Assembly: GCA_016786885.1 (NCBI GenBank)
Contig: JAEUVO010000079.1
Span: 1-64,000 of the forward strand
From: Chitinophagaceae bacterium
GTDB taxonomy: Bacteria; Bacteroidota; Bacteroidia; Chitinophagales; Chitinophagaceae
Length of the DNA stretch: 64,000 bases
Direction of reading: 5' to 3'
Shown: positions 1 to 64,000 of the stretch, piece by piece
Layout: each line of letters starts with the position of its first letter
Position numbering within the stretch: the first letter of the stretch is position 1
The notes under the pieces: generated by a model
Databases searched by the model: none
The model's input: the letters and a program-made list of their open reading frames with translations, nothing else
What the model was told of the DNA's origin: nothing
Made by a program: the position numbers and the translations under genes

Positions 1-1
1 T

Positions 2-2884
2 GTGTACGAGCCGGGGCAGTTTGCAATTCGGGGAGGTATCCTTGATATTTATTCTTTTGGTAATGAAAAGCCGTACCGGATTGAATTATTTGGCAATGAG
101 GTTGACTCTATCCGTATTGTTGATCCGGAAACACAGTTGAGCGAAAGAAAGCTATTGCAGGTAAGTATCATTCCGAATGTTGATACGCAGTTTGAAAGCG
201 AAGACCGGGTTTCTATTTTTGACTTTTTGCCGGAGAATACGATTGTCTGGATGCAGGATTATCAACTCTGCAAAGAACATCTTGCTGACAGCGAAGAAGA
301 TCTCCATGCTTTCTTGAGGATAATGAATGAATCAGGTGTGTCGATAAGGGAAGCAGATACCGATAAAATAGAAAAAAAGAATGTAACGGCGGATGATTTC
401 ATCAATGCGGATAGTTTAAGAGATGAGCTTCATAAGAAGCATTTAGTTGAATTTGGCTATCAGTCTTACCTCGCTGATTTTGAAATTGAATTCAATACAA
501 AGGAACAGCCTGCATTTAACCGGCAGTTTGATCTCCTGATAAGGGATTTAAAGAGTTGGGAAGCAAAAAAATTCCAGTTATACATTTTTGCAGAAAACCC
601 AAAGCAGCTGGAACGGCTGCAAAGTATTTTTGATGACCTAAAGGCTGAGATTGCTTTTAATCCTATCGCCACTTCTATTCATGAAGGGTTCATTGATGAA
701 GATCAGAAAATTGTTTGCTATACTGATCACCAGGTTTTTCAGCGTTATCATAAATACAAAGTCAAGCAGGCTTATAATAAGAACAAGGCCTTAACATTAA
801 GAACACTCCGTGAATTACAACCGGGTGATTTTGTTACCCATATCGATCATGGGGTTGGTATTTTCAGTGGTTTGCAGAAGCTCGAAGTAAACGGACGATT
901 ACAAGAGGCTGTAAGATTGATTTATAAGGATACAGATATTTTATATGTCAATATCAACAGCCTGCACAAGATTGCCAAGTACACCGGTAAGGATGGCAGT
1001 GTGCCAAAAGTGAATAAGCTCGGCAGTGACGTTTGGAATAAACTGAAAGAAAAAACAAAGACCAAGGTCAAGGAAATTGCTTTTGACCTGATAAAACTCT
1101 ACGCCAAAAGAAAAGCACAGCAGGGCTTTCAGCATACACCGGATAATTATATGCAAACGGAACTTGAAGCTTCTTTTATTTATGAAGATACTCCCGACCA
1201 AAGCAAGGCGACTGCCGATGTAAAAAAAGATATGGAGTCTCCTGCCCCGATGGACAGGTTAGTGTGCGGAGATGTGGGTTTTGGCAAAACAGAAGTAGCC
1301 ATCCGGGCTGCCTTCAAAACCTGTGTGGATGGCAAGCAGGCCGCTGTACTGGTGCCAACAACGATCCTGGCTTTTCAACACTATCAAACTTTCAAGGAAA
1401 GATTGAAGGATTTTCCTGTTACAGTTGATTATATTAATCGTTTCAAATCGGCAAAAGAAAAAAAGGAAACATTGAAGCGGCTAGAAGAAGGGAAAATTGA
1501 TATTATCATTGGCACACATGGTTTGCTTGGAAAGGAAGTAAAGTTTAAAGACCTTGGTCTGCTGGTGATAGATGAAGAACAGAAGTTTGGAGTAGGACAT
1601 AAAGAAAAAATTAAAACTCTTCGTACGGCTGTTGATTGCCTGACATTAACAGCTACTCCGATTCCACGAACATTACAATTCTCTTTGATGGGAGCCAGGG
1701 ATCTGAGTATTATGAATACACCGCCGCCGAACCGTCAACCGATCCAAACGGAAGTGCAGGTGTATAATGAGGATTTTATCCGTGAAGCCATTTATTTTGA
1801 AACAGAAAGAGGAGGACAGGTTTTCTTTATTTACAATCGTATTGCAGGGTTGGCAGAAATGGCAGCCATTATCCAGGCCCTATGCCCCGACTTAAGTATT
1901 GGCTATGCTCACGGACAGATGGAAGGTCATATACTCGAAGAAAGGATATTCGACTTTATTGACAGAAAGTATGATGTACTTATCTGTACCAACATCGTTG
2001 AAAGTGGGGTAGATATCCCAAATGTGAATACCATCATTGTTAATAATGCACACCAGTTTGGGCTAAGTGATCTGCACCAGTTAAGAGGAAGGGTGGGCAG
2101 AAGTAATAAGAAAGCATTTTGTTATTTACTGGCTCCGCCAATGAGCACTTTGCCGAATGATTCAAAGAAAAGGTTGCAAACACTGGAACAGCACAGCGAA
2201 CTGGGAAGCGGCTTTCAAATTGCTATGAGGGATCTTGATATAAGAGGTGCTGGAAATATGCTGGGTGGTGAACAAAGTGGTTTTATGGCAGAGATTGGAT
2301 TTGAGATGTACCAGAAAATCCTGGATGAGGCTATCAAAGAATTAAAAAGGACAGAGTTCAAAGAACTGTTCAAAGAAGAAATTGCAAAGCAGGATGATTT
2401 TGTATCTGATTGTACTATTGATACAGACCTGGAGATCTTAATACCGGACGATTATGTGGAAAGTATTACCGAACGTCTTTCATTATATCAACGGCTGGAT
2501 AATTGCGAAACTGAGAATGACCTGTCATTGATGAAGCAGGAACTTGAAGATAGGTTTGGTAATTTGCCGCAACAAGTTGAGGATTTATTCATTACTGTTC
2601 GTTGCCGAAAACTGGCAGTTGACCTGGGATTTGAGAAAATGAGTTTAAAGGATGACACACTCCGTTGTTTCTTTATCAACAGGCCGGATTCCCCTTATTT
2701 CGAATCGGCAACATTTCAGAAAATTATCCAATTCCTGCAAACAGAAACTAATAAAGCAAAGCTGAAACAAACCGGCAAGTTGTTCATGCTGATTGGTACA
2801 GATATGAAGAGTATGGATGCTATGCATAGCTTTCTTCAATCAATGCATTCATATTGTTTTTCAACCCCCGCAATCCCTGCCTAG
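2..2884 (+). CDS. mfd: Transcription-repair coupling factor Mfd, 5' truncated by the window edge
   Basis: Mfd is a DNA translocase that removes RNA polymerase stalled at lesions and recruits UvrA for nucleotide excision repair. The visible 960 residues lack roughly the first 150-200 of a usual protein of about 1,150, because the gene starts before the window; the GTG at position 2 is internal. In order I see the end of the UvrB-like N-terminal region (YEPGQFAIRGGILDIYSF), a CarD-like RNA polymerase-binding domain near residue 275 (LQPGDFVTHIDHGVGIF), the helicase core with Walker A GDVGFGKTEVA, a DEEQ box (VIDEEQKFG), motif III LTATPIPRTL and motif VI RGRVGRS, and a C-terminal TRCF domain. 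No frameshift is seen. The identification is secure. Confidence 0.97.
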   Translation: MYEPGQFAIRGGILDIYSFGNEKPYRIELFGNEVDSIRIVDPETQLSERKLLQVSIIPNVDTQFESEDRVSIFDFLPENTIVWMQDYQLCKEHLADSEEDLHAFLRIMNESGVSIREADTDKIEKKNVTADDFINADSLRDELHKKHLVEFGYQSYLADFEIEFNTKEQPAFNRQFDLLIRDLKSWEAKKFQLYIFAENPKQLERLQSIFDDLKAEIAFNPIATSIHEGFIDEDQKIVCYTDHQVFQRYHKYKVKQAYNKNKALTLRTLRELQPGDFVTHIDHGVGIFSGLQKLEVNGRLQEAVRLIYKDTDILYVNINSLHKIAKYTGKDGSVPKVNKLGSDVWNKLKEKTKTKVKEIAFDLIKLYAKRKAQQGFQHTPDNYMQTELEASFIYEDTPDQSKATADVKKDMESPAPMDRLVCGDVGFGKTEVAIRAAFKTCVDGKQAAVLVPTTILAFQHYQTFKERLKDFPVTVDYINRFKSAKEKKETLKRLEEGKIDIIIGTHGLLGKEVKFKDLGLLVIDEEQKFGVGHKEKIKTLRTAVDCLTLTATPIPRTLQFSLMGARDLSIMNTPPPNRQPIQTEVQVYNEDFIREAIYFETERGGQVFFIYNRIAGLAEMAAIIQALCPDLSIGYAHGQMEGHILEERIFDFIDRKYDVLICTNIVESGVDIPNVNTIIVNNAHQFGLSDLHQLRGRVGRSNKKAFCYLLAPPMSTLPNDSKKRLQTLEQHSELGSGFQIAMRDLDIRGAGNMLGGEQSGFMAEIGFEMYQKILDEAIKELKRTEFKELFKEEIAKQDDFVSDCTIDTDLEILIPDDYVESITERLSLYQRLDNCETENDLSLMKQELEDRFGNLPQQVEDLFITVRCRKLAVDLGFEKMSLKDDTLRCFFINRPDSPYFESATFQKIIQFLQTETNKAKLKQTGKLFMLIGTDMKSMDAMHSFLQSMHSYCFSTPAIPA

Positions 2885-2969
2885 GGCGAATTTCGTATCT
2901 GTTTCAAACCCTTAACAGCATTGGCTTTTCTCAGATATTTGTACTACTTTTAAATCACTAAAATTCACT

Positions 2970-5900
2970 ATGAGATTCTATCCAATTCCCTTGATTGCTG
3001 CTTTACTGTTTTTATCTCTGTCAGTACCTGCACAGGATGATTCGCAATACCGTCTCTTACTCAAAAGCGGATCATTTACCCCAGCTAAAAGTATTACCCC
3101 TGAAAGGCTTGAAACTTTCAACAGCCTTGTTGCCCGTACTGGCGGAAAGGCATTTGCTATTATACAGTTTGAAGCTATCCCAACAGAACATGAGAAACAA
3201 CAACTGTTGCAATCAGGGATTGAACTGCTGGAGTATGTGCCCAATAATGCATATACAGTTTCTGTGAGTGGTCAGCTAACCTCAGACTTTCTTACACGAA
3301 TGAAAGTAAGAGCCGTAGTTGAACTTTCTGCCCAACAAAAAATGCAGCCAGAACTGGCCAGGGGTCTATTGCCGGCACATGCAGTTCAGATACCCGGCAC
3401 CGTCAATGTTTGGGTCAGTTTTCCTACATCCTTTTCTTTTGAAGCTGTGAGTCAGACATTGCAAAAAAATAATTTTGATATTCTTAATACGGATTACAAA
3501 ATCTATAGAATAATTGCTTTACGCACCGCAACTGTCAGATTGGAAGAATTAGCTTCATTCCCATTTATTGAATATGTACAGGCTGCTCCTAAACAGGACC
3601 AGGAATTGAATTACAATAGCATGTTTGCTTCAAGAGCAAATGTATTGAAGGCTCCATTGGCAGTTGGTGGCGATAATTTGAATGGCCAGGGAGTGGTTAT
3701 CGGTCTTGGTGACAATGGAGATATACAATCGCATCTTGATTTTACTGGACGTTTGATAAACAGGGCAGGGGAAGTAATGAGGGCACATGCCAGTCATGTT
3801 GGTGGAACAGTAGCCGGGGCAGGAATTATACAGGAATTATATGCCGGTTATGCGCCCAAAGCAACACTACTAAACCAGGTTTTCTCAGGTATATTTTCCA
3901 ACGCACCGGCTTATGTTCAGGATCATGACATGGTGTTAACCAATAACTCGTTTGGCTCGGTAGTAAATGATTGTTATTATAATGGTTTGTATGATCTGAC
4001 TTCCCGTATTCTTGATCAGCAGGCAATTGATCTTCCTGAACTACAACAGATATTTGCTGCAGGAAATGATGGAGGATTAACCTGTACTCCCTATCCTGCA
4101 GGGTTTAAAACAGTGTTAGGCGGGTATCAATCGGCAAAAAATGTATTAACAGTTGGTAGCACCGACTATAAAAGTGATGTAAGCGGTTTTTCCAGCAGGG
4201 GCCCCGTAAGAGACGGACGATTGAAACCCGAGATTATGTCACAAGGGCAATTTGTAGCCTCTACGTGGGTCAGTAATTTTTACAGTTATAATAATGGAAC
4301 CAGTATGGCTGCACCCGGTGTTACTGGCGGAGCCGCATTATTGGTACAGCGATACAGACAATTAAATGCAGGAACTAATCCTGAGAATGGATTGATGAAA
4401 GCATTATTATGCAACGGAAGTGATGACAGGGGCAACAATGGTCCTGATTTCAGGTATGGCTTTGGAAGAATGAACCTGCTTCGTTCAGTGGCAATGATGG
4501 AGAATGCAACATATTTTAACTCGACGGTCGCCAATACTATTACCAATACTCACACTATTAATGTGCCTGCCAATACTGCACAATTAAAAGTATTAGTGTA
4601 TTGGCAGGATCCGCCTGCGTCTGTTATGGCAGCAAAAACCCTTGTAAATGATGTCGATTTAGAAGTAATTACCCCATCCAGTTCAACAATTCTTCCGGCT
4701 ATCTTAGATACATTACCTGCTAACGTAAACAATGCAGCCACTGCAGGTGCCGATCATATGAATAATATAGAGCAGATCGTAATAAATAATCCTGCTGCAG
4801 GAGCATATGATATCAGGGTAAAAGGAACAGCAATAGTTCAGAACCCTTCGCAAGAATATTTTCTTGTATATGATATTTTGCCAGTGAGCCTTGCACTTAC
4901 TACTCCTGTTGGTGGCGAGCATATGGTTCCGACTGTATCGCCATTTGATACTTGCTATATTCAGTGGGATTCATATGGTGATCCGGCTAACACTTTCACT
5001 CTTGAATTTTCTAGTGATAATGGTACCAACTGGTCAACGTTAAGTAATGCAATCCCAGCTGCAGATAGAATATACAGCTGGGGAGTACCTAATATACCAA
5101 CAGACCAGGCAAGAATAAGGATTACTAAGAACAGTACAGCTTTTACACAAACCAGCTCTCCTTTCACTATTACCACAATGAATACTGTTTCATTGGACGC
5201 AGTACAATGTGAAGGTTATATTAAGATTAACTGGACAGCTGTTCCCGGAGCAACAGATTATGAAGTAATGATGTTACAGGGAGATGAGATGGTATCTGTT
5301 GCAACAACGACTTCTTTAACCTATACATTCAGTGGATTGTCAAAAGATACACTTTATTGGGTAACGGTACGCCCAAGAATAAACGGTAATGCCGGCAGAA
5401 GAACAGTTGCTGTGTCACGGCAGCCAAATGACGGAACCTGTAGTGGATCAATTTCAGACAATGATCTGAAAGTGGATGTAATAGTTTCTCCTGCTGCATC
5501 AGGCAGGGAGTTTACTTCAACTGCTTTGTCAAATACAACTGCCATTACTATCCGTATCAAAAATCTTGATGATAATGTTTCTTCAGGAAATATCAATGTG
5601 AGTTATTCAATTAACGGTGGGGCAGCCGTTAATGAAGTAATAACATCACCAATAGCTGATATTGCAGCCGGAGGAAGCATTGATCATACGTTCACCACAA
5701 CGGCTAACCTTTCTGTAGTGGGAACATATAGCATACAGGTTACAGCCAGCAAAGCTTCGGATCCGGTTACAACTAATAACAGTCTTACCAAAGTATTTAA
5801 ACAATTGGACAACCAACCAATTCTTTCGGGACAACTTCCCTGGCTGGATAATTTTGAATCGGCTGCTGTTCAAACTATCATTACTGATCAGATGGGATTA

Positions 5901-8390
5901 TCTGGCAGAGACCGGTACGATTTTATTAATAATACTGTCTATGGCCAGGCCCGGACCTTTATCAACACCGGTATAGCTTATTCCGGTACTAAGGCAATAA
6001 CACTGGACCAGGACAGGTATGTTACCGGAGGTAATGTAGATTCTCTGACCGGTACATTCAACTTGGCAACATTCAATACAGCCACAGACGATATTCGTAT
6101 AGATTTCAGGTATAAAAATCATGGACAGAAATCCAATGCAGCAAACAAAGTATGGATAAGGGGAAATGAGAATGACAGCTGGGTTGAAGTGTATGATCTT
6201 TATGCCAATCAAAATCCTGCCGATGGTTCTTACAAACTTTCAGGAAGCATTGAAGTGAGTGATTCATTGGCAGCACATTCACAAGTATTTTCATCCAGTT
6301 TCCAGGTAAGGTGGGGTCAATGGGGTGAATATCTTACTGCAGATGACCTTTATGCCGCAGGCTACACATTTGATGATATACGTATTTACAGGGCTGTGGA
6401 TGATATACAACTGGTGAGTATTGATACGCCTTATACAGTGAGTTGCGGGTTAAATACTACAGTTCCGGTAAAAGCAACTGTCAGAAACACTTCTAATGCA
6501 GTTATTAATAATATACCCGTTGTTTTAAGGGTAAATGGAGTAGTAATAGCAACTGAAACAATTGCCAGTATTCCTGCCAGTTCTGCATTGCAATACACAT
6601 TTACTGCTACGGCAGATCTTTCAGCCACGGGTGATCATAGTATTGAAGTATGGACAGCACTGGTAACAGATAATTACAAGGAAAACGATACCGCAAGGAT
6701 CACGGCAAATAACCTTCCTTTAGTAACAACTTTTCCTTACCTGCAAAATTTTGAATCAGGAAACGGGTCATGGTATGCAGGTGGAACAAGAAATACCTGG
6801 GAGTATGGTACTCCTGTCTCGCCAAGGATCAACCGGGCTGCCAGTGGCAGTAAGGCATGGAAAACAAATATTGCCGGATATTATAATGACGAGGAGTATT
6901 CATACCTCTATTCACCTTGTTTTAATATTTCCTCTATGACCAACCCAACACTGAGCCTCAGTATTGCAATGGATATTGAGGATTGCGGCGCCGTTTTATG
7001 TGATGCGGCATGGGTTGAGTATTCGGCTGACGGAATTACATGGACAAAACTAGGAACTACCGGCCAGGGTACTAATTGGTACAATAAGGATTACTCAGGT
7101 AACCAGTTATGGAGCCAGCAAAACTATATCCGTTGGCATGTAGCCACCACAGCGTTGCCCACTACTAATAACAGTAAACTAAGGCTTCGTTTTGTATTCC
7201 GGTCGGATGAGGGATTAGGTAAAGATGGTATTGCCGTTGACGATATTCATATTTATGATAATGTATATGGCATTTATGATGGAGCGACAATGGCATCACC
7301 CGTAACCCAAACCATCAATGCAGGAGTTAACAACTGGGTAGATTTTATAGAAGGCGGGAAATTGGTTGCTTCTGTTCACCCGGCCGGGCAGCAAATGGGA
7401 GCTACCAATGCCCAGGCTTATATTCACACCGGTGCTGTTCGTATAGACAGTGACCAGTTCTATCATAACCGAAATATCACTATTCAGCCCGATAATGCAT
7501 TTTTGTCATTAACAGATTCAATACTTGTTCGTTTTTATTTCCTTGACACTGAAACGGAGGCATTAATAAATGCAACGGGATGCAGTTATTGTCATAAACC
7601 ATCCACTGCTTATGACCTTGGTGTTTCAAAGTACAGTGATCCGGATAATAATTTTGAAAATGGTACAGTGACAGATAATAACCAGGGCATCTGGACATTT
7701 ATTAATAGTACAAAAGCAACCAAAGTTCCTTTTGACAAAGGCTACTATGCCGAATTTAAAGTGAATAATTTCTCAGAGTTTTGGCTTAATAATGGTGGTT
7801 TTGACGCCAATCAACCATTACCGGTGCAATTGGTCTCCTTTTCGGCAAGAAGAACAAATCTTAAAGACGTACTGGCAGAATGGGTTACTGCTTCGGAGTA
7901 TAATGTCAACCGGTTTGAAATAGAAGTGGCAAAAGGTAATATTGAGTTTCAGCAGAATCGTTTTGTCAGGATTGGTGAAATAAGAAGCCAGGGTAATTCC
8001 GACAGGCAGCAGCACTATAGCTTCACTGATATAGAGAACAACAAATCAGGTGTTCGTTATTACCGGTTGAAGATAGTGGACGAGGATGGCAGTTTCAGTT
8101 ATTCTCCTGTTCGGCCGGTTGTGTTCAATGATGAACTGAAATGGCAGGTAACGCCTAATCCATCATCAGGACTGTTCAATCTTATTTACCAGGCAAACAG
8201 CGGGGAAATGGTTTCTGTAAAATTGTACGATATCAATGGCAGAATGGTGCAGCAGTTTGATAACCTGTCAAATGGCTTTATCCAGAAGCTTACTATTAAC
8301 CTGGGCGAAGTTAAATTTTCAAAAGGTCTTTACCTGCTTGAAGTAAAATCAGCCAGGCAAAACCATACATTTAAACTCTTAAAGCAATAA
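2970..8390 (+). CDS. Secreted subtilisin-like (S8) protease with T9SS type A sorting domain
   Basis: This is a very large (1,806 residue) exported serine protease. A signal peptide covers about residues 1-22. The S8 catalytic domain (about 230-510) carries Asp248 in LGDNGD, His273 in HASHVGG (a variant of HGTHVAG) and Ser445 in NGTSMAAP, with the oxyanion Asn in AAGNDGG. Then come a pre-peptidase-like beta domain, a fibronectin III-like domain (about 735-820), two CARDB-like domains, and two modules that each open with a LDNFES or LQNFES motif, as in MAM/jelly-roll domains. The last 80 or so residues (TPNPSSGLFNL to KGLYLLEV) are a T9SS type A sorting domain, so the product is probably moved across the outer membrane by T9SS and released or anchored. 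Substrate unknown. A hairpin terminator follows the stop codon. Confidence 0.93.
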   Translation: MRFYPIPLIAALLFLSLSVPAQDDSQYRLLLKSGSFTPAKSITPERLETFNSLVARTGGKAFAIIQFEAIPTEHEKQQLLQSGIELLEYVPNNAYTVSVSGQLTSDFLTRMKVRAVVELSAQQKMQPELARGLLPAHAVQIPGTVNVWVSFPTSFSFEAVSQTLQKNNFDILNTDYKIYRIIALRTATVRLEELASFPFIEYVQAAPKQDQELNYNSMFASRANVLKAPLAVGGDNLNGQGVVIGLGDNGDIQSHLDFTGRLINRAGEVMRAHASHVGGTVAGAGIIQELYAGYAPKATLLNQVFSGIFSNAPAYVQDHDMVLTNNSFGSVVNDCYYNGLYDLTSRILDQQAIDLPELQQIFAAGNDGGLTCTPYPAGFKTVLGGYQSAKNVLTVGSTDYKSDVSGFSSRGPVRDGRLKPEIMSQGQFVASTWVSNFYSYNNGTSMAAPGVTGGAALLVQRYRQLNAGTNPENGLMKALLCNGSDDRGNNGPDFRYGFGRMNLLRSVAMMENATYFNSTVANTITNTHTINVPANTAQLKVLVYWQDPPASVMAAKTLVNDVDLEVITPSSSTILPAILDTLPANVNNAATAGADHMNNIEQIVINNPAAGAYDIRVKGTAIVQNPSQEYFLVYDILPVSLALTTPVGGEHMVPTVSPFDTCYIQWDSYGDPANTFTLEFSSDNGTNWSTLSNAIPAADRIYSWGVPNIPTDQARIRITKNSTAFTQTSSPFTITTMNTVSLDAVQCEGYIKINWTAVPGATDYEVMMLQGDEMVSVATTTSLTYTFSGLSKDTLYWVTVRPRINGNAGRRTVAVSRQPNDGTCSGSISDNDLKVDVIVSPAASGREFTSTALSNTTAITIRIKNLDDNVSSGNINVSYSINGGAAVNEVITSPIADIAAGGSIDHTFTTTANLSVVGTYSIQVTASKASDPVTTNNSLTKVFKQLDNQPILSGQLPWLDNFESAAVQTIITDQMGLSGRDRYDFINNTVYGQARTFINTGIAYSGTKAITLDQDRYVTGGNVDSLTGTFNLATFNTATDDIRIDFRYKNHGQKSNAANKVWIRGNENDSWVEVYDLYANQNPADGSYKLSGSIEVSDSLAAHSQVFSSSFQVRWGQWGEYLTADDLYAAGYTFDDIRIYRAVDDIQLVSIDTPYTVSCGLNTTVPVKATVRNTSNAVINNIPVVLRVNGVVIATETIASIPASSALQYTFTATADLSATGDHSIEVWTALVTDNYKENDTARITANNLPLVTTFPYLQNFESGNGSWYAGGTRNTWEYGTPVSPRINRAASGSKAWKTNIAGYYNDEEYSYLYSPCFNISSMTNPTLSLSIAMDIEDCGAVLCDAAWVEYSADGITWTKLGTTGQGTNWYNKDYSGNQLWSQQNYIRWHVATTALPTTNNSKLRLRFVFRSDEGLGKDGIAVDDIHIYDNVYGIYDGATMASPVTQTINAGVNNWVDFIEGGKLVASVHPAGQQMGATNAQAYIHTGAVRIDSDQFYHNRNITIQPDNAFLSLTDSILVRFYFLDTETEALINATGCSYCHKPSTAYDLGVSKYSDPDNNFENGTVTDNNQGIWTFINSTKATKVPFDKGYYAEFKVNNFSEFWLNNGGFDANQPLPVQLVSFSARRTNLKDVLAEWVTASEYNVNRFEIEVAKGNIEFQQNRFVRIGEIRSQGNSDRQQHYSFTDIENNKSGVRYYRLKIVDEDGSFSYSPVRPVVFNDELKWQVTPNPSSGLFNLIYQANSGEMVSVKLYDINGRMVQQFDNLSNGFIQKLTINLGEVKFSKGLYLLEVKSARQNHTFKLLKQ

Positions 8391-8394
8391 AAAA

Positions 8395-8421
8395 ACCCGT
8401 CTCGTCTTAAACGAGACGGGT
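8395..8421. terminator. Bidirectional hairpin between the S8 protease gene and the 67-residue gene
   Basis: A perfect 10-bp stem (ACCCGTCTCG / CGAGACGGGT) with a 7-nt loop. An A-run precedes it and a T-rich stretch follows, so it can end transcription from both sides. It lies between two convergent genes. Confidence 0.85.
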
Positions 8422-8439
8422 ATATTTTAGAATAGCTTT

Positions 8440-8643
8440 TTACCAGCCTTGTTTTGCAATACCGGCTTTGATAGCAGCCATCGCTTTTTCTTCGCCCATT
8501 AGTGTGGTAAGTTTATTTCCTTTGCCATCATGCCCCTGGGCCATGTAGGCTCCTTTAGCTGTTTTTGTAATAACGGCATCCAGCATTTCCACCCCTTTCT
8601 CTTTGGTTTTTACATTGTAGGCTGTAATTTTTACATCTGACAT
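8440..8643 (-). CDS. Small conserved-looking protein of unknown function
   Basis: A 67-residue, lysine-rich soluble protein starting MSDVKITAYNVKTKEKG. It has no signal peptide, membrane segment or cysteine. The pattern KTKEKGVEMLDAVITKT followed by AYMAQGHDGKGNKL suggests a short beta-hairpin domain ending in a helix (GEEKAMAAIKAGIAKQG). I do not recognise a family. It stands alone, separated from gyrB by a terminator, and shares a bidirectional terminator with the convergent S8 protease gene. Its clean start, sensible composition and terminator at its end support a real gene. Confidence 0.7.
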   Translation of the reverse strand: MSDVKITAYNVKTKEKGVEMLDAVITKTAKGAYMAQGHDGKGNKLTTLMGEEKAMAAIKAGIAKQGW

Positions 8644-8722
8644 GGTTTAAGTTTTTGCGTTAGTAAAGGCTGAAATTACGGTTTCCGGGCTTTTTAAAGG
8701 GGGAAATTTCTAAAATCATATT

Positions 8723-8746
8723 AAAAAGCCCCGAATTTTCGGGGCT
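8723..8746 (-). terminator. Rho-independent terminator of gyrB
   Basis: Stem AGCCCCGAA / TTCGGGGCT (9 bp, 2-nt loop), followed on the minus strand by TTTTTAA. It lies about 65 bp past the gyrB stop codon. Confidence 0.85.
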
Positions 8747-8809
8747 AAAATGTTTACAGTGAGCTTGTTATAAGTTCAGGATTGATGCTTATAAACATGT
8801 CAGAAATAT

Positions 8810-10810
<2,001 letters not shown>

Positions 10811-10836
10811 TTAAAAAATGAAAAAAATATAACTCA

Positions 10837-10844
10837 CAAATGTA
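10837..10844 (-). promoter_or_regulatory. Promoter -7 element for gyrB
   Basis: TACATTTG on the minus strand is an exact match to the Bacteroidota -7 consensus TAnnTTTG, 48 bp upstream of the gyrB ATG. I do not see a clear TTTG at -33. Confidence 0.6.
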
Positions 10845-10917
10845 CGAAATCAGGGTGGGGTAACCGGAAAAACAAGACTAAATTTTACACTTATTTTCGG
10901 TTATTGTGGATAAAAGA

Positions 10918-10940
10918 AAATGCCCGTTTTTCGGGCATTT
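10918..10940 (-). terminator. Rho-independent terminator of lpxC/fabZ
   Basis: A perfect 9-bp stem (AAATGCCCG / CGGGCATTT) with a 5-nt loop and a TTTTCTTTT tail on the minus strand, 35 bp past the lpxC/fabZ stop. Confidence 0.85.
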
Positions 10941-10974
10941 CAGCTGATTTTTTACTGTTTTAAAACCTGTGTTT

Positions 10975-12378
10975 TTACCGCTTTACAATCTGGGCCACCA
11001 GGTCAGCTTCTGCACATACTTTGTTACCAACATAAGTAGTGCCCTTCATTTCACAAATTCCCCGACGAATAGGGGCGGATAATTCCATTTTTAATATCAG
11101 GGTATCACCCGGTCTTACCATCTGTTTGAACTTACAATTGTCAATTTTCAGAAAGTAAGTATCATATTGTCCTTCTCCACTCAGGTTAATGGCAAGAATA
11201 CCTCCGCATTGGGCCAGCGCTTCTATCTGTAATACCCCCGGCATTACAGGATTGCCAGGGAAATGACCCTGAAAGAACCATTCATTAAACGTAACATTCT
11301 TAATACCTATAATATGCGTATCACTGAGTTCAATGATCTTATCTACAAGTGCAAAAGGGAAACGGTGAGGTAGTTTTTTTTCAATGTATTGCTGATCGTA
11401 TACAGGGGGCAAGGAAGGATCATACACCGGCACACCCCTGGTGTGTTTATTTTTTTTTATATACTGTTTTATCTTTTTTGCAAAATCCACATTGCTGCTA
11501 TGCCCCGGCCTGTTAGCAATGATTCTTCCCTTTATAGGATAACCTATCAGTGCCAGGTCTCCTATAACATCCAGCAATTTATGCCGGGCTGGTTCATTGG
11601 GGAAACGTAGTTCAAGATTATTCAGGTATCCCTCACTTTTCACTTCTATCTTATCTTTTTTGAAAATGCTTTTCAGACGGGTCATTTCTTTTTCATCAAC
11701 CGGTTTGTCAACGATTACTATGGCATTATTGACATCCCCGCCTTTGATGAGGTTATTATCCAATAGCATCTCTAATTCATGTAAAAAACAAAAAGTGCGG
11801 CAAGGAGCTATCTCTTGTTTGAAATCGCTGATATGTTTCAAGCCCGCATGTTGTGTACCTAATACGGGAGAATTAAAATCAATCAGGGTGGTAACCTGGT
11901 ATTCCATAGCCGGCATGGCTACCATTTCCACTCTTTTACCTTCATCATAGTGGTAAATATTTTCGTCAATGCTATACCAAACTTTTGCAGCATCCTGTTC
12001 CAGCACACCAGATTCTTCTATCAGTTCCACAAATGGCTGTGAACTACCATCCATGATCGGCATTTCAGGGCCATTTATTTCCAACAGGCAATTGTCAACA
12101 CCCATTCCTACCAGTGCAGCCAATACATGCTCAACTGTACTTACTTTGGCGCCGTTTGCTTCCAGTGTTGTGCCACGACTTACATCAGTTACAAGGTCAC
12201 AATCTGCTTTTATCAGTGGTTGATTAGGCAAATCGATACGCTGAAACTGAAAACCAAAACCCGGATTTGCCGGGTTTAAGGTAAGATCAGCCATCACACC
12301 AGTGTGCAGGCCTGTACCAGAAATGGTAACTGCAGATTTTAACGTATGCTGTTTGTCAGGATTGAAATTAGAAATCAT
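10975..12378 (-). CDS. lpxC/fabZ: Bifunctional UDP-3-O-acyl-N-acetylglucosamine deacetylase / 3-hydroxyacyl-ACP dehydratase
   Basis: A fusion of two lipid-pathway enzymes. The first ~300 residues are LpxC, the zinc deacetylase that commits the cell to lipid A synthesis (SGTGLHTG, EHVLAALVGMGVDNCLLEI, MPIMDGSSQPF, and HKLLDVIGDLALIG with the zinc ligands H and D). The remainder is FabZ, the fatty acid synthesis dehydratase (LPHRFPFALVDKI with His near 338, and GHFPGNPVMPGV). The fusion is typical of Bacteroidota. I set the start at the ATG of MISNFNPDK: a TTG 24 bp upstream extends the frame, but a -7 box (12400-12407) overlaps it. The two activities draw on the same 3-hydroxyacyl-ACP pool. 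lpxA, which often follows, is absent here. Confidence 0.96.
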   Translation of the reverse strand: MISNFNPDKQHTLKSAVTISGTGLHTGVMADLTLNPANPGFGFQFQRIDLPNQPLIKADCDLVTDVSRGTTLEANGAKVSTVEHVLAALVGMGVDNCLLEINGPEMPIMDGSSQPFVELIEESGVLEQDAAKVWYSIDENIYHYDEGKRVEMVAMPAMEYQVTTLIDFNSPVLGTQHAGLKHISDFKQEIAPCRTFCFLHELEMLLDNNLIKGGDVNNAIVIVDKPVDEKEMTRLKSIFKKDKIEVKSEGYLNNLELRFPNEPARHKLLDVIGDLALIGYPIKGRIIANRPGHSSNVDFAKKIKQYIKKNKHTRGVPVYDPSLPPVYDQQYIEKKLPHRFPFALVDKIIELSDTHIIGIKNVTFNEWFFQGHFPGNPVMPGVLQIEALAQCGGILAINLSGEGQYDTYFLKIDNCKFKQMVRPGDTLILKMELSAPIRRGICEMKGTTYVGNKVCAEADLVAQIVKR

Positions 12379-12399
12379 GAAATATATTATTAAGCGGGT

Positions 12400-12407
12400 C
12401 AAAGATA
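12400..12407 (-). promoter_or_regulatory. Internal promoter -7 element for lpxC/fabZ
   Basis: TATCTTTG on the minus strand is an exact TAnnTTTG match 21 bp upstream of the chosen ATG. It suggests that lpxC/fabZ can be transcribed independently of the upstream glycosyltransferase gene, and it argues against the TTG start that overlaps it. Confidence 0.55.
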
Positions 12408-12435
12408 GTATTTAGCTATCAGTCATATAACAGGT

Positions 12436-13308
12436 TTAGATGATCCGGTAATTACGATAGTCAAATAATCTATGGCCAGTTACTTTTTCTATTTTATATA
12501 GAAAGCGGTCTTTAACGGAAAGGTTCTTCCGGGAGAGATCAAAAGTAGCCTCCCAGTTTTTCTCACTGATTCTTTTTTGCATCACAGCAGGATGGGTTCC
12601 TTTGAACGGCGCCAGCACATCTGCATCCTTGATATAATCAAACAAAGCTTGTTTTTCTTCTTGTTCTACTGCATGTTGGTCGTTGTTCCAAAGTATGCCA
12701 AAATTGTCTCTTTTATACTGTTGTTTTTGTGGATGCTTTACCCACCCGTAATGATTGATGTAAGCATCGATCAATTTTACCTTCAGTTTACGATTATTCT
12801 TACGAAAACCCTGAGCATCCCGGTATGACCTTATTGATTTATCATTCCGGATCAATCGTATCTCCCTGTTGTACCACCTGCGGGAATCACCCACATAATC
12901 ATAGGTTCCGTAAAAATGTCTGTATTTAAAAAGGAGACCCTCTACTTCTTTATTAGGAAGATGTTTTTGCGCTTCGTTTTGTATAGTAGCAAGATCATTT
13001 TCATGTACTACTTCATCTGCCTGTATGTAAAAAGCCCAGTCCGCATCTGGTGAAATCTTTGCAAAGGTCTTATCAGTTTCAATAGCCAATACTCTCCCTC
13101 CTTCTCTCACCGAATCATCCCAAACAGAATGAAAAATTTTAATTTTAGGAGATCCTATTGACTCAATGAGCTGCAGGGTATTATCATCACTGTTTCCAAC
13201 ATTCACTATGAACTCATCTACGATCGGGAGAATAGAAGTAATAGACTCTACAACCGGGAAATCATATTTAACAGCATTGCGTACGAACGTAAAACCATGA
13301 ATAATCAT
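12436..13308 (-). CDS. Family 2-like glycosyltransferase
   Basis: A 290-residue cytoplasmic protein with a GT-A pattern: FVRNAVKYDFPVVESITSI at the N-terminus, IVDEFIVNVGNSDDNT for the nucleotide-binding loop, and YIQADEVV where the metal-binding DxD lies in relatives (here QADE). A basic C-terminal third follows. There is no transmembrane segment. Donor and acceptor sugars cannot be read from the sequence. It lies 12 bp after the ChaN-like gene and just before lpxC/fabZ within the lipid A block, so a role in lipopolysaccharide or other envelope sugars is a reasonable inference, not a proven one. Confidence 0.82.
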   Translation of the reverse strand: MIIHGFTFVRNAVKYDFPVVESITSILPIVDEFIVNVGNSDDNTLQLIESIGSPKIKIFHSVWDDSVREGGRVLAIETDKTFAKISPDADWAFYIQADEVVHENDLATIQNEAQKHLPNKEVEGLLFKYRHFYGTYDYVGDSRRWYNREIRLIRNDKSIRSYRDAQGFRKNNRKLKVKLIDAYINHYGWVKHPQKQQYKRDNFGILWNNDQHAVEQEEKQALFDYIKDADVLAPFKGTHPAVMQKRISEKNWEATFDLSRKNLSVKDRFLYKIEKVTGHRLFDYRNYRII

Positions 13309-13320
13309 AGGACAAATTGC

Positions 13321-14175
13321 TTAGTAGGTATTGGTCATATCTTCATCCACACATATGATGAAGTCGGCTTTCTCTTTATTTTCTGATAGTAAAGAATGAA
13401 TGTCTTTTTGCGAAACAGTAGTAATGGTAGCGTATCTTAGTTCAGGTTTTTGTCGTTTCAGGTACCACAATATGCCCTCGTAGTTTTCAGAATGATATGC
13501 TCCGTTGTAATGAATAAACAAGCTTCCGGGTTTATAATACTGTAAAATAAAATGTGCCATGGTGGCGTCTTTACTGGCCTGAGCCTTGGGCATATTATCA
13601 CCCCCATGCCCGGCCATCATTTCTTTTATTTTTTTATATCCGGGTAATTCAGCATCATAAGCAATTGGTAAAGGAGCTATCCATTTTTTAGCTTGTGCAG
13701 ACAATGTATCAAGTGTTTCAAAACCACCTTTGGACACTAAAGATGCATACCGTCTTGGGATATTAGTAGCAGCAAAAGGAATATTATTTTGTTTGGCATA
13801 ATTGACAAGGGGTGCATAGTCTGTCGGGTAGTTTTTCCAAAGGCGGGCCATCGAATCCAGGCCTTTGGCATTGATCTTTCCCTGCAAGTATAGATCAAGT
13901 GCCTGCTGGTTATCCTGCTCAAACATTTCAGCGCCTAATACAAGGTCACGGGTGGCGTCGCAATCTTTTGTTACTTCCAGTTGCAGCCAGTGCGCAATAG
14001 CGTTGTTATGAAATTCACCAAACAGAACAATATCTTTCTGCTGGAGTTTTTTCAGCATTTTTTTATAAGACACTTTTTTGCCTTTCGCATTATACAAAGT
14101 ATAGGCGGGCTTATGCTGTGCAAAAATTGTAGTGATAAGAATGCAAAAAGATAAAGACAAGAAAGTTTTCTTCAT
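13321..14175 (-). CDS. ChaN-family (haem-binding / TIKI-superfamily) exported protein
   Basis: 284 residues with a cleavable signal peptide (MKKTFLSLSF to IFAQ, about 1-20). It has the ChaN (DUF399) hallmarks: VLFGEFHNN near the start of the mature chain, LGAEMFEQDNQQALDLYL, PFAATNIPRR, and LFIHYNGAYHS near the end. Members of this family bind haem in some proteobacteria, and the wider superfamily includes metal-dependent proteases, so the role here is open. No lipobox cysteine follows the signal peptide. It sits 52 bp after lpxD and 12 bp before the glycosyltransferase gene and is probably co-transcribed with them. Confidence 0.85.
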   Translation of the reverse strand: MKKTFLSLSFCILITTIFAQHKPAYTLYNAKGKKVSYKKMLKKLQQKDIVLFGEFHNNAIAHWLQLEVTKDCDATRDLVLGAEMFEQDNQQALDLYLQGKINAKGLDSMARLWKNYPTDYAPLVNYAKQNNIPFAATNIPRRYASLVSKGGFETLDTLSAQAKKWIAPLPIAYDAELPGYKKIKEMMAGHGGDNMPKAQASKDATMAHFILQYYKPGSLFIHYNGAYHSENYEGILWYLKRQKPELRYATITTVSQKDIHSLLSENKEKADFIICVDEDMTNTY

Positions 14176-14227
14176 GCGGCAATTTAGGAAATATTGGGGA
14201 GGATTTTCATTGGCAGAAACAATGTAT

Positions 14228-15274
14228 TTATGCTGTTTTTTCTGTAATTAACTGTTTGATTATTGCTTCCAGTTCTTTTATTCTTTTTTCCAGTTCAGGA
14301 AGTTTTCTGCTGACGGCCTGGCTGCGAAGGGCAGAAGTATAATCATAAGCCGGGGAGCCGGTAACGGCTTTACCGGGTTCCAGAGATTTGCTGACACCAC
14401 TCTGGGCATTAACTTTTGACCCGTCGCCCAACTGTATATGTCCAACGATGCCAGCTTGCCCGCCAATCATTACACTATTTCCAATCTTGGTACTGCCGCT
14501 TATCCCTGCCTGTGCAGCGATCACTGTGCTATGTCCGATCTCTACATTATGTGCAATTTGTATCAGGTTATCCAGTTTAGCACCACTTTTAATTAAAGTA
14601 GAGCCAATAGTGGCCCGGTCAATGGTGGAGTTAGAACCGATCTCTACATTGTCTTCAATTACTACATTACCTATCTGCGGCACTTTTTTAAAACTTCCAT
14701 CAGCCTGCGGAGCAAAACCAAATCCGTCACTGCCGATAACAGTGCCTGCATGGATAATAACATTATTGCCAATTTTGCAATCATGATAGATCTTCACACC
14801 GGGATGAATAATACAATTGTTGCCAATAGTTACATTATCACCGATATAGGCATTGGGATAAATTTTTGTTTGATTACCAATTTTTACATTTTCCCCTATG
14901 TATGCAAATGCTCCAATGAAAACCTGGTCACCATATGAAGCAGTTTTGGCAATATAAACGGGTTGCTGGATACCCATTAACTGCTGCTGTACAATCTCCT
15001 GGTACTTACTTAGCAGTGTAGCAAAAGCAGTATAAGCATCAGGTACACGGATCAGGGTTGCTTTTACTGGCTGTTTGGTCTCAAAATCTTCGTTGATAAT
15101 AATAACAGAAGCATTGGTGCTATACAAATAATCTTCATACTTTGGATTAGCAAGGAAACTCAACTGACCTTCTTTGGCCTCTTCTATTTTCCCGAAAGAA
15201 CTTACGATGGCATTCGGGTCGCCTTCAATTTTACCACTAACGATCAGGGCTATTTGTGAAGCAGGAAATTGCAT
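14228..15274 (-). CDS. lpxD: UDP-3-O-(3-hydroxyacyl)glucosamine N-acyltransferase
   Basis: LpxD adds the second hydroxyacyl chain in lipid A synthesis, after LpxC. The 348-residue protein has the N-terminal substrate-binding domain ([38 protein letters not shown]) and then a long left-handed beta helix of hexapeptide repeats from about residue 110 to 315 (for example [20 protein letters not shown]). The catalytic His is in [12 protein letters not shown] short C-terminal helix follows ([18 protein letters not shown]). It lies 83 bp after the HD-domain gene, an order shared with other Bacteroidota. Confidence 0.96.
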
Positions 15275-15357
15275 GGTTTTAAGCTTTGAGTTGTGGGTTA
15301 AGAGTTATGTGGGTATGGGTTGTTGTCAGGCCATATCCTGCATATCAGTACCAACAG

Positions 15358-16581
15358 CTATCTCATATAACAAATGTAATATTTTTTGATCTCGCCATAG
15401 GCGAGGCCACTTTCATAGTTTATCAGTGCATTATCCACTTTTGAAATATCTTTTATTGTCCCGTCTTTAAACAAAATATTGATCCGTTCATCTATGGGAT
15501 TATAAGTAGTATTACTGGCTTCGCCGGTAAATACGAAATAATCTGCTTCTTTTTCGCTTATACCAAGAACCTCGCAGGCTTCCTTTCTTTTTTGATGGAC
15601 AAATTCTTCATCAAACGATTCGGCCTGCAGTTTTACTTTCAGCAATTTTCGTTCCACTAGGTAACGACACAGGGTCGACAATATTTTATCCCGGTGATGG
15701 CACCAGTTTTTAATGGTAGCCATCATATCATGATCATCAAGACGGCAAAAAGTATCCAGGTGCTGCTCAATAGGGGCATTCGTATCGGTGTTTTGTAAGA
15801 AGAAATCAAGTTCAACAGATGCTGCAGACACTTTTTCACCCTTTGAGATAAGTTCCTTGGCACGCCGGATAATTTTTACCAGCATCATTTCGGCGCTTAG
15901 CACCGTTTTATGCAAATAAACCTGCCAGTACATAAGTCTTCTGCTGACCAGGAATTTTTCAATAGAATAAATAGCTTTCTCTTCCACCAGCAGGTTACCA
16001 TCTTTTACAGTCAGCATTTTTATGATACGATCATAGCCAATTACACCTTCTGCCACACCTGTAAAGAAACTATCCCGGTTCAGGTAATCCATCCTGTCAA
16101 CATCCAACTGGCCGGATACCAGTTGATGCAGAAATTTTTTTTGGTGCTTATCAGTGAATATTTGTATCGCTATGGTTAATTGCCCATGTAGCTCAGTATT
16201 GAGTTTTTGCATCAGCAATAATGAGATCGCCTCATGATGTACATTTTTTATCAATTCATTTTCCAGTGCATGAGAGAAGGGGCCATGACCCACATCATGC
16301 AGCAGGATCGCTACTTTGGCTCCCAGTTCTTCTTCTGAAGATATATCAACTCCTTTGCTTTTTAATTCTCCTAATGCCATACACATCAGGTGATAAGCCC
16401 CGAGAGAATGATGCAATCTTGAATGTACTGCCCCCGGGTACACCAGGTGTGCAAAAGCCATCTGATGTATATTACGCAACCGCTGGTATACGGGGTGAGA
16501 AATAATTTGTAATATCAACGGGTGGTCAATGGTAATAAAACCATATACCGGGTCGTTGATGATTTTGCGGATTTGCGTCAT
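15358..16581 (-). CDS. HD-domain phosphohydrolase (SAMHD1/dGTPase-like)
   Basis: A 407-residue metal-dependent HD superfamily protein. The motif set is RLHHSLGAYHL, then LLHDVGHGPFSHALE, and later a conserved Asp in VSGQLDVDRMDYLNRDS, the layout of dNTP triphosphohydrolases and the COG1078 family. Its substrate is not known. I start it at the ATG of MTQIRKIINDPVYGF, because the upstream extension depends on a TTG and a -7 box lies only about 40 bp before the ATG. It heads the lipid A block and is divergent from porX, a neighbourhood I recall as conserved in Bacteroidota. Confidence 0.88.
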   Translation of the reverse strand: MTQIRKIINDPVYGFITIDHPLILQIISHPVYQRLRNIHQMAFAHLVYPGAVHSRLHHSLGAYHLMCMALGELKSKGVDISSEEELGAKVAILLHDVGHGPFSHALENELIKNVHHEAISLLLMQKLNTELHGQLTIAIQIFTDKHQKKFLHQLVSGQLDVDRMDYLNRDSFFTGVAEGVIGYDRIIKMLTVKDGNLLVEEKAIYSIEKFLVSRRLMYWQVYLHKTVLSAEMMLVKIIRRAKELISKGEKVSAASVELDFFLQNTDTNAPIEQHLDTFCRLDDHDMMATIKNWCHHRDKILSTLCRYLVERKLLKVKLQAESFDEEFVHQKRKEACEVLGISEKEADYFVFTGEASNTTYNPIDERINILFKDGTIKDISKVDNALINYESGLAYGEIKKYYICYMR

Positions 16582-16619
16582 TGTTGGGGTTTTGTTAAAG
16601 GCCCCCAAAGGGCTGGCGG

Positions 16620-16627
16620 CAAAAGTA
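16620..16627 (-). promoter_or_regulatory. Promoter -7 element for the HD / lpxD operon
   Basis: TACTTTTG on the minus strand is an exact TAnnTTTG match 39 bp before the ATG of the HD gene. It is the likely start of the transcript running through lpxD, chaN and the glycosyltransferase gene. Confidence 0.6.
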
Positions 16628-16663
16628 CAACGGCAGAAATTAAAAAGCTATTTTTACCATATC

Positions 16664-16681
16664 CTGCTGCAATCGCAGCAG
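16664..16681 (+). other. Short hairpin in the porX leader
   Basis: A perfect 7-bp stem (CTGCTGC / GCAGCAG) with the loop AATC ends 23 bp before the porX ATG. It has no U-tract, so it is not a terminator. It could affect porX translation, or be a dyad binding site in the divergent HD/porX promoter region. Confidence 0.4.
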
Positions 16682-16704
16682 ATATAAACATATAAATTAT
16701 CAGA

Positions 16705-18261
16705 ATGGCAGTTGCAAAAATTATCTGGGTGGATGATGAAATTGAAAGCTTGCAATCACAGAAATTGTTTTTAGAAAATAAAGGGTATGAAGTGCAAACT
16801 TTTACGAATGGATTTGATGCGATCGATTATGTAAAAGAAAACCCGGTGGATGTGGTCCTGATCGATGAAAGTATGCCCGGCATTACCGGGCTGGAGACAT
16901 TAGCCAAGATCAAAGAAATCAATCAATCACTACCGGTAGTTTTAATTACCAAAAATGAAACTGAGAACCTGATGGATGATGCGATTGGGTCGCAGATAAG
17001 TGATTACCTTATCAAGCCGGTAAATCCTAACCAGGTATGGCTGAGTTTAAAAAAAATAATAGATAACCGCAGATTGGTAGCAGAAAAAACAACTTCTGCC
17101 TATCAGCAGCAGTTCAGGCATTTATTTACTGCTTTAAACAGTAATCCTGATTACAACGAATGGATGGATATTTATAAGAAATTGGTTTTTTGGGAACTGG
17201 AGATGGAGAAGAGTGATAGCCCTGAAATGCAGGAAATATTACAAAGCCAGAAGAATGAAGCCAATACTGAGTTTTTCAAATTCGTTTCAAGGAATTATGC
17301 AGGTTGGGTGTCTCCCAAAAGTACTGATGGGCCTGTGATGAGTCATACACTGATGAAGTTTAAAGTATTGCCTCACCTGGAAAAAGGAACTCCTTTGTTC
17401 TTTATATTGATTGATAATCTTCGTTTCGATCAGTGGAAAGCCATCCAGCCCATTTTTGCTGAAAGTTTCAGAATTCTGGAAGAAGATAGTTTTTACAGTA
17501 TTCTGCCTACAGCTACTCAGTATTGCCGTAATGCGATTTTTGCGGGATTGATGCCACTCGATATTGAAAAGCAGTTTCCGCTGCAATGGAAGAATGACGA
17601 AGAGGAGGGAGGTAAGAATTTGCATGAAGAAGAATTTTTCCGTGCACAACTAAAGCGATTGGGCAAAACAGACCTGAAGGTTTCATATACGAAAGTGGTG
17701 AATAACCAGGCAGGACTGGACCTGGTGAATAATATTCATAACCTGATGAATAATGATTTGAATGTGATCGTATATAATTTTGTGGATATGCTCAGTCATG
17801 CCCGTACAGAAATGGAAGTGCTTAAAGAACTGGCTGGCGATGAAATGAGTTATCGGAGCATAACTACCAGTTGGTTTGAGCATTCGCCCCTGCACCAGGC
17901 GTTGAAAAAAATTTCCGATAAGAATATCAAGATTGTATTAGCTACTGATCATGGAAGTGTAAGGGTGAAAACTCCTTACAAGGTGGTGGGAGACAAGCAA
18001 ACCACTACTAATCTCCGTTACAAACATGGCCGGAACCTTAATTATGAACCTAAGGAAGTACTGGCTTTCCGTGATCCCAGGGAGGCAGGATTACCGGTAC
18101 CCACCATCAACTCTTCTTTCATTTTTGCCAAGGAAGATAGTTTCTTATGTTATCCTAATAACTATAATTATTATGTGAATTATTACCGCAATACCTTTCA
18201 GCATGGTGGTGTAAGCCTTGAAGAGATGATTGTACCGGTGATAAAGATGCAGAGCAGGTAA
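16705..18261 (+). CDS. porX: PorX: response regulator with PglZ / alkaline phosphatase-superfamily domain, T9SS regulator
   Basis: PorX regulates the type IX secretion system with the kinase PorY. The 518-residue protein has an N-terminal receiver domain (residues 1-120) with the acidic pocket D10/D11, phosphoacceptor D54 (VVLIDESMPG), T82 and K104. A helical linker follows, then a PglZ / alkaline phosphatase-like domain from about 210 to the end with LIDNLRFDQW, YNFVDMLSHAR, LATDHGSV and FQHGGVSLEEM, whose Asp and His residues are the expected zinc ligands. In relatives this domain has phosphodiesterase activity. There is no DNA-binding domain, so the output is by protein contact or enzymatic action. 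porY is not in the window. The gene is divergent from the lipid A block. Confidence 0.93.
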   Translation: MAVAKIIWVDDEIESLQSQKLFLENKGYEVQTFTNGFDAIDYVKENPVDVVLIDESMPGITGLETLAKIKEINQSLPVVLITKNETENLMDDAIGSQISDYLIKPVNPNQVWLSLKKIIDNRRLVAEKTTSAYQQQFRHLFTALNSNPDYNEWMDIYKKLVFWELEMEKSDSPEMQEILQSQKNEANTEFFKFVSRNYAGWVSPKSTDGPVMSHTLMKFKVLPHLEKGTPLFFILIDNLRFDQWKAIQPIFAESFRILEEDSFYSILPTATQYCRNAIFAGLMPLDIEKQFPLQWKNDEEEGGKNLHEEEFFRAQLKRLGKTDLKVSYTKVVNNQAGLDLVNNIHNLMNNDLNVIVYNFVDMLSHARTEMEVLKELAGDEMSYRSITTSWFEHSPLHQALKKISDKNIKIVLATDHGSVRVKTPYKVVGDKQTTTNLRYKHGRNLNYEPKEVLAFRDPREAGLPVPTINSSFIFAKEDSFLCYPNNYNYYVNYYRNTFQHGGVSLEEMIVPVIKMQSR

Positions 18262-18350
18262 GGCAAGATTAAAAAACTCGAAACTGTGGATAAGTACAAT
18301 CGCACAGCAAAACAGATGTTTTTACTTTTGATTTTTAATTTTCATTTGAA

Positions 18351-18632
18351 ATGAAATATACACAAGCAACACTTGATAAATTAGAAGCTATTCCTGAAGA
18401 AGCAGGATATGTACTGCGATATGAAAGAGGGACTTTTCAAAGTGGCTATTGTATTCTTGAATCTAAGAAAGTAGTAGTGCTCAATAAATTTTTGCAAATT
18501 GAGGGCCGCATCAATACACTGGTTGACCTGATTCCGCAACTGGATATTAATACTGATATCCTGACAGAGGAATCCAAAAAACTTTACACGGGTATCATTT
18601 CAAAGCTGGAAACAGAAGAGAATGGTAATTAG
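18351..18632 (+). CDS. Conserved hypothetical protein, 93 residues
   Basis: A small soluble protein starting MKYTQATLDKLEAIPEEAG. A beta-rich core (YVLRYERGTFQSGYCIL then KKVVVLNKFLQIEGRI) is followed by helices. Similar proteins seem common in Bacteroidota, but I know of no assigned function. It has no signal peptide or membrane segment. It starts 89 bp after porX on the same strand and is followed by an AT-rich intergenic repeat and then the PhnP-like gene. Co-transcription with porX is possible but not shown. Confidence 0.75.
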   Translation: MKYTQATLDKLEAIPEEAGYVLRYERGTFQSGYCILESKKVVVLNKFLQIEGRINTLVDLIPQLDINTDILTEESKKLYTGIISKLETEENGN

Positions 18633-18693
18633 TTAATTTGTTGGTTGGTTAATTTGGACTTCCCAGTTACTATTTACTAATTAACCAATTAAC
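18628..18693. repeat. AT-rich imperfect inverted repeat, copy 1
   Basis: Left arm built on GTTAATTTGTTGGTTGGTTA and right arm CTAATTAACCAATTAAC form an imperfect dyad in the gap before the PhnP-like gene. It begins inside the stop region of the previous gene. A related element (copy 2) lies at 61970-62021 between tig and tRNA-Leu. Confidence 0.5.
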
Positions 18694-18701
18694 TTTACCT
18701 C

Positions 18702-19481
18702 ATGACCTGCCCTCCCCTCAGAATAACATTCCTTGGTACCGGTACCAGCAGCGGCGTACCTATGATTGGCTGTGATTGTGAGGTATGTACTTCAACTGAT
18801 AAAAAAGACAACCGGCTTCGTTCAAGCATACTCGTTCAATCTGCTGCTACAACATTGGTAGTTGATACCGGTCCTGATTTCCGGTACCAGATGCTCCGGC
18901 AAAAAGTAAAACATCTGGATGCTGTTATCTTCACTCATCCTCATAAGGATCACCTGGCAGGGCTGGATGATGTGAGGGCTTATAATTTTTTTGCCAAGAA
19001 ACATATCGATATATATGCTGATTCCCTGACTGAGGAAGCTGTAAGAAGAGATTTTTATTATGCTTTTACTGATACAAAATACCCGGGTATTCCGGAACTG
19101 AACCTGAATACCATTTCTACAGAACCATTTGTGGTAGGAGATATACCGGTAATTCCTATCTCCGTATGGCATATGAAAATGCCGGTACTGGGATTTCGCT
19201 TTGGGAAGTTTACTTATATCACTGATGCCAACAAGATTGACGAAGACGAAAGAGAAAAAATAAAAGGAAGCGAAGTGCTGGTATTAAATGCACTGCGGAA
19301 ACAAAAACATATCTCGCATTTCACCCTTGAAGAAGCAATCGAAGTAGTACAGGAACTGAAGGTCCCAGCGGGCTTCTTTACACATATGTCACACCAGATA
19401 GGTTTACATGCGGCCATTGAAGCAGAGTTGCCCGAGAATATTCACCTGTCTTATGATGGTTTAGTACTTGATTTTAAGTAA
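18702..19481 (+). CDS. PhnP-like metallo-beta-lactamase fold hydrolase
   Basis: 259 residues with an MBL fold. It opens with ITFLGTGTSSGVPMIGCDC, as in PhnP and its relatives, and CEVCTS gives the cysteines that bind a structural zinc in that family. The catalytic metal site is THPHKDHLAGLDD, with a later Asp in YITDAN and His in THMSHQIG. PhnP cleaves 2',5'- or 1,2-cyclic phosphodiesters. No phosphonate genes are nearby, so the true substrate is unknown; a general cyclic phosphodiesterase is the safest description. Cytoplasmic, with no signal peptide. Confidence 0.87.
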   Translation: MTCPPLRITFLGTGTSSGVPMIGCDCEVCTSTDKKDNRLRSSILVQSAATTLVVDTGPDFRYQMLRQKVKHLDAVIFTHPHKDHLAGLDDVRAYNFFAKKHIDIYADSLTEEAVRRDFYYAFTDTKYPGIPELNLNTISTEPFVVGDIPVIPISVWHMKMPVLGFRFGKFTYITDANKIDEDEREKIKGSEVLVLNALRKQKHISHFTLEEAIEVVQELKVPAGFFTHMSHQIGLHAAIEAELPENIHLSYDGLVLDFK

Positions 19482-19506
19482 GAAAGGGGGGGGTAAAAAA
19501 ATATTA

Positions 19507-19546
19507 CACTAACACTTGTTAGTGTTAGTGAAATTGGTTTATCTTG
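19507..19546 (+). promoter_or_regulatory. Palindromic operator over the acyl-CoA dehydrogenase promoter
   Basis: A perfect dyad CACTAACACT-tgtt-AGTGTTAGTG (19507-19530); the nested ACTAACA-ct-TGTTAGT is also perfect. A TTG at 19516-19518 lies inside it, and 21 bp further is TATCTTG (19540-19546), close to the -7 consensus. The dyad would therefore cover the -33 region, the usual position for a TetR-type repressor of fatty acid degradation genes. The repressor gene is not in the window. Confidence 0.55.
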
Positions 19547-19590
19547 CACCTGCCTTTAACGAATGCTTGCTTTTGATCTCAAGGCCGAAA

Positions 19591-19626
19591 AGCTGTGCCA
19601 CCCCATACAGATGGAGTGGCACAGTT
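19591..19626 (+). other. Strong hairpin in the acyl-CoA dehydrogenase leader
   Basis: CTGTGCCAC (19593-19601) pairs with GTGGCACAG (19616-19624). After one C/A mismatch, CCAT pairs with ATGG around the loop ACAG, giving 13 of 14 pairs plus flanking A-U and G-U. It ends 32 bp before the ATG. The sequence after it is ATTAAATG, not a U-tract, so a leader structure is more likely than a terminator. Confidence 0.5.
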
Positions 19627-19658
19627 ATTAAATGATTATACCAACGACTTAAGACTAT

Positions 19659-20801
19659 ATGAATTTTCAATCAGCTGAACTCACACAACAGGTAGCGCAA
19701 ACAGCAAGGGATTTTGCACAGCAGCATATAAAGCCATATGTAATGGAGTGGGATGAAAGCCAGGAATTCCCGGTACAGGTGTTTAAGGAATTGGGGAAAC
19801 TGGGGATGATGGGAGTACTGGTGCCACATGAGTATGGTGGGGCCGGCCTTTCTTATTTTGAATACAAAACAGTTATTGAAGAGATAGCGAAAGTATGCGG
19901 TTCGATAGGATTGAGTGTGGCCGCACACAATTCATTATGTACAGGTCATATCATGACGTTTGGGAATGAAGACCAAAAGAAAAAATGGCTGCCCAGATTG
20001 GCCACTGCAGAATGGATAGGTGCATGGGGATTGACAGAGGCTAATACCGGCAGTGATGCGGGGAATATGAAATGCACTGCTGTAAAAGACGGAAATGACT
20101 GGATCATTAATGGAACAAAGAACTGGATCACCCATGGTAAAAGTGGTGATGTAGCGGTGGTGATCTGCCGTACTGGTGAACCGAGAACAAAAAACAACTC
20201 CACCACTTTTGTTGTAGAGAGAGGAACAGCAGGTTTTAGTGCAGGAAAAAAAGAAAACAAACTCGGTATGCGGGCCAGCGAAACAGCCGAGATGGTTTTT
20301 GATAACTGTCGTATACCCGATGCCAACCGCCTGGGTGAAGTGGGCGACGGGTTTAAACAAGCAATGAAAGTATTGGATGGCGGACGCATATCAATTGCAT
20401 CTCTATCGCTGGGTATTGCTAAAGGTGCTTATGAAGCAGCCTTACAATATTCGCAAGAACGTTACCAGTTTGATAAACCAATCTCAAGTTTCCAGGGTAT
20501 ATCATTTAAGTTAGCCGATATGGCTACAGAGATTGCCGCAGCTGATCTGCTTACTTTACAAGCCTGCGACCTGAAAGAACGGAAACTCCCCATGACAAAA
20601 GAAGCTGCCATGGCAAAATACTATGCCAGTGAAGTGGCGGTGAAAGTGGCCAATGATGCGGTGCAGGTATTTGGTGGGTATGGCTACACCAAAGATTTTC
20701 CGGTAGAGAAATATTATCGTGATGCCAAACTTTGCACCATTGGTGAAGGCACCAGCGAGATACAGAAATTGGTTATATCCCGGGAAGTATTGAGAAATTA
20801 A
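19659..20801 (+). CDS. Acyl-CoA dehydrogenase
   Basis: An FAD flavoenzyme that introduces the 2,3 double bond of acyl-CoA, the first step of beta-oxidation. The 380-residue length is standard. It has the N-terminal helical domain, the flavin-binding beta domain (WGLTEANTGSDAG and NGTKNWITHG) and the C-terminal four-helix domain (DGGRISIASLSLGIAKGA; AVQVFGGYGYTKDFPVEKYY). The catalytic base is the Glu in GEGTSEIQ. This pattern fits short/medium-chain (butyryl-CoA-type) enzymes, but chain length is not certain from sequence. It stands alone behind a palindromic operator and a leader hairpin, so it is probably repressed until substrate is present. The next gene is convergent. Confidence 0.93.
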   Translation: MNFQSAELTQQVAQTARDFAQQHIKPYVMEWDESQEFPVQVFKELGKLGMMGVLVPHEYGGAGLSYFEYKTVIEEIAKVCGSIGLSVAAHNSLCTGHIMTFGNEDQKKKWLPRLATAEWIGAWGLTEANTGSDAGNMKCTAVKDGNDWIINGTKNWITHGKSGDVAVVICRTGEPRTKNNSTTFVVERGTAGFSAGKKENKLGMRASETAEMVFDNCRIPDANRLGEVGDGFKQAMKVLDGGRISIASLSLGIAKGAYEAALQYSQERYQFDKPISSFQGISFKLADMATEIAAADLLTLQACDLKERKLPMTKEAAMAKYYASEVAVKVANDAVQVFGGYGYTKDFPVEKYYRDAKLCTIGEGTSEIQKLVISREVLRN

Positions 20802-20833
20802 TGATCAACCGGTAGCCGAGGATAATCTTTTGA

Positions 20834-22639
20834 CTATCTCACTTCCTGCATATCAACCAATTTCTTATAAAAACCATTTTGAGCCAGCAATTGGTCATGA
20901 TTTCCTCTTTCTACGATCTTCCCTTTTTGCAATACTATGATTTCATCAGCATGACGGATAGTGCTCAGGCGGTGAGCAATTACAATACTGGTGCGGTTTT
21001 GCATCATATTGTTAATAGCATCCTGCACTAATCGCTCACTTTCAGTATCCAGGGATGAAGTGGCTTCATCCAAAATAAGTATTGGCGGGTTTTTTAATAC
21101 TGCTCTGGCAATTGTAATACGCTGCCTTTCACCACCACTTAATTTGCTGCCCCGGTCACCAATATTTGAATCATAACCATTCTCCTTTTTTATGATAAAG
21201 TCATGTGCATTGGCAATGGTAGCAGCAGCGATTATTTGTTCTTTTGTGGCATCGGTGGCACCAAGAGCAATATTATTGGCGATAGTATCATTGAACAGGA
21301 TCGGTTCCTGTGTTACGATACTCATAAGACTACGAACAGAGTGCAAAGAATAATCTTTAATATTCACAGCATCTATCAATACTTCCCCACTGGTTACATC
21401 ATGAAACCTTGGCACCAGGTCGGCCAGGGTTGACTTGCCTGCACCGGATGAACCAACCAATGCCACTGTTTTCCCTTTTTGAATATTCAGGTTGATATTA
21501 TCAAGAATAACAGCATCATCATAAGCAAATCGTACATTCCTGAACTCAATCTTATCGGTAAATGCAGGAAGCTGTTTGCCATTAGGATTATCGTCTACTG
21601 TAATAGGGGTCTTTAATATTTCTTCTATCCTGTTGATGGCAGCAGCACCTTTCCGCATATTACTGAAAGATGTAGATAGTGATTTTGCCGGGTTGATGAT
21701 ATTATAAAATATACCCAGGAAGCCAAGAAAAGCAGAAGCTTCAAGTAATTGATTGTTTAGTACCAACCTTCCCCCATAATAAAGTACAGCAGTAAAAAGA
21801 ACTACTCCCATAACTTCCGATAAAGGAGAGGCAAGATCTCTCCGGTAGCTTATTTTGTTTTTGGAATGCAACAGTTCTTCGTTGCTTTTGAAAAATTTTG
21901 CCCTCAATATCTTTTCTATATTAAACGCTTTTATTACCCTTAACCCACCCAGGGTCTCATCGAGTGTGGAAAGTGATTCGCCGTATTTATTTGCCACATC
22001 CTGGGAATGTCGCTTCAGGGATTTGGTTACCCTTCCTATGACAAGACCCAACAGCGGAATAAGTATTAATATGAACAGGGTCAGCTGGGCGCTGATCAGC
22101 AAGAGAACCGTAAGGGTAACTATGATTGTCAGCGGGTCTCTGATCCATCCTTCAAGAGTTCCAACTACGGAGCCTTCCACTTCTCCAACATCATTGGTCA
22201 TACGGCTCATCAGGTCACCTTTTCTTTTTTCATTAAAAAAACCAATAGGTAACCTGAGTACTTTATCATACAGGTCTTCCCTGAGCTTGTTCACTACCGC
22301 ATTTTTTAATGGATTGAGGACATAATAGGAGAGATAAAGGAATATGTTTTTTAAAACGATAAAGCTGACCATTAAAAGGCATATTAATCCAAGGGTGGCT
22401 ACTTTACCTCTTGTGAGAACGGAATTATTGAGAAATTCATTTACCCGTTGTATGATGGGGTTGCTGCTTTCTGCAACCAGGGCTGTCTGGTCGCCAGTAA
22501 ATATCAGTTGTAAAAAAGGCATCAGCATACCAATTGATACAATAGAAAAGACAATACTCAGAAGGGTAAAGAGGAAATAGAGTAAGATTTTACTTTTATA
22601 GGCACCGAGGTATTGAAAAATCCTTGAATATTGTTTCAT
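20834..22639 (-). CDS. MsbA-like ABC exporter (fused permease and ATPase)
   Basis: A 601-residue half-transporter. Six membrane helices span roughly residues 15-310. The nucleotide-binding domain follows, with Walker A GSSGAGKSTLADLVP, signature KLSGGERQRITIARA, Walker B ILILDEATSSLD and the H-loop IVIAHRLSTI. Such homodimers export lipid A, other lipids, peptides or drugs. The sequence resembles the MsbA/lipid group, but the substrate cannot be fixed by eye. It is divergent from rbfA and convergent with the acyl-CoA dehydrogenase gene, so the context does not help. Confidence 0.92.
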   Translation of the reverse strand: MKQYSRIFQYLGAYKSKILLYFLFTLLSIVFSIVSIGMLMPFLQLIFTGDQTALVAESSNPIIQRVNEFLNNSVLTRGKVATLGLICLLMVSFIVLKNIFLYLSYYVLNPLKNAVVNKLREDLYDKVLRLPIGFFNEKRKGDLMSRMTNDVGEVEGSVVGTLEGWIRDPLTIIVTLTVLLLISAQLTLFILILIPLLGLVIGRVTKSLKRHSQDVANKYGESLSTLDETLGGLRVIKAFNIEKILRAKFFKSNEELLHSKNKISYRRDLASPLSEVMGVVLFTAVLYYGGRLVLNNQLLEASAFLGFLGIFYNIINPAKSLSTSFSNMRKGAAAINRIEEILKTPITVDDNPNGKQLPAFTDKIEFRNVRFAYDDAVILDNINLNIQKGKTVALVGSSGAGKSTLADLVPRFHDVTSGEVLIDAVNIKDYSLHSVRSLMSIVTQEPILFNDTIANNIALGATDATKEQIIAAATIANAHDFIIKKENGYDSNIGDRGSKLSGGERQRITIARAVLKNPPILILDEATSSLDTESERLVQDAINNMMQNRTSIVIAHRLSTIRHADEIIVLQKGKIVERGNHDQLLAQNGFYKKLVDMQEVR

Positions 22640-22762
22640 GTCTTTATTTGGTAGCTAAACGGCACAAAGTAAGTACTTTTACATCGTCTGCCGGCTTACC
22701 TGCTGAAGTTTTAACGAGGGCAAGCGTTTTTAACCGGTAAGAACAGAAAATTTTACACAATT

Positions 22763-23131
22763 ATGGAAGAAGGAAAACGGCAGAAGCAGATAGCAGGTCT
22801 CCTGAATGAGGAAATGAATGTCATTTTTCAACGTTTGGGATTGAATATGATAGATGGGGGCATGGTCTCTATCTCATCGGTAAAAGTGACACCAGATCTG
22901 CTTGAAGCAAGATTTTATCTCAGCCTGTACCAGGTGAAGGATGCCGAGGCCGCATTGAGGAAAATTGAAGACCGGCACCACGAGATCAAAAAAGAATTGA
23001 CGGCTAAAGTGCGCCACCAGTTGAGAAGCATGCCGGTATTAAAATTCTTTAAGGATGATACACTGGACCATGTGTTTAAAATGGAAGAGTTATTTAAAAA
23101 AATTGAAGAGGAGAAGAAAGATAAAAACTGA
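22763..23131 (+). CDS. rbfA: Ribosome-binding factor A
   Basis: RbfA binds the 30S subunit and helps 16S rRNA maturation. It has 122 residues, the family's usual length, with the KH-like pattern RQKQIAGLLNEEMNVIFQRL, then ISSVKVTPDLLEARFYLSLY, then VRHQLRSMPVLKFFKDDTLD. The charged tail (KKIEEEKKDKN) is normal. The ATG lies in a divergent region shared with the ABC exporter. The permease gene that follows starts 41 bp later, and the pair is probably one transcript, an arrangement I recall in other Bacteroidota. Confidence 0.95.
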   Translation: MEEGKRQKQIAGLLNEEMNVIFQRLGLNMIDGGMVSISSVKVTPDLLEARFYLSLYQVKDAEAALRKIEDRHHEIKKELTAKVRHQLRSMPVLKFFKDDTLDHVFKMEELFKKIEEEKKDKN

Positions 23132-23172
23132 TTCGGATTTTTTCTTCAATAATTAACCTGTCAACTTTCAAC

Positions 23173-24396
23173 TTGAATTTCCTTTTTGCCTGGCGGTATT
23201 TTAAAGCAAAAAAATCTACCAATGCTATTAATATCATTGCGTGGACAAGTATTACTGCCATAATTATTGGTACGGCAGCCCTGATCCTCGTATTAAGTGT
23301 TTTTAATGGATTTGAAGGGTTGGTAAAATCTCTTTATTCTTCCTTTTATACCGATTTAAAGATTTCGCCGGCGTCAGGAAAGGTGATGACAATTACCCCT
23401 GAGCAATTACAAAAACTGAAAAGGGTGGACGGTATCAAAAACTTTTCAATGGTGCTGGAAGAAAAAGCAATGATACAAAATGGCGATAACCAGACAGTGA
23501 TCTACCTGAAAGGAGTTGATGAAAATTACAGGTATATAACAGGAGTTGCGGACCACCTGATAAATGGTACATATAATATAGGAACCGTAGAATCTCCAAG
23601 ATTGATACTTGGCGCCGGGGTAGAAGATGCATTAGGAATTTATGCAGACAGGAATATTTTTTCATTGAAAGTGTATCTTCCAAGAAAAAGCGATTCTAAA
23701 CAGATAGACCTGATGGAAGATATCAGCAGTGATACCATACAATCTTCTGCTGCTTTTCTTATTCAGCAGGATTTTGATAACAAATATGGTATTACCAACA
23801 TTGATTTTGTGCGGAGAGCTCTCCGGTTGAATGAAAACGAGTATAGCGGGATTGAAATAGCAGTAAAAGACCCGGGTGAAGTTGCCGGGGTTGGGGAACA
23901 ACTGGAGAAAATTTTCGGCGGCAGGTATCTTATCCAAAACAGGTATGAACAGAACAGGAGTCTATATTCTGTTATGAACATTGAGCGATGGATTGTATAC
24001 GGGGTGCTTTGCCTGATATTGGTAGTAGCAGCTTTCAATATGATAGGAGCCTTAACCATGCTGGTATTGGAAAAGCAAAAGGATATTGGAGTGTTACATG
24101 CTTTGGGAGGTAACAGGAATTTTATTCAACGTATTTTTTTGAGTGAAGGATTGCTGTTGGCTTTGATTGGCGGGGGTATAGGAATGTTGCTGGCCCTAAT
24201 AATCGCTACACTGCAAATTAAATATCATCTGATTCCCCTGCAGGGGGGCTCTTTCCTGATCGATTATTATCCTGTTAAACTGTACCTGAGAGATTTTCTA
24301 TTGGTAGGAACTACTGTTTTTGTGATCGCATTTATTGCATCCTGGTTCCCTTCCAGAAAAGCTTCCAGGCAGGAATTTTCGCTAAGAAGTGAATAA
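23173..24396 (+). CDS. LolC/E-type (FtsX superfamily) ABC transporter permease
   Basis: 407 residues. One membrane helix lies near the N-terminus (about 20-45), a large periplasmic MacB-like domain spans about 50-265, and three C-terminal helices make up the FtsX domain (GVLCLILVVAAFNMIGALTM; GLLLALIGGGIGMLLALIIA; FLLVGTTVFVIAFIASWFP). NAINIIAWTSITAIIIGTAA and VLEKQKDIGVLHALGGN are typical of LolC/E lipoprotein-release permeases. No ATPase gene is adjacent, so LolD would be encoded elsewhere. The start is a TTG: the encoded MNFLFAWRYFKAKK matches the usual N-terminus and no in-frame ATG lies upstream. Confidence 0.88.
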   Translation: MNFLFAWRYFKAKKSTNAINIIAWTSITAIIIGTAALILVLSVFNGFEGLVKSLYSSFYTDLKISPASGKVMTITPEQLQKLKRVDGIKNFSMVLEEKAMIQNGDNQTVIYLKGVDENYRYITGVADHLINGTYNIGTVESPRLILGAGVEDALGIYADRNIFSLKVYLPRKSDSKQIDLMEDISSDTIQSSAAFLIQQDFDNKYGITNIDFVRRALRLNENEYSGIEIAVKDPGEVAGVGEQLEKIFGGRYLIQNRYEQNRSLYSVMNIERWIVYGVLCLILVVAAFNMIGALTMLVLEKQKDIGVLHALGGNRNFIQRIFLSEGLLLALIGGGIGMLLALIIATLQIKYHLIPLQGGSFLIDYYPVKLYLRDFLLVGTTVFVIAFIASWFPSRKASRQEFSLRSE

Positions 24397-24466
24397 AAAC
24401 TGCCGTCAAAAAATCCATTATCGGGAATATCTTTCAGGCTTGATGACCAGGATCTTCAGGTTTTTC

Positions 24467-25300
24467 TCAATAATCACCCAGCGTTTCCGGTAGTTGAGCG
24501 AGGGCTTTGGCCAGTTGCTCGTCATTAGGAGCTATACCGTGCCATTCATGAGTACCTTCCATAAAGTCTACGCCTTTTCCCATTGATGTGTGCATCATTA
24601 TGGCGATAGGTTTTCCCTGACCGGTCAACGATTTTGCCTTTTCCAGTGTGGCTACCACATCATCCATATCATTACCATTCATCTCGAGGGTGGTCCAGCC
24701 AAAAGCGGTAAATTTTTCCTTGATATTGCCGAGGTTCATCACTTTATCGGTGGGGCCATCAATCTGCTGGCCATTCCAGTCGATAGTAGAGATCAGGTTA
24801 TCTACCTTATGATGAGCTGCAAATAATACGGCTTCCCAAATCTGGCCTTCATTCAGTTCCCCATCTCCATGAAGGGAGAATACAAGATTTTTTTCATTAT
24901 TCAGTTTCTTCGTTAAAGCAGCACCAATAGCCACACTCATCCCTTGTCCAAGAGAGCCTGAGGCAATTCTTACACCGGGCAGATGTTCATGAGTTGCCGG
25001 GTGCCCCTGTAATCTTGTATTGATTTTACGGAAAGTAGCCAGCTCCTTTATATCAAAATAACCAGAACGGGCCAATGTCGAATAGAATAAAGGAGAAATA
25101 TGGCCATTTGATAAAACAAAGACATCTTCATCTTTTGCATTCATATCAAATGAGGGATTATGTTTCATTATCTTGAAATACAGGGCAGTAAGAAAATCAG
25201 TACACCCAAGCGATCCACCGGGATGACCACTTTGAACACCATGCACCATTCTTACAATATCTCTTCTTATTTGGCTGGCGACAGCCGTTAGTTCGTTCAT
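24467..25300 (-). CDS. Transketolase, N-terminal (TPP-binding) subunit
   Basis: 277 residues covering only the thiamine-pyrophosphate domain of transketolase: SGHPGGSLGCTDFLTALYF, ASGSLGQGMSVAIGAALTKK and the TPP motif GDGELNEGQIWEA to WNGQQIDG. Split transketolases of this length work as a pair with a separate C-terminal subunit of about 310 residues, which normally follows directly. Here the downstream neighbour is the convergent permease gene, so the partner is not adjacent and not elsewhere in the window. The protein is intact, not a fragment: it ends naturally at LAQLPETLGDY. Pathway: non-oxidative pentose phosphate. Confidence 0.92.
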   Translation of the reverse strand: MNELTAVASQIRRDIVRMVHGVQSGHPGGSLGCTDFLTALYFKIMKHNPSFDMNAKDEDVFVLSNGHISPLFYSTLARSGYFDIKELATFRKINTRLQGHPATHEHLPGVRIASGSLGQGMSVAIGAALTKKLNNEKNLVFSLHGDGELNEGQIWEAVLFAAHHKVDNLISTIDWNGQQIDGPTDKVMNLGNIKEKFTAFGWTTLEMNGNDMDDVVATLEKAKSLTGQGKPIAIMMHTSMGKGVDFMEGTHEWHGIAPNDEQLAKALAQLPETLGDY

Positions 25301-25508
25301 ACTTAATAAAATAGGTTATTATTAAACTTTTTGTATCTTGCCGCCTCAAAGGCTAGGTTAGTTGCAAAAATGCATTCTTTTTTGATTCAAAATCCAACTG
25401 AATTAAATTAATCTGGCAATAAATTCATTATATCCTGTTAGTTACATTGAATTAATGCCAGAAACATTAAAAAAGTTGTGTAACATAAAAACCAAGAAGG
25501 TTAAAGCC

Positions 25509-25516
25509 TATTTTTG
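25509..25516 (+). promoter_or_regulatory. Promoter -7 element for the WecA-like gene
   Basis: TATTTTTG is an exact TAnnTTTG match 20 bp upstream of the ATG. The rest of the 236-bp divergent gap (25301-25536) is AT-rich; I see no gene in it. A second near-match, TATCTTG, lies at 25334-25340. Confidence 0.5.
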
Positions 25517-25536
25517 TACCATATAAAACTGCTTAG

Positions 25537-26670
25537 ATGCTTGATATTTTATTGACAGCTTCAGTTTCTTTCATTATCACTTTCCTCGCAGTACCTGTAG
25601 TACTGGAGGTAGCAGAAAAAAAGAAACTGTTTGATATCCCAAACGAAAGAAAGGTTCATACCCGTTTGGTGGCATCATTAGGCGGAGTTGGCATTTTCGG
25701 CGGCTTTATACTCGCTTCACTTTTATCTATACAAGGGCATCTCAACTCTGAATTTCAATACTTTTTTGCAGCAGCGCTTGTTATTTTTTTCCTGGGTCTC
25801 AAAGATGACCTGATCATCTTATCTGCCAGTAAAAAATTTATCGGCCAGATCATCGCCGCATCAATATTAATTCACCTTGGTGATATAAGGCTGGATAGTA
25901 TGTATGGCCTGCTGGGCTTTGAAAAATTACCCGAAGGCTTTGCCCTTGCCTTGTCTTATCTCACTATAATAGTTATTATAAATTCTTTTAACCTGATTGA
26001 TGGGGTGGATGGACTTGCTGCCAGCCTCGGTATTCTCACCATGCTAATCTTTGGCAGTTATTTCTTTGCTATCGGCTACCAGGCATACGCCTTGCTGGCA
26101 TTTGCAATGGCAGGAAGCTTGGGAGCATTTATGATCTTTAATCATCATCCTGCTAAAATCTTTATGGGAGATTCCGGTTCATTGATGATAGGCCTGATCA
26201 ATGCCATCCTGGTGATTAAATTTATTAATGTGGCTAATGATCCCTTAGTTGCTATTCCTATTCCTTCTGCTGTTGCAATAGGGTTTGCTATTTTGATCGT
26301 TCCCTTGCTGGATACACTAAGGGTGTTCAGTATACGTATTCTTAATGGGGTTTCTCCTTTTACACCAGACAGGAATCATGTGCATCATCTGCTGCTGGAC
26401 AGAGGCCTTGATCATGCGTCTGTGACTCTTACTTGTGTAAGCGTTAATATTGGTTTTATCATGATTGCCTGGTTTGGCAGGTATATGGGACCTAACTACC
26501 TTTTACTCACCATGCTTACACTTGCCTTTTCAGGACTGGCGTTCTTATACTATTACAAAAGACCAAAACGTACTATTCTTATTGCCAAAAGAGGCGAGGG
26601 TGTAGCTCAGCTAAAGACTGCATCCAAAGTAGTTACTCTTACAAAGGAGGCGCAGTCTGCGGTTGATTAA
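25537..26670 (+). CDS. WecA/TagO-type undecaprenyl-phosphate sugar-1-phosphate transferase
   Basis: An integral membrane enzyme of the MraY/WecA family, which moves a sugar-1-phosphate (usually GlcNAc-1-P) from UDP-sugar to undecaprenyl phosphate to begin O-antigen or other surface glycans. The 377 residues contain about ten or eleven membrane helices. Family motifs are visible: VHTRLVASLGGVGIFGG, the Mg-binding GLKDDLI, NSFNLIDGVDGLAAS, HPAKIFMGDSGSLMIG and the cytoplasmic TPDRNHVHHLLLDRG loop, whose histidines separate WecA/TagO from MraY. The last 40 or so residues are a basic cytoplasmic tail. It is monocistronic with its own promoter and terminator. Confidence 0.92.
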   Translation: MLDILLTASVSFIITFLAVPVVLEVAEKKKLFDIPNERKVHTRLVASLGGVGIFGGFILASLLSIQGHLNSEFQYFFAAALVIFFLGLKDDLIILSASKKFIGQIIAASILIHLGDIRLDSMYGLLGFEKLPEGFALALSYLTIIVIINSFNLIDGVDGLAASLGILTMLIFGSYFFAIGYQAYALLAFAMAGSLGAFMIFNHHPAKIFMGDSGSLMIGLINAILVIKFINVANDPLVAIPIPSAVAIGFAILIVPLLDTLRVFSIRILNGVSPFTPDRNHVHHLLLDRGLDHASVTLTCVSVNIGFIMIAWFGRYMGPNYLLLTMLTLAFSGLAFLYYYKRPKRTILIAKRGEGVAQLKTASKVVTLTKEAQSAVD

Positions 26671-26689
26671 ACTAAAAAAACTTTAAAGT

Positions 26690-26728
26690 GCCGGCAGAGA
26701 ACTGATAAAGTGCTGCCGGCTTTTTTTT
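26690..26728 (+). terminator. Rho-independent terminator after the WecA-like gene
   Basis: GCCGGCAG (26690-26697) pairs with CTGCCGGC (26713-26720) and eight T follow directly. A textbook terminator 20 bp past the stop codon. Confidence 0.92.
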
Positions 26729-26745
26729 GAATACACTGCTTTCGT

Positions 26746-26753
26746 TAGATTTG
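26746..26753 (+). promoter_or_regulatory. Promoter -7 element for frr
   Basis: TAGATTTG is an exact TAnnTTTG match 58 bp before the frr ATG. A TTTG 16 bp upstream (26726-26729, at the end of the previous terminator) may serve as a closely spaced -33 element. Confidence 0.55.
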
Positions 26754-26811
26754 CGTCCCGGCTTGATTTTTATACACCTTGCCGCGGAACATATTTTTAA
26801 ACCGTTAAGTT

Positions 26812-27375
26812 ATGTCAGAAGATATTGCATCAATTAACAGCGGGGCAGAAGATCACATGAAAAAAGCGATCAGCCACCTGGAAACCGAATTGGTAAAAAT
26901 AAGGGCAGGAAAAGCAAATCCTCAAATGCTGGACGGGCTGATGGTTGATTATTATGGATCACCCATGCCTATCAACCAGGTTGCTAACATAAGTGTTATG
27001 GATGCCCGTACATTAAGTATACAGCCATGGGAAAAAAATATGTTGCAGCCAATCGAAAGGGCAATTATTGCTGCAAACATTGGCGTTACTCCACAAAATG
27101 ATGGAGCATTAATCCGGCTTTTTTTACCCCCGCTGACGGAAGAAAGACGTAAAGAACTCGTTAAGAAATGCCAGGCAGAGGGAGAGCATTCTAAAGTAGC
27201 CATACGTAATATTCGCCGGGATGCGATAGAGCATATCAAAAAACTGCAGAAGAACGGCTTAAGTGAAGATGCTGCAAAAGATGCGGAAGCGGATGTACAG
27301 CAAATAACTGATAAATATATTGCCGCAGTAGAAAAACACCTGACTGCAAAAGAAAAGGAGATAATGTCTGTGTAA
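26812..27375 (+). CDS. frr: Ribosome recycling factor
   Basis: RRF splits the post-termination ribosome together with EF-G. The 187-residue length and the sequence fit the family: HLETELVKIRAGKANPQMLDG, YYGSPMPINQVANISVMDAR, then IQPWEKNMLQPIERAI, and VAIRNIRRDAIEHIKKLQK near the end of the long helical arm. The pyrH gene that often precedes it is absent; the gene has its own promoter, and its terminator lies inside the 3' end of the convergent EamA transporter gene. Confidence 0.97.
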   Translation: MSEDIASINSGAEDHMKKAISHLETELVKIRAGKANPQMLDGLMVDYYGSPMPINQVANISVMDARTLSIQPWEKNMLQPIERAIIAANIGVTPQNDGALIRLFLPPLTEERRKELVKKCQAEGEHSKVAIRNIRRDAIEHIKKLQKNGLSEDAAKDAEADVQQITDKYIAAVEKHLTAKEKEIMSV

Positions 27376-27395
27376 GAGATTTATTGTATTATTAG

Positions 27396-28310
27396 CTAAG
27401 CAACATCACCAGGTGTTGCTTTCTTTTTTTCTGGCCTGTTTGCAAGATAAACGCCAAACAGGATTATCAGCAAACAAATTATTTGAATCAGCGTAATTTT
27501 TTCGTTGTCCAGAAAACCCCATAAAAGCGCAATAAAGGGAATGCCATATGTAACCAATGATGCAAACAATCCTCCGGCTTTTTGAACCAATATGTAAAAC
27601 AAAGCTGTCGCTATAGCACTTCCGAGTATACCAAGCCCGGCCGAAGCAGCTACTGCGTATTTTACATTCGAATCTGAAAAATCAAGTTGTGCAAAACCCT
27701 GCTGCCATAAAATAATCCCTGCCGGGATCGTCATAAAAGCCAGAGAGACGGTAGCAGCATGTATGGGATTCAATCCTTTGAGATAATGGCTGACCATGTT
27801 TACGTTAATACCATAAAGTAAAGTAGCTGCCAGTATCAAAAAAAGGTAGTTCAGATTATCAAAACTGATACTTCTTTCCCCCATCAAAACGGGGCTTATA
27901 GTAAGTAATACCAAACCAACAAAACCTGTAATAACTCCGACTATCTTTTGAGCTTTTATTTTGTCTTTAAAAAATAGTATCCCGATTATGACTACACAAA
28001 TAGGTGTAAGAGAGTTAAGGATACCTCCAAGAGAACCATCAATTTTTGTCATGGCTGCCGCAAACAGGAAGGCTGGCAGCAGGTTGCCGATAACTGCACT
28101 TAATATTACCGTCTTCATCTTTTGACGGGGAATTTTGGAGAAATGGAAAAAGGCAAATGGTACAAACACTAACCCGGCTGAAAAAATCCGAAGAGCGGCG
28201 ATCTGTGAGGCGCTCAGTGCCACAGTACTGTCCTTCATCAGCTTGAAAGAACTGCCCCATATAAAGCAAAGGATAACAAATATCAGCCAGCTAATAAATT
28301 TATTACTCAT
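27396..28310 (-). CDS. EamA-family (DMT superfamily) inner-membrane transporter
   Basis: 304 residues with ten predicted membrane helices in two repeated EamA units. The first opens with LIFVILCFIWGSSFKLMKDS, a common EamA start; the second begins near FLILAATLLYGINVNMVSHY. Relatives export amino acids, nucleobases or other small metabolites; the substrate cannot be told here. A TTG four codons upstream is in frame, but the ATG of MSNKFISWL is the better start. Its last codons contain the frr terminator. The gene is divergent from ppk2. Confidence 0.88.
   Translation of the reverse strand: MSNKFISWLIFVILCFIWGSSFKLMKDSTVALSASQIAALRIFSAGLVFVPFAFFHFSKIPRQKMKTVILSAVIGNLLPAFLFAAAMTKIDGSLGGILNSLTPICVVIIGILFFKDKIKAQKIVGVITGFVGLVLLTISPVLMGERSISFDNLNYLFLILAATLLYGINVNMVSHYLKGLNPIHAATVSLAFMTIPAGIILWQQGFAQLDFSDSNVKYAVAASAGLGILGSAIATALFYILVQKAGGLFASLVTYGIPFIALLWGFLDNEKITLIQIICLLIILFGVYLANRPEKKKATPGDVA
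27399..27430 (+). terminator. Terminator of frr, embedded in the end of the convergent gene
   Basis: A 9-bp stem (AGCAACATC with GGTGTTGCT, one G-U pair) with the loop ACCA, followed by TTCTTTTTTT. It overlaps the last codons and stop of the EamA gene on the opposite strand, where it encodes KKATPGDVA. Confidence 0.85.
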
Positions 28311-28389
28311 AAAGAGCGGCAAAGGTCATAAAACAGGATCATACAAGAGCAATTTTTTTATATTGCAGCTATATCAAAAAATTGTCAGT

Positions 28390-29136
28390 ATGAGTAAGAT
28401 CGAATTAAGTAAAATTGATACCCGGGCACCCAAAGACCTTGATAAGAAGGAAATAAAAGAGAAAACAGAGAAGATGCTAATAGAACTGGATGAGTTACAA
28501 AACCTGCTGTTTGCAGAAGGAAAACATTCAGTATTGGTGGTAATACAAGGAATGGATGGCAGCGGTAAGGATGGTGTTATCAGGAATGTATTAGGCAATA
28601 TGAACCCGCAGGGGGTTTCTGTAAGATCTTATAAAGCACCTACCCCAGAAGAATTATCGCATGATTTTTTATGGAGGATACATCACTATGCCCCTCCAAA
28701 AGGGATGATCCAAATCTTTAATCGTTCACATTACGAAGATATCCTGGTTACCAGGGTGCATAAATGGTGCGATGACGAAACCGCCAATAAAAGAATGGAG
28801 GCGATAAATGATTTTGAAAAGCTATTGCAAAAGCATAATAGTACTCACATATTGAAAATTTATCTGCATGTCTCGCCTGAAGAACAACACGAAAGGCTCA
28901 GTGAACGAATGAAGGATCCTACTAAAATGTGGAAGTATAATGAAAAGGATTTTGAAGAGGCTAAGTTGTGGGATGTATATATGGGAATGTATGAGGATTG
29001 TTTTAATAACTGTAATACCCCTCCGTGGACGATTGTGCCGGCGGACCAGAACTGGTACAAAGAATATATTATTGCCTCAAAGCTTCAGGAATTACTAAAG
29101 GGATTGGATATGCAATTCCCCGGTTTGAAAAAATAA
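28390..29136 (+). CDS. ppk2: Polyphosphate kinase 2 family protein
   Basis: PPK2 enzymes use polyphosphate to phosphorylate nucleotides, or the reverse. From the ATG of MSKIELSKIDTRAPKDL the protein is 248 residues; an open frame continues upstream, but it overlaps the divergent EamA gene and has no family resemblance. Walker A is QGMDGSGKDGVIRNVL, followed by the lid region with SYKAPTPEELSHDFLWRIH, then FNRSHYEDILVTRVH, and Walker B-like HILKIYLHVS. This single-domain form fits the AMP/ADP-phosphorylating enzymes of Bacteroidota, but the class cannot be fixed by eye. Cytoplasmic. Confidence 0.9.
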   Translation: MSKIELSKIDTRAPKDLDKKEIKEKTEKMLIELDELQNLLFAEGKHSVLVVIQGMDGSGKDGVIRNVLGNMNPQGVSVRSYKAPTPEELSHDFLWRIHHYAPPKGMIQIFNRSHYEDILVTRVHKWCDDETANKRMEAINDFEKLLQKHNSTHILKIYLHVSPEEQHERLSERMKDPTKMWKYNEKDFEEAKLWDVYMGMYEDCFNNCNTPPWTIVPADQNWYKEYIIASKLQELLKGLDMQFPGLKK

Positions 29137-29239
29137 CGATTGCAGTGGATAAGTAAATTTAAAAATCAGGCTGGTTTTTTTTCAAGCTGTACAAAAAAAA
29201 ATATCTTGTAATATATTTTATCACTTAAACCAATTCGTT

Positions 29240-29611
29240 ATGGGAATGCTTAAAGAATTTAAAGAGTTTGCCATGAAGGGCAACGTTATTGATCTGGCAG
29301 TAGGGGTGGTAATCGGCGCTGCTTTTGGCGCCATTGTCGGGGCTGTTGTCGACAATATTATCATGCCTGTTGTAGGGATGATCACCGGGGGCATCAATTT
29401 TGATGCATTATCGGTTAAGGTAGGAAATGCAGAATTGAAATATGGCCTAGCTATTTCAGCAGCGGTTAAATTTCTGGCTATTGCATTATTCTTATTTATG
29501 GTCATTAAAGCTGTCAATGCATCTAAGAAAAAAGAAGCTGCAGCCGCCCCTCCTCCGCCTCCAGAAGATATTACGCTGCTGCGTGAAATAAGAGATGCTT
29601 TAAAGAAGTGA
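29240..29611 (+). CDS. mscL: Large-conductance mechanosensitive channel
   Basis: MscL forms a pentameric pore that opens at extreme membrane tension and protects against hypo-osmotic shock. It has 123 residues. The N-terminal helix and TM1 are FKEFAMKGNVIDLAVGVVIG followed by AAFGAIVGAVVDNIIMP; TM2 is AVKFLAIALFLFMVIKAVNA; the cytoplasmic tail has a proline-rich stretch (AAAPPPPPEDITLL) and the usual final helix LREIRDALKK. The periplasmic loop is short. All key family residues are present. Confidence 0.96.
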   Translation: MGMLKEFKEFAMKGNVIDLAVGVVIGAAFGAIVGAVVDNIIMPVVGMITGGINFDALSVKVGNAELKYGLAISAAVKFLAIALFLFMVIKAVNASKKKEAAAAPPPPPEDITLLREIRDALKK

Positions 29612-29652
29612 TTTTGGGGAAAACAGACGGGTTCACTGAGCCCCGTTTCCCT

Positions 29653-29693
29653 TATTTTTGTAAAGTCCTGTTGTTAAACAGGACTTTGTTTTT
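29653..29693 (+). promoter_or_regulatory. -7 element fused to a terminator-like hairpin before scpA
   Basis: TATTTTTG (29653-29660) is an exact TAnnTTTG match. Two bases later starts a perfect 11-bp stem (AAAGTCCTGTT at 29662-29672 with AACAGGACTTT at 29677-29687, loop GTTA), then GTTTTT. The hairpin may simply terminate mscL with the scpA promoter overlapping it. A transcript from this -7 box would begin inside the stem. Confidence 0.6.
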
Positions 29694-29716
29694 AATAGTT
29701 CACAAACTCTATTACA

Positions 29717-30502
29717 GTGCAGAATATATCGTACCAGATAAAATTACCACAGTTTGAAGGCCCTTTTGATCTCTTGCTTTTCTTTATCGAACGGGATGAA
29801 CTGGATATCTACAATATCCCTATCACAGGGATCATCAATGATTTTCTTGATTATATACATAAAAGCGAGGAGCTGAATATTGAGCTCAGCAGTGAGTTTA
29901 TCTTATTTATCTCTATCCTCATGCGTATAAAAGCAAAGATGCTCCTGCCCCGCAAAGAGCTGGATGCCCAGGGTAATGAGATAGATCCCCGACAGGAATT
30001 GATAAATAAGATACTTGAGTACAAAAGATTCAAAGAAGCATCTGCACAAATGGCTGAAATGGAAGCTATGCGTATGCTGATGGTGAAGAGAGGAAATATC
30101 CAGAAAGAACTTTCACAAATAGGTGAGGAAACAGGAGAAGGAACTGAGATACAGAATATCACTCTTTTCAAACTGATGCGGGCCTTTGAAAGGGCCATGC
30201 AGAAATACAGCGACCGTATCAATAAACCGGTGCATACTGTTGTGCAGTATAACTACACCATGGAGCAAAGCCGTGACCAAATGCTGAACCTTGCGAGGGA
30301 AGAAAAGACTGTTTCCTTTGAAAAAATATTTGAACGTTGTGAAAACAGGGTTCATGCTATTTTTCTTTTCTTATCCCTCCTGGAGCTGGTACAACAGAAG
30401 TTTATGAAGATCATGATTGGCGAAGGCAAGAATAATTTCATTATTGAATATAATGAACCTGAAAACCGGATTGCAGAATTAGAAGAACAAAACCAACAAT
30501 AA
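29717..30502 (+). CDS. scpA: Segregation and condensation protein A
   Basis: ScpA is the kleisin subunit that closes the Smc ring in bacterial condensin and recruits ScpB. The 261 residues begin at a GTG and carry the family's N-terminal KLPQFEGPFDLLLFFIERDELDIYNIPI, here split as FEGPFDLLLFFIERDELDI and YNIPITGIINDFLDYI, then ILMRIKAKMLLPRKE. The C-terminal winged helix (about 200-250) includes AIFLFLSLLELVQQKFMKI. scpB and smc are not in the window. The GTG start is supported because homology begins within a few residues of it. Confidence 0.93.
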   Translation: MQNISYQIKLPQFEGPFDLLLFFIERDELDIYNIPITGIINDFLDYIHKSEELNIELSSEFILFISILMRIKAKMLLPRKELDAQGNEIDPRQELINKILEYKRFKEASAQMAEMEAMRMLMVKRGNIQKELSQIGEETGEGTEIQNITLFKLMRAFERAMQKYSDRINKPVHTVVQYNYTMEQSRDQMLNLAREEKTVSFEKIFERCENRVHAIFLFLSLLELVQQKFMKIMIGEGKNNFIIEYNEPENRIAELEEQNQQ

Positions 30503-30543
30503 TTTTTTAACCTACCTCCTTTAAAGAGGCTAAACTATTACAC

Positions 30544-30954
30544 ATGAAAAGCTATTCAACTGCTAACTGGAAAGGGTCAGGTAAAGAAGGAAGCGGCACT
30601 TTGACCTCAAAATCAAAAGTACTTGAGAACACTTCTTATGATTTCAGGAGCCGTTTCGAAGATGGTACATATACAAACCCAGAAGAATTGGTTGCAGCTG
30701 CACATGCCGGTTGTTTTTCCATGAAACTGAGTTTTGTATTGGGTGCTGCTGGCTTTACACCAAATAACATTGACACAAAGTGTACGATCACATTGGAAAA
30801 TGGAGTTATTATTTCAAGCCACCTGGAAGTAAAAGCAGCGGTACCCGGAATTGATGCAGCAAAATTTGCGGAAGCGGCGGCTGAAGCAAAAGCTAACTGC
30901 CCGATCAGTAAATTATTGAATACAGAGATAACTATGGAAGCCAGCCTGGCCTAG
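30544..30954 (+). CDS. osmC: OsmC-family hydroperoxide reductase
   Basis: A small thiol peroxidase (136 residues) that reduces organic hydroperoxides. The N-terminal beta region (ANWKGSGKEGSGTLTSKS) leads to NPEELVAAAHAGCFSMKLS, which holds the peroxidatic Cys; the second redox Cys is in EAKANCPISKLL. The arrangement matches OsmC more than Ohr. It lies 41 bp after scpA on the same strand and may be read from that transcript. Its terminator overlaps the end of the convergent L,D-transpeptidase gene. Confidence 0.92.
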   Translation: MKSYSTANWKGSGKEGSGTLTSKSKVLENTSYDFRSRFEDGTYTNPEELVAAAHAGCFSMKLSFVLGAAGFTPNNIDTKCTITLENGVIISSHLEVKAAVPGIDAAKFAEAAAEAKANCPISKLLNTEITMEASLA

Positions 30955-30972
30955 TTGTTATTTTTTCCATAG

Positions 30973-31013
30973 AAACCGGTCACTCATATATCCATAAGAG
31001 TACCGGTTTTTTT
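30973..31013 (+). terminator. Terminator of osmC, overlapping the convergent gene's end
   Basis: AAACCGGT (30973-30980) pairs with ACCGGTTT (31002-31009). After a one-base bulge the stem continues as ACTC with GAGT, and the T-run ends at 31013. The inner part covers the last codons and stop (30980-30982) of the L,D-transpeptidase gene. Confidence 0.85.
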
Positions 31014-31615
31014 GATGTATTGATGATCGATTTTAGTTGTTGTAAAAAATCAGGCGATACAGTCGGGCAGCCATTACTCTGACAAATTTCATCTTTTACT
31101 TCTGTTTCCGGAACACAACTATGAGCATGTAATACCACGGTTCTTTCAAATGCATTGTTATTCGTACTGTCAAGTCCATGTAGTTTATAAGAATACCCCC
31201 ATTTGCCAGTGTATGAATTGCCTATTTTATACTTGCCAAGTGAAGTGCAACCACTACCTATTACATTACTGTATTTTCTTCCTTCCAGCCAGTATTCAAA
31301 ACAATTGCCATGAGCTACTAATCCTTGTGCCCGTACGGAATCTTTTTCCAGGTCATAAATAAAAAACCTGTTTTTACCTGAGGCAAGATTCATGTCAATA
31401 AGGAAGCAAATGTTCTCATTATATCCTTTGCGTTGAGTAAATAATTTAGCTTCAACCGCTTTTTGCTTTAATTCCCTATTTGATTTGTCAGCAACTGGTC
31501 CTTTCGTTTGTTTTATATGTCGGGACAAATTTCCTTTTTCTTTAGCTGACCCTGAAAGCCAGGAGGCGGCTATGGCCACGATAATAATAATAGGCAGGAA
31601 GCGGACAAGTTTCAT
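30980..31615 (-). CDS. Murein L,D-transpeptidase catalytic domain protein (YkuD_2 type)
   Basis: A 211-residue exported protein with an uncleaved or cleavable N-terminal helix (PIIIIVAIAASWLSGSAKEKG). The catalytic part reads ICFLIDMNLASGKNRFFIYD, SGCTSLGKYKIG, then VLHAHSCVPETEV and SNGCPTVSPDFLQQL. The His of VLHAH and the Cys of SNGCPTVS match the active site of the L,D-transpeptidase family, which crosslinks peptidoglycan or attaches proteins to it. This subtype is common in Bacteroidota and its exact reaction is little studied. Periplasmic. Confidence 0.86.
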   Translation of the reverse strand: MKLVRFLPIIIIVAIAASWLSGSAKEKGNLSRHIKQTKGPVADKSNRELKQKAVEAKLFTQRKGYNENICFLIDMNLASGKNRFFIYDLEKDSVRAQGLVAHGNCFEYWLEGRKYSNVIGSGCTSLGKYKIGNSYTGKWGYSYKLHGLDSTNNNAFERTVVLHAHSCVPETEVKDEICQSNGCPTVSPDFLQQLKSIINTSKKPVLLWIYE

Positions 31616-31839
31616 ATAACAGCGGTTTAGAAAAAGGAGACGCTAATAAACCCTAAATCCACAAAACTGATTTTCGTAGTGCTGTTAAAATTTTTTAAAG
31701 ATCAGAATAGCAATAAGTTTCAAACCCATTCGGGTCAGGAAAACTATTGGTTAATGGGCTTTGAATGGTTGAAACGCTTCAATACCCTTGCAAGGAAGAA
31801 CGAAGCGGGTATTTTCACTATAATACTTCAGACAGATTT

Positions 31840-33669
31840 TTAGTTTCCTATCACATTCATATAAGGAGTAAATGATGAGTTGATCGCCACACTGGCCCCT
31901 GCACTGGCGATATCAATTCCCATAATGCCTACTCCTGCTTCAGCGCTTCCCATTACATCAATCACCTGGTTATTGCCATCAAATTTAACGGCAACCTCCG
32001 CACCCACACCAATATCTACACCCGGAATATCCAATCCTGTACCTACTCCAACGGCCAGAGTAGTTTCCTGGGTCTTAAAATTTTTGCCATAACGAAAAGT
32101 AACACCTTCGCCGACCTCGAATCCAAATTCCTCACAGTTGAGATTGAGTCTCCCCACTACAAATGGAATATTGATATTGACCACGCATTTCCCATCCCGG
32201 AAAAACGGGTCGTTTGGATTTATTTGCTGAGGCGGTTGAGGGGGAACACATTTTGGTAGGCTCAGGCTGCCCGGGCTTAATGTATATGTTGTGATCTTAT
32301 TAATAAATGTGACCGTATAGGCAGCACAGTCAGCTTTTCTTACTCTTGGATGAGGAGTTGTAAATGTTGAAAGGTAGACGGCATCGTTATACCATTTTAT
32401 ATCTTTCGGATAACTAATCGATTTATGCAAGTCGCCTGCAGCGGCCAATTCTCCAAATGTCTGATTATCTTCTTTTTCCATTGCAACACAATGCTGATAC
32501 GTTACCTGCGGACAATTGCCCTGTTTTACACAAGCTTCAAAGCGGGGACGAAAACTTTCATCTATCGCAAAACGCCGCTGTTGCGAACGGGTCGTGATAT
32601 CAGCGATCTTTTCAAAAATGGAAAAGTCAGCATCAGCTGAGCCCAGGTTCTGTATTATATACATCGCTTTCCTGGATAATGGTCCCGGTGTCCAGCCAAT
32701 ACCTTTTTCATATTTTTCTTTTTCGATTGGATCTGCCAGGATATTATCTAGTGAATTGTCCAAAATAACCTGGCTGTATTGCATGCTGATCTTCTGTACG
32801 ATCTTTTTTACAGCTTCCTGTTCGGCATAAGTCTTCTCGGCTTCGCTCCAACTTCTGCAATTGGTTGCCGGGCCAAAACCGTTCGGCTGAAAGAATTCTT
32901 CTTTTTCAGGATTTACGGCTTCATCCTTTACCAGTTTTTTTGGATTGTCGGCGATGGCCATGTAAAATTCCATTCGCAGCTCACTGTATGCACCACGAAG
33001 TGAACGTTCCATGTAATTGGTCGCTTCTTCTTTGTTCCCTCTTGAGTAGGCTATGCATGAAGCGGTGGCATTTGCATCCGGATGCGTAACGCAGCTTTCA
33101 AAGACCCGGTTAAAATACTGCATCGCGGAATCCTTTTCTCCCAAACCTGCAAATGCCTGCCCGATATTATTTAATAAAGTACAATTCTTCGGCTCTTTTG
33201 GCAATACATGTTTAAGAACGGGCATCGCTTTCTCCTGCATACACAAAAGATTCAGTATGGCCCCGCAATTATTGAGGGTAACATCTTTTGGATCCTTAGA
33301 TCCTGCATAGGTAAGCAGAAGAATAGATTCTACGGGGGCACCATTATACCAGGCCCCTGCGCCGGTAAAAGCGATCTTATCAATATTGTCGCCGAACTGT
33401 GCAATGATCTCCATCGCATGTTTTACCGGAGGTTGTGGAAACTTTTTCTTCAGGTCTGCATGTAATGTTGACAGAAAGGACATTACCTCTTGTTTGGTCA
33501 GAGTGTGTTTTGGCAATGCATTTAATAATGCGGTTTTCCTGGCGGGAAATTCAGATGGAGGTGCGCAGACAACACTTGCATATTGACTTTCCTGAAGTTC
33601 TTCAACATGTTGAGAAAAAACAGACGAAGTTGATACGAGGATAAAGAAGCTTAAAAAAATCTGACGCAT
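31840..33669 (-). CDS. Secreted TPR protein with a Gly-rich C-terminal domain; paralogue of the 44.5-46.6 kb protein
   Basis: 609 residues with a signal peptide (MRQIFLSFFILVSTSSVFSQ). A helical region follows with TPR-like units around residues 130-230 (LLNNIGQAFAGLGEKDSAMQ). The middle is helical and specific to this protein. After a proline-rich linker (CVPPQPPQQINPNDPFF) the last ~120 residues are beta-rich: CVVNINIPFVVGRLNLNCEE, then GEGVTFRYGKNFKTQETTL, glycine-rich strands, and KFDGNNQVIDVMG. The protein at 44528-46594 has the same layout and the same motifs, with both C-terminal cysteines 17 residues apart. Function unknown. It is alone, not in an operon. Not a recognised family to me. 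Confidence 0.85.
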   Translation of the reverse strand: MRQIFLSFFILVSTSSVFSQHVEELQESQYASVVCAPPSEFPARKTALLNALPKHTLTKQEVMSFLSTLHADLKKKFPQPPVKHAMEIIAQFGDNIDKIAFTGAGAWYNGAPVESILLLTYAGSKDPKDVTLNNCGAILNLLCMQEKAMPVLKHVLPKEPKNCTLLNNIGQAFAGLGEKDSAMQYFNRVFESCVTHPDANATASCIAYSRGNKEEATNYMERSLRGAYSELRMEFYMAIADNPKKLVKDEAVNPEKEEFFQPNGFGPATNCRSWSEAEKTYAEQEAVKKIVQKISMQYSQVILDNSLDNILADPIEKEKYEKGIGWTPGPLSRKAMYIIQNLGSADADFSIFEKIADITTRSQQRRFAIDESFRPRFEACVKQGNCPQVTYQHCVAMEKEDNQTFGELAAAGDLHKSISYPKDIKWYNDAVYLSTFTTPHPRVRKADCAAYTVTFINKITTYTLSPGSLSLPKCVPPQPPQQINPNDPFFRDGKCVVNINIPFVVGRLNLNCEEFGFEVGEGVTFRYGKNFKTQETTLAVGVGTGLDIPGVDIGVGAEVAVKFDGNNQVIDVMGSAEAGVGIMGIDIASAGASVAINSSFTPYMNVIGN

Positions 33670-33861
33670 GGCTGAATATTTTAAACATTATTAAATATTC
33701 ATTCATGGGGTATGAAATGGCTAAGGCTGGTACGGGTAACAATAATAGACAAGATGATTCCGGCTGAGAAATAATAATGGGAAGATACAGTATTTAAAAA
33801 GAAAAAATCATTTCGCCGGCAAATGATGTTTCTCATATTTGGATCTACCGTTTGTTGAAAT

Positions 33862-33891
33862 AAAAAAACCCAGCGAAAAATTGCCGGGTTT
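33862..33891 (-). terminator. Rho-independent terminator of dxs
   Basis: AAACCC (33866-33871) pairs with GGGTTT (33886-33891); the stem continues after one mismatch with GC/GC, giving 8 of 9 pairs. On the minus strand a T-run follows. It lies 20 bp past the dxs stop. The rest of the 242-bp gap (33670-33911) shows no gene. Confidence 0.8.
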
Positions 33892-33911
33892 AACTTATAC
33901 TAAAGATTATT

Positions 33912-35846
33912 TTACTCCATTAATGTTTTTACTATAATTCTTTCCTGCATCATTTCCCTGACTGCATCTGCAATACCCTGAGAATCATAACCGCATTCAC
34001 GATGCAATTCCTTGGGTGTTCCATGTTCTACCAACCTGTCAGGGATGCCAAGTATCCATATATCATTTTTATAGCCATGCTCTGCCATGAACTCTAATAT
34101 CGCACTGCCAAAACCACCTTCGACAGTGCCGTCCTCAACTGTAATCAGTTTAGGATATTGCTGACAAACCTCATGCAGTAATGACTCATCTAATGGTTTG
34201 GCAAACTGCATATCATAATGACCTGGATTAAGACCATCATTTTTCAGATCACGGATCGCTGCTGCTGCGAAATTTCCCGGGTGTCCGAAAGAAAGAATAG
34301 CAATATCTTTTCCTTCTTTTAATTTTCTTCCTTTACCAATCTCTACTTCCCTCATTTCGGTCCTCCATTCTGGCATTACACCTTCCCCTCTCGGGTAACG
34401 AATCACAAAAGGAGATGTGGTAGATTCCAGTTGCGCTGTGTACATAAGATTTCGCAATTCACTTTCATTCATTGGTGCGCTGATGATCATATTGGGAATG
34501 CAGCGGAAATAAGCAATATCATAACAGCCATGATGGGTAGGTCCGTCATCACCTACCACACCAGCCCTGTCAAGACAAAATATGACGGGTAATTTCTGGA
34601 TAGCCACATCATGTACCACCTGGTCATAGGCCCGTTGCATGAAAGACGAGTAAATATTACAAAAGACTTTCAATCCTTGTGTGGCCATGCCGGCACTTAC
34701 AGTAACGGCATGCTGTTCTGCGATACCCACATCAAATGCCCTGTCCGGCATTTTATCCATCATAAACTTTAATGATGAACCTGAAGGCATGGCGGGGGTG
34801 ATGCCAAATATCTTATCATTTTTTTCTGCTAATTCGATAATAGTATGACCAAATACATCCTGGTATTTGGGCGGTTGAGGCAGATCGAATTTCTTTTTTT
34901 GAATTTCCCCGGTCATTTTATCGAACAGACCTGGTGCATGCCATTTAGTTTGATCTTTTTCTGCCAGGGCATAGCCTTTACCTTTTGTGGTAATAATATG
35001 CAGGATCTTTGGTCCGGGGATCTCTCTAAGGTCCCGCAGCGTATCCACCAGCTTGGCAACATTATGACCATCAATAGGACCAAAATATCTAAGGTTAAGT
35101 GCTTCAAATAAATTAGCGCTGCTGCTTACCATTCCTTTCATCCCTTCTGCCAGTTTGTGCGCCATAGCACGGGTAAAATTTTTACCAACCGGCAATTTGC
35201 CCATTAGTTTCCACACATCATCTTTTACCTTATTATACGTAGGAGAGGTGGTTATATCCGTGAGATATTCTTTTAAAGCGCCTACATTGGGGTCGATGCC
35301 AATGCCATTATCATTCAAAATTATCAGCATATCTGCATCAGCTACACCTGCATGGTTCATTCCCTCAAAAGCAAGACCTGCTGTCATAGAACCATCACCA
35401 ATAACTGCCACCACTTTCCTGTTTTTCTCTCCTTTGTATTTGGCAGCCATTGCCATTCCAAGCGCAGCAGAAATAGAAGTAGAAGAATGACCTACGCCGA
35501 AAGTATCATACTCGCTTTCACTTCTTTTTGGGAAGCCACTTAGTCCTTTGTATTTTCTGTTGCTCGGAAAATCGTCCCTGCGGCCGGTCAGTATTTTATG
35601 ACCATAAGCCTGGTGTCCCACATCCCACACCAATTGATCATACGGAGTGTTATATACATAGTGAAGTGCGGTGGTTAATTCCACCACCCCGAGGCTGGCA
35701 CCAAAATGGCCACCGTGAACACTGACGACATCGATAATATATTGACGTAATTCATCACAGACCTGGTGTAACTTTTCACGGGGTAATTTTTTTAAATCGG
35801 CCGGAGAATCAATCGTTTGTAATAGTGGTCCTGGTGTGATCTGCAT
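33912..35846 (-). CDS. dxs: 1-deoxy-D-xylulose-5-phosphate synthase
   Basis: DXS condenses pyruvate and glyceraldehyde-3-phosphate with thiamine pyrophosphate, the first step of the MEP isoprenoid pathway and a source for thiamine and pyridoxal. It has 644 residues, a normal length. Visible motifs are HGGHFGASLGVVELTTALHY, WDVGHQAYGHKILTGR, the TPP site GDGSMTAGLAFEGMNHAG, the base Glu in GIAEQHAVTVSAGMA, and LDRAGVVGDDGPTHHG. The C-terminal transketolase-type domain is complete (VTVEDGTVEGGFGSAILEFM). It has its own terminator and the gene upstream is divergent. Confidence 0.97.
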   Translation of the reverse strand: MQITPGPLLQTIDSPADLKKLPREKLHQVCDELRQYIIDVVSVHGGHFGASLGVVELTTALHYVYNTPYDQLVWDVGHQAYGHKILTGRRDDFPSNRKYKGLSGFPKRSESEYDTFGVGHSSTSISAALGMAMAAKYKGEKNRKVVAVIGDGSMTAGLAFEGMNHAGVADADMLIILNDNGIGIDPNVGALKEYLTDITTSPTYNKVKDDVWKLMGKLPVGKNFTRAMAHKLAEGMKGMVSSSANLFEALNLRYFGPIDGHNVAKLVDTLRDLREIPGPKILHIITTKGKGYALAEKDQTKWHAPGLFDKMTGEIQKKKFDLPQPPKYQDVFGHTIIELAEKNDKIFGITPAMPSGSSLKFMMDKMPDRAFDVGIAEQHAVTVSAGMATQGLKVFCNIYSSFMQRAYDQVVHDVAIQKLPVIFCLDRAGVVGDDGPTHHGCYDIAYFRCIPNMIISAPMNESELRNLMYTAQLESTTSPFVIRYPRGEGVMPEWRTEMREVEIGKGRKLKEGKDIAILSFGHPGNFAAAAIRDLKNDGLNPGHYDMQFAKPLDESLLHEVCQQYPKLITVEDGTVEGGFGSAILEFMAEHGYKNDIWILGIPDRLVEHGTPKELHRECGYDSQGIADAVREMMQERIIVKTLME

Positions 35847-36010
35847 GCAGGGATTTTAAAGCTGTAAAATTAATACTTTATATGAATGATGCCAGTAAAT
35901 GGCATTATTTAACAAAATCCACCCGAAAAGGTTTTCAATCGATTGATTTCCATTTACAGCCCTTATTTGCCACTAATATAAAGATAGGGGTACAGGGGTA
36001 TGGTAAACTT

Positions 36011-36018
36011 TAATTTTG
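36011..36018 (+). promoter_or_regulatory. Promoter -7 element for the LytS-type kinase
   Basis: TAATTTTG is an exact TAnnTTTG match. It lies inside the longest open frame, so transcription would start after the ATG at 36000. This favours the ATG at 36039 (or 36030) as the real start codon. Confidence 0.45.
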
Positions 36019-36038
36019 CTGGTATATTTATGGCAACA

Positions 36039-37088
36039 ATGTCGAAAAATAAACTTTACTGGATATTGCAGGTAGGCGGTTGGGGGCTTGTAGGCCTTGT
36101 TATGTTGCTTTTTGCACATATTTATGATGTACAGATACATACCGACGTCCTTTTAAAAAGAATCACCATTGTTTTTTTTGCAGGCATTATCACTACTCAT
36201 GCATTAAGGACAGTTATCAAATGGAGTGGCTGGATGTTATTACCGGTGGAAAAAGCATTACCAAGGTTACTGGTTGCCGTTCTTTTTACTTCCGTTTTAT
36301 TTAGTGTGCTTATTCTTGGTTCTATTGAAATATTCAACCTCAGTACTGAATCAAAACAGCAAATTTCTTTTTTTCAAAAAGTGCTTGGCTCTACAATTGA
36401 TAATGGTCTTTTTATTTTTCCCTGGTTGATGATTTATTATTTCTATCACTATTATAATAAAAGCCGCCGCCAGCAATTGGATACACTAAAGCTGGAATCG
36501 CTGGTAAAAGAATTGGAGCTAAAAACAATAAAAGCTCATATCAACCCGCATTTTATTTTCAATTCACTCAACAGTATCCGGGCATTGGTAGATGAAAATC
36601 CTCAACGGGCAAGAAAAGCTGTAACAGAGCTTAGCAATATTTTGCGCAGTAGTATGCAGACAGAGAAAATGGAAACGGTGCCGCTGGAGAAAGAATTACA
36701 TATCATCAAAGACTACCTTGCCCTGGAGAATATGCGGTTTGAAGACAGGCTGAAAGTAGTATATGAAATTGATGAGGATACTTTGGATCAGCCAGTACCG
36801 CCGATGATGTTGCAGACATTGGTAGAAAATGCAATCAAGCATGGTATCAGCAAACAAATAAACGGGGGAGTGATAAAAGTGGTATCTGATTTTAAAGAGA
36901 ATTATCATGAACTCGTAGTACAAAATACAGGACAATTGAACGGTTCCGTTAATACTGAAGGTTTTGGCCTTTCCAGCACTACTAACCGGTTAAACTTATT
37001 ATATGGGGATAAGGCCCGCTTCGAAATAAAACAGATCAATGGTTCTTTGGTAGAAGCGAGGGTATTGATACCAGTTGAAATTCATTAA
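36039..37088 (+). CDS. LytS-type sensor histidine kinase (His_kinase family)
   Basis: A 349-residue membrane kinase. Four membrane helices (about residues 5-130) are followed by a short coiled coil and the His_kinase domain with IKAHINPHFIFNSLNSIRAL, where the first His of NPHF is the phosphorylation site. A HATPase_c domain comes next with LVENAIKHGI and GFGLSSTTNRL. There is no separate sensory domain, so the membrane part probably senses. I chose the ATG of MSKNKLYWILQVGGWG because homologues begin this way and a -7 box lies between it and the earlier ATG at 36000. It is followed 11 bp later by its LytTR partner. Confidence 0.88.
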   Translation: MSKNKLYWILQVGGWGLVGLVMLLFAHIYDVQIHTDVLLKRITIVFFAGIITTHALRTVIKWSGWMLLPVEKALPRLLVAVLFTSVLFSVLILGSIEIFNLSTESKQQISFFQKVLGSTIDNGLFIFPWLMIYYFYHYYNKSRRQQLDTLKLESLVKELELKTIKAHINPHFIFNSLNSIRALVDENPQRARKAVTELSNILRSSMQTEKMETVPLEKELHIIKDYLALENMRFEDRLKVVYEIDEDTLDQPVPPMMLQTLVENAIKHGISKQINGGVIKVVSDFKENYHELVVQNTGQLNGSVNTEGFGLSSTTNRLNLLYGDKARFEIKQINGSLVEARVLIPVEIH

Positions 37089-37099
37089 ACACACCATCG

Positions 37100-37828
37100 A
37101 TGAAAGCAATCATTATTGATGACGAACGCCTTGCCAGGCTTGAATTAAGGAAACTGTTGCAAGAATTTCCTGAGATAGAAGTAATTGATGAGGCCGTTAA
37201 TGCAGAGGAAGCTATTTCCAAGATTGAAACAGCTCAGCCTGACCTGATCTTTCTTGATATACAAATGCCGGGTAAGACCGGATTTGATATGCTGGCTGAA
37301 TTGGACAAGACACCTCATGTGATCTTTACAACAGCCCATCATGAATTTGCATTGAAAGCTTTTGAAGTAAATGCATTGGATTACCTGATGAAACCGGTAG
37401 AGCCTAAACGGCTGGCTGATGCCATTCAAAAGTTACAGTTGTCTGAAAGTAAGGAGGTGAGAACGGAAACAGAGTATGTTAATAACAGTATACTGACGGA
37501 AAATGACCAGGTGTTTGTGAAGGATGGAGAAAGATGCTGGTTTGTGAAACTAAGCGATATACGATTATTTGAAAGTGTAGGGAACTATGCCAAAGTATTT
37601 TTTGGCACCAACAAACCATTAATTTTAAAATCATTGAATGCACTGGAAGAAAGGCTGGATGAAAAAACTTTTTTCCGGGCTAACCGTAAACATATTGTGA
37701 ACCTGCGGATGATAGAAAAGATTGAACCTTATTTTAACGGAGGCCTCTTACTTGATCTGAAAGGTGGTGAAAAGATAGAGGTAAGCCGCCGGCAAACAGT
37801 TAAGTTTAAAGAAATGATGAGTTTATAA
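37100..37828 (+). CDS. LytTR-family response regulator
   Basis: 242 residues. The receiver domain (1-115) has D7/D8, phosphoacceptor D53 (IFLDIQMPG), T in FTTAHHEFA and K in YLMKPVEP. The C-terminal LytTR DNA-binding domain spans about 140-242 with FVKDGERCWFVKLSDIRLFE, FFRANRKHIVNLRMIEKIEP and VSRRQTVKFKEMMSL. It forms a two-component system with the kinase just upstream. No target can be assigned; the convergent TPR-caspase gene shares a palindrome with its 3' end but is read the other way. Confidence 0.92.
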   Translation: MKAIIIDDERLARLELRKLLQEFPEIEVIDEAVNAEEAISKIETAQPDLIFLDIQMPGKTGFDMLAELDKTPHVIFTTAHHEFALKAFEVNALDYLMKPVEPKRLADAIQKLQLSESKEVRTETEYVNNSILTENDQVFVKDGERCWFVKLSDIRLFESVGNYAKVFFGTNKPLILKSLNALEERLDEKTFFRANRKHIVNLRMIEKIEPYFNGGLLLDLKGGEKIEVSRRQTVKFKEMMSL

Positions 37829-37844
37829 ACTCATCATTTCTTTA
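37807..37844. repeat. 38-bp perfect palindrome spanning two convergent stop codons
   Basis: The half-site TAAAGAAATGATGAGTTTA (19 nt) is followed without a spacer by its exact reverse complement. The palindrome holds the last codons of the LytTR gene (stop 37826-37828) and of the TPR-caspase gene (stop 37834-37836). In RNA it would form a long AU-rich stem in both transcripts and may work as a bidirectional terminator. Confidence 0.85.
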
Positions 37845-39993
37845 TGAAAATAAATTCTCCTCCTTCGTCTCCGGTATTTTTAATCGCTGCATACTGCGGC
37901 AGATTGTCTGAATTGCTGAGAATAGCTTTATAGAACCCATCAAAAAGTTCTTTTGCGCTGACAAACTTCTCATTGTTGTCCATCAATGACTTTTTCAGGT
38001 AAAAAATAAATTTGCTGTTGTCTGGTACTGGTTCCAGGTTACCACTGGCCATTACTTTGCGGCTGGTTACTGCATATTGCTTTTTTACTTCTTTGGATGC
38101 ATCAGGAGGCAGTGCCCGGGTAAAGGCACCACTGAAGCAGGCGTCGGCTATCAGCAAAATATGTTTGGCATTGCTTCTCTTTATCGCCTTATTAATATCG
38201 TCGGCAGAGATATAGCTTGCATTCAAACCCTTTTTCGCAGAAGAAGGAATCCAATAGCCATCTACATCGCCAAACTTGTCTTTTTCTGCAATGCCGTGTC
38301 CTGCATAAAAGATGATCAGGTTATCATTTTCGCTAAGTGAATTGCAGCGTTGAACAATGGCTTGCATGATCTCTTCCCTGCTACGGTTGAACAATGTGTC
38401 AATATTATCAGCACTGAAAGTGTACCTGCTTTCCAGGATAGATTTTAATTCCCTGGCATCTTTCACAGGATTTTTCAGATCAGGGATAGCGTCATCATCA
38501 TAATCCTTAGCTGCAATTAAGATAGCATAGAATTTTGGTGCAGGGCCAGACGTAATGGGAGCAGTAGGAGATGGTTTTTCCGGTTTTAGTCCACGGTTTT
38601 CTATACTTACTCCATTTACAGTAAAGGTCTGGTTGCTGGTATTACCTTGTTTATCCGTTGCCGAAATCACCAGAGCATTAGCTCCGGCCTTTAGCGGAAT
38701 ATTAGCTATGAATAACCCGTCTTCCTCCACTTTATCGATCAGGATACCATTAATCTTTACCTCAGCAATACCGGAAATATCTTTGACATTGCCAACGATG
38801 GTGGTTTTAGTATTCTCTGCTACAATATCGATACTGGAAGATGGTGCCGGATTTTTTAAGGAGATAACCGGTGGTGTTTTATCAGCTGTTACAGCATCAG
38901 CCTGTTTTTGTTGTAATCGCTCCAGTGCTCCTTCCAGATCTGGCTGGTTGGCATCTATTACCAGTGATTGTTCGTACAGGGAAGTGGCTTCCGTAACTTC
39001 TCCCAGTTGTTCCAGGATATAGCCGTACAGAAACAGAATATCAACATATGATCTTTTGGTTTCTTCTTTTATCTCTGTACCATATTCCTGGGAAGCCATG
39101 TCAAGGCTGTTCCAGGCGTCTTCCAGTTTACCAGATATAACCTGGGCAACTGCTGTAATAAAATGATTGTAGAATTTATACTTTGGTGTTTCCAGGTAAG
39201 TGGTGAATCTTTTCTGCCTGTACTGATCGTAATAAGATTCTGCTTCCTGCATCCGGTTCAGCCGAACCAGTGGGGAAATAATATTAATATATGCTACACT
39301 ATAGTTAGGATCTTTTGAAAGGCAGGTTTGATAGTCTTGTACCGATAATTCATAAGCCCCATAGGTATTATAAAAATACCCCCTGTTGTTATAATAGCCG
39401 ACTGTGGCAGGAGAAAGACTTATTGCTTTTGTAATATCCATTAATGCTGAATCGGGTTCATTGACCTTGAAATAAGCATGGTACCTGTTGGAATAGGTAA
39501 TAGCATTATTGGGATCATAAAGCAGGCTCATAGAAAGATCCCGGATAGCATGCTCAGGATAGTTTAGCTGTCCATAAGCAAATCCCCGGTTGGCATAAGC
39601 CCAGGCGTATTGGGGATCAAGTCGTATGGCTTCTGAGTAGTCCTCTATGGCTAAATCAAATTGGTTTTTCCGGGTATAGGCATATCCCCGGTTGGCCCAG
39701 GCAAATTGATTGCCCGGCTGCAGGCTGATGCAGGTATTGCAATCTGCTATAGCCCTGTCGGGTTCATTCTTTGCTATGTAGGAACTGCCCCGCCACAGGT
39801 AAGCATAAACATAATTTGGATCCAGGTTAATGGCCATGGTATACTGGATGATGGCCTGGTCATAATTCCTGTTTCGGTAAAACTCATCACCCTTATTACA
39901 GTAGGACTTTGCATCCTGCCCGGACGCTACGAAGAAGCCAATAATGAATATGACAGAAAAAAAGGACTTATAAACAAAAGGATAGAGCCGCAT
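37834..39993 (-). CDS. Exported TPR protein with C-terminal caspase (C14) domain
   Basis: 719 residues in four parts: a signal peptide (about 1-26, ending FFVASGQ), eight or more TPR units (about 30-370; for example YDQAIIQYTMAINLDPNYVY), an Ig-like domain (about 375-460; TPPVISLKNPAP to ISATDKQGNTSNQTF), and a peptidase C14 domain (about 485-719). The catalytic dyad is intact: His566 in FYAGHG and Cys619 in ADACFSG. The acidic pocket around DYDDDAIPDLKNPVKDA fits metacaspase- or orthocaspase-like enzymes, which cut after Arg or Lys. Export to the periplasm or beyond is an inference from the signal peptide. Substrates are unknown. Confidence 0.9.
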   Translation of the reverse strand: MRLYPFVYKSFFSVIFIIGFFVASGQDAKSYCNKGDEFYRNRNYDQAIIQYTMAINLDPNYVYAYLWRGSSYIAKNEPDRAIADCNTCISLQPGNQFAWANRGYAYTRKNQFDLAIEDYSEAIRLDPQYAWAYANRGFAYGQLNYPEHAIRDLSMSLLYDPNNAITYSNRYHAYFKVNEPDSALMDITKAISLSPATVGYYNNRGYFYNTYGAYELSVQDYQTCLSKDPNYSVAYINIISPLVRLNRMQEAESYYDQYRQKRFTTYLETPKYKFYNHFITAVAQVISGKLEDAWNSLDMASQEYGTEIKEETKRSYVDILFLYGYILEQLGEVTEATSLYEQSLVIDANQPDLEGALERLQQKQADAVTADKTPPVISLKNPAPSSSIDIVAENTKTTIVGNVKDISGIAEVKINGILIDKVEEDGLFIANIPLKAGANALVISATDKQGNTSNQTFTVNGVSIENRGLKPEKPSPTAPITSGPAPKFYAILIAAKDYDDDAIPDLKNPVKDARELKSILESRYTFSADNIDTLFNRSREEIMQAIVQRCNSLSENDNLIIFYAGHGIAEKDKFGDVDGYWIPSSAKKGLNASYISADDINKAIKRSNAKHILLIADACFSGAFTRALPPDASKEVKKQYAVTSRKVMASGNLEPVPDNSKFIFYLKKSLMDNNEKFVSAKELFDGFYKAILSNSDNLPQYAAIKNTGDEGGEFIFIKK

Positions 39994-40219
39994 ACAACCT
40001 GTTTAATGAGTAATAAAAACCAGCGTTAATTTTTCAAGGGGGCCTGCGGATAGAATAGCATCTGTTTCCATTCCTAATATACTGGGATTATTGGTCACTT
40101 ACAAATATTAAAAATATCCGTATCGGTAAAGACCTATGACCTGCTCCAAAACATGAACAGATATAGCATCCCAATGCCCTGGACTATTTGAACGGTATAC
40201 AATATCAGTATCATTTCTA

Positions 40220-40227
40220 TAGATTTG
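40220..40227 (+). promoter_or_regulatory. Promoter -7 element for the M28 peptidase
   Basis: TAGATTTG is an exact TAnnTTTG match 19 bp upstream of the ATG. A TTTG lies at 40187-40190, but the 29-bp spacing is too long for a normal -33 element. The gap 39994-40246 shows no gene. Confidence 0.5.
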
Positions 40228-40246
40228 GACTTCAATAATGTAACTA

Positions 40247-41569
40247 ATGAAAAAGCCGATGAAGTCGTTGCTGATTGTTTCAGTACTGTTTTTTTTATTG
40301 TTGACCGGGTGCAAAACTCCCGGGAATTCGCAAAGTTTACCCGGGGATATAGATAAGGTCATAACGGTTTCTGAAGTGGAACGGATTGAGAAGGTGCTGG
40401 CTGCCGATGAAATGAGGGGACGAAGGGCTTTTACTCCGGATATTGACAGGGCTGCTGATTTTATTGCCGCCGAATTCAAAGCCGCCGGGTTACAGCCACT
40501 CCATAACAGCGACGGTTTCCGCCAGGAATTTGCTATGGTGAGGACAAAGCACCTGTCATCGGCAGGGAATTTTGACGGAGTTTCTCTTGAAGCAAAGAAT
40601 ATAATTGCCGTTACTTCTCAAGCTCAACTGAAGATAGACCAGGCTTCAGGATATGAAAAGGTTTTTATAAAAGCAGGAGCAAATCTACAGGCAGAAGCAA
40701 GAAAACTGATCAGGTCAAATAAAAACCTGCTGGTATTGGTAGATAAAAGTTATGCGAATAGTTTTGGAAACCTGGCCAGATTAAAGTCGTCGATGTTTAA
40801 ATCAGTTTACAATGTGGTATTTGTTTTGTCGGATACCGACCCGGCTGCCTACCAGGTAGAGTTCTCTCATGAGATAACAGAACAAAAGCTGGCAAATGTA
40901 GTGGGTGTATTACCGGGCAAGAGCAGGAAAGAGGAGTATGTCATTTTTTCGGGGCATTATGATCATCTTGGGGTGGGTAAACCTGTCAATGGTGATTCCA
41001 TATATAATGGTGCCAACGATGATGCAGCTGGTATAACAGGTGTGATAATGCTGGCCAACTATTTTAAAACAGTAAAGGATAACGAGAGAACAATTGTTTT
41101 TGCAGCCTTTACAGCAGAAGAAGTGGGGGGCTTTGGGTCGCAATATTTTTCCCGGCAAATGAATCCTGACAAGGTGATGGCGATGTTCAATATTGAGATG
41201 ATCGGTACGGAAAGCAAGTGGGGCAAGAATTCAGCATACATAACCGGTTACGAAAAGACAAATATGGGTGAAATACTGGCGAAGGATCTAAAAGGGACTG
41301 CTTTTACTTTTTATCCTGATCCTTATCCGCAGCAGCAATTATTTTACCGGTCTGATAATGCTACGTTAGCAAGACTGGGTGTGCCGGCGCATACTATCTC
41401 TACTTCTAAGATGGATGTGGAACCGCATTACCATAAACTAACTGATCATATTGAAACACTTGACTTAGTGAATATGACGGAAGTAATAAAAGCTATTGCA
41501 CTCAGTTCAAAAAGTATTATTGCAGGAAAAGAAACACCAATAAGGGTGAAGGTGGAAGAGCTGAGGTAG
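40247..41569 (+). CDS. M28-family zinc aminopeptidase lipoprotein
   Basis: 440 residues with a lipoprotein signal (LLLTGC, Cys22), so probably anchored to the periplasmic face of the inner or outer membrane. The N-terminal part (about 40-215) includes a protease-associated-like insert. The M28 core carries the co-catalytic zinc ligands and catalytic residues: SGHYDHLGVG, NGANDDAAGITGV, FTAEEVGGFGS, FNIEMIG, and a final His in HYHKLTDHIETLD. Relatives release N-terminal amino acids from peptides. It is complete and monocistronic, and its stop lies 3 bp from the convergent stop of the 599-residue gene. Confidence 0.92.
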   Translation: MKKPMKSLLIVSVLFFLLLTGCKTPGNSQSLPGDIDKVITVSEVERIEKVLAADEMRGRRAFTPDIDRAADFIAAEFKAAGLQPLHNSDGFRQEFAMVRTKHLSSAGNFDGVSLEAKNIIAVTSQAQLKIDQASGYEKVFIKAGANLQAEARKLIRSNKNLLVLVDKSYANSFGNLARLKSSMFKSVYNVVFVLSDTDPAAYQVEFSHEITEQKLANVVGVLPGKSRKEEYVIFSGHYDHLGVGKPVNGDSIYNGANDDAAGITGVIMLANYFKTVKDNERTIVFAAFTAEEVGGFGSQYFSRQMNPDKVMAMFNIEMIGTESKWGKNSAYITGYEKTNMGEILAKDLKGTAFTFYPDPYPQQQLFYRSDNATLARLGVPAHTISTSKMDVEPHYHKLTDHIETLDLVNMTEVIKAIALSSKSIIAGKETPIRVKVEELR

Positions 41570-41572
41570 CTT

Positions 41573-43372
41573 TTATTGCCTCACCATGGGATCTTCATTA
41601 GCACTCATCCGCAATACAGCCGGGCTTTGATTTTTTATATCATATTCTGTTCCCAGGAAAGCAATTTTTATTTTTCTTCCATCGCTGTAATTGAAAGTGA
41701 TTGTATAATCTTTTACTTCATAAGTGCCGGAACCGGGATTAAGCGCCGGGTTGATGCATTCATTGTATTCATGATACAAAACTTTTACAGCCCCGTTATC
41801 AGTAAATCGTCCATCAGCCGTAAAACTGATGACAGGAATTTTTCCATACGCTTCACTCATTACATAAGTACCATTGAATCTTGCACCATCCACCGGGGAT
41901 AGTGAATAAAACTTATGGTCAGTCTGGTTGGCAGTGATGATGAGTGTATTTCCTTCCATTCGCAGTGGAATATCGGCATAAGGCATTTTCAGCACCCCTC
42001 TTCCGTTACTGAAGCTGTAAGTTCCCCAATCCCGGTGATATAGTTCCGGTGGTATTCTTGTATCTAACCCATCTAAACCTTCTGAATAAAACTTAGACCC
42101 GAAGTATGCCTGGCCATTGGATAAGAAAATGGGTGAATAAACATTATAACGCAAACCTGATGATGCCGATGTCTGCATGGAAATACCCTGCCATACACCC
42201 ATAATGCCGCCACCATCAGTTGTGCCGGACGACAGTAAAGGCTCCGACCCGTCCGTAAACTGCAGGGAGAATAAAAAATTATTAATCGCAGTTTTGTATG
42301 GCTGCCGGTCATCTGCATAAAAAGAAGACATGCTGCAGCTCCTGTTGATGGTTCTTGATTTTAAAACCGCCACTCGTTCAAAACGATTGTTGATTTTAAT
42401 AACAAATAAATCCAGTCCGTATTCAGGAGGATAATCGCCTCCACCGATTCGTACGCCGCCATTGCAGCGGATATACTCCCAGCCCCGGAAAGATTGTTTC
42501 GCCTGCTCCTTTTTATAATTGCCTTCCCCGAGGTAATTCATTTTTGTGCCGTTGTACATAGCTGCTGCTTCATCAAAACTTTGCTGTAATGCCTGTTCTA
42601 AGCTACCGCCAAAATTCAATGGTTGCATTATCTGCATGGCCAGATGTTCACCTTGTGGTAAATCCAATGGTTTAAAAACAACACCGTCCTGAAATTGCTG
42701 ATGGCTCCATCCCACAGGCGGAGAGTATGTCATCAATCCAAATTTCGCTGAGCCGGCATTATTTGCCTTCACCGGAACATTGTTAATGGTATTGCTGCTC
42801 ACTGTTGGCGATTTTGTTTTATCCAAATCAATTGATTCTAAAAAAGTGGTCATTTGCGGCAAGTAAGCTTCGTCATTCAGGCTGCTGCGTATGCTTACTG
42901 ATTTTCCATGGCCGCTGATGACTGTTAAAAAAATATATACATCGGCGCCATCCACTTTGGCAGGGGCTGCAGCGGCCACAATCTCCCAACCATCGGCTGT
43001 GCTTTGTGTTTCTGGTTTTGGAGATTCTTCAACTTTGTACGGCGTTGCCACTAATTCATTCCATTCACGGGTAAAATCTTTTTGAGCATCACCGGTACTC
43101 AGTTTGCTTGCAAACATGGCTATAATACAAAAGCCGCCATTGCTTTTATTCACATTCATATAATTCATCACACCGGGCTTGGCATCTTTGCTCCAGTTTT
43201 TGGGAGGAGTATAGGTTACAATGTCAAATGTTTCTGTTTGGGCGGAAACCTGCAGATACATTGCTGCCATGAAAACAGAAAGCACAAGAGTGCGACGCAA
43301 GGAACGATGCCATGAAATACCGCAGCTGGTAAATATAAATCTCAGACTATTTGTATTATTCTGCTTCTTCAT
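41573..43372 (-). CDS. Exported protein of unknown function, last gene of the five-gene operon
   Basis: 599 residues from the ATG of MKKQNNTNSL; a longer frame starts nine codons earlier. A signal sequence follows a basic N-terminal stretch (RRTLVLSVFMAAMYLQVSAQ). Two units with the same opening are visible: FDIVTYTPPKNWS (about residue 50) and FGLMTYSPPVGWS (about 215), each about 150 residues, so an internal duplication is likely. A C-terminal part from about 400 (IMGVWQGISMQ to DGRKIKIAFLG) looks like a lipocalin-type beta barrel. No catalytic motif. It overlaps the NHL gene by 17 bp, which suggests translational coupling. I do not recognise the family. Confidence 0.85.
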   Translation of the reverse strand: MKKQNNTNSLRFIFTSCGISWHRSLRRTLVLSVFMAAMYLQVSAQTETFDIVTYTPPKNWSKDAKPGVMNYMNVNKSNGGFCIIAMFASKLSTGDAQKDFTREWNELVATPYKVEESPKPETQSTADGWEIVAAAAPAKVDGADVYIFLTVISGHGKSVSIRSSLNDEAYLPQMTTFLESIDLDKTKSPTVSSNTINNVPVKANNAGSAKFGLMTYSPPVGWSHQQFQDGVVFKPLDLPQGEHLAMQIMQPLNFGGSLEQALQQSFDEAAAMYNGTKMNYLGEGNYKKEQAKQSFRGWEYIRCNGGVRIGGGDYPPEYGLDLFVIKINNRFERVAVLKSRTINRSCSMSSFYADDRQPYKTAINNFLFSLQFTDGSEPLLSSGTTDGGGIMGVWQGISMQTSASSGLRYNVYSPIFLSNGQAYFGSKFYSEGLDGLDTRIPPELYHRDWGTYSFSNGRGVLKMPYADIPLRMEGNTLIITANQTDHKFYSLSPVDGARFNGTYVMSEAYGKIPVISFTADGRFTDNGAVKVLYHEYNECINPALNPGSGTYEVKDYTITFNYSDGRKIKIAFLGTEYDIKNQSPAVLRMSANEDPMVRQ

Positions 43373-44468
43373 ATTGACTTGTTTTAGGATTCCATTCATG
43401 TTTACAAAAGGTAGTTACTATTCCATCAGCGGAAAGCTTCCGGATATAACTATTATTTGAATTGCTGCGGTCTATGATATATAAGTTGCCATTTCTGTCG
43501 AAAGCAATAGCGTTTGGAGAGTCAAAACGGGCCATCAATGCTTTGCCATCTGCATAACCGGGCTCTGCAGCACCTGCCGGATTGCCTGAAAAATTAAATT
43601 TACCGGTGCCTGCCACCGTCGTTACTTTATTGTTGGCGATTTTTATAATTCGATTCAGCCTTGAATCGGAAATATAGATATCGCCGTTTTTTGCAATAGC
43701 CATTCCACTGGGGTTGGTAAGTACAGCGGATGATACCGGGCCTTCTTTATACACGGAATTAAAAATTGTTTTATCGCATTGGCCTGCCAGAGTAGTAATG
43801 ATACCTGACGGCGAAATTTTTTTAATGCAATGGCTTACGCTGGCATTCACATACAGATTGCCGGCTGCATCGCAGGCCATACCACGGGGATAATGTAAAC
43901 GAAGCACACTATCATTGCCATTTTTTATTGTTGTTACCATACCCTCTGCACTAATTTTCCGGATAACATAATATCCGCTGCTACCCTGGTTATTGGTCCA
44001 CTCATTATCTGTAACATAAATAGTTCCATTATTATCTATGGCTATATTTTCAAGATTTACAAAAGTTGCAGTTAAACGGTCTCCATCCTTATACCCTGCA
44101 TTTCTTGTTCCTGCAATAGTGGTAACAACAGCATCAGGTGTTATCTTGCGGATGCAAGGCCCATCGGCCACATATAAATTATCTGCTGCATCAATGGCAA
44201 TGCCTTCGGCGTCATTAAACCCGGCCTGATTTGCTTTTCCATCTTTTCCCATTCGGGCACCACCGGCAAACAGTTCTGCTTTTCCAGCGGGAGAAATTTT
44301 TATTATTTTATTATTTCTGCCGGTTACAAACAGATTGCCTTTACTGTCTGCAACAATGCCGAAAGAAGCGGCGAAGGCTCCGGTAAGTTTGGGGGTTTGG
44401 GCAGTCATTTTATTTGCCGGCAAAAGAAAAGCAAGTAGAACCAGCCGAAAAAGAAATATTTTTTTCAT
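43356..44468 (-). CDS. Secreted NHL-repeat beta-propeller protein
   Basis: 370 residues with a signal peptide (MKKIFLFRLVLLAFLLPANKMTAQ). The whole mature chain is NHL-type repeats, about six blades, with motifs such as GRNNKIIKISPAGK, AIDAADNLYVADGPCIRKIT, ENIAIDNNGTIYVTDNEW, MACDAAGNLYVNASVSHCIK and AIAKNGDIYISDSRLNRIIK. NHL propellers bind proteins, peptides, sugars or nucleic acids; no enzyme active site is visible. Fourth gene of the operon, starting 59 bp after the TPR gene and overlapping the 599-residue gene. Confidence 0.9.
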   Translation of the reverse strand: MKKIFLFRLVLLAFLLPANKMTAQTPKLTGAFAASFGIVADSKGNLFVTGRNNKIIKISPAGKAELFAGGARMGKDGKANQAGFNDAEGIAIDAADNLYVADGPCIRKITPDAVVTTIAGTRNAGYKDGDRLTATFVNLENIAIDNNGTIYVTDNEWTNNQGSSGYYVIRKISAEGMVTTIKNGNDSVLRLHYPRGMACDAAGNLYVNASVSHCIKKISPSGIITTLAGQCDKTIFNSVYKEGPVSSAVLTNPSGMAIAKNGDIYISDSRLNRIIKIANNKVTTVAGTGKFNFSGNPAGAAEPGYADGKALMARFDSPNAIAFDRNGNLYIIDRSNSNNSYIRKLSADGIVTTFCKHEWNPKTSQYEEAE

Positions 44469-44527
44469 ACAATTTTTTTAACCGGTTTTATAAACTTTAA
44501 TATTCTGTTTAAGGGTACTTCAGTGTT

Positions 44528-46594
44528 TTATTTAAGTATTCCTTTTAAGGGCCCTTCATTAAAATCCCAGCCGGAGTTTATGCCAAACTTAGAACCGATA
44601 CCCACACTTTCTTTTATAACACCGGTGATATGTCCGGTAGTCTTTACTTCATTTTCCAATCCGACATCTGATATGCCATTGTTTCCGTCAAAGGTTATAA
44701 AAACTGATTCTGCGGCTTTTACGCCAACCATTGCTTTTACCGGACCAGCTTTTATGCCCAGCTCAAATTTTACCCCAATGCCAACACTGAGCGTTGACTT
44801 TTTTGTTTTAAAATCTTTTTCAAATTCAAATATTACTCCTTCGCCTGCACGAATAGAGAATTTTTCGCAGTTGAGTTGTATTTTACCTATACCAATACCC
44901 AGCTCCACATCAATGGGACAATCATACTCTTTGATGGAATTACTTTCTTTGGTAAGAGTCGCGGATTTAAATTCGCAAGGCTTAATTATTTTCGTCTGAC
45001 AAATTCCACCCATCATTTCCATGTATTTCATAATAAATGCATAGTACTGCATCCTGAAATTATCTTTGCTTACCGGGTTGAGGCTGAGGTAGTGCCAGTA
45101 AACTAATTCATCAAAATAAGTATTGTATATAAGTTTTCCTTTTTTTTGCATCTCTTCTGTGAGGTATGCAAATTTTGGCAGGTAAGTATTCGCCAGTTCA
45201 TCTTTTGCTGCGCAAATCTCTTCATCTGTGGCACAGTTTGCATGTGAAGCCCCTTCACCGGAGGGACATCGCAGAGCAAAGGCACCCATCATTTCCTGAT
45301 GCTTTCGTTGGTATTCTTTTTCTACCGCTGCCATATCTGATGTGAATACTTTTAAAGTTTTGTTGTGAAACTCACTGAGTTCCTTTTTGTATTCATCCAG
45401 TACTTCTCCTGCCATTATCTGGCACTGTTCATAAAATGGGTTTGCTATAAATTCATACTTATTTAATTTCCGTCCAACGCCACCGGCATTCATTATTTCC
45501 ATCCCTTTCTGCATTTGTTTTTGAGCCAGTTCCCCATACATAGCACCGTACTTTTGTCCCTGCAGTGCTATCATTTTTCTAAATGCATTATGTTCTGCAT
45601 CTGACCGTACTGCATCGTTTGTACTGATGCATTGAGACGGCAAATCATATTTGAACTGATTAAAGTATTCAGGCAGTTTTATACGGGGTCTTACGAGGTT
45701 AGCAATTCTTCTTCCTTTTTTTAATTTCCGGAGTTTTAAGTCAACCGTTTTGCTATAACCGCTTTTAATTGATTTTTCAAAATACTCTACAGCTTTTTCC
45801 GTATGCCCTCTTGATTCTTCAATAAACCCAGCGGTGCCGCATGCTTCGGGATGTTCCGGTTCTATTCTCATACAACGACCGAGGTAAACCATCGCTGTAT
45901 CCAATTCTCCCAAACCAGCATATGCCTGGCCCATGTTATTTAATAACATACTGTTGTTGGGAAAAGATTGTAAAACATATTTCAAAATGGGAATAGCTTT
46001 TTGTTCAATGCCCGCCATATTCAGCAAGGCTGCACAATTGTTAAGTAATAAGCCATTATCGGGATTATTGGCTGATGCTTTTATCATTAACAGCAGAGCT
46101 TCTTCCTGGTAATTGCTGTACCAGCCTGTTACGGCTGCATCACCCATTTTATCTCCATCGTTTTTATATTTTGCAGCAATTTTCTGAACGGAGGTGGCCA
46201 CACCCGGAGTAAATTTTTTTGAAAGCTGATTAAATAAATCATTTAAAAAATTGACCAGTTCTGTTTCGGTAAATACTTTTTTAGGAATGGAAGCAAGCAA
46301 CGTGGTATTCTTTGAAGGAAATTTCCAGTTGTCAACATTTCCATAGGCGCCTGGGTCAGTATAAGAAGATACACCCGGCTTGTTAGGGCTATTTTTTGTG
46401 GCTCCGGCTATCTGTTTTTGTTGCTCCCCTGCATCCTTCAGTGCTTTATTCACCATCGTATCGCCGCCATATTTTTTCATTAGTGCATTAGCATCCTTCA
46501 TCATTTTATCTATTTCAGCCTGGGTAGGTGCCTGGGCAAATAAAAATTGTGCCGAAATAAAAAACAGGAAGATGATGAAGAATATTTTTTTCAT
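44528..46594 (-). CDS. Secreted TPR protein with a Gly-rich C-terminal domain (operon member)
   Basis: 688 residues with a signal peptide (MKKIFFIIFLFFISAQFLFAQ). TPR-like repeats lie around 165-290 (LLNNMGQAYAGLGELDTAMV; SRGHTEKAVEYFEKSIKSGY), then a long helical region (about 330-560) with a Cys-containing insert (RCPSGEGASHANCATDEEIC). The last ~120 residues are beta-rich: CPIDVELGIGIGKIQLNCEK, GEGVIFEFEKDFKTKKSTL, and FDGNNGISDVGLE. This end and the TPR part match the protein at 31840-33669, so the two are full-length paralogues that differ most in the middle. Not a family I can name. It starts 9 bp after the 385-residue gene. Confidence 0.87.
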   Translation of the reverse strand: MKKIFFIIFLFFISAQFLFAQAPTQAEIDKMMKDANALMKKYGGDTMVNKALKDAGEQQKQIAGATKNSPNKPGVSSYTDPGAYGNVDNWKFPSKNTTLLASIPKKVFTETELVNFLNDLFNQLSKKFTPGVATSVQKIAAKYKNDGDKMGDAAVTGWYSNYQEEALLLMIKASANNPDNGLLLNNCAALLNMAGIEQKAIPILKYVLQSFPNNSMLLNNMGQAYAGLGELDTAMVYLGRCMRIEPEHPEACGTAGFIEESRGHTEKAVEYFEKSIKSGYSKTVDLKLRKLKKGRRIANLVRPRIKLPEYFNQFKYDLPSQCISTNDAVRSDAEHNAFRKMIALQGQKYGAMYGELAQKQMQKGMEIMNAGGVGRKLNKYEFIANPFYEQCQIMAGEVLDEYKKELSEFHNKTLKVFTSDMAAVEKEYQRKHQEMMGAFALRCPSGEGASHANCATDEEICAAKDELANTYLPKFAYLTEEMQKKGKLIYNTYFDELVYWHYLSLNPVSKDNFRMQYYAFIMKYMEMMGGICQTKIIKPCEFKSATLTKESNSIKEYDCPIDVELGIGIGKIQLNCEKFSIRAGEGVIFEFEKDFKTKKSTLSVGIGVKFELGIKAGPVKAMVGVKAAESVFITFDGNNGISDVGLENEVKTTGHITGVIKESVGIGSKFGINSGWDFNEGPLKGILK

Positions 46595-46603
46595 ATTGAA
46601 TTA

Positions 46604-47761
46604 TTATTGTGTATCTGTTGCTTTTGTTCCGGCACTATTGAGAAATTCAATATTGGTGAACTTGATTTTTATCTCATCGTATCCATTTCTACTAATAATC
46701 ACCTTGGCTTTATCGTTTTCTTCCACCGGGTCAAATACCTGTTTGTAACTGATGATAGATGCACCGCTGAGTTTGAGGGTGTAGTTTAAGGCAGCCTTGC
46801 CCGTACTGCTCGTACCAATAGTAGTATGAGACCAGGCAGTGATACTAAAAACCATGTTTTGTTTGTTAATAAAAGCATTTAATAGCGGGATAAACATCGG
46901 ACACCCGGAATGAAACTGGATGGTAATGGGGTCGTAACTGTTTTTTCTGCCGAGGAGATTATTGGCGCCCATTTCCAGTTTATATAATTCGGTCTCCTCC
47001 AGGTTAGTGTTTATTTTATTATCGCCGGGTAATTTTACACCATCTGCCCAAACAGACATCCACATGAAAACTATATCGCCATAAACTGCATTTGTGTTTT
47101 GAGTTGCTATCAATTCCGGAATCTGCATTGAAGTGCGGGGCGGTGTTATTTGTGGATTGACACTGCCGCTCCCTTCGAGAGAAATATTATATGTCACCCT
47201 TGCAAATAATGGTTTTTGATTCTTGTTACTGAATGACCATTTTCCTGCTGCAGCATTGTACTCTGTCTTTATTTCATCCCGGTTGGTGATTCCTCCCTGT
47301 GAATTGGGATCCCACCTGGGAAAGGAAGAGAACTTTGCGCCGGGGTTATTATTCAATGAAGGGTGATCGATCAACGCTGAACCATCTGCCTGTATATCCT
47401 CTTTTCTGAAAGAGTATAGAAAATGCTTTTCATCAGGGTTTGTAAAATAGGTAACTGTAAATTTTGAACCAACCGGTATAGGCCTGCTATCCAGGTTGAA
47501 GATGTGCCACTTTTCTTTAAAATAGTAAGCACCGACTGGATGCTGGTTAATGGTTACCCCTTTCTCTGAAACGGGAATTGCAAAAATGATTGCAGAGCCA
47601 TTATTATTTAACTCAGCAACATCAAGTATCGTACAATCATAGTTACAGGAAATATTTTCTTTTGTAGCAACATGGGTGAGCTGTTGCTGGCCAAAACTGC
47701 TTAATACAATTATCATGAACAAGGCAAGCAATGTTCTCTTATAAAACATATAGTGTTTCAT
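46604..47761 (-). CDS. Secreted protein with DUF7452-like N-terminal region and Hcp-like C-terminal region
   Basis: 385 residues with a signal peptide (about 1-24, ending VLSSFGQ). Residues ~28-135 have the pattern HVATKENISCNYDCTILD, then NQHPVGAYYFKEKWHIFNLD and PIPVGSKFTVTYF, which I connect with a repeat domain of secreted Bacteroidota proteins (DUF7452-like). The last ~150 residues (SYDPITIQFHSGCPMFIPLL, then LNYTLKLSGASIISYKQVF, then YDEIKIKFTNIEF) recall the beta-barrel of the type VI secretion tube protein Hcp; this is a tentative resemblance. No enzyme motif. Second gene of the operon, 10 bp after the first. Confidence 0.8.
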   Translation of the reverse strand: MKHYMFYKRTLLALFMIIVLSSFGQQQLTHVATKENISCNYDCTILDVAELNNNGSAIIFAIPVSEKGVTINQHPVGAYYFKEKWHIFNLDSRPIPVGSKFTVTYFTNPDEKHFLYSFRKEDIQADGSALIDHPSLNNNPGAKFSSFPRWDPNSQGGITNRDEIKTEYNAAAGKWSFSNKNQKPLFARVTYNISLEGSGSVNPQITPPRTSMQIPELIATQNTNAVYGDIVFMWMSVWADGVKLPGDNKINTNLEETELYKLEMGANNLLGRKNSYDPITIQFHSGCPMFIPLLNAFINKQNMVFSITAWSHTTIGTSSTGKAALNYTLKLSGASIISYKQVFDPVEENDKAKVIISRNGYDEIKIKFTNIEFLNSAGTKATDTQ

Positions 47762-47771
47762 TTAAGGAATT

Positions 47772-48209
47772 TTACTGGTTTAAAAGTTTTACCCCCACCG
47801 TCAATGGATAAGTCAGTGTTTCCCCGGTGCATTTGTTTTTCATCTTAATGCTGCAAATAATCCTTTCCATACCAGCGTTAAAAAAGACCTGCCATTTAGC
47901 TGCGGTGCTGTTGGTGTAGCCGGGTATTACATTCAGCGTTGTCATATACGCTTCTTGTACTACTTCAAAATTGTCGGCACCTGCTCCTATAATATTCAGT
48001 TGAAAGCCATTCCCGCCATTGCTTCCTGGAAAAACATCTATTACCATTTGTCCTGAGGCAACGAAATAAATCTGGTCGGCGGTGGCTTTGCACCTGCCTT
48101 GTTGTTTGGGTATTTGTGCAAGGGAATTACTGGTAAAACCAGCAATAAAAAAACAAATAAGTGCAATTAGTTTAACTGCCATTGCTGAATGTTTAATAAA
48201 CTGTTTCAT
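47772..48209 (-). CDS. Small secreted protein, first gene of the five-gene operon
   Basis: 145 residues. The signal peptide ends near FTSNSLAQ (about residue 32). The mature ~113 residues are mostly predicted beta strand, starting RCKATADQIYFVASGQMVID. They contain three cysteines, two in the pair IICSIKMKNKCTGETL. A single Ig-like or beta-sandwich domain is likely from the alternating pattern, but I do not recognise it. It is transcribed from the divergent region that holds the ATCACCCGAAA repeats, and its high position in the operon suggests an abundant product. Confidence 0.8.
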   Translation of the reverse strand: MKQFIKHSAMAVKLIALICFFIAGFTSNSLAQIPKQQGRCKATADQIYFVASGQMVIDVFPGSNGGNGFQLNIIGAGADNFEVVQEAYMTTLNVIPGYTNSTAAKWQVFFNAGMERIICSIKMKNKCTGETLTYPLTVGVKLLNQ

Positions 48210-48266
48210 ATTGTTTAAGTTTTATTGTTTAATTTTTTTTTAAGCTTAGCTGTCAGTTTGTTGATT

Positions 48267-48274
48267 CAAATGTA
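48267..48274 (-). promoter_or_regulatory. Promoter -7 element of the five-gene secreted operon
   Basis: TACATTTG on the minus strand is an exact TAnnTTTG match 57 bp before the first ATG of the operon. No TTTG is found at the -33 spacing; a copy of ATCACCCGAAA sits there instead. Confidence 0.6.
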
Positions 48275-48295
48275 GCTGTACCAAATATGCTGTCT

Positions 48296-48344
48296 ATCAC
48301 CCGAAAGAGTGATTCGGTCAGCCTCTGGTAAGAATCACCCGAAA
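48296..48344. promoter_or_regulatory. Direct repeats ATCACCCGAAA: candidate sites for the adjacent LuxR-type regulator
   Basis: Two exact 11-bp copies, at 48296-48306 and 48334-48344, with starts 38 bp apart. The first is part of a dyad: ATCAC, 8 bp, GTGAT. They lie between the secreted operon and the two-component genes, beginning 22 bp upstream of the operon -7 box, the position expected for an activator site. Confidence 0.6.
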
Positions 48345-48411
48345 CTGGTATTTTAAAAGGATTGTTTGATTTTTTGAAAGAGAATGTGAACCTTTATAAG
48401 GAATACTATCC

Positions 48412-50400
48412 ATGATTTCATTTAAACCATATTTAATTGCTTCGGGTCTGCTGATGTTGTTTGTAGCCAATTGTCTGAGGGCGCAGAACATTCCGGATAG
48501 TTTACTTCAAAAACTTGCCTCCTCATCCAATGATTCTGCCAAAGGAATTACCCTGTTGGAAATTGGTGAATCTATTGAACAAACAACACCGGAAAAAAGT
48601 ATGGATTATTACAGGCAGGCATTAGTAACCGGCCAACGGATAAAAAATAACCGGGTCATTTTATCATCTTATTATGATATTGGGGTTTGCTATATCAACC
48701 TGAACAAAATGGACAGCTCTATCAGTTTTCTTGAAGCAGCTATTCCTTTTGCCCGGTTATTAAATGATACGTTGAGTGAAGCAAAGCTTTTGGGAAATAT
48801 TGGAAATGCCTGGCTCCATAAAAAAGACCGGGCCACGGCTATTGAATACTATTTACGGTCAGCAAGAATTTGGGAAACCTGCAGTGACCAGCGATACCTG
48901 ACCATGCTCTATTCCAATATCAATGCATTATTGGATGAGCAGAAGGAACACAACAGGGCGCTGGAATTTGGGAACAAGGCTATAGCCCTCGCCAAAAAGA
49001 TTGGTGATAATTATTCATTGGTGAACGGGCTGGTTAATCTTTCCACCACTTACAGCCATCTTGGCCAGCATGAAAAAGAGTATGAACTGCTAGTGCAGGC
49101 TTTACCACTTGCAAAAAAGAATGAAGACCTTGACCAGATTGCAACGACATATCACAATATGGGAGATTATTTTTTCAAGAAGGAAAAATTTTCGGCTGCA
49201 CTGGAAAAATACCTGGAGTCGCTCAACTATGTAAAACAAATGGGCAACAAATATCATCTGTGTGAGATAAGTACTGTGCTTGCACTGGCTTATCATAAAC
49301 TCAATCAAGACAGCAAGGCACTGCAGTATATTCAACAGGCGGAGCAATTAGCAGATGAGGTGGGGGTAAGAACCAAGCTGAAAGAGATATACCTTACAAG
49401 GGCGGAGATAGAACAAAAGGCGGGTAATTATAAACTGGCCAGCGAGTATTATTCAAAAACTCTTACTGTTAGCGACTCATTATTTAAAACGGAGACCAGT
49501 GAAAAGGTTGCTGAGGCAGAGGCCCGGTATCAGAATGAAAAAAAGCAACAGGAAATAGTACGGCTGGAGAAGGATACACAGATAAAGTCGCTTACTATTA
49601 AACAAAAATCAACCCTGAATTATTTCCTGATTGCATCAGTCGCTGCATTACTGCTCGTTGGCCTTTTGGTTTACAGGAATCTTCGCCACCGCAACCTTCT
49701 GGCAAAACAACAGGATGAACTGCAGCAACAGCGCATCCGGGAACTGGAAAAGGATAAACAATTAGTGGCAGTAGATTCAATGCTGAAGGGGCAGGAAGAA
49801 GAACGGAGCCGGCTGGCCAAAGACCTGCATGACGGCCTGGGCGGATTATTATCAGGCGTAAAATTTTCACTAAGCAATATGAAAGACAATTTAATTATAA
49901 CCCCGGATAATATGACTGTGTTTGAACGGTCATTAGACATGATTGATACTTCCATTAAAGAACTGCGGCGGGTTGCCCACAATATGATGCCGGAAATGCT
50001 TACTAAATTCGGATTGGATGAGGCTTTGAAAGAATACTGCAATACTATTAATTCGACAAAACTGATTAACGTGAAATACCAGTCGCATGGAATGGAAGGA
50101 AGAATAGATAAATCAACGGAGATAATTATTTATCGTATTATACAGGAATTGCTGAATAATATTCTAAAGCATGCTGGCGCAACAGAAGCGTTTGTGCAAC
50201 TGATAAAAGAAGACAGCAGGCTGAATGTAGTGGTGGAAGACAATGGAAAAGGCTTTGACACTGCTTTGCTAAAAAATAATAAAGGTGCGGGGCTTACAAG
50301 TATCCAATCAAGAGTAGATTATTTGAAGGGGCAGTTAGACATTCATTCAGAAAAGGACAAAGGAACTTTGGTAAATATCGAATTCAATGTATTATTATGA
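48412..50400 (+). CDS. TPR-containing sensor histidine kinase (NarX/HisKA_3 type)
   Basis: 662 residues. A signal sequence (about 1-24) precedes a periplasmic sensor made of TPR repeats (about 30-370; for example YDIGVCYINLNKMDSSISFL). A coiled coil leads to one membrane helix (YFLIASVAALLLVGLLVYR, about 403-421). A second coiled coil leads to HisKA_3 with the phosphorylated His473 in SRLAKDLHDGLGGLLSG, then HATPase_c with QELLNNILKHAGA, VEDNGKGFD and GAGLTSIQSRV. All catalytic motifs are present. It overlaps the regulator gene by the ATGA at 50397-50400. It is divergent from the secreted operon and probably controls it. Confidence 0.93.
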   Translation: MISFKPYLIASGLLMLFVANCLRAQNIPDSLLQKLASSSNDSAKGITLLEIGESIEQTTPEKSMDYYRQALVTGQRIKNNRVILSSYYDIGVCYINLNKMDSSISFLEAAIPFARLLNDTLSEAKLLGNIGNAWLHKKDRATAIEYYLRSARIWETCSDQRYLTMLYSNINALLDEQKEHNRALEFGNKAIALAKKIGDNYSLVNGLVNLSTTYSHLGQHEKEYELLVQALPLAKKNEDLDQIATTYHNMGDYFFKKEKFSAALEKYLESLNYVKQMGNKYHLCEISTVLALAYHKLNQDSKALQYIQQAEQLADEVGVRTKLKEIYLTRAEIEQKAGNYKLASEYYSKTLTVSDSLFKTETSEKVAEAEARYQNEKKQQEIVRLEKDTQIKSLTIKQKSTLNYFLIASVAALLLVGLLVYRNLRHRNLLAKQQDELQQQRIRELEKDKQLVAVDSMLKGQEEERSRLAKDLHDGLGGLLSGVKFSLSNMKDNLIITPDNMTVFERSLDMIDTSIKELRRVAHNMMPEMLTKFGLDEALKEYCNTINSTKLINVKYQSHGMEGRIDKSTEIIIYRIIQELLNNILKHAGATEAFVQLIKEDSRLNVVVEDNGKGFDTALLKNNKGAGLTSIQSRVDYLKGQLDIHSEKDKGTLVNIEFNVLL

Positions 50401-51020
50401 TTCGTGTATTTATTGTGGATGACCATCCGGTTGTAATAGAGGGCATCCACTCTTTACTGCAAAACGAAAAAGGTATTGAATGGGCCGGGCAGGCTATGAA
50501 TGCCCAGTCTTGCCTGGGATACTTTGTAAACAATACAGCTGATGTGGTTTTAATGGATATCAGCATGCCAGGAATGGATGGAGTGGAATTATGTAGTGTT
50601 GTGAAAGAAAAGTATCCGGGTATCATGGTACTGGGTTTAAGTACATTTAACCAGGGGCTGTACATTAAAAAAATGATGGAAAACGGAGCTTCCGGTTATA
50701 TATTAAAAAACTCTTCCAAAGAGGAATTGATAAAAGCAATCCACACCGTAAATGGCGGCGGTATATTTTTTAGTGGGGAAGCCGGAGAAGCTTTACAAGA
50801 GTATCAAAGATCCTCCATGCAGGAATTGCCGGTACTATCAGCAAGGGAAAAAGAGATATTAGAATTGATAGCAGAAGGATATACTAATCCCCAAATTGCC
50901 GAAAAGATATTTCTTAGTTCTTTTACAGTTGATAGTCATCGGAAAAACTTACTTGCAAAACTGGGTGTAAAAAATACGGCAAGTTTGATACGATTGGCGG
51001 TAGAGAGAAAACTTATTTAA
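50397..51020 (+). CDS. NarL/LuxR-type response regulator
   Basis: 207 residues. The receiver domain has D8/D9, phosphoacceptor D54 (VVLMDISMPGMDG), a Ser/Thr in LGLSTF and Lys in GYILKNSS. The LuxR-type helix-turn-helix is at about 140-205 (LPVLSAREKEILELIAEGYT; FTVDSHRKNLLAKLGVKNTA). The start codon overlaps the kinase stop, so the two are made together. The two ATCACCCGAAA copies in the divergent region are the most likely binding sites. This pairing is inferred from position. Confidence 0.94.
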   Translation: MIRVFIVDDHPVVIEGIHSLLQNEKGIEWAGQAMNAQSCLGYFVNNTADVVLMDISMPGMDGVELCSVVKEKYPGIMVLGLSTFNQGLYIKKMMENGASGYILKNSSKEELIKAIHTVNGGGIFFSGEAGEALQEYQRSSMQELPVLSAREKEILELIAEGYTNPQIAEKIFLSSFTVDSHRKNLLAKLGVKNTASLIRLAVERKLI

Positions 51021-51031
51021 GAATTGTTGCA

Positions 51032-51787
51032 CTAAGCTTTTACCGGAACTGAATGCACTGCATCACTCATTTCCTTAATCAAGGATGCGTTTTTTTCAAT
51101 CGCATTGCCAACAACTATTACATCAGCACCGGCTTTACAGTTCAGGTAAGCTTTTTCAGGTTGTATGATACCGCCACCGACGATTAAAGGAGCTTCTATA
51201 TGGTCAGCCACAGCCTTTATCATGCTTTCTGTAATGGGTCTTTTTGCACCGCTGCCGGCATCCATGTAGATCAGTTTCATGCCAAGCATTTCGCCGGCCA
51301 TAGCTGTACACATAGCTATTTCATTTTTATCAGCAGGTACAGGCGCTGCATTGCTGATATAAGATACCGTGGTAGGGGCTCCACCATCTACTACTATATA
51401 ACCGGTGGGCATTATCTCCAGGCCACTTTGTTTTACAAAAGGAGCGGAGACCACATGCTGGCCAATTAGTAATTCAGGATTACGACCGGATATAAGAGAG
51501 AGATACAACAAAGCATCAGCATAACGGCTTACCTGTGACGGGCTGCCAGGGAATAAGATAACCGGGATACTGCAGTTCTGTTTGATATGCTGTACACATT
51601 CGTCAAGATGGTTGGAGATCACCAGGCTGCCGCCTACAAGAAAATAATCAACTTTTGCAGCCAGTGATAATTCCATCAGTTCGTTCAGCACCGACGTATT
51701 CACTTTATCAGGATCAATAAGCACAGCAAAGGATTTTCTTCCCTGCTTTTTCTTCTCTGCCAATGTGTTATAAATAGTTGACTTCAT
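51032..51787 (-). CDS. Geranylgeranylglyceryl phosphate synthase-family prenyltransferase (group II)
   Basis: A TIM-barrel prenyltransferase (251 residues) that joins sn-glycerol-1-phosphate to a polyprenyl diphosphate, the first ether-lipid step in archaea. Motifs are FAVLIDPDKV, DYFLVGGSLVISNHLD, PVILFPGSPSQVSRYADALL, YIVVDGGAPTTVSYI, KLIYMDAGSGAKRPIT and LIVGGGIIQPEKAY, as in the GGGPS/PcrB family. Bacteroidota have members of the group II type; the prenyl length cannot be read. A -7-like CATTTTTG lies 20 bp upstream on the minus strand. No other ether-lipid gene is nearby. Confidence 0.9.
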   Translation of the reverse strand: MKSTIYNTLAEKKKQGRKSFAVLIDPDKVNTSVLNELMELSLAAKVDYFLVGGSLVISNHLDECVQHIKQNCSIPVILFPGSPSQVSRYADALLYLSLISGRNPELLIGQHVVSAPFVKQSGLEIMPTGYIVVDGGAPTTVSYISNAAPVPADKNEIAMCTAMAGEMLGMKLIYMDAGSGAKRPITESMIKAVADHIEAPLIVGGGIIQPEKAYLNCKAGADVIVVGNAIEKNASLIKEMSDAVHSVPVKA

Positions 51788-51807
51788 CCGGTACCGGTTG
51801 GTTCTTG

Positions 51808-51815
51808 CAAAAATG
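51808..51815 (-). promoter_or_regulatory. Promoter -7-like element for the GGGP synthase gene
   Basis: CATTTTTG on the minus strand has one mismatch to TAnnTTTG and lies 20 bp before the ATG. The same octamer occurs just upstream of the DUF2490 gene. Confidence 0.35.
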
Positions 51816-51859
51816 CGAAAAAATGTTGGCTTTAAGGCAGCTAAAAAGGCTTCTTTTTA

Positions 51860-52588
51860 TCATAGCCTGATATAACCTGCCAGCTGTATAATATGATTAT
51901 TGGTAAACTGATTACCTCTTCCATTTACGTACTGGTTCATATAGCCGATTTCAAGATCAGCTTTAGCATTGAGGCGGTAACCTGTTGCAAGGTATAACCT
52001 GTTCTGATCAAAGAATTTCCCATTTACATTGGCCGTATTTCCAATATTGATGAATACCTCATTTTGTAAAGCCGCAAACAGTCCGTTGGAAAAAGGTTTT
52101 TCCTTTTTGAAAGGGATAATATTCCGGATAAAATAGCGGAAGCGGTTGGCATAAGCAGTGCCGTTAGCTTCCAGTTCATTATTTATTGCTGTCACTTTTG
52201 AAATAAACCGTTGCTCCAGCCTGAAGCGATGGCTGATAAAAATATTTTCCCATTTATGATTATATAAAAGCTGTTCCCATATACGATGCTCAGGTATCAG
52301 GTCGCTGATATTATTAATGATTCTCCTGTTACTGATAAATGCATACCCGGCAGTAATAACCATTTTTTTATTCAGATGGAAATTGATACCGGGTCTTACA
52401 AGTATTGTTTGTATTTGCTCCCCTCCGTTTGTACTTCTCATCTGAATATCGGTGTGAAGACTTGTTTGTTTACCTGTTTTAATAGTATTAAAAGAAGCAA
52501 CCCATCCGGTAAACTGGGTTTGTGCATTCACCATCAGAAAAAAGGAGTGAACAGCTGCGAAGAAAATGAGAAAAACTAATTTGATCAT
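51860..52588 (-). CDS. DUF2490-family outer-membrane beta-barrel protein
   Basis: 242 residues with a signal peptide (MIKLVFLIFFAAVHSFFLMVNAQ). The mature chain is alternating amphipathic strands with many aromatic residues: ASFNTIKTGKQTSLHTDIQM, RPGINFHLNKKMVITAGYAF, HEWENIF-type turns, LYLATGYRLNAKADLEIGYM and a final NHIIQLAGYIRL, typical of a small barrel ending in an outer-membrane strand. It fits DUF2490, a family without known function. It lies 72 bp before the GGGP synthase gene on the same strand. Confidence 0.8.
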   Translation of the reverse strand: MIKLVFLIFFAAVHSFFLMVNAQTQFTGWVASFNTIKTGKQTSLHTDIQMRSTNGGEQIQTILVRPGINFHLNKKMVITAGYAFISNRRIINNISDLIPEHRIWEQLLYNHKWENIFISHRFRLEQRFISKVTAINNELEANGTAYANRFRYFIRNIIPFKKEKPFSNGLFAALQNEVFINIGNTANVNGKFFDQNRLYLATGYRLNAKADLEIGYMNQYVNGRGNQFTNNHIIQLAGYIRL

Positions 52589-52919
52589 TTATGCAAAAAT
52601 GCGATAAAACCATATTATTAAATTTTTACCATTTAATTACTTCTGTGTTATGCTGCTGGTAAGGCTTTTGGGGGATTAGTATTCTGAAATGCGCTTTGGT
52701 AAAGGGTTTCATTCATTTTATTATAAAAAATCCTTACCTGTTTTGGGTTTCAAGTCAAGCCCCGGTTGTTAATATTTTTTTAATAGTTGGGATCGAATTT
52801 TCCAAAAAAAATTTGGCCATAAAAAGAAAGGCAGGTGTGTAAAAATCAGCTAATCCAATACTGGTAAGCCTTTCGGGATTTTACGATACGATTTTCCACA
52901 CAATGTTGATATTTGGAGG

Positions 52920-52950
52920 TTTGAACTTCCTTGTAATAAAAATACTTTCG
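52920..52950 (+). promoter_or_regulatory. Promoter of nrdJ
   Basis: TTTG (52920-52923), exactly 19 bp, then TACTTTCG (52943-52950, one mismatch to TAnnTTTG). It has the right spacing for a Bacteroidota sigma-A promoter, leaving a leader of about 65 nt. I see no cobalamin riboswitch. The remainder of the 433-bp gap (52589-53021) shows no gene. Confidence 0.65.
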
Positions 52951-53021
52951 TAACAGACCTTTCGCCAGAGGGGTTTAGTTAAGAAACCAGGACGAAAAAC
53001 CCAATTAAATTCTTTCGAGTT

Positions 53022-56000
53022 ATGGCAAATAAGAAGCAGGCATCCGCCAAAAGCGGTTTGCAATTCAGTCGTCGCTTCACCCGTGAAGATGTGAGTGTGT
53101 ATGATATGTTTGAATATGATTATCGTACCTCTGTAATCCGCAACCCTTCAGGTGAAGTAGTGTTTGAGATGAATAATGTGGAAGTACCCAAACAATGGAG
53201 TCAGATTGCCACAGACATTTTAGCCCAAAAATATTTTCGGAAAGCAGGAGTGCCACAACCCGACGGAAGTCTGGGTAGAGAAACTTCTGCCAAACAGGTA
53301 GCGCATCGAATGGCTAATTGCTGGAAAGTATGGGGTGAGCGATACGGTTACTTTGCTTCTGAGAAAGATGCACAGGTATTTTATGAGGAGCTGGTATATT
53401 CTATATTAAACCAGATGTGTGTGCCTAACAGCCCGCAATGGTTCAATACCGGGTTGTATGAAAGTTATGGCATAACCGGTAAGCCACAGGGACACTACTA
53501 TGTAGACTCAGTTGATGGTGAACTAAAGAAATCTCAGAATGCATATGAGCGACCACAGCCACATGCCTGCTTTATATTAAGTGTGGACGATGACCTGGTG
53601 AATGAAGGGGGTATCATGGATCTCTGGGTTCGTGAAGCAAGGATATTCAAATATGGTTCTGGCGTAGGAACTAATTATTCCAACCTGCGTGGTTCTGGCG
53701 AAAAACTGAGTGGCGGTGGAAGTTCTTCCGGCCTGATGAGTTTTTTAAAGATTGGTGACCGTGCAGCAGGTGCTATTAAATCAGGTGGTACCACCCGTCG
53801 TGCTGCTAAGATGGTTTGTCTGGATTTAGACCATCCTGAGATTGTTGACTTCATCAACTGGAAAGTAGAGGAAGAGAAAAAAGTAGGTGCCTTGATCGCT
53901 GCCGGTTATCCTTCAGGCTATGAAGATGAAGCATACAGAACTGTGAGCGGACAAAACTCCAATAACTCTATCCGTATTCCTAACTCATTTTTCGAAAAAC
54001 TGGATAATAATGAAGACTGGGAATTAACAGGCCGCATGGATGGAAGAGTGATGAAAAAGATCCCGGCCCGGGAACTTTGGAACCAGATCGCATATGCTGC
54101 ATGGCGTTGCGCTGACCCCGGCACACAATATAATACCACTATCAACGAATGGCATACTTGCCCGGAGGGTGGCGAGATCAGGGCTTCCAATCCCTGCTCT
54201 GAGTATATGTTCCTTGACAATACAGCTTGTAACCTGGCTTCTGCCAACCTGATGAAGTTCTTCGATGCCGACAAGAACCAGTTTGATGTGGAAGGATATG
54301 AATATAATTGCCGCTTGTGGACAGTGGTGCTGGAAGTATCTGTATTGATGGCGCAGTTCCCTTCTAAAGAAGTAGCACAATTGAGTTATGAATACAGAAC
54401 ATTGGGATTAGGATATGCCAACCTTGGCACTATGCTGATGGTGAGCGGTATTCCATATGACAGCGAGGAGGCAAGGGCTATTGCCGGAGCTATCACCGCT
54501 ATCATGACCGGTACATCTTACAAAACATCTGCAGAGATGGCGAAAGTACTGGGTGCATTCCCGAGGTATGAAGAGAATAAGCAGCACATGATGCGGGTGA
54601 TGCGTAATCACCGTCTTGCAGCATACGATGCTGATGAATACGAAAACCTGAGCCTGAAGCCACAGGGTATCCATTCAAAATATTGTCCAGACTATCTGTT
54701 GAAAGCGGCTTGCAAAGCATGGGATGATGCAGTGGAATTGGGAGAGAAATACGGCTACCGAAATGCACAGGCTACTGTAATTGCTCCCACAGGAACTATT
54801 GGCCTGGTGATGGATTGTGATACTACTGGTGTAGAACCTGATTTTGCATTGGTGAAATTCAAAAAGCTATCCGGTGGCGGATATTTCAAGATCATTAATC
54901 AATCAGTACCGGCAGCGTTAAAGAATTTAGGTTATTCGGAAAAAGAATCAGAAGCTATCATTAAGTATGCAACAGGTACTGCCTCTTTTGCCGGAGCTCC
55001 TTTTATCAATCACCAGGTATTGAGTGAAAAAGGATTTATTGCAGACGAAATAAAAAGACTGGACGCAGCTGCTGCCACAGCCTTTGAAATTGGATTTATT
55101 TTCAATAAATATACATTGGGTGAAGAATGCCTGCAACGTTTGGGCTTCACACCTGAGCAGTATAACAACTTTGAATGGAGCCTCCTGGAAGCTCTTGGAT
55201 TCACTGACGAGCAGATCGAAGCCGCCAATGATTATGTGTGCGGTACTATGATGCTGGAAGGTGCACCGGGACTGAAAGAAGAACACCTGCCCGTTTTTGA
55301 CTGTGCCAACAAGTGCGGACAAAAAGGCCAACGCTATATCCATGCACATGGCCATATCCGCATGATGGGAGCCACTCAGCCGTTTATAAGTGGCGCCATC
55401 TCTAAAACTATCAACCTGCCTCATGAAGCTAAAGTGGAAGAGATCGCTGATGCATATTACCTGAGCTGGAAATTGGGATTGAAGGCCAATGCCCTGTACC
55501 GTGATGGTTCTAAACTGTCGCAACCACTTAGTAACAAGAGTGATAAAAAGAAAAAGACTGACGATAGTCAACAGACTACAGACGACAGCAAGACCGCCGT
55601 GGACAATGGACTGTCGGCAGTGGACAATAGCAGCAACATTGTTGACTTAGGAAAATTGACAGTTGAAGAATTACTGGAAGAAGTGCAGAAAAGGGTACAA
55701 GCTTCTCCTGATACAAAACTGAAAAGAAAACTGGCCAGCATTGTAGAGCGCCGCACTTTGCCGGCAAAACGCAGAGGCTTTACACAAAAAGCTAAGATCA
55801 GTGGCCAGGCTGTATTCCTTCGTACGGGAGAGTATGCGGATGGCACATTAGGAGAAATATTTGTGGACATGGCCAAAGAAGGTGCTACGATGCGTAGTAT
55901 GATGAACTGTTTTGCTATCTCCGTTTCTATAGGCTTGCAATATGGCGTACCGCTGGAAGAGTTTGTTGACAAATTTGCTTTCACCCGGTTTGACCCATCA

Positions 56001-56423
56001 GGTTTTGTAGAGCATCCAAATATTAAAACAACCACTTCTATTGTTGACTTTATCTTCCGTGTATTAGGATATGAATACCTTGGACGTACAGACCTGGTGC
56101 ATGTGCTGGACAAACCAGAAGTGCTGAATACTGGAGGTGATGATTGGGATGAAGTGCCTTCTAATCCCTTAGAGTATGCAAAAGATATTGAGTTGTCAAG
56201 TGTAAGGGTTACTCCTTCATCAGGCACTACAGCTCCGCAGCCGGTAAGAAACCAGCGGACGGCCCAGCCGATCAAATCAGAATCAAGCATGGATGCCATG
56301 AATGCAGTAGCCAAGAATATGCAAAGCGATGCACCAGCCTGTAATGTATGCGGCAATATTATGATGCGCAGTGGTGCCTGCTACAAATGCCTGAACTGCG
56401 GCAACCAGGGTGGTTGTGGCTGA
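53022..56423 (+). CDS. nrdJ: Adenosylcobalamin-dependent (class II) ribonucleotide reductase
   Basis: This enzyme makes all four deoxyribonucleotides using a B12-derived radical and no oxygen. At 1,133 residues it is the long form. Motifs: NQMCVPNSPQWFNTGLYE, GGSSSGLMSFLKIGDRAAG, then ASNPCSEYMFLDNTACNLAS and the radical-loop region ATVIAPTGTIGLVMDCDTTG. The end has a zinc ribbon, CNVCGN and CYKCLNCGNQGGC, as in related NrdJ. A Thr/Asp/Ser-rich stretch (about residues 846-872) joins the catalytic core to the TSCPD-like domain and looks like a low-complexity insertion. It has its own promoter and a terminator downstream. Confidence 0.95.
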   Translation: MANKKQASAKSGLQFSRRFTREDVSVYDMFEYDYRTSVIRNPSGEVVFEMNNVEVPKQWSQIATDILAQKYFRKAGVPQPDGSLGRETSAKQVAHRMANCWKVWGERYGYFASEKDAQVFYEELVYSILNQMCVPNSPQWFNTGLYESYGITGKPQGHYYVDSVDGELKKSQNAYERPQPHACFILSVDDDLVNEGGIMDLWVREARIFKYGSGVGTNYSNLRGSGEKLSGGGSSSGLMSFLKIGDRAAGAIKSGGTTRRAAKMVCLDLDHPEIVDFINWKVEEEKKVGALIAAGYPSGYEDEAYRTVSGQNSNNSIRIPNSFFEKLDNNEDWELTGRMDGRVMKKIPARELWNQIAYAAWRCADPGTQYNTTINEWHTCPEGGEIRASNPCSEYMFLDNTACNLASANLMKFFDADKNQFDVEGYEYNCRLWTVVLEVSVLMAQFPSKEVAQLSYEYRTLGLGYANLGTMLMVSGIPYDSEEARAIAGAITAIMTGTSYKTSAEMAKVLGAFPRYEENKQHMMRVMRNHRLAAYDADEYENLSLKPQGIHSKYCPDYLLKAACKAWDDAVELGEKYGYRNAQATVIAPTGTIGLVMDCDTTGVEPDFALVKFKKLSGGGYFKIINQSVPAALKNLGYSEKESEAIIKYATGTASFAGAPFINHQVLSEKGFIADEIKRLDAAAATAFEIGFIFNKYTLGEECLQRLGFTPEQYNNFEWSLLEALGFTDEQIEAANDYVCGTMMLEGAPGLKEEHLPVFDCANKCGQKGQRYIHAHGHIRMMGATQPFISGAISKTINLPHEAKVEEIADAYYLSWKLGLKANALYRDGSKLSQPLSNKSDKKKKTDDSQQTTDDSKTAVDNGLSAVDNSSNIVDLGKLTVEELLEEVQKRVQASPDTKLKRKLASIVERRTLPAKRRGFTQKAKISGQAVFLRTGEYADGTLGEIFVDMAKEGATMRSMMNCFAISVSIGLQYGVPLEEFVDKFAFTRFDPSGFVEHPNIKTTTSIVDFIFRVLGYEYLGRTDLVHVLDKPEVLNTGGDDWDEVPSNPLEYAKDIELSSVRVTPSSGTTAPQPVRNQRTAQPIKSESSMDAMNAVAKNMQSDAPACNVCGNIMMRSGACYKCLNCGNQGGCG

Positions 56424-56500
56424 TATCACTCCGGCTCCCCTTGAAAGGGAGGAAAAATTTGACCAAGGACGGAAAACCAAATAGTGTACCCATTAATTCT

Positions 56501-56534
56501 ACATCCCGCCTCGTTTTCTAATGAAGCGGGATGT
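56501..56534 (+). terminator. Terminator of nrdJ
   Basis: ACATCCCGC (56501-56509) pairs perfectly with GCGGGATGT (56526-56534), followed by TTCCTTATT. It lies 78 bp past the nrdJ stop. The rest of the 170-bp gap has only a short CTCCC/GGGAG hairpin. Confidence 0.7.
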
Positions 56535-56593
56535 TTCCTTATTACCGGTAAGTGGTATTGATAGTTTACTGCTATTGTTTTACTTTGGAATTA

Positions 56594-57148
56594 ATGAAGT
56601 GCCACAAAATTATTCTTCTCATACCATTTGTTTCTGTGATAACCTAGACGGCTTGCTCTTCCGCTAATAATGCCGGACAATCTACCAGTAAGAAATTCTT
56701 TGTAAAGCCGGTAGCTTTGTATGTAAACGGAATTGAAAAGGATATTTCTATTAAACTGCTTTTTGAGAAAGCATTTAAAAGCCATAACGTAGAACTGATA
56801 ACAAGAGAAGATATGCTAAGCAGAATAGAAAACGAGATCCGAATAATTGGAGTGAAACTTAAACAGAGCGGCAGAAAATTCAGCAATGCCGAAGAAGTTA
56901 CAAATGTCATTATGAACGAAGTGAAGTGTGTGGCCAACATGCTTACCATTAACCTGATATTAGAATACAGCGATGATTCTCTTGTGATTTATAAGGCTAA
57001 TTGGACAAACATGCCACAACCCATTGATTTCAGGCGGTGGATACAACCGGGAGTAAAGGAGGTAAATCTCACCAATCTTTCATACTCTTTGCGGGACAAT
57101 ATTTATTCAATTGTTGATTCTATTCTTTATTCTAAAGAACTGAAATGA
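56594..57148 (+). pseudogene. Lipoprotein gene with an in-frame amber codon in the signal peptide
   Basis: From the ATG the frame reads MKCHKIILLIPFVSVIT, a TAG at 56645-56647 (codon 18), then TACSSANNAGQSTSKK and a 184-codon frame that is otherwise open. The TAG falls at the -3 position of a lipobox whose other residues are T, A and C (Cys21). Leu is usual there, and TTG to TAG is a single base change. So this is a lipoprotein gene disrupted by a recent nonsense mutation, a read-through case, or a base error. The mature part is mixed alpha/beta (ELITREDMLSRIENEI; ANMLTINLILEYSDDSLVIY). I do not recognise it. A TTG at 56717 could start a cytoplasmic remnant of 143 residues. Confidence 0.75.
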
Positions 57149-57254
57149 CAGTTTATCCGCCGTAAATTTTCATGACTATAACAGTGTATTTCAGTAGTGA
57201 TTCCCTGCTGTTTTTAATTCTCTGGCTATTATTTTCACGCCTTAATTGGTAACT

Positions 57255-57380
57255 ATGAGAATCAGAATCCTTTTCCTCCTTTTGATCGGAAGTATTGTAT
57301 TCCAGGCCTGCAGCCGTGCTATGACACCCTATGAAGCAGCCAACCATCCGCGGGGTAAAAAATGTGCCACTATTAAATAA
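57255..57380 (+). CDS. Very small lipoprotein (41 residues)
   Basis: MRIRILFLLLIGSIVFQAC gives a signal peptide with lipobox FQAC (Cys19), then a mature peptide of only 23 residues that begins CSRAMTPYEAANHPRG and ends KKCATIK. The start of the mature part (TPYEAANHPRGKKC) resembles tiny lipoproteins I have seen in other Bacteroidota. Their function is unknown. It is too short for usual gene-finder limits, but the lipobox and the second Cys support it. Confidence 0.65.
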   Translation: MRIRILFLLLIGSIVFQACSRAMTPYEAANHPRGKKCATIK

Positions 57381-57409
57381 GCTGTTTTACTCTGTTGAGT
57401 GAAGATGGC

Positions 57410-57440
57410 TTTTGGAAGAGAATATTATTCTCCTCCAAAA
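57410..57440. repeat. Near-perfect inverted repeat at the end of the 48-residue gene
   Basis: Two 15-nt arms, TTTTGGAAGAGAATA and TATTCTCCTCCAAAA, with one mismatch and a 1-nt centre. It covers the stop codon and last codons of the minus-strand 48-residue gene, between it and the convergent small lipoprotein gene. No U-tract beyond the stem. Confidence 0.6.
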
Positions 57441-57571
57441 ACATTGTTAACGGCGCCTTCAAGCATCGGAAATTTTTCCACTACAAAATTCTTGATGGTC
57501 TTAATCGCCTGTTTTGCCTGTTCATCGGTAAGTCCTGCTTCTGACTTTAGTTTTTCTATTAATTCCTGCAT
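57425..57571 (-). CDS. Small helical protein (48 residues)
   Basis: The frame reads MQELIEKLKSEAGLTDEQAK followed by QAIKTIKNFVVEKFPMLEGA and VNNVFGGE. It is soluble and has no signal. The pattern LTDEQAKQAIKTIKNFVVEK followed by a proline resembles the small helical DUF2267/DUF2780-type domains, where a repeated 'LT.EQA..A' unit is followed by an amphipathic helix. This is a weak comparison. It has codon structure like its neighbours and lies upstream of the clpX terminator on the same strand. Confidence 0.65.
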   Translation of the reverse strand: MQELIEKLKSEAGLTDEQAKQAIKTIKNFVVEKFPMLEGAVNNVFGGE

Positions 57572-57614
57572 AATATAAGTTTGATGTTTTTTAGTTTGAA
57601 GTTAGGAAAAGAAA

Positions 57615-57651
57615 AATGCCGGTACTTCGGCAAGCGCAGTATTCCGGCATT
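57615..57651 (-). terminator. Rho-independent terminator of clpX
   Basis: AATGCCGG (57615-57622) pairs with CCGGCATT (57644-57651); TACT/AGTA extends the stem after a 2-nt bulge. On the minus strand TTTTTCTTTT follows. It lies 34 bp past the clpX stop. Confidence 0.85.
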
Positions 57652-57684
57652 AATTATTTTATTGATTTCCTTTTAGGGCTGGGG

Positions 57685-58929
57685 TTAAGCTACTTTAAGC
57701 AGGCTGAGCTTACTCTTGTCAAAGTTTCTCTTCGCATATTCAAGGTCCAGTGTAAACTGTGTTTCTTTGGATGAGGGCAGCTCATACATAGCATCTGTCA
57801 GAATACCTTCACAAATGCTTCTGAGTCCCCTGGCACCTAATTTATACTCCATTGCTTTTTCTACCATAAAATCAAGCACATCGTCTTCAATGATCAACTC
57901 GATGCCTTCCAGCTCAAAAAGCTTGGTATATTGTTTTATCAGCGCATTCTTTGGTTCGGTTAGAATAGCTCTCAGGGTTGTTGCGTCCAATGGTTCAAGA
58001 TGTGTAACTACAGGTAGGCGGCCCAACAATTCAGGGATCAAGCCAAAGCTCTTCAGGTCCGTAGCATTTACATAGCTCAGCAGGTTTTTCTTCATATTAT
58101 CCTGCAGTTCTTTGTCGACATTAAACCCAATGGTATTTGTTTGAACACGACGGGCAATGATCTTATCAATGCCATCAAATGCGCCTCCGCAGATAAAGAG
58201 GATATTCTGGGTGTTGATCTTGATAAGTTTTTGTTCCGGGTGCTTTCTGCCTCCCTGCGGCGGAACGAGTACATCAGTTCCTTCCAGCAGTTTAAGCATT
58301 CCCTGCTGCACACCTTCACCGCTTACATCACGGGTAATGGAAGGGTTATCTCCCTTGCGGGCAATCTTATCTATCTCATCGATATATACAATGCCCCGCT
58401 CCGCAGCAGCAACATCATAGTTGCAAACCTGTAACAATCTTGTCAAAATACTTTCAACATCTTCACCTACATAACCTGCTTCTGTAAATACAGTAGCATC
58501 AACGATGGCAAAAGGAACATTGAGCATACGGGCAATACTTTTTGCCAGCAAAGTTTTACCGGTTCCCGTTTCTCCTACCATTACGATATTACTCTTTTCA
58601 ATCTCTACTTCATTACCGGTATTCAGGTCAGAGGTTTTTTGCTGTAGCCTTTTGTAGTGATTATATACGGCTACTGCCAATACTTTTTTCGCTTCATCCT
58701 GACCTATAGCATATTCATCAAGGAATTTTTTGATCTCAATGGGTTTCTTTACCGTGAGCTTGAAAGAGGTAGTAGTCCTGTCATCTTTAACTGCGAGTTC
58801 CTGGTCGATGATCTCTCTTGCATGTTCAACACAGTTTTCGCAAATATGTCCTTCCTGGCCTGCAATAAGGATTTTAACTTCATCGCGGCTCCGGCCACAG
58901 AAGGAACAATGTAATGGGTTTTTTGCCAT
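57685..58929 (-). CDS. clpX: ATP-dependent Clp protease ATP-binding subunit ClpX
   Basis: ClpX is the AAA+ unfoldase that feeds tagged proteins to ClpP. It has 414 residues, a standard length. The N-terminal zinc finger is visible ([14 protein letters not shown], then [12 protein letters not shown]), followed by Walker [16 protein letters not shown], Walker [14 protein letters not shown], the GYVGEDVES pore-1 region, and sensor and arginine-finger motifs ([10 protein letters not shown]-type [15 protein letters not shown]). The IGF-type loop for ClpP contact lies in [14 protein letters not shown]. The promoter lies 55 bp upstream and overlaps the end of the clpP terminator. Confidence 0.97.
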
Positions 58930-58983
58930 AATTTCTTAACCTTAACTTAACCTGAAACGATCTGACAATTAATTCGTAGCCTA

Positions 58984-58991
58984 CAAAATTA
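58984..58991 (-). promoter_or_regulatory. Promoter -7 element for clpX
   Basis: TAATTTTG on the minus strand is an exact TAnnTTTG match 55 bp before the clpX ATG. It lies directly against the hairpin that follows the clpP gene, so terminator and promoter abut. Confidence 0.5.
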
Positions 58992-58992
58992 T

Positions 58993-59018
58993 AAAACCAC
59001 CCGGATTAGGGCGGTTTT
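58993..59018 (-). terminator. Terminator of the clpP pair
   Basis: AAAACCACCC (58993-59002) with GGGCGGTTTT (59009-59018): 9 of 10 pairs and a 6-nt loop. On the minus strand ATAATTTT follows. It lies 38 bp past the second clpP stop. Confidence 0.65.
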
Positions 59019-59055
59019 ATTTATTTTTTAACCTAAATAGCTTTAAACGAGGGAG

Positions 59056-59685
59056 TTATAATTTATCAATTAGCTTGTCGGCAATACCGTATTCAACAGC
59101 CTGCTTTGCATCCATCCAGTAGTCCCTGTCAAAATCCTTCATCACTTGTTCAACAGTTTTACCACAATTTTTGGCCAGAATGCCTGCACCAATCTCTTTT
59201 ACCCTCCTGGTTTGCTCGGCCTGTATCTCCAGATCGGCACTTACACCTTGTATATATCCGCCTAAGGATGGTTGGTGTATCATAACCTCACCATGCGGGA
59301 AAATATAACGGCTGCCTTTTTTACCACCGCTTAATAATATGCTGCCCATAGAGGCTGCCAGACCCATACAAATGGTACTGACCGGGCTCTTGATCATTTG
59401 CATAGTGTCATACATTACCATGCCGCTTGTAACCACACCACCGGGACTGTTGATATAGAATTTTATTTCCTCCCCGGGTTTGTCCGCATCAAGGAGTAAT
59501 AGTTTACTTACTACATCCTTGGCACTTTTATCATCTACCACACCCCAGAGGTATACGGCTCTCTTTTCAAAAAAATATCTTTCTAGTTTTTTGCTGAACA
59601 TGCCAAGGTCACTCTTGGGCTGTTCTTCTTTTTCCTCTTCTTCGTCCATTCTCCAGTCGGAGTATATAAATTGTTTGCGGTTCAT
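59056..59685 (-). CDS. clpP: ClpP protease subunit, second paralogue
   Basis: A serine protease subunit of the Clp system (209 residues). The catalytic triad is intact: Ser in CMGLAASMGSILL, His in EVMIHQPSLGG, and Asp in the DRDYWMDAKQAVEYGI region. Its N-terminus is longer and more acidic (DEEEEKEEQPKSD) than the other copy, so the two may form mixed rings. INSPGGVVTSG and HQPSLGGYIQGVSADLEIQA match the ClpP handle. It starts 34 bp after the first clpP and is probably co-transcribed with it. Confidence 0.95.
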   Translation of the reverse strand: MNRKQFIYSDWRMDEEEEKEEQPKSDLGMFSKKLERYFFEKRAVYLWGVVDDKSAKDVVSKLLLLDADKPGEEIKFYINSPGGVVTSGMVMYDTMQMIKSPVSTICMGLAASMGSILLSGGKKGSRYIFPHGEVMIHQPSLGGYIQGVSADLEIQAEQTRRVKEIGAGILAKNCGKTVEQVMKDFDRDYWMDAKQAVEYGIADKLIDKL

Positions 59686-59719
59686 GAAAGCAATTTAAAA
59701 GTTTGTGATTGATTGGTCG

Positions 59720-60412
59720 TTAATCTTTCTTCTGTTTCCGGGGGTTTATCAGCAATACTTCATCTACCAGTCCGTATTCTTTGGCTTCAACTGCTGTCAT
59801 CCAGTTATCCCTGTCAAAATCTTTTTCGATCTGTTCGATAGATTTACCGGTATGTACATTCACTACCTCATACAGTTCCCTTTTTAATTTACGGATCTCA
59901 TTCACGGTAATTTCAATATCGCTTGCCTGCCCGCCAATGGCACCACTTGGTTGATGCATCATGATGCGGGAATGTTTTAAAGCTGCCCTTTTGCCTTTTG
60001 TGCCGGCGCCTAATAATACACAGGCCATAGAAGCGGCTACTCCTATACAAATAGTGGCGATATCAGGACTAACGTATTGCATAGTATCATACACACCGAG
60101 CCCGGAGTATACACTGCCCCCCGGGCTGTTGATATACATATTAATATCCCTTGACCTGTCAGAAGAATCAAGGAATAATAACTGTGCTGTTACGATGTTG
60201 GCTATTTCGTCATTGATAGGATAACCTAAAAAAATGATACGATCCATCATCAAACGGCTGTACACATCCATCACTGCCACGTTCAGTGAACGTTCTTCAA
60301 TGATGTTTGGGGTCATCGCTGTTACCAAATGAGAAGCATAGCTGTGAAGGGTATTGCTCGAGATACCGCGGTGTTTCACCGCATATTTTTCAAATTCCGA
60401 ATTAAAGGTCAT
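59720..60412 (-). CDS. clpP: ClpP protease subunit, first paralogue
   Basis: 230 residues with the usual ClpP pattern: SLNVAVMDVYSRLMMDRIIF, then INSPGGSVYSGLGVYDTMQY, Ser in CIGVAASMACVLLGAG, His in IMMHQPSGAIGG and Asp in DFDRDNWMTAVEAKEYG. The triad is complete. It is closer than the other copy to the general ClpP consensus. A well-spaced promoter (60448-60478) lies upstream and the gene is separated from tig by a terminator. Confidence 0.96.
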   Translation of the reverse strand: MTFNSEFEKYAVKHRGISSNTLHSYASHLVTAMTPNIIEERSLNVAVMDVYSRLMMDRIIFLGYPINDEIANIVTAQLLFLDSSDRSRDINMYINSPGGSVYSGLGVYDTMQYVSPDIATICIGVAASMACVLLGAGTKGKRAALKHSRIMMHQPSGAIGGQASDIEITVNEIRKLKRELYEVVNVHTGKSIEQIEKDFDRDNWMTAVEAKEYGLVDEVLLINPRKQKKD

Positions 60413-60447
60413 AGATAATTATTTAGTTCTGAACAGGTTCAGTGCAT

Positions 60448-60478
60448 CAAATATCCGTCCAAATGCCAAAACCACAAA
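60448..60478 (-). promoter_or_regulatory. Promoter of the clpP pair
   Basis: On the minus strand TTTG (60475-60478), exactly 19 bp, then GATATTTG (60448-60455, one mismatch to TAnnTTTG). The -7 box begins 36 bp upstream of the first clpP ATG. Confidence 0.65.
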
Positions 60479-60524
60479 ATCAGTGACATGAATTATCTGA
60501 AATAAGACGAATTGGCATAAATAG

Positions 60525-60552
60525 TAAAGGTTCCGCATCAGCAGAACCTTTA
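60525..60552 (-). terminator. Terminator of tig
   Basis: A 9-bp perfect stem (TAAAGGTTC / GAACCTTTA) with a 10-nt loop, 26 bp past the tig stop codon. On the minus strand the tail is CTATTTATG, so the U-tract is weak. Confidence 0.55.
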
Positions 60553-60577
60553 ACCTTATACTTTAAACCTTCAACTA

Positions 60578-61954
60578 TTAATGGTGATGGTGCTGATGCT
60601 CTTCCACCATTTTGGTAAAATCGTCTGCTGTGATGTCTTTGTCAGCTGGTTTTACTTGAGTGGCAGCCCATTCAAATATTTTCTGTGTTTGCAGACGGCT
60701 ATAAGCATCTTCTACATATTTCCTGTCCTTCATCATCTTTTCAACATAATCTGCCACCCATGGCTGATCATCACTAAGATTAGCGCCACCCATATAACTG
60801 AAAAGTTGTTGTTTGGCAAAAGACCTGATCTCATCCGGACTTACCTGTATGGCATTATGCTGAACGATCTTGTCAGAGATCAGCGTCCATTTAAGCTGGC
60901 TGATGAACTTTGGAAATTCTGCTTCTACTTCTTCATCTGTTTTTGGGGTTTCGCCCTGTGACTTCACCCATTTTTTCAGAAATCCTTCCGGAAATTCAAT
61001 CTTAGTATGATCAACCAGTTGATGAAATACCTGGTCGTGGATCTGGTTGGTAGCCTGTCCGTTCCAATAGGCTTGTATCTCTTCTTTGATCTTATTACGG
61101 AAATCGCCTTCTGTTTTTACTTCCTGGTTAGGATAAAGCTGGTTGAAGAATTCCTCATTCAATTCTCTTTTCTCCATCAGGCCCACCTTTGTGATCTCAA
61201 TCTTGAAATATCTTTCTGCAGAAGAAGCATCGTCTTTATTTAATCCGAGGTCGCCAATGATCCACTCTCTTTCTTTTTCATCAAAAGCATTTTTCAGTTG
61301 GGTATTCTCACTATCACCAGTCTTTTTACCCATCCAGTTTTTGCGGAATTTTTCTGCAAAGTATTTTACAAGGATAGAGTTATCCTTTTTGATGCCAGCT
61401 TCCACTTCATTTCCTGCAGCATCTGTTTCAGTGAAAAGTACATTGAGCACATTATCTTCTGTGGTCACTGTTTCTTCATCCTTCATATTGCCATACCGAT
61501 TCTGCAAACGGGTGATCTCGTTCTCCACCATTTCGTCAGTCACTGTCACCACATAACGGGTTGTTTTGGCTTTGGCCAGGTCAGGCAATTGAAATTCAGG
61601 TTTCATGCCGATCTCAAAATGAAAAGTATAATCAGCAGGATTATTTACATCCAGCTGACGGAAATCTGATTCCAGCGGAAGTGGCTGAGCAAAAATGTCC
61701 AGTTTATCATTTTGCAGGTAACCGATCAGTTCACGGTCTACAGATTTCAATACTTCATCTGTAAATAAAGAAGGGCCATACATTTTCTTGATCAGGCCAG
61801 AGGGTACCATTCCTTTTCTGAAGCCGGGGATATTTGCTTTTTTACTATACTCCTTCAGGGCCTTTTCAAAAGAAGGCAGGTAATCGGTTTTTTCCAGTTT
61901 CACTGTCAGCTTTTCATGCAGCAGGCCGATGTTTTCTTTAGTTACTGTAGCCAT
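60578..61954 (-). CDS. tig: Trigger factor
   Basis: A ribosome-associated chaperone that meets nascent chains. 458 residues. The N-terminal ribosome-binding domain has the signature region IPGFRKGMVPSGLIKKMYG. A middle PPIase-like region (about 150-250) is poorly conserved, as is usual in Bacteroidota, and a C-terminal helical chaperone domain follows. The last residues are EEHQHHHH, a natural histidine-rich tail that may bind metal. The order tig, clpP, clpX is widespread, and the tRNA-Leu gene lies upstream on the same strand. Confidence 0.94.
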   Translation of the reverse strand: MATVTKENIGLLHEKLTVKLEKTDYLPSFEKALKEYSKKANIPGFRKGMVPSGLIKKMYGPSLFTDEVLKSVDRELIGYLQNDKLDIFAQPLPLESDFRQLDVNNPADYTFHFEIGMKPEFQLPDLAKAKTTRYVVTVTDEMVENEITRLQNRYGNMKDEETVTTEDNVLNVLFTETDAAGNEVEAGIKKDNSILVKYFAEKFRKNWMGKKTGDSENTQLKNAFDEKEREWIIGDLGLNKDDASSAERYFKIEITKVGLMEKRELNEEFFNQLYPNQEVKTEGDFRNKIKEEIQAYWNGQATNQIHDQVFHQLVDHTKIEFPEGFLKKWVKSQGETPKTDEEVEAEFPKFISQLKWTLISDKIVQHNAIQVSPDEIRSFAKQQLFSYMGGANLSDDQPWVADYVEKMMKDRKYVEDAYSRLQTQKIFEWAATQVKPADKDITADDFTKMVEEHQHHHH

Positions 61955-61969
61955 GTTGTTAATTAGGGA

Positions 61970-62021
61970 TTAGTTAATTGGTTGATTGGGACTGGCCTAA
62001 TTACCAATTAACCAATCAACC
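61970..62021. repeat. AT-rich inverted repeat, copy 2
   Basis: GGTTGATTGG (61980-61989) and CCAATCAACC (62012-62021) are perfect inverted arms; TTAATTGG (61974-61981) and CCAATTAA (62004-62011) form an overlapping pair. The same kind of sequence occurs at 18628-18693. It lies between the tig start and tRNA-Leu. Confidence 0.5.
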
Positions 62022-62034
62022 ATTTCCTGAGTAG

Positions 62035-62116
62035 TCCGGATGGAGGGACTCGAACCCCCACACCTTACGGCATCAGATCCTAAGTCTGACGTGTCTACCA
62101 ATTTCACCACATCCGG
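62035..62116 (-). tRNA. tRNA-Leu (anticodon UAG)
   Basis: An 82-nt cloverleaf on the minus strand. The acceptor stem CCGGATG pairs with CATCCGG, followed by discriminator A; CCA is not encoded. D-stem GTG/CAC, anticodon stem TCAGA/TCTGA with loop CTTAGGA (anticodon TAG), a long variable arm (TGCCGTAAGGTG) as in class II tRNAs, and T-stem GGGGG/CCCTC with loop TTCGAGT. It reads CUN leucine codons. Confidence 0.95.
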
Positions 62117-62128
62117 GATTTTGGGCTG

Positions 62129-62136
62129 CAAATGTA
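62129..62136 (-). promoter_or_regulatory. Promoter -7 element for tRNA-Leu
   Basis: TACATTTG on the minus strand is an exact TAnnTTTG match 12 bp before the 5' end of the mature tRNA. No clear -33 element. Confidence 0.5.
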
Positions 62137-62234
62137 GGGCATTTTAGCTTACCGAGGAGGTCAGAAAAAGGGATAAATTATCCCGGCCTGCAAAAAACCG
62201 CAAAATAGTTTTCCGAATACTTTAAAAAATTATG

Positions 62235-62242
62235 TACGTTTG
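62235..62242 (+). promoter_or_regulatory. Possible promoter -7 element for the terminal surface protein
   Basis: TACGTTTG is an exact TAnnTTTG match, with a TTTC at 62209-62212 near the -33 position. It would give a leader of about 125 nt. The rest of the gap 62117-62373 holds the divergent tRNA promoter and no gene that I can see. Confidence 0.35.
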
Positions 62243-62373
62243 GCTGCTTGCCTGATTATCCTATATCTGTTGAATTATCGAAAAGGCGCTGAATCCCCTT
62301 TAAAATTTGAGTCCTTGATTGACTGTGTGGAGTTCCCGCACCCCATTTTTTTTGCAACCAAAACTAATTGTTG

Positions 62374-64000
62374 ATGAGAAAGCTGTACTTACTCCTTTCC
62401 GGGTTTATTATGGGCATATCCGCCTACAGCCAAAACCCGGCTACCACTTTCACGATTCCCAACCGCAATATTCAATTACCCTGCGGTACTTCCTGTACCA
62501 GCATTAGTGCACAGGTACCACATATCAAGCAGACAACCGGGTATGTGATTACAAATCCCGGCTATGTTCCATTTGCATATACCACCACAGGCGGAACAGA
62601 GGTAACGGCGATTTATGTAGATGATACCTGGAGCCCGGTTATCAATCTTCCTTTTTCTATGTGTTATTACGGAAATAGTTTTGCCTCTCTTATTATGGGC
62701 TCTAACTCTGCCCTCAGTTTTGACATATCAAGGGCAGGACAGGGAAGTGGTTATTCAATCAGTGCTTCTACCGGTGCCATACCTAATACTGTGTATGCTC
62801 CCAATATGATCTTCGGGCCATATCATGATATTGATCCCAGTGATCCTTCTGCCAATAAAAAGATCGAGTGGAGGATAGAAGGAACAGCTCCTAAAAGACG
62901 ATTTATTGCCAGCTATAATGATATGCCTTATTTCGGATCCAGTTGTACCACACCAAGGGCCACACACCAGATGGTATTATATGAGGGAACAGGTATAGTA
63001 GAAGTATATATAAAAGATAAACCTTTTTGTACTGCCTGGAATGGCGGACTTACCATCTTAGGAATGCAAAATTCTGCACGGACAGAGGCAGTGGCAGCCA
63101 GTGGTAAAAATGCAACTGTTTGGGGAAACACTGCAATGGATTCATGCTGGAGGTTTACACCAACAGGTGGTACTTCACGATTGAAAGCCGCACAATTAGT
63201 AGTGAACGGAACAGTTGTGGCCAGTGCAGATACCAGCACGGCCTCTCCGGGTATATTGAATCTTAACTTTCCAAACGTATGCCCAGCCGCTGACAGTACG
63301 GCTTATGTAGTGAGAGTTACTTATGGTGATTGTAATAACCCGGCCAATGATGTAGTGTTCACGGATACTGTTTTTGTAAAGAGAGACCTTGCACCTTCTT
63401 TAACTATTGCTAAAACAGATGCTACCTGTACTGCCAACGGAACGATTACCATTACAGCAGCTGGTGGTGGTGCAGCAGCCAAAGAATACAGTATTGATAA
63501 TGGCACTACTTACCAGGCATCTAATACATTCACCAACCTGGCTCCGGGCACTTATATGGCGAGAGTAAGAAATGTAGGATCTGCCTGTGCTTCCGGATCT
63601 CAACAGGTAGTTATTGCGTTGAGTAATAATCTCACACTTACTACAGGTAATGCAGGTACAATTTGTTTGGGTGCTTCATTTACCCCTTCCATTCAAAGTA
63701 ATGCAACATTATACAGCTGGGCACCTGCTGCAGGTGTGAGTAATACTGCTGTGGCTAATCCAACACTGACACCGCAAACCACCACTACTTATACAGTTAC
63801 TGCAACACTGGGTTCTTGTACAAGACAGGGTACTGTTACCGTAAATGTGGTGCCGGGTGCAACCGCAAACGCCGGTGCAGATGCAATTATTATTGCAGGT
63901 GATAACTATCAAATGCAATCAACGGGATCAGTTGGTACTTACCTGTGGACGCCATCAACAGGATTAAGTTCCGCTACTGTGTTAGCACCTGTGGCCACTC
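62374..64000 (+). CDS. Large secreted repeat protein, 3' end beyond the window
   Basis: An open frame from the ATG of MRKLYLLLSGFIMGISAYSQ (signal peptide) to the window edge, 542 complete codons. The N-terminal ~280 residues are a beta-rich domain with several cysteines and patterns such as FSMCYYGNSFASLIMGSNSA and EWRIEGTAPKRRFIASYND, seen at the start of many Bacteroidota adhesin-like proteins. SprB-type and PKD/Ig-like repeats follow (PSLTIAKTDATCTANGTITI; YSIDNGTTYQ; YSWAPAAGVSN; ANAGADAIIIAGD). Such proteins usually end in a gliding-motility-associated or T9SS type B sorting domain, which would lie outside the window. A surface adhesin is the likely role. Confidence 0.85.
   Translation, partial: MRKLYLLLSGFIMGISAYSQNPATTFTIPNRNIQLPCGTSCTSISAQVPHIKQTTGYVITNPGYVPFAYTTTGGTEVTAIYVDDTWSPVINLPFSMCYYGNSFASLIMGSNSALSFDISRAGQGSGYSISASTGAIPNTVYAPNMIFGPYHDIDPSDPSANKKIEWRIEGTAPKRRFIASYNDMPYFGSSCTTPRATHQMVLYEGTGIVEVYIKDKPFCTAWNGGLTILGMQNSARTEAVAASGKNATVWGNTAMDSCWRFTPTGGTSRLKAAQLVVNGTVVASADTSTASPGILNLNFPNVCPAADSTAYVVRVTYGDCNNPANDVVFTDTVFVKRDLAPSLTIAKTDATCTANGTITITAAGGGAAAKEYSIDNGTTYQASNTFTNLAPGTYMARVRNVGSACASGSQQVVIALSNNLTLTTGNAGTICLGASFTPSIQSNATLYSWAPAAGVSNTAVANPTLTPQTTTTYTVTATLGSCTRQGTVTVNVVPGATANAGADAIIIAGDNYQMQSTGSVGTYLWTPSTGLSSATVLAPVAT

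Follow-up and report, generated by a model that had tools for sequence, protein, structure and literature searches.

A candidate operator pair between a NarL/FixJ-type two-component system and a divergent secreted-protein operon in Chitinophagaceae

Results

The locus and its genes

The window analysed here, a stretch of 64,000 nucleotides from the genome of a Chitinophagaceae bacterium, contains two divergent transcription units separated by a 202-bp gap (48210-48411). The leftward operon (minus strand) begins at 48209. Its genes code for a 145-aa orphan with a putative signal peptide (gene 1, 47772-48209), which has no relative in 394 genomes of the family, a 385-aa DUF7452 secreted protein (gene 2, 46604-47761), a 688-aa secreted TPR protein (gene 3, 44528-46594), a 370-aa NHL-repeat beta-propeller (gene 4, 43356-44468) and a 608-aa protein of the 'ETFDIVTYTPPKxW' family (gene 5, 41573-43399), which has no Pfam match and is represented by relatives in homologous modules as well as in paralogous ones. 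The proteins of the operon have signal-peptide-like N-termini. Besides the ETFDIVTYTPPKxW family, TPR proteins and DUF7452 proteins recur in the divergent operons of such modules, and in nearly all readable modules the first protein of the divergent operon is, as judged by eye, signal-peptide- or lipoprotein-like. In another genome of the same genus (G010, positions 6544-10851 of locus L079) relatives of genes 4 and 5 (82% and 68% identical) stand together with a weaker relative of gene 2 and without a kinase/regulator pair, thus the end part of the operon exists also under other control.

The rightward unit (plus strand) begins at 48412 with a gene for a 662-aa sensor histidine kinase (48412-50400), which consists of N-terminal TPRs, a transmembrane segment, HisKA_3 (PF07730, E 2.9e-08) and HATPase_c (PF02518, E 6e-11). 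The first-pass annotation had assigned a LuxR-type regulator to this transcript, and such a gene is indeed found downstream of the kinase gene, with which it overlaps by 4 bp: a 207-aa NarL/FixJ-type response regulator (50397-51020) with a receiver domain (PF00072, E 3.4e-25) and a GerE HTH domain (PF00196, E 4.8e-19). This is the proposed DNA-binding protein.

The repeat pair

Two exact copies of ATCACCCGAAA lie in the gap on the plus strand (48296-48306 and 48334-48344), 38 bp apart start to start, at the coordinates given by the first-pass annotation, which had also recognized that a GTGAT forms a dyad with the first copy; this GTGAT (48309-48313) pairs with ATCAC (48296-48300). Its 11-bp repeat unit has to be extended: the copies are real, but the true unit is an 18-20 bp dyad, whose left part is the 11-mer. 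Site 1, the proposed regulator dimer site for the operon promoter, is an 18-bp imperfect dyad (ATCACCCGAAAGAGTGAT, 48296-48313, extended 48295-48314). Site 2 (ATCACCCGAAACTGGTAT(TTTAAA), 48334-48351), the proposed dimer site for the kinase promoter, is the same unit with its own, weaker right arm CTGGTATTTT.

The exact pair occurs once in the 3.98-Mb genome. Taken alone it is weak evidence, since Markov-1 shuffling of the 202-bp gap produced an exact 11-mer pair in about 1.8% of cases, and the whole window contains six close exact 11-mer pairs where 2.2 are expected. The number of one-mismatch matches in the window (3 vs. 1.3 expected) was unremarkable. When matched 21-mers 34-41 bp apart were looked for blindly, the true pair came up in some gaps, but so did unrelated AT-rich matches; this search was dropped as evidence. 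Judged from the sequences, it is comparative conservation, not single-sequence statistics, that lifts the repeats above chance.

Conservation of the sites

Through a relative of the TPR protein of the operon we reached L074, a contig of Chitinophagaceae on which the genes are arranged divergently in the same way; its gap contains AGAATCACCCGAAACTGGTATTTTAAAnnGATTGTTTGA, near-identical to copy 2 of the window and its flank. Gene 1, as an orphan, could not serve as an anchor for footprinting, and gene 2 gave distant matches only, in the genus; the kinase and the regulator were the anchors that worked. Searching 388 family genomes for the pattern, and looking for orthologues of the regulator, we gathered 14 homologous gaps; they belong to 13 genomes of Chitinophagaceae and to about a dozen genera.

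All 14 gaps contain two dyads 37-38 bp apart start to start, with the consensus AATCMCCnGAAAMRGKGATTT, an imperfect dyad of 18-20 bp in which ten columns are invariant in all 28 copies. The mean pairwise identity across the gaps was 0.82 at each site, as against 0.32 in the spacer between them; it was likewise 0.32 in the stretch from the operon -7 box to site 1, and on the kinase side 0.79 in the TTTG zone and 0.65 in the -7 zone. The right arm of site 2 is weak in the window's own clade. Phylogenetic footprinting, which the first-pass annotation had proposed as a check, thus supports an operator of the activator type. Imperfect dyads of this length upstream of a putative regulated promoter are also what would be expected of a NarL/FixJ regulator.

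Promoters and geometry

Promoters of the primary sigma factor of Bacteroidota have TTTG at -33 and TAnnTTTG at -7 (PMC7366714). The operon has a perfect match to the latter, TACATTTG on the minus strand (CAAATGTA on the plus strand, 48267-48274), and differs from such promoters by the absence of the -33 element: at the -33 position, about 20 bp upstream of the -7 box, no TTTG was found. Both features had been described in the first-pass annotation, as had the distance of 22 bp between the -7 box and the first repeat, and comparison of the gaps agrees with them: the box (CAAANNTA on the plus strand) and site 1 are 21-22 bp apart in 10 of the 14 gaps, and the other four have near-matches. On the other side, 13 bp downstream of site 2, there is a TTTG (48365-48368, plus strand) and 20 bp past it a -7-like element AACCTTTAT (48389-48397, plus strand). 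The kinase promoter TTTG-N20-AACCTTTAT fits the Bacteroidota frame with a poor -7 (AACCTTTA); in 10 of the 14 gaps this element is AACCTTTA or AATCTTTA. Both departures, the missing -33 of the operon and the off-consensus -7 of the kinase gene, fit activator dependence of the putative promoters.

If transcription is assumed to start 5-8 nt past the -7 boxes, which predicts starts near 48259-48262 (minus strand) and 48401-48404 (plus strand), the centre of site 1 falls at about -43 to -45, in the place of the missing -33 element, and that of site 2 at about -58 to -62 of the kinase promoter. Such centres correspond to activators of class II and class I, respectively. With the start so assumed, the operon promoter combines the traits of activator dependence: TAnnTTTG, no TTTG at -33, and a putative site there at a fixed distance. 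The activator-dependent layout that the first-pass annotation ascribed to the operon is supported by the conservation of the sites, their fixed distance from the -7 box and their co-occurrence with the regulator, but the kinase promoter at copy 2 had been overlooked. Site 2 has a fixed place before this promoter in the 14 gaps, and with a -33 TTTG only 13 bp downstream of copy 2 it is as likely to act in autoregulation as to be a second operon site.

Co-occurrence of the sites with the regulator

Regulator orthologues (76-86% identical) were found in 11 genera of the draw searched, that of the window included, whereas the next best regulator relatives in the genus are at most 60% identical. 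The strict tandem site pattern was present in 10 of 374 family genomes, and among 295 genomes drawn across the class only in the window's own. Nine of the ten genomes with the pattern are among the 11 genomes with a regulator orthologue (Fisher p 1.5e-15, or 4.7e-14 without the window; these values overstate independence, as the genomes share phylogeny). As to the exceptions, one orthologue genome (G398) has the pair and misses the strict pattern by a single mismatch in site 2, another (G245) lacks the pattern and its contig ends inside the kinase gene, and the tenth genome with the pattern (G383) has a contig end inside the kinase gene as well.

Of 42 genomes from the window's own genus only one has the orthologue, yet its occurrences are dispersed among 11 genera of the family. 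For the kinase/regulator locus (window 48412-51020) this distribution suggests horizontal transfer or repeated loss. Some loci deviate from the common arrangement. In L074 (1745-3715) the kinase orthologue, the site pair and the divergent operon are present, but the kinase gene has no regulator gene beside it, its neighbour being a convergent 550-aa ORF. In L161 (G122, about 2969-3570, minus strand) the kinase gene is cut to 171 aa, without TPRs, membrane segment and the phosphoacceptor-histidine region, and this shortened gene stands between an intact site pair and an intact regulator orthologue. L162 (2664-6433) carries two kinase genes of this type in a row, and these have one regulator orthologue and one site pair in common.

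Sites elsewhere in the genomes

The first-pass annotation proposed a genome-wide search by which a regulon could be defined. One-mismatch matches to ATCACCCGAAA are in excess in the genome (94 vs. 45 in the reversed control; only four are exact), but a calibrated scan with a model built from the 28 sites (R1) left essentially the window locus: besides the two sites of the window, nothing but a lone weak one (C10:40852, E 0.009), in the gap after an uppP-like gene, rose above background. With this model no further good sites before other genes were found in the window's genome, which speaks for one locus rather than a multi-operon regulon.

There are extra sites in other genomes. In G418 (L195) a tandem pair, with CAAAAATA at 21 bp and no adjoining kinase gene, precedes a secreted-protein operon; in G076 (L193) a single site, with CAAAAGTA at 21-22 bp, is flanked by a lipoprotein gene and a gene for a TPR kinase; and G089 has an extra site pair. 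In L195 and L193 the distance to the -7 box is again 21-22 bp, and the sites stand before secreted-protein or lipoprotein genes. A site in G117 (C285) lies inside coding sequence and was taken as chance.

Paralogous modules

The genus contains paralogous TPR-kinase/regulator modules, one of them in the window's genome (L087, G000:C27). Like the window, they have a divergent secreted-protein operon and two dyads upstream of the kinase gene; these diverged sites, 36-41 bp apart, keep an ATC-N12-GAT frame with an A-run in the middle. They differ from the window in the sites themselves, ATCCCTTAAAAACAGGAT and ATCATTAAAAAGCATGAT being matched to the recognition helices TVDTHRKN and TVNTHRKS. The helices group with the sites: TVDSHRKN goes with ATCMCC, TVDTHRKN mostly with ATCCCT or ATCATG, and TVNTHRKS with ATCATT. 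In 22 modules helix distance correlated with site distance (Mantel r 0.79, permutation p 2e-4), also for the paralogues alone (r 0.69, p 0.002) and the orthologues alone (r 0.40, p 0.019), where it must be noted that the paralogue sites were chosen by eye on the ATC-N12-GAT frame and that the statistic ignores shared ancestry. Spacer distance showed no correlation with helix distance (r 0.09, p 0.14). This covariation gives strong support, if not proof, to the view that the sites are read by the adjoining regulator.

Several paralogous modules, e.g. L082, L088, L093 and L098, are without a clear pair. In another class of paralogues (L083 5143-5185, L052, L069), whose regulators have the helix LHTVDSHRKNLLTKF, the place of the 37-38 bp pair is taken by a near-perfect palindrome, ATCCCCTGAACAGGGGAT, which has a half-site 23-24 bp upstream.

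Discussion

We consider it probable that the repeats are the operator pair of a dedicated and probably self-regulating two-component system of the NarL/FixJ type. The observed basis is the conservation of the sites, their fixed geometry, their co-occurrence with the regulator and the covariation with its recognition helix; from these we infer binding by the regulator, dependence on phosphorylation, activation rather than repression, and the transcription starts. In the proposed mechanism the regulator (50397-51020) would be phosphorylated by the adjacent TPR histidine kinase, and one phosphorylated dimer would fill each 18-20 bp dyad. Site 1 would stand in for the missing -33 of the operon, so that the bound regulator would contact RNA polymerase and turn on the secreted-protein operon (class II geometry), and from site 2, just upstream of the kinase -33, the regulator would increase its own production (class I geometry). 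The system would serve the window locus alone in this genome.

It is possible, although rather unlikely, that the same regulator represses one or both promoters, or that two dimers cooperate at one of them, without autoactivation. Repression is compatible with the sequence, the strictly kept spacing of 37-38 bp is what interacting dimers would be expected to show, and the tandem pair of G418, which has no adjoining kinase gene, indicates that two sites can serve one promoter. However, both sites lie clear of the -7 boxes and the expected starts, the operon lacks the -33 element exactly at site 1, site 2 is conserved together with the -33 and -7 zones of the kinase promoter, and in G076 a lone site is found at the 22-bp distance. 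It is much less probable that the sites are read by another regulator, such as a global one or a NarL-type paralogue encoded away from this locus, with the neighbouring regulator as a bystander. A paralogue could cross-bind, given the related ATC-N12-GAT dyads at the paralogous modules, and in L074 the sites are present without an adjoining regulator gene; nevertheless, the strong co-occurrence of the sites with the regulator orthologue and the helix-site covariation speak against this reading, and a global regulator would fit badly with a genome that has essentially no further copies. That the repeats arose by chance, or that they have nothing to do with transcription (being an RNA element or the end of a mobile element), is hardly credible: an exact pair would arise by chance in about 2% of such gaps, but 14 gaps across about a dozen genera conserve the sites while spacer and flanks are unconserved, the sites are upstream of both expected starts, and no Rfam match was found.

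Going beyond the single locus, we think it somewhat more probable than the opposite that Chitinophagaceae have a large family of paralogous systems (TPR-sensor kinase, NarL-type regulator, divergent secreted-protein operon), all with a two-dyad operator of the same geometry, in which operator and recognition helix have co-diversified, so that the paralogues would be insulated from each other and their specificity would follow a readable code. If this code is true, the helix TVDTHRKN of the paralogue in the window's genome (G000:C27) would go with ATCCCTGAAAAACAGGAT. The diverged pairs of the paralogues may serve as a natural data set on how the DNA specificity of NarL-type regulators changes. 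At the window locus the defined site, the geometry and the apparently clean one-locus regulon would make the regulator, the secreted-protein operon and the autoregulation directly testable.

It is instructive to compare the system with NarL/FixJ systems with HisKA_3 kinases, such as NarX-NarL, UhpB-UhpA, LiaS-LiaR and VraS-VraR, among which autoregulation is common. The window system shares with these the HisKA_3/HATPase kinase, the regulator composed of receiver and GerE domains and the dyad-like sites upstream of putative target promoters; unlike them, it has a kinase with an N-terminal TPR sensor region, two sites between two divergent promoters of the Bacteroidota type, and a single-locus regulon. 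We know of no NarL/FixJ-family site that matches AATCMCC-N6-GKGATT, and the literature searched contained neither the 11-mer ATCACCCGAAA in connection with bacterial regulation nor any account of an operator that belongs to a Bacteroidota system of the TPR-kinase/NarL type. The system itself is thus ordinary in kind; the apparent novelty lies in the site, in its geometry and in the specificity code that the paralogues seem to follow.
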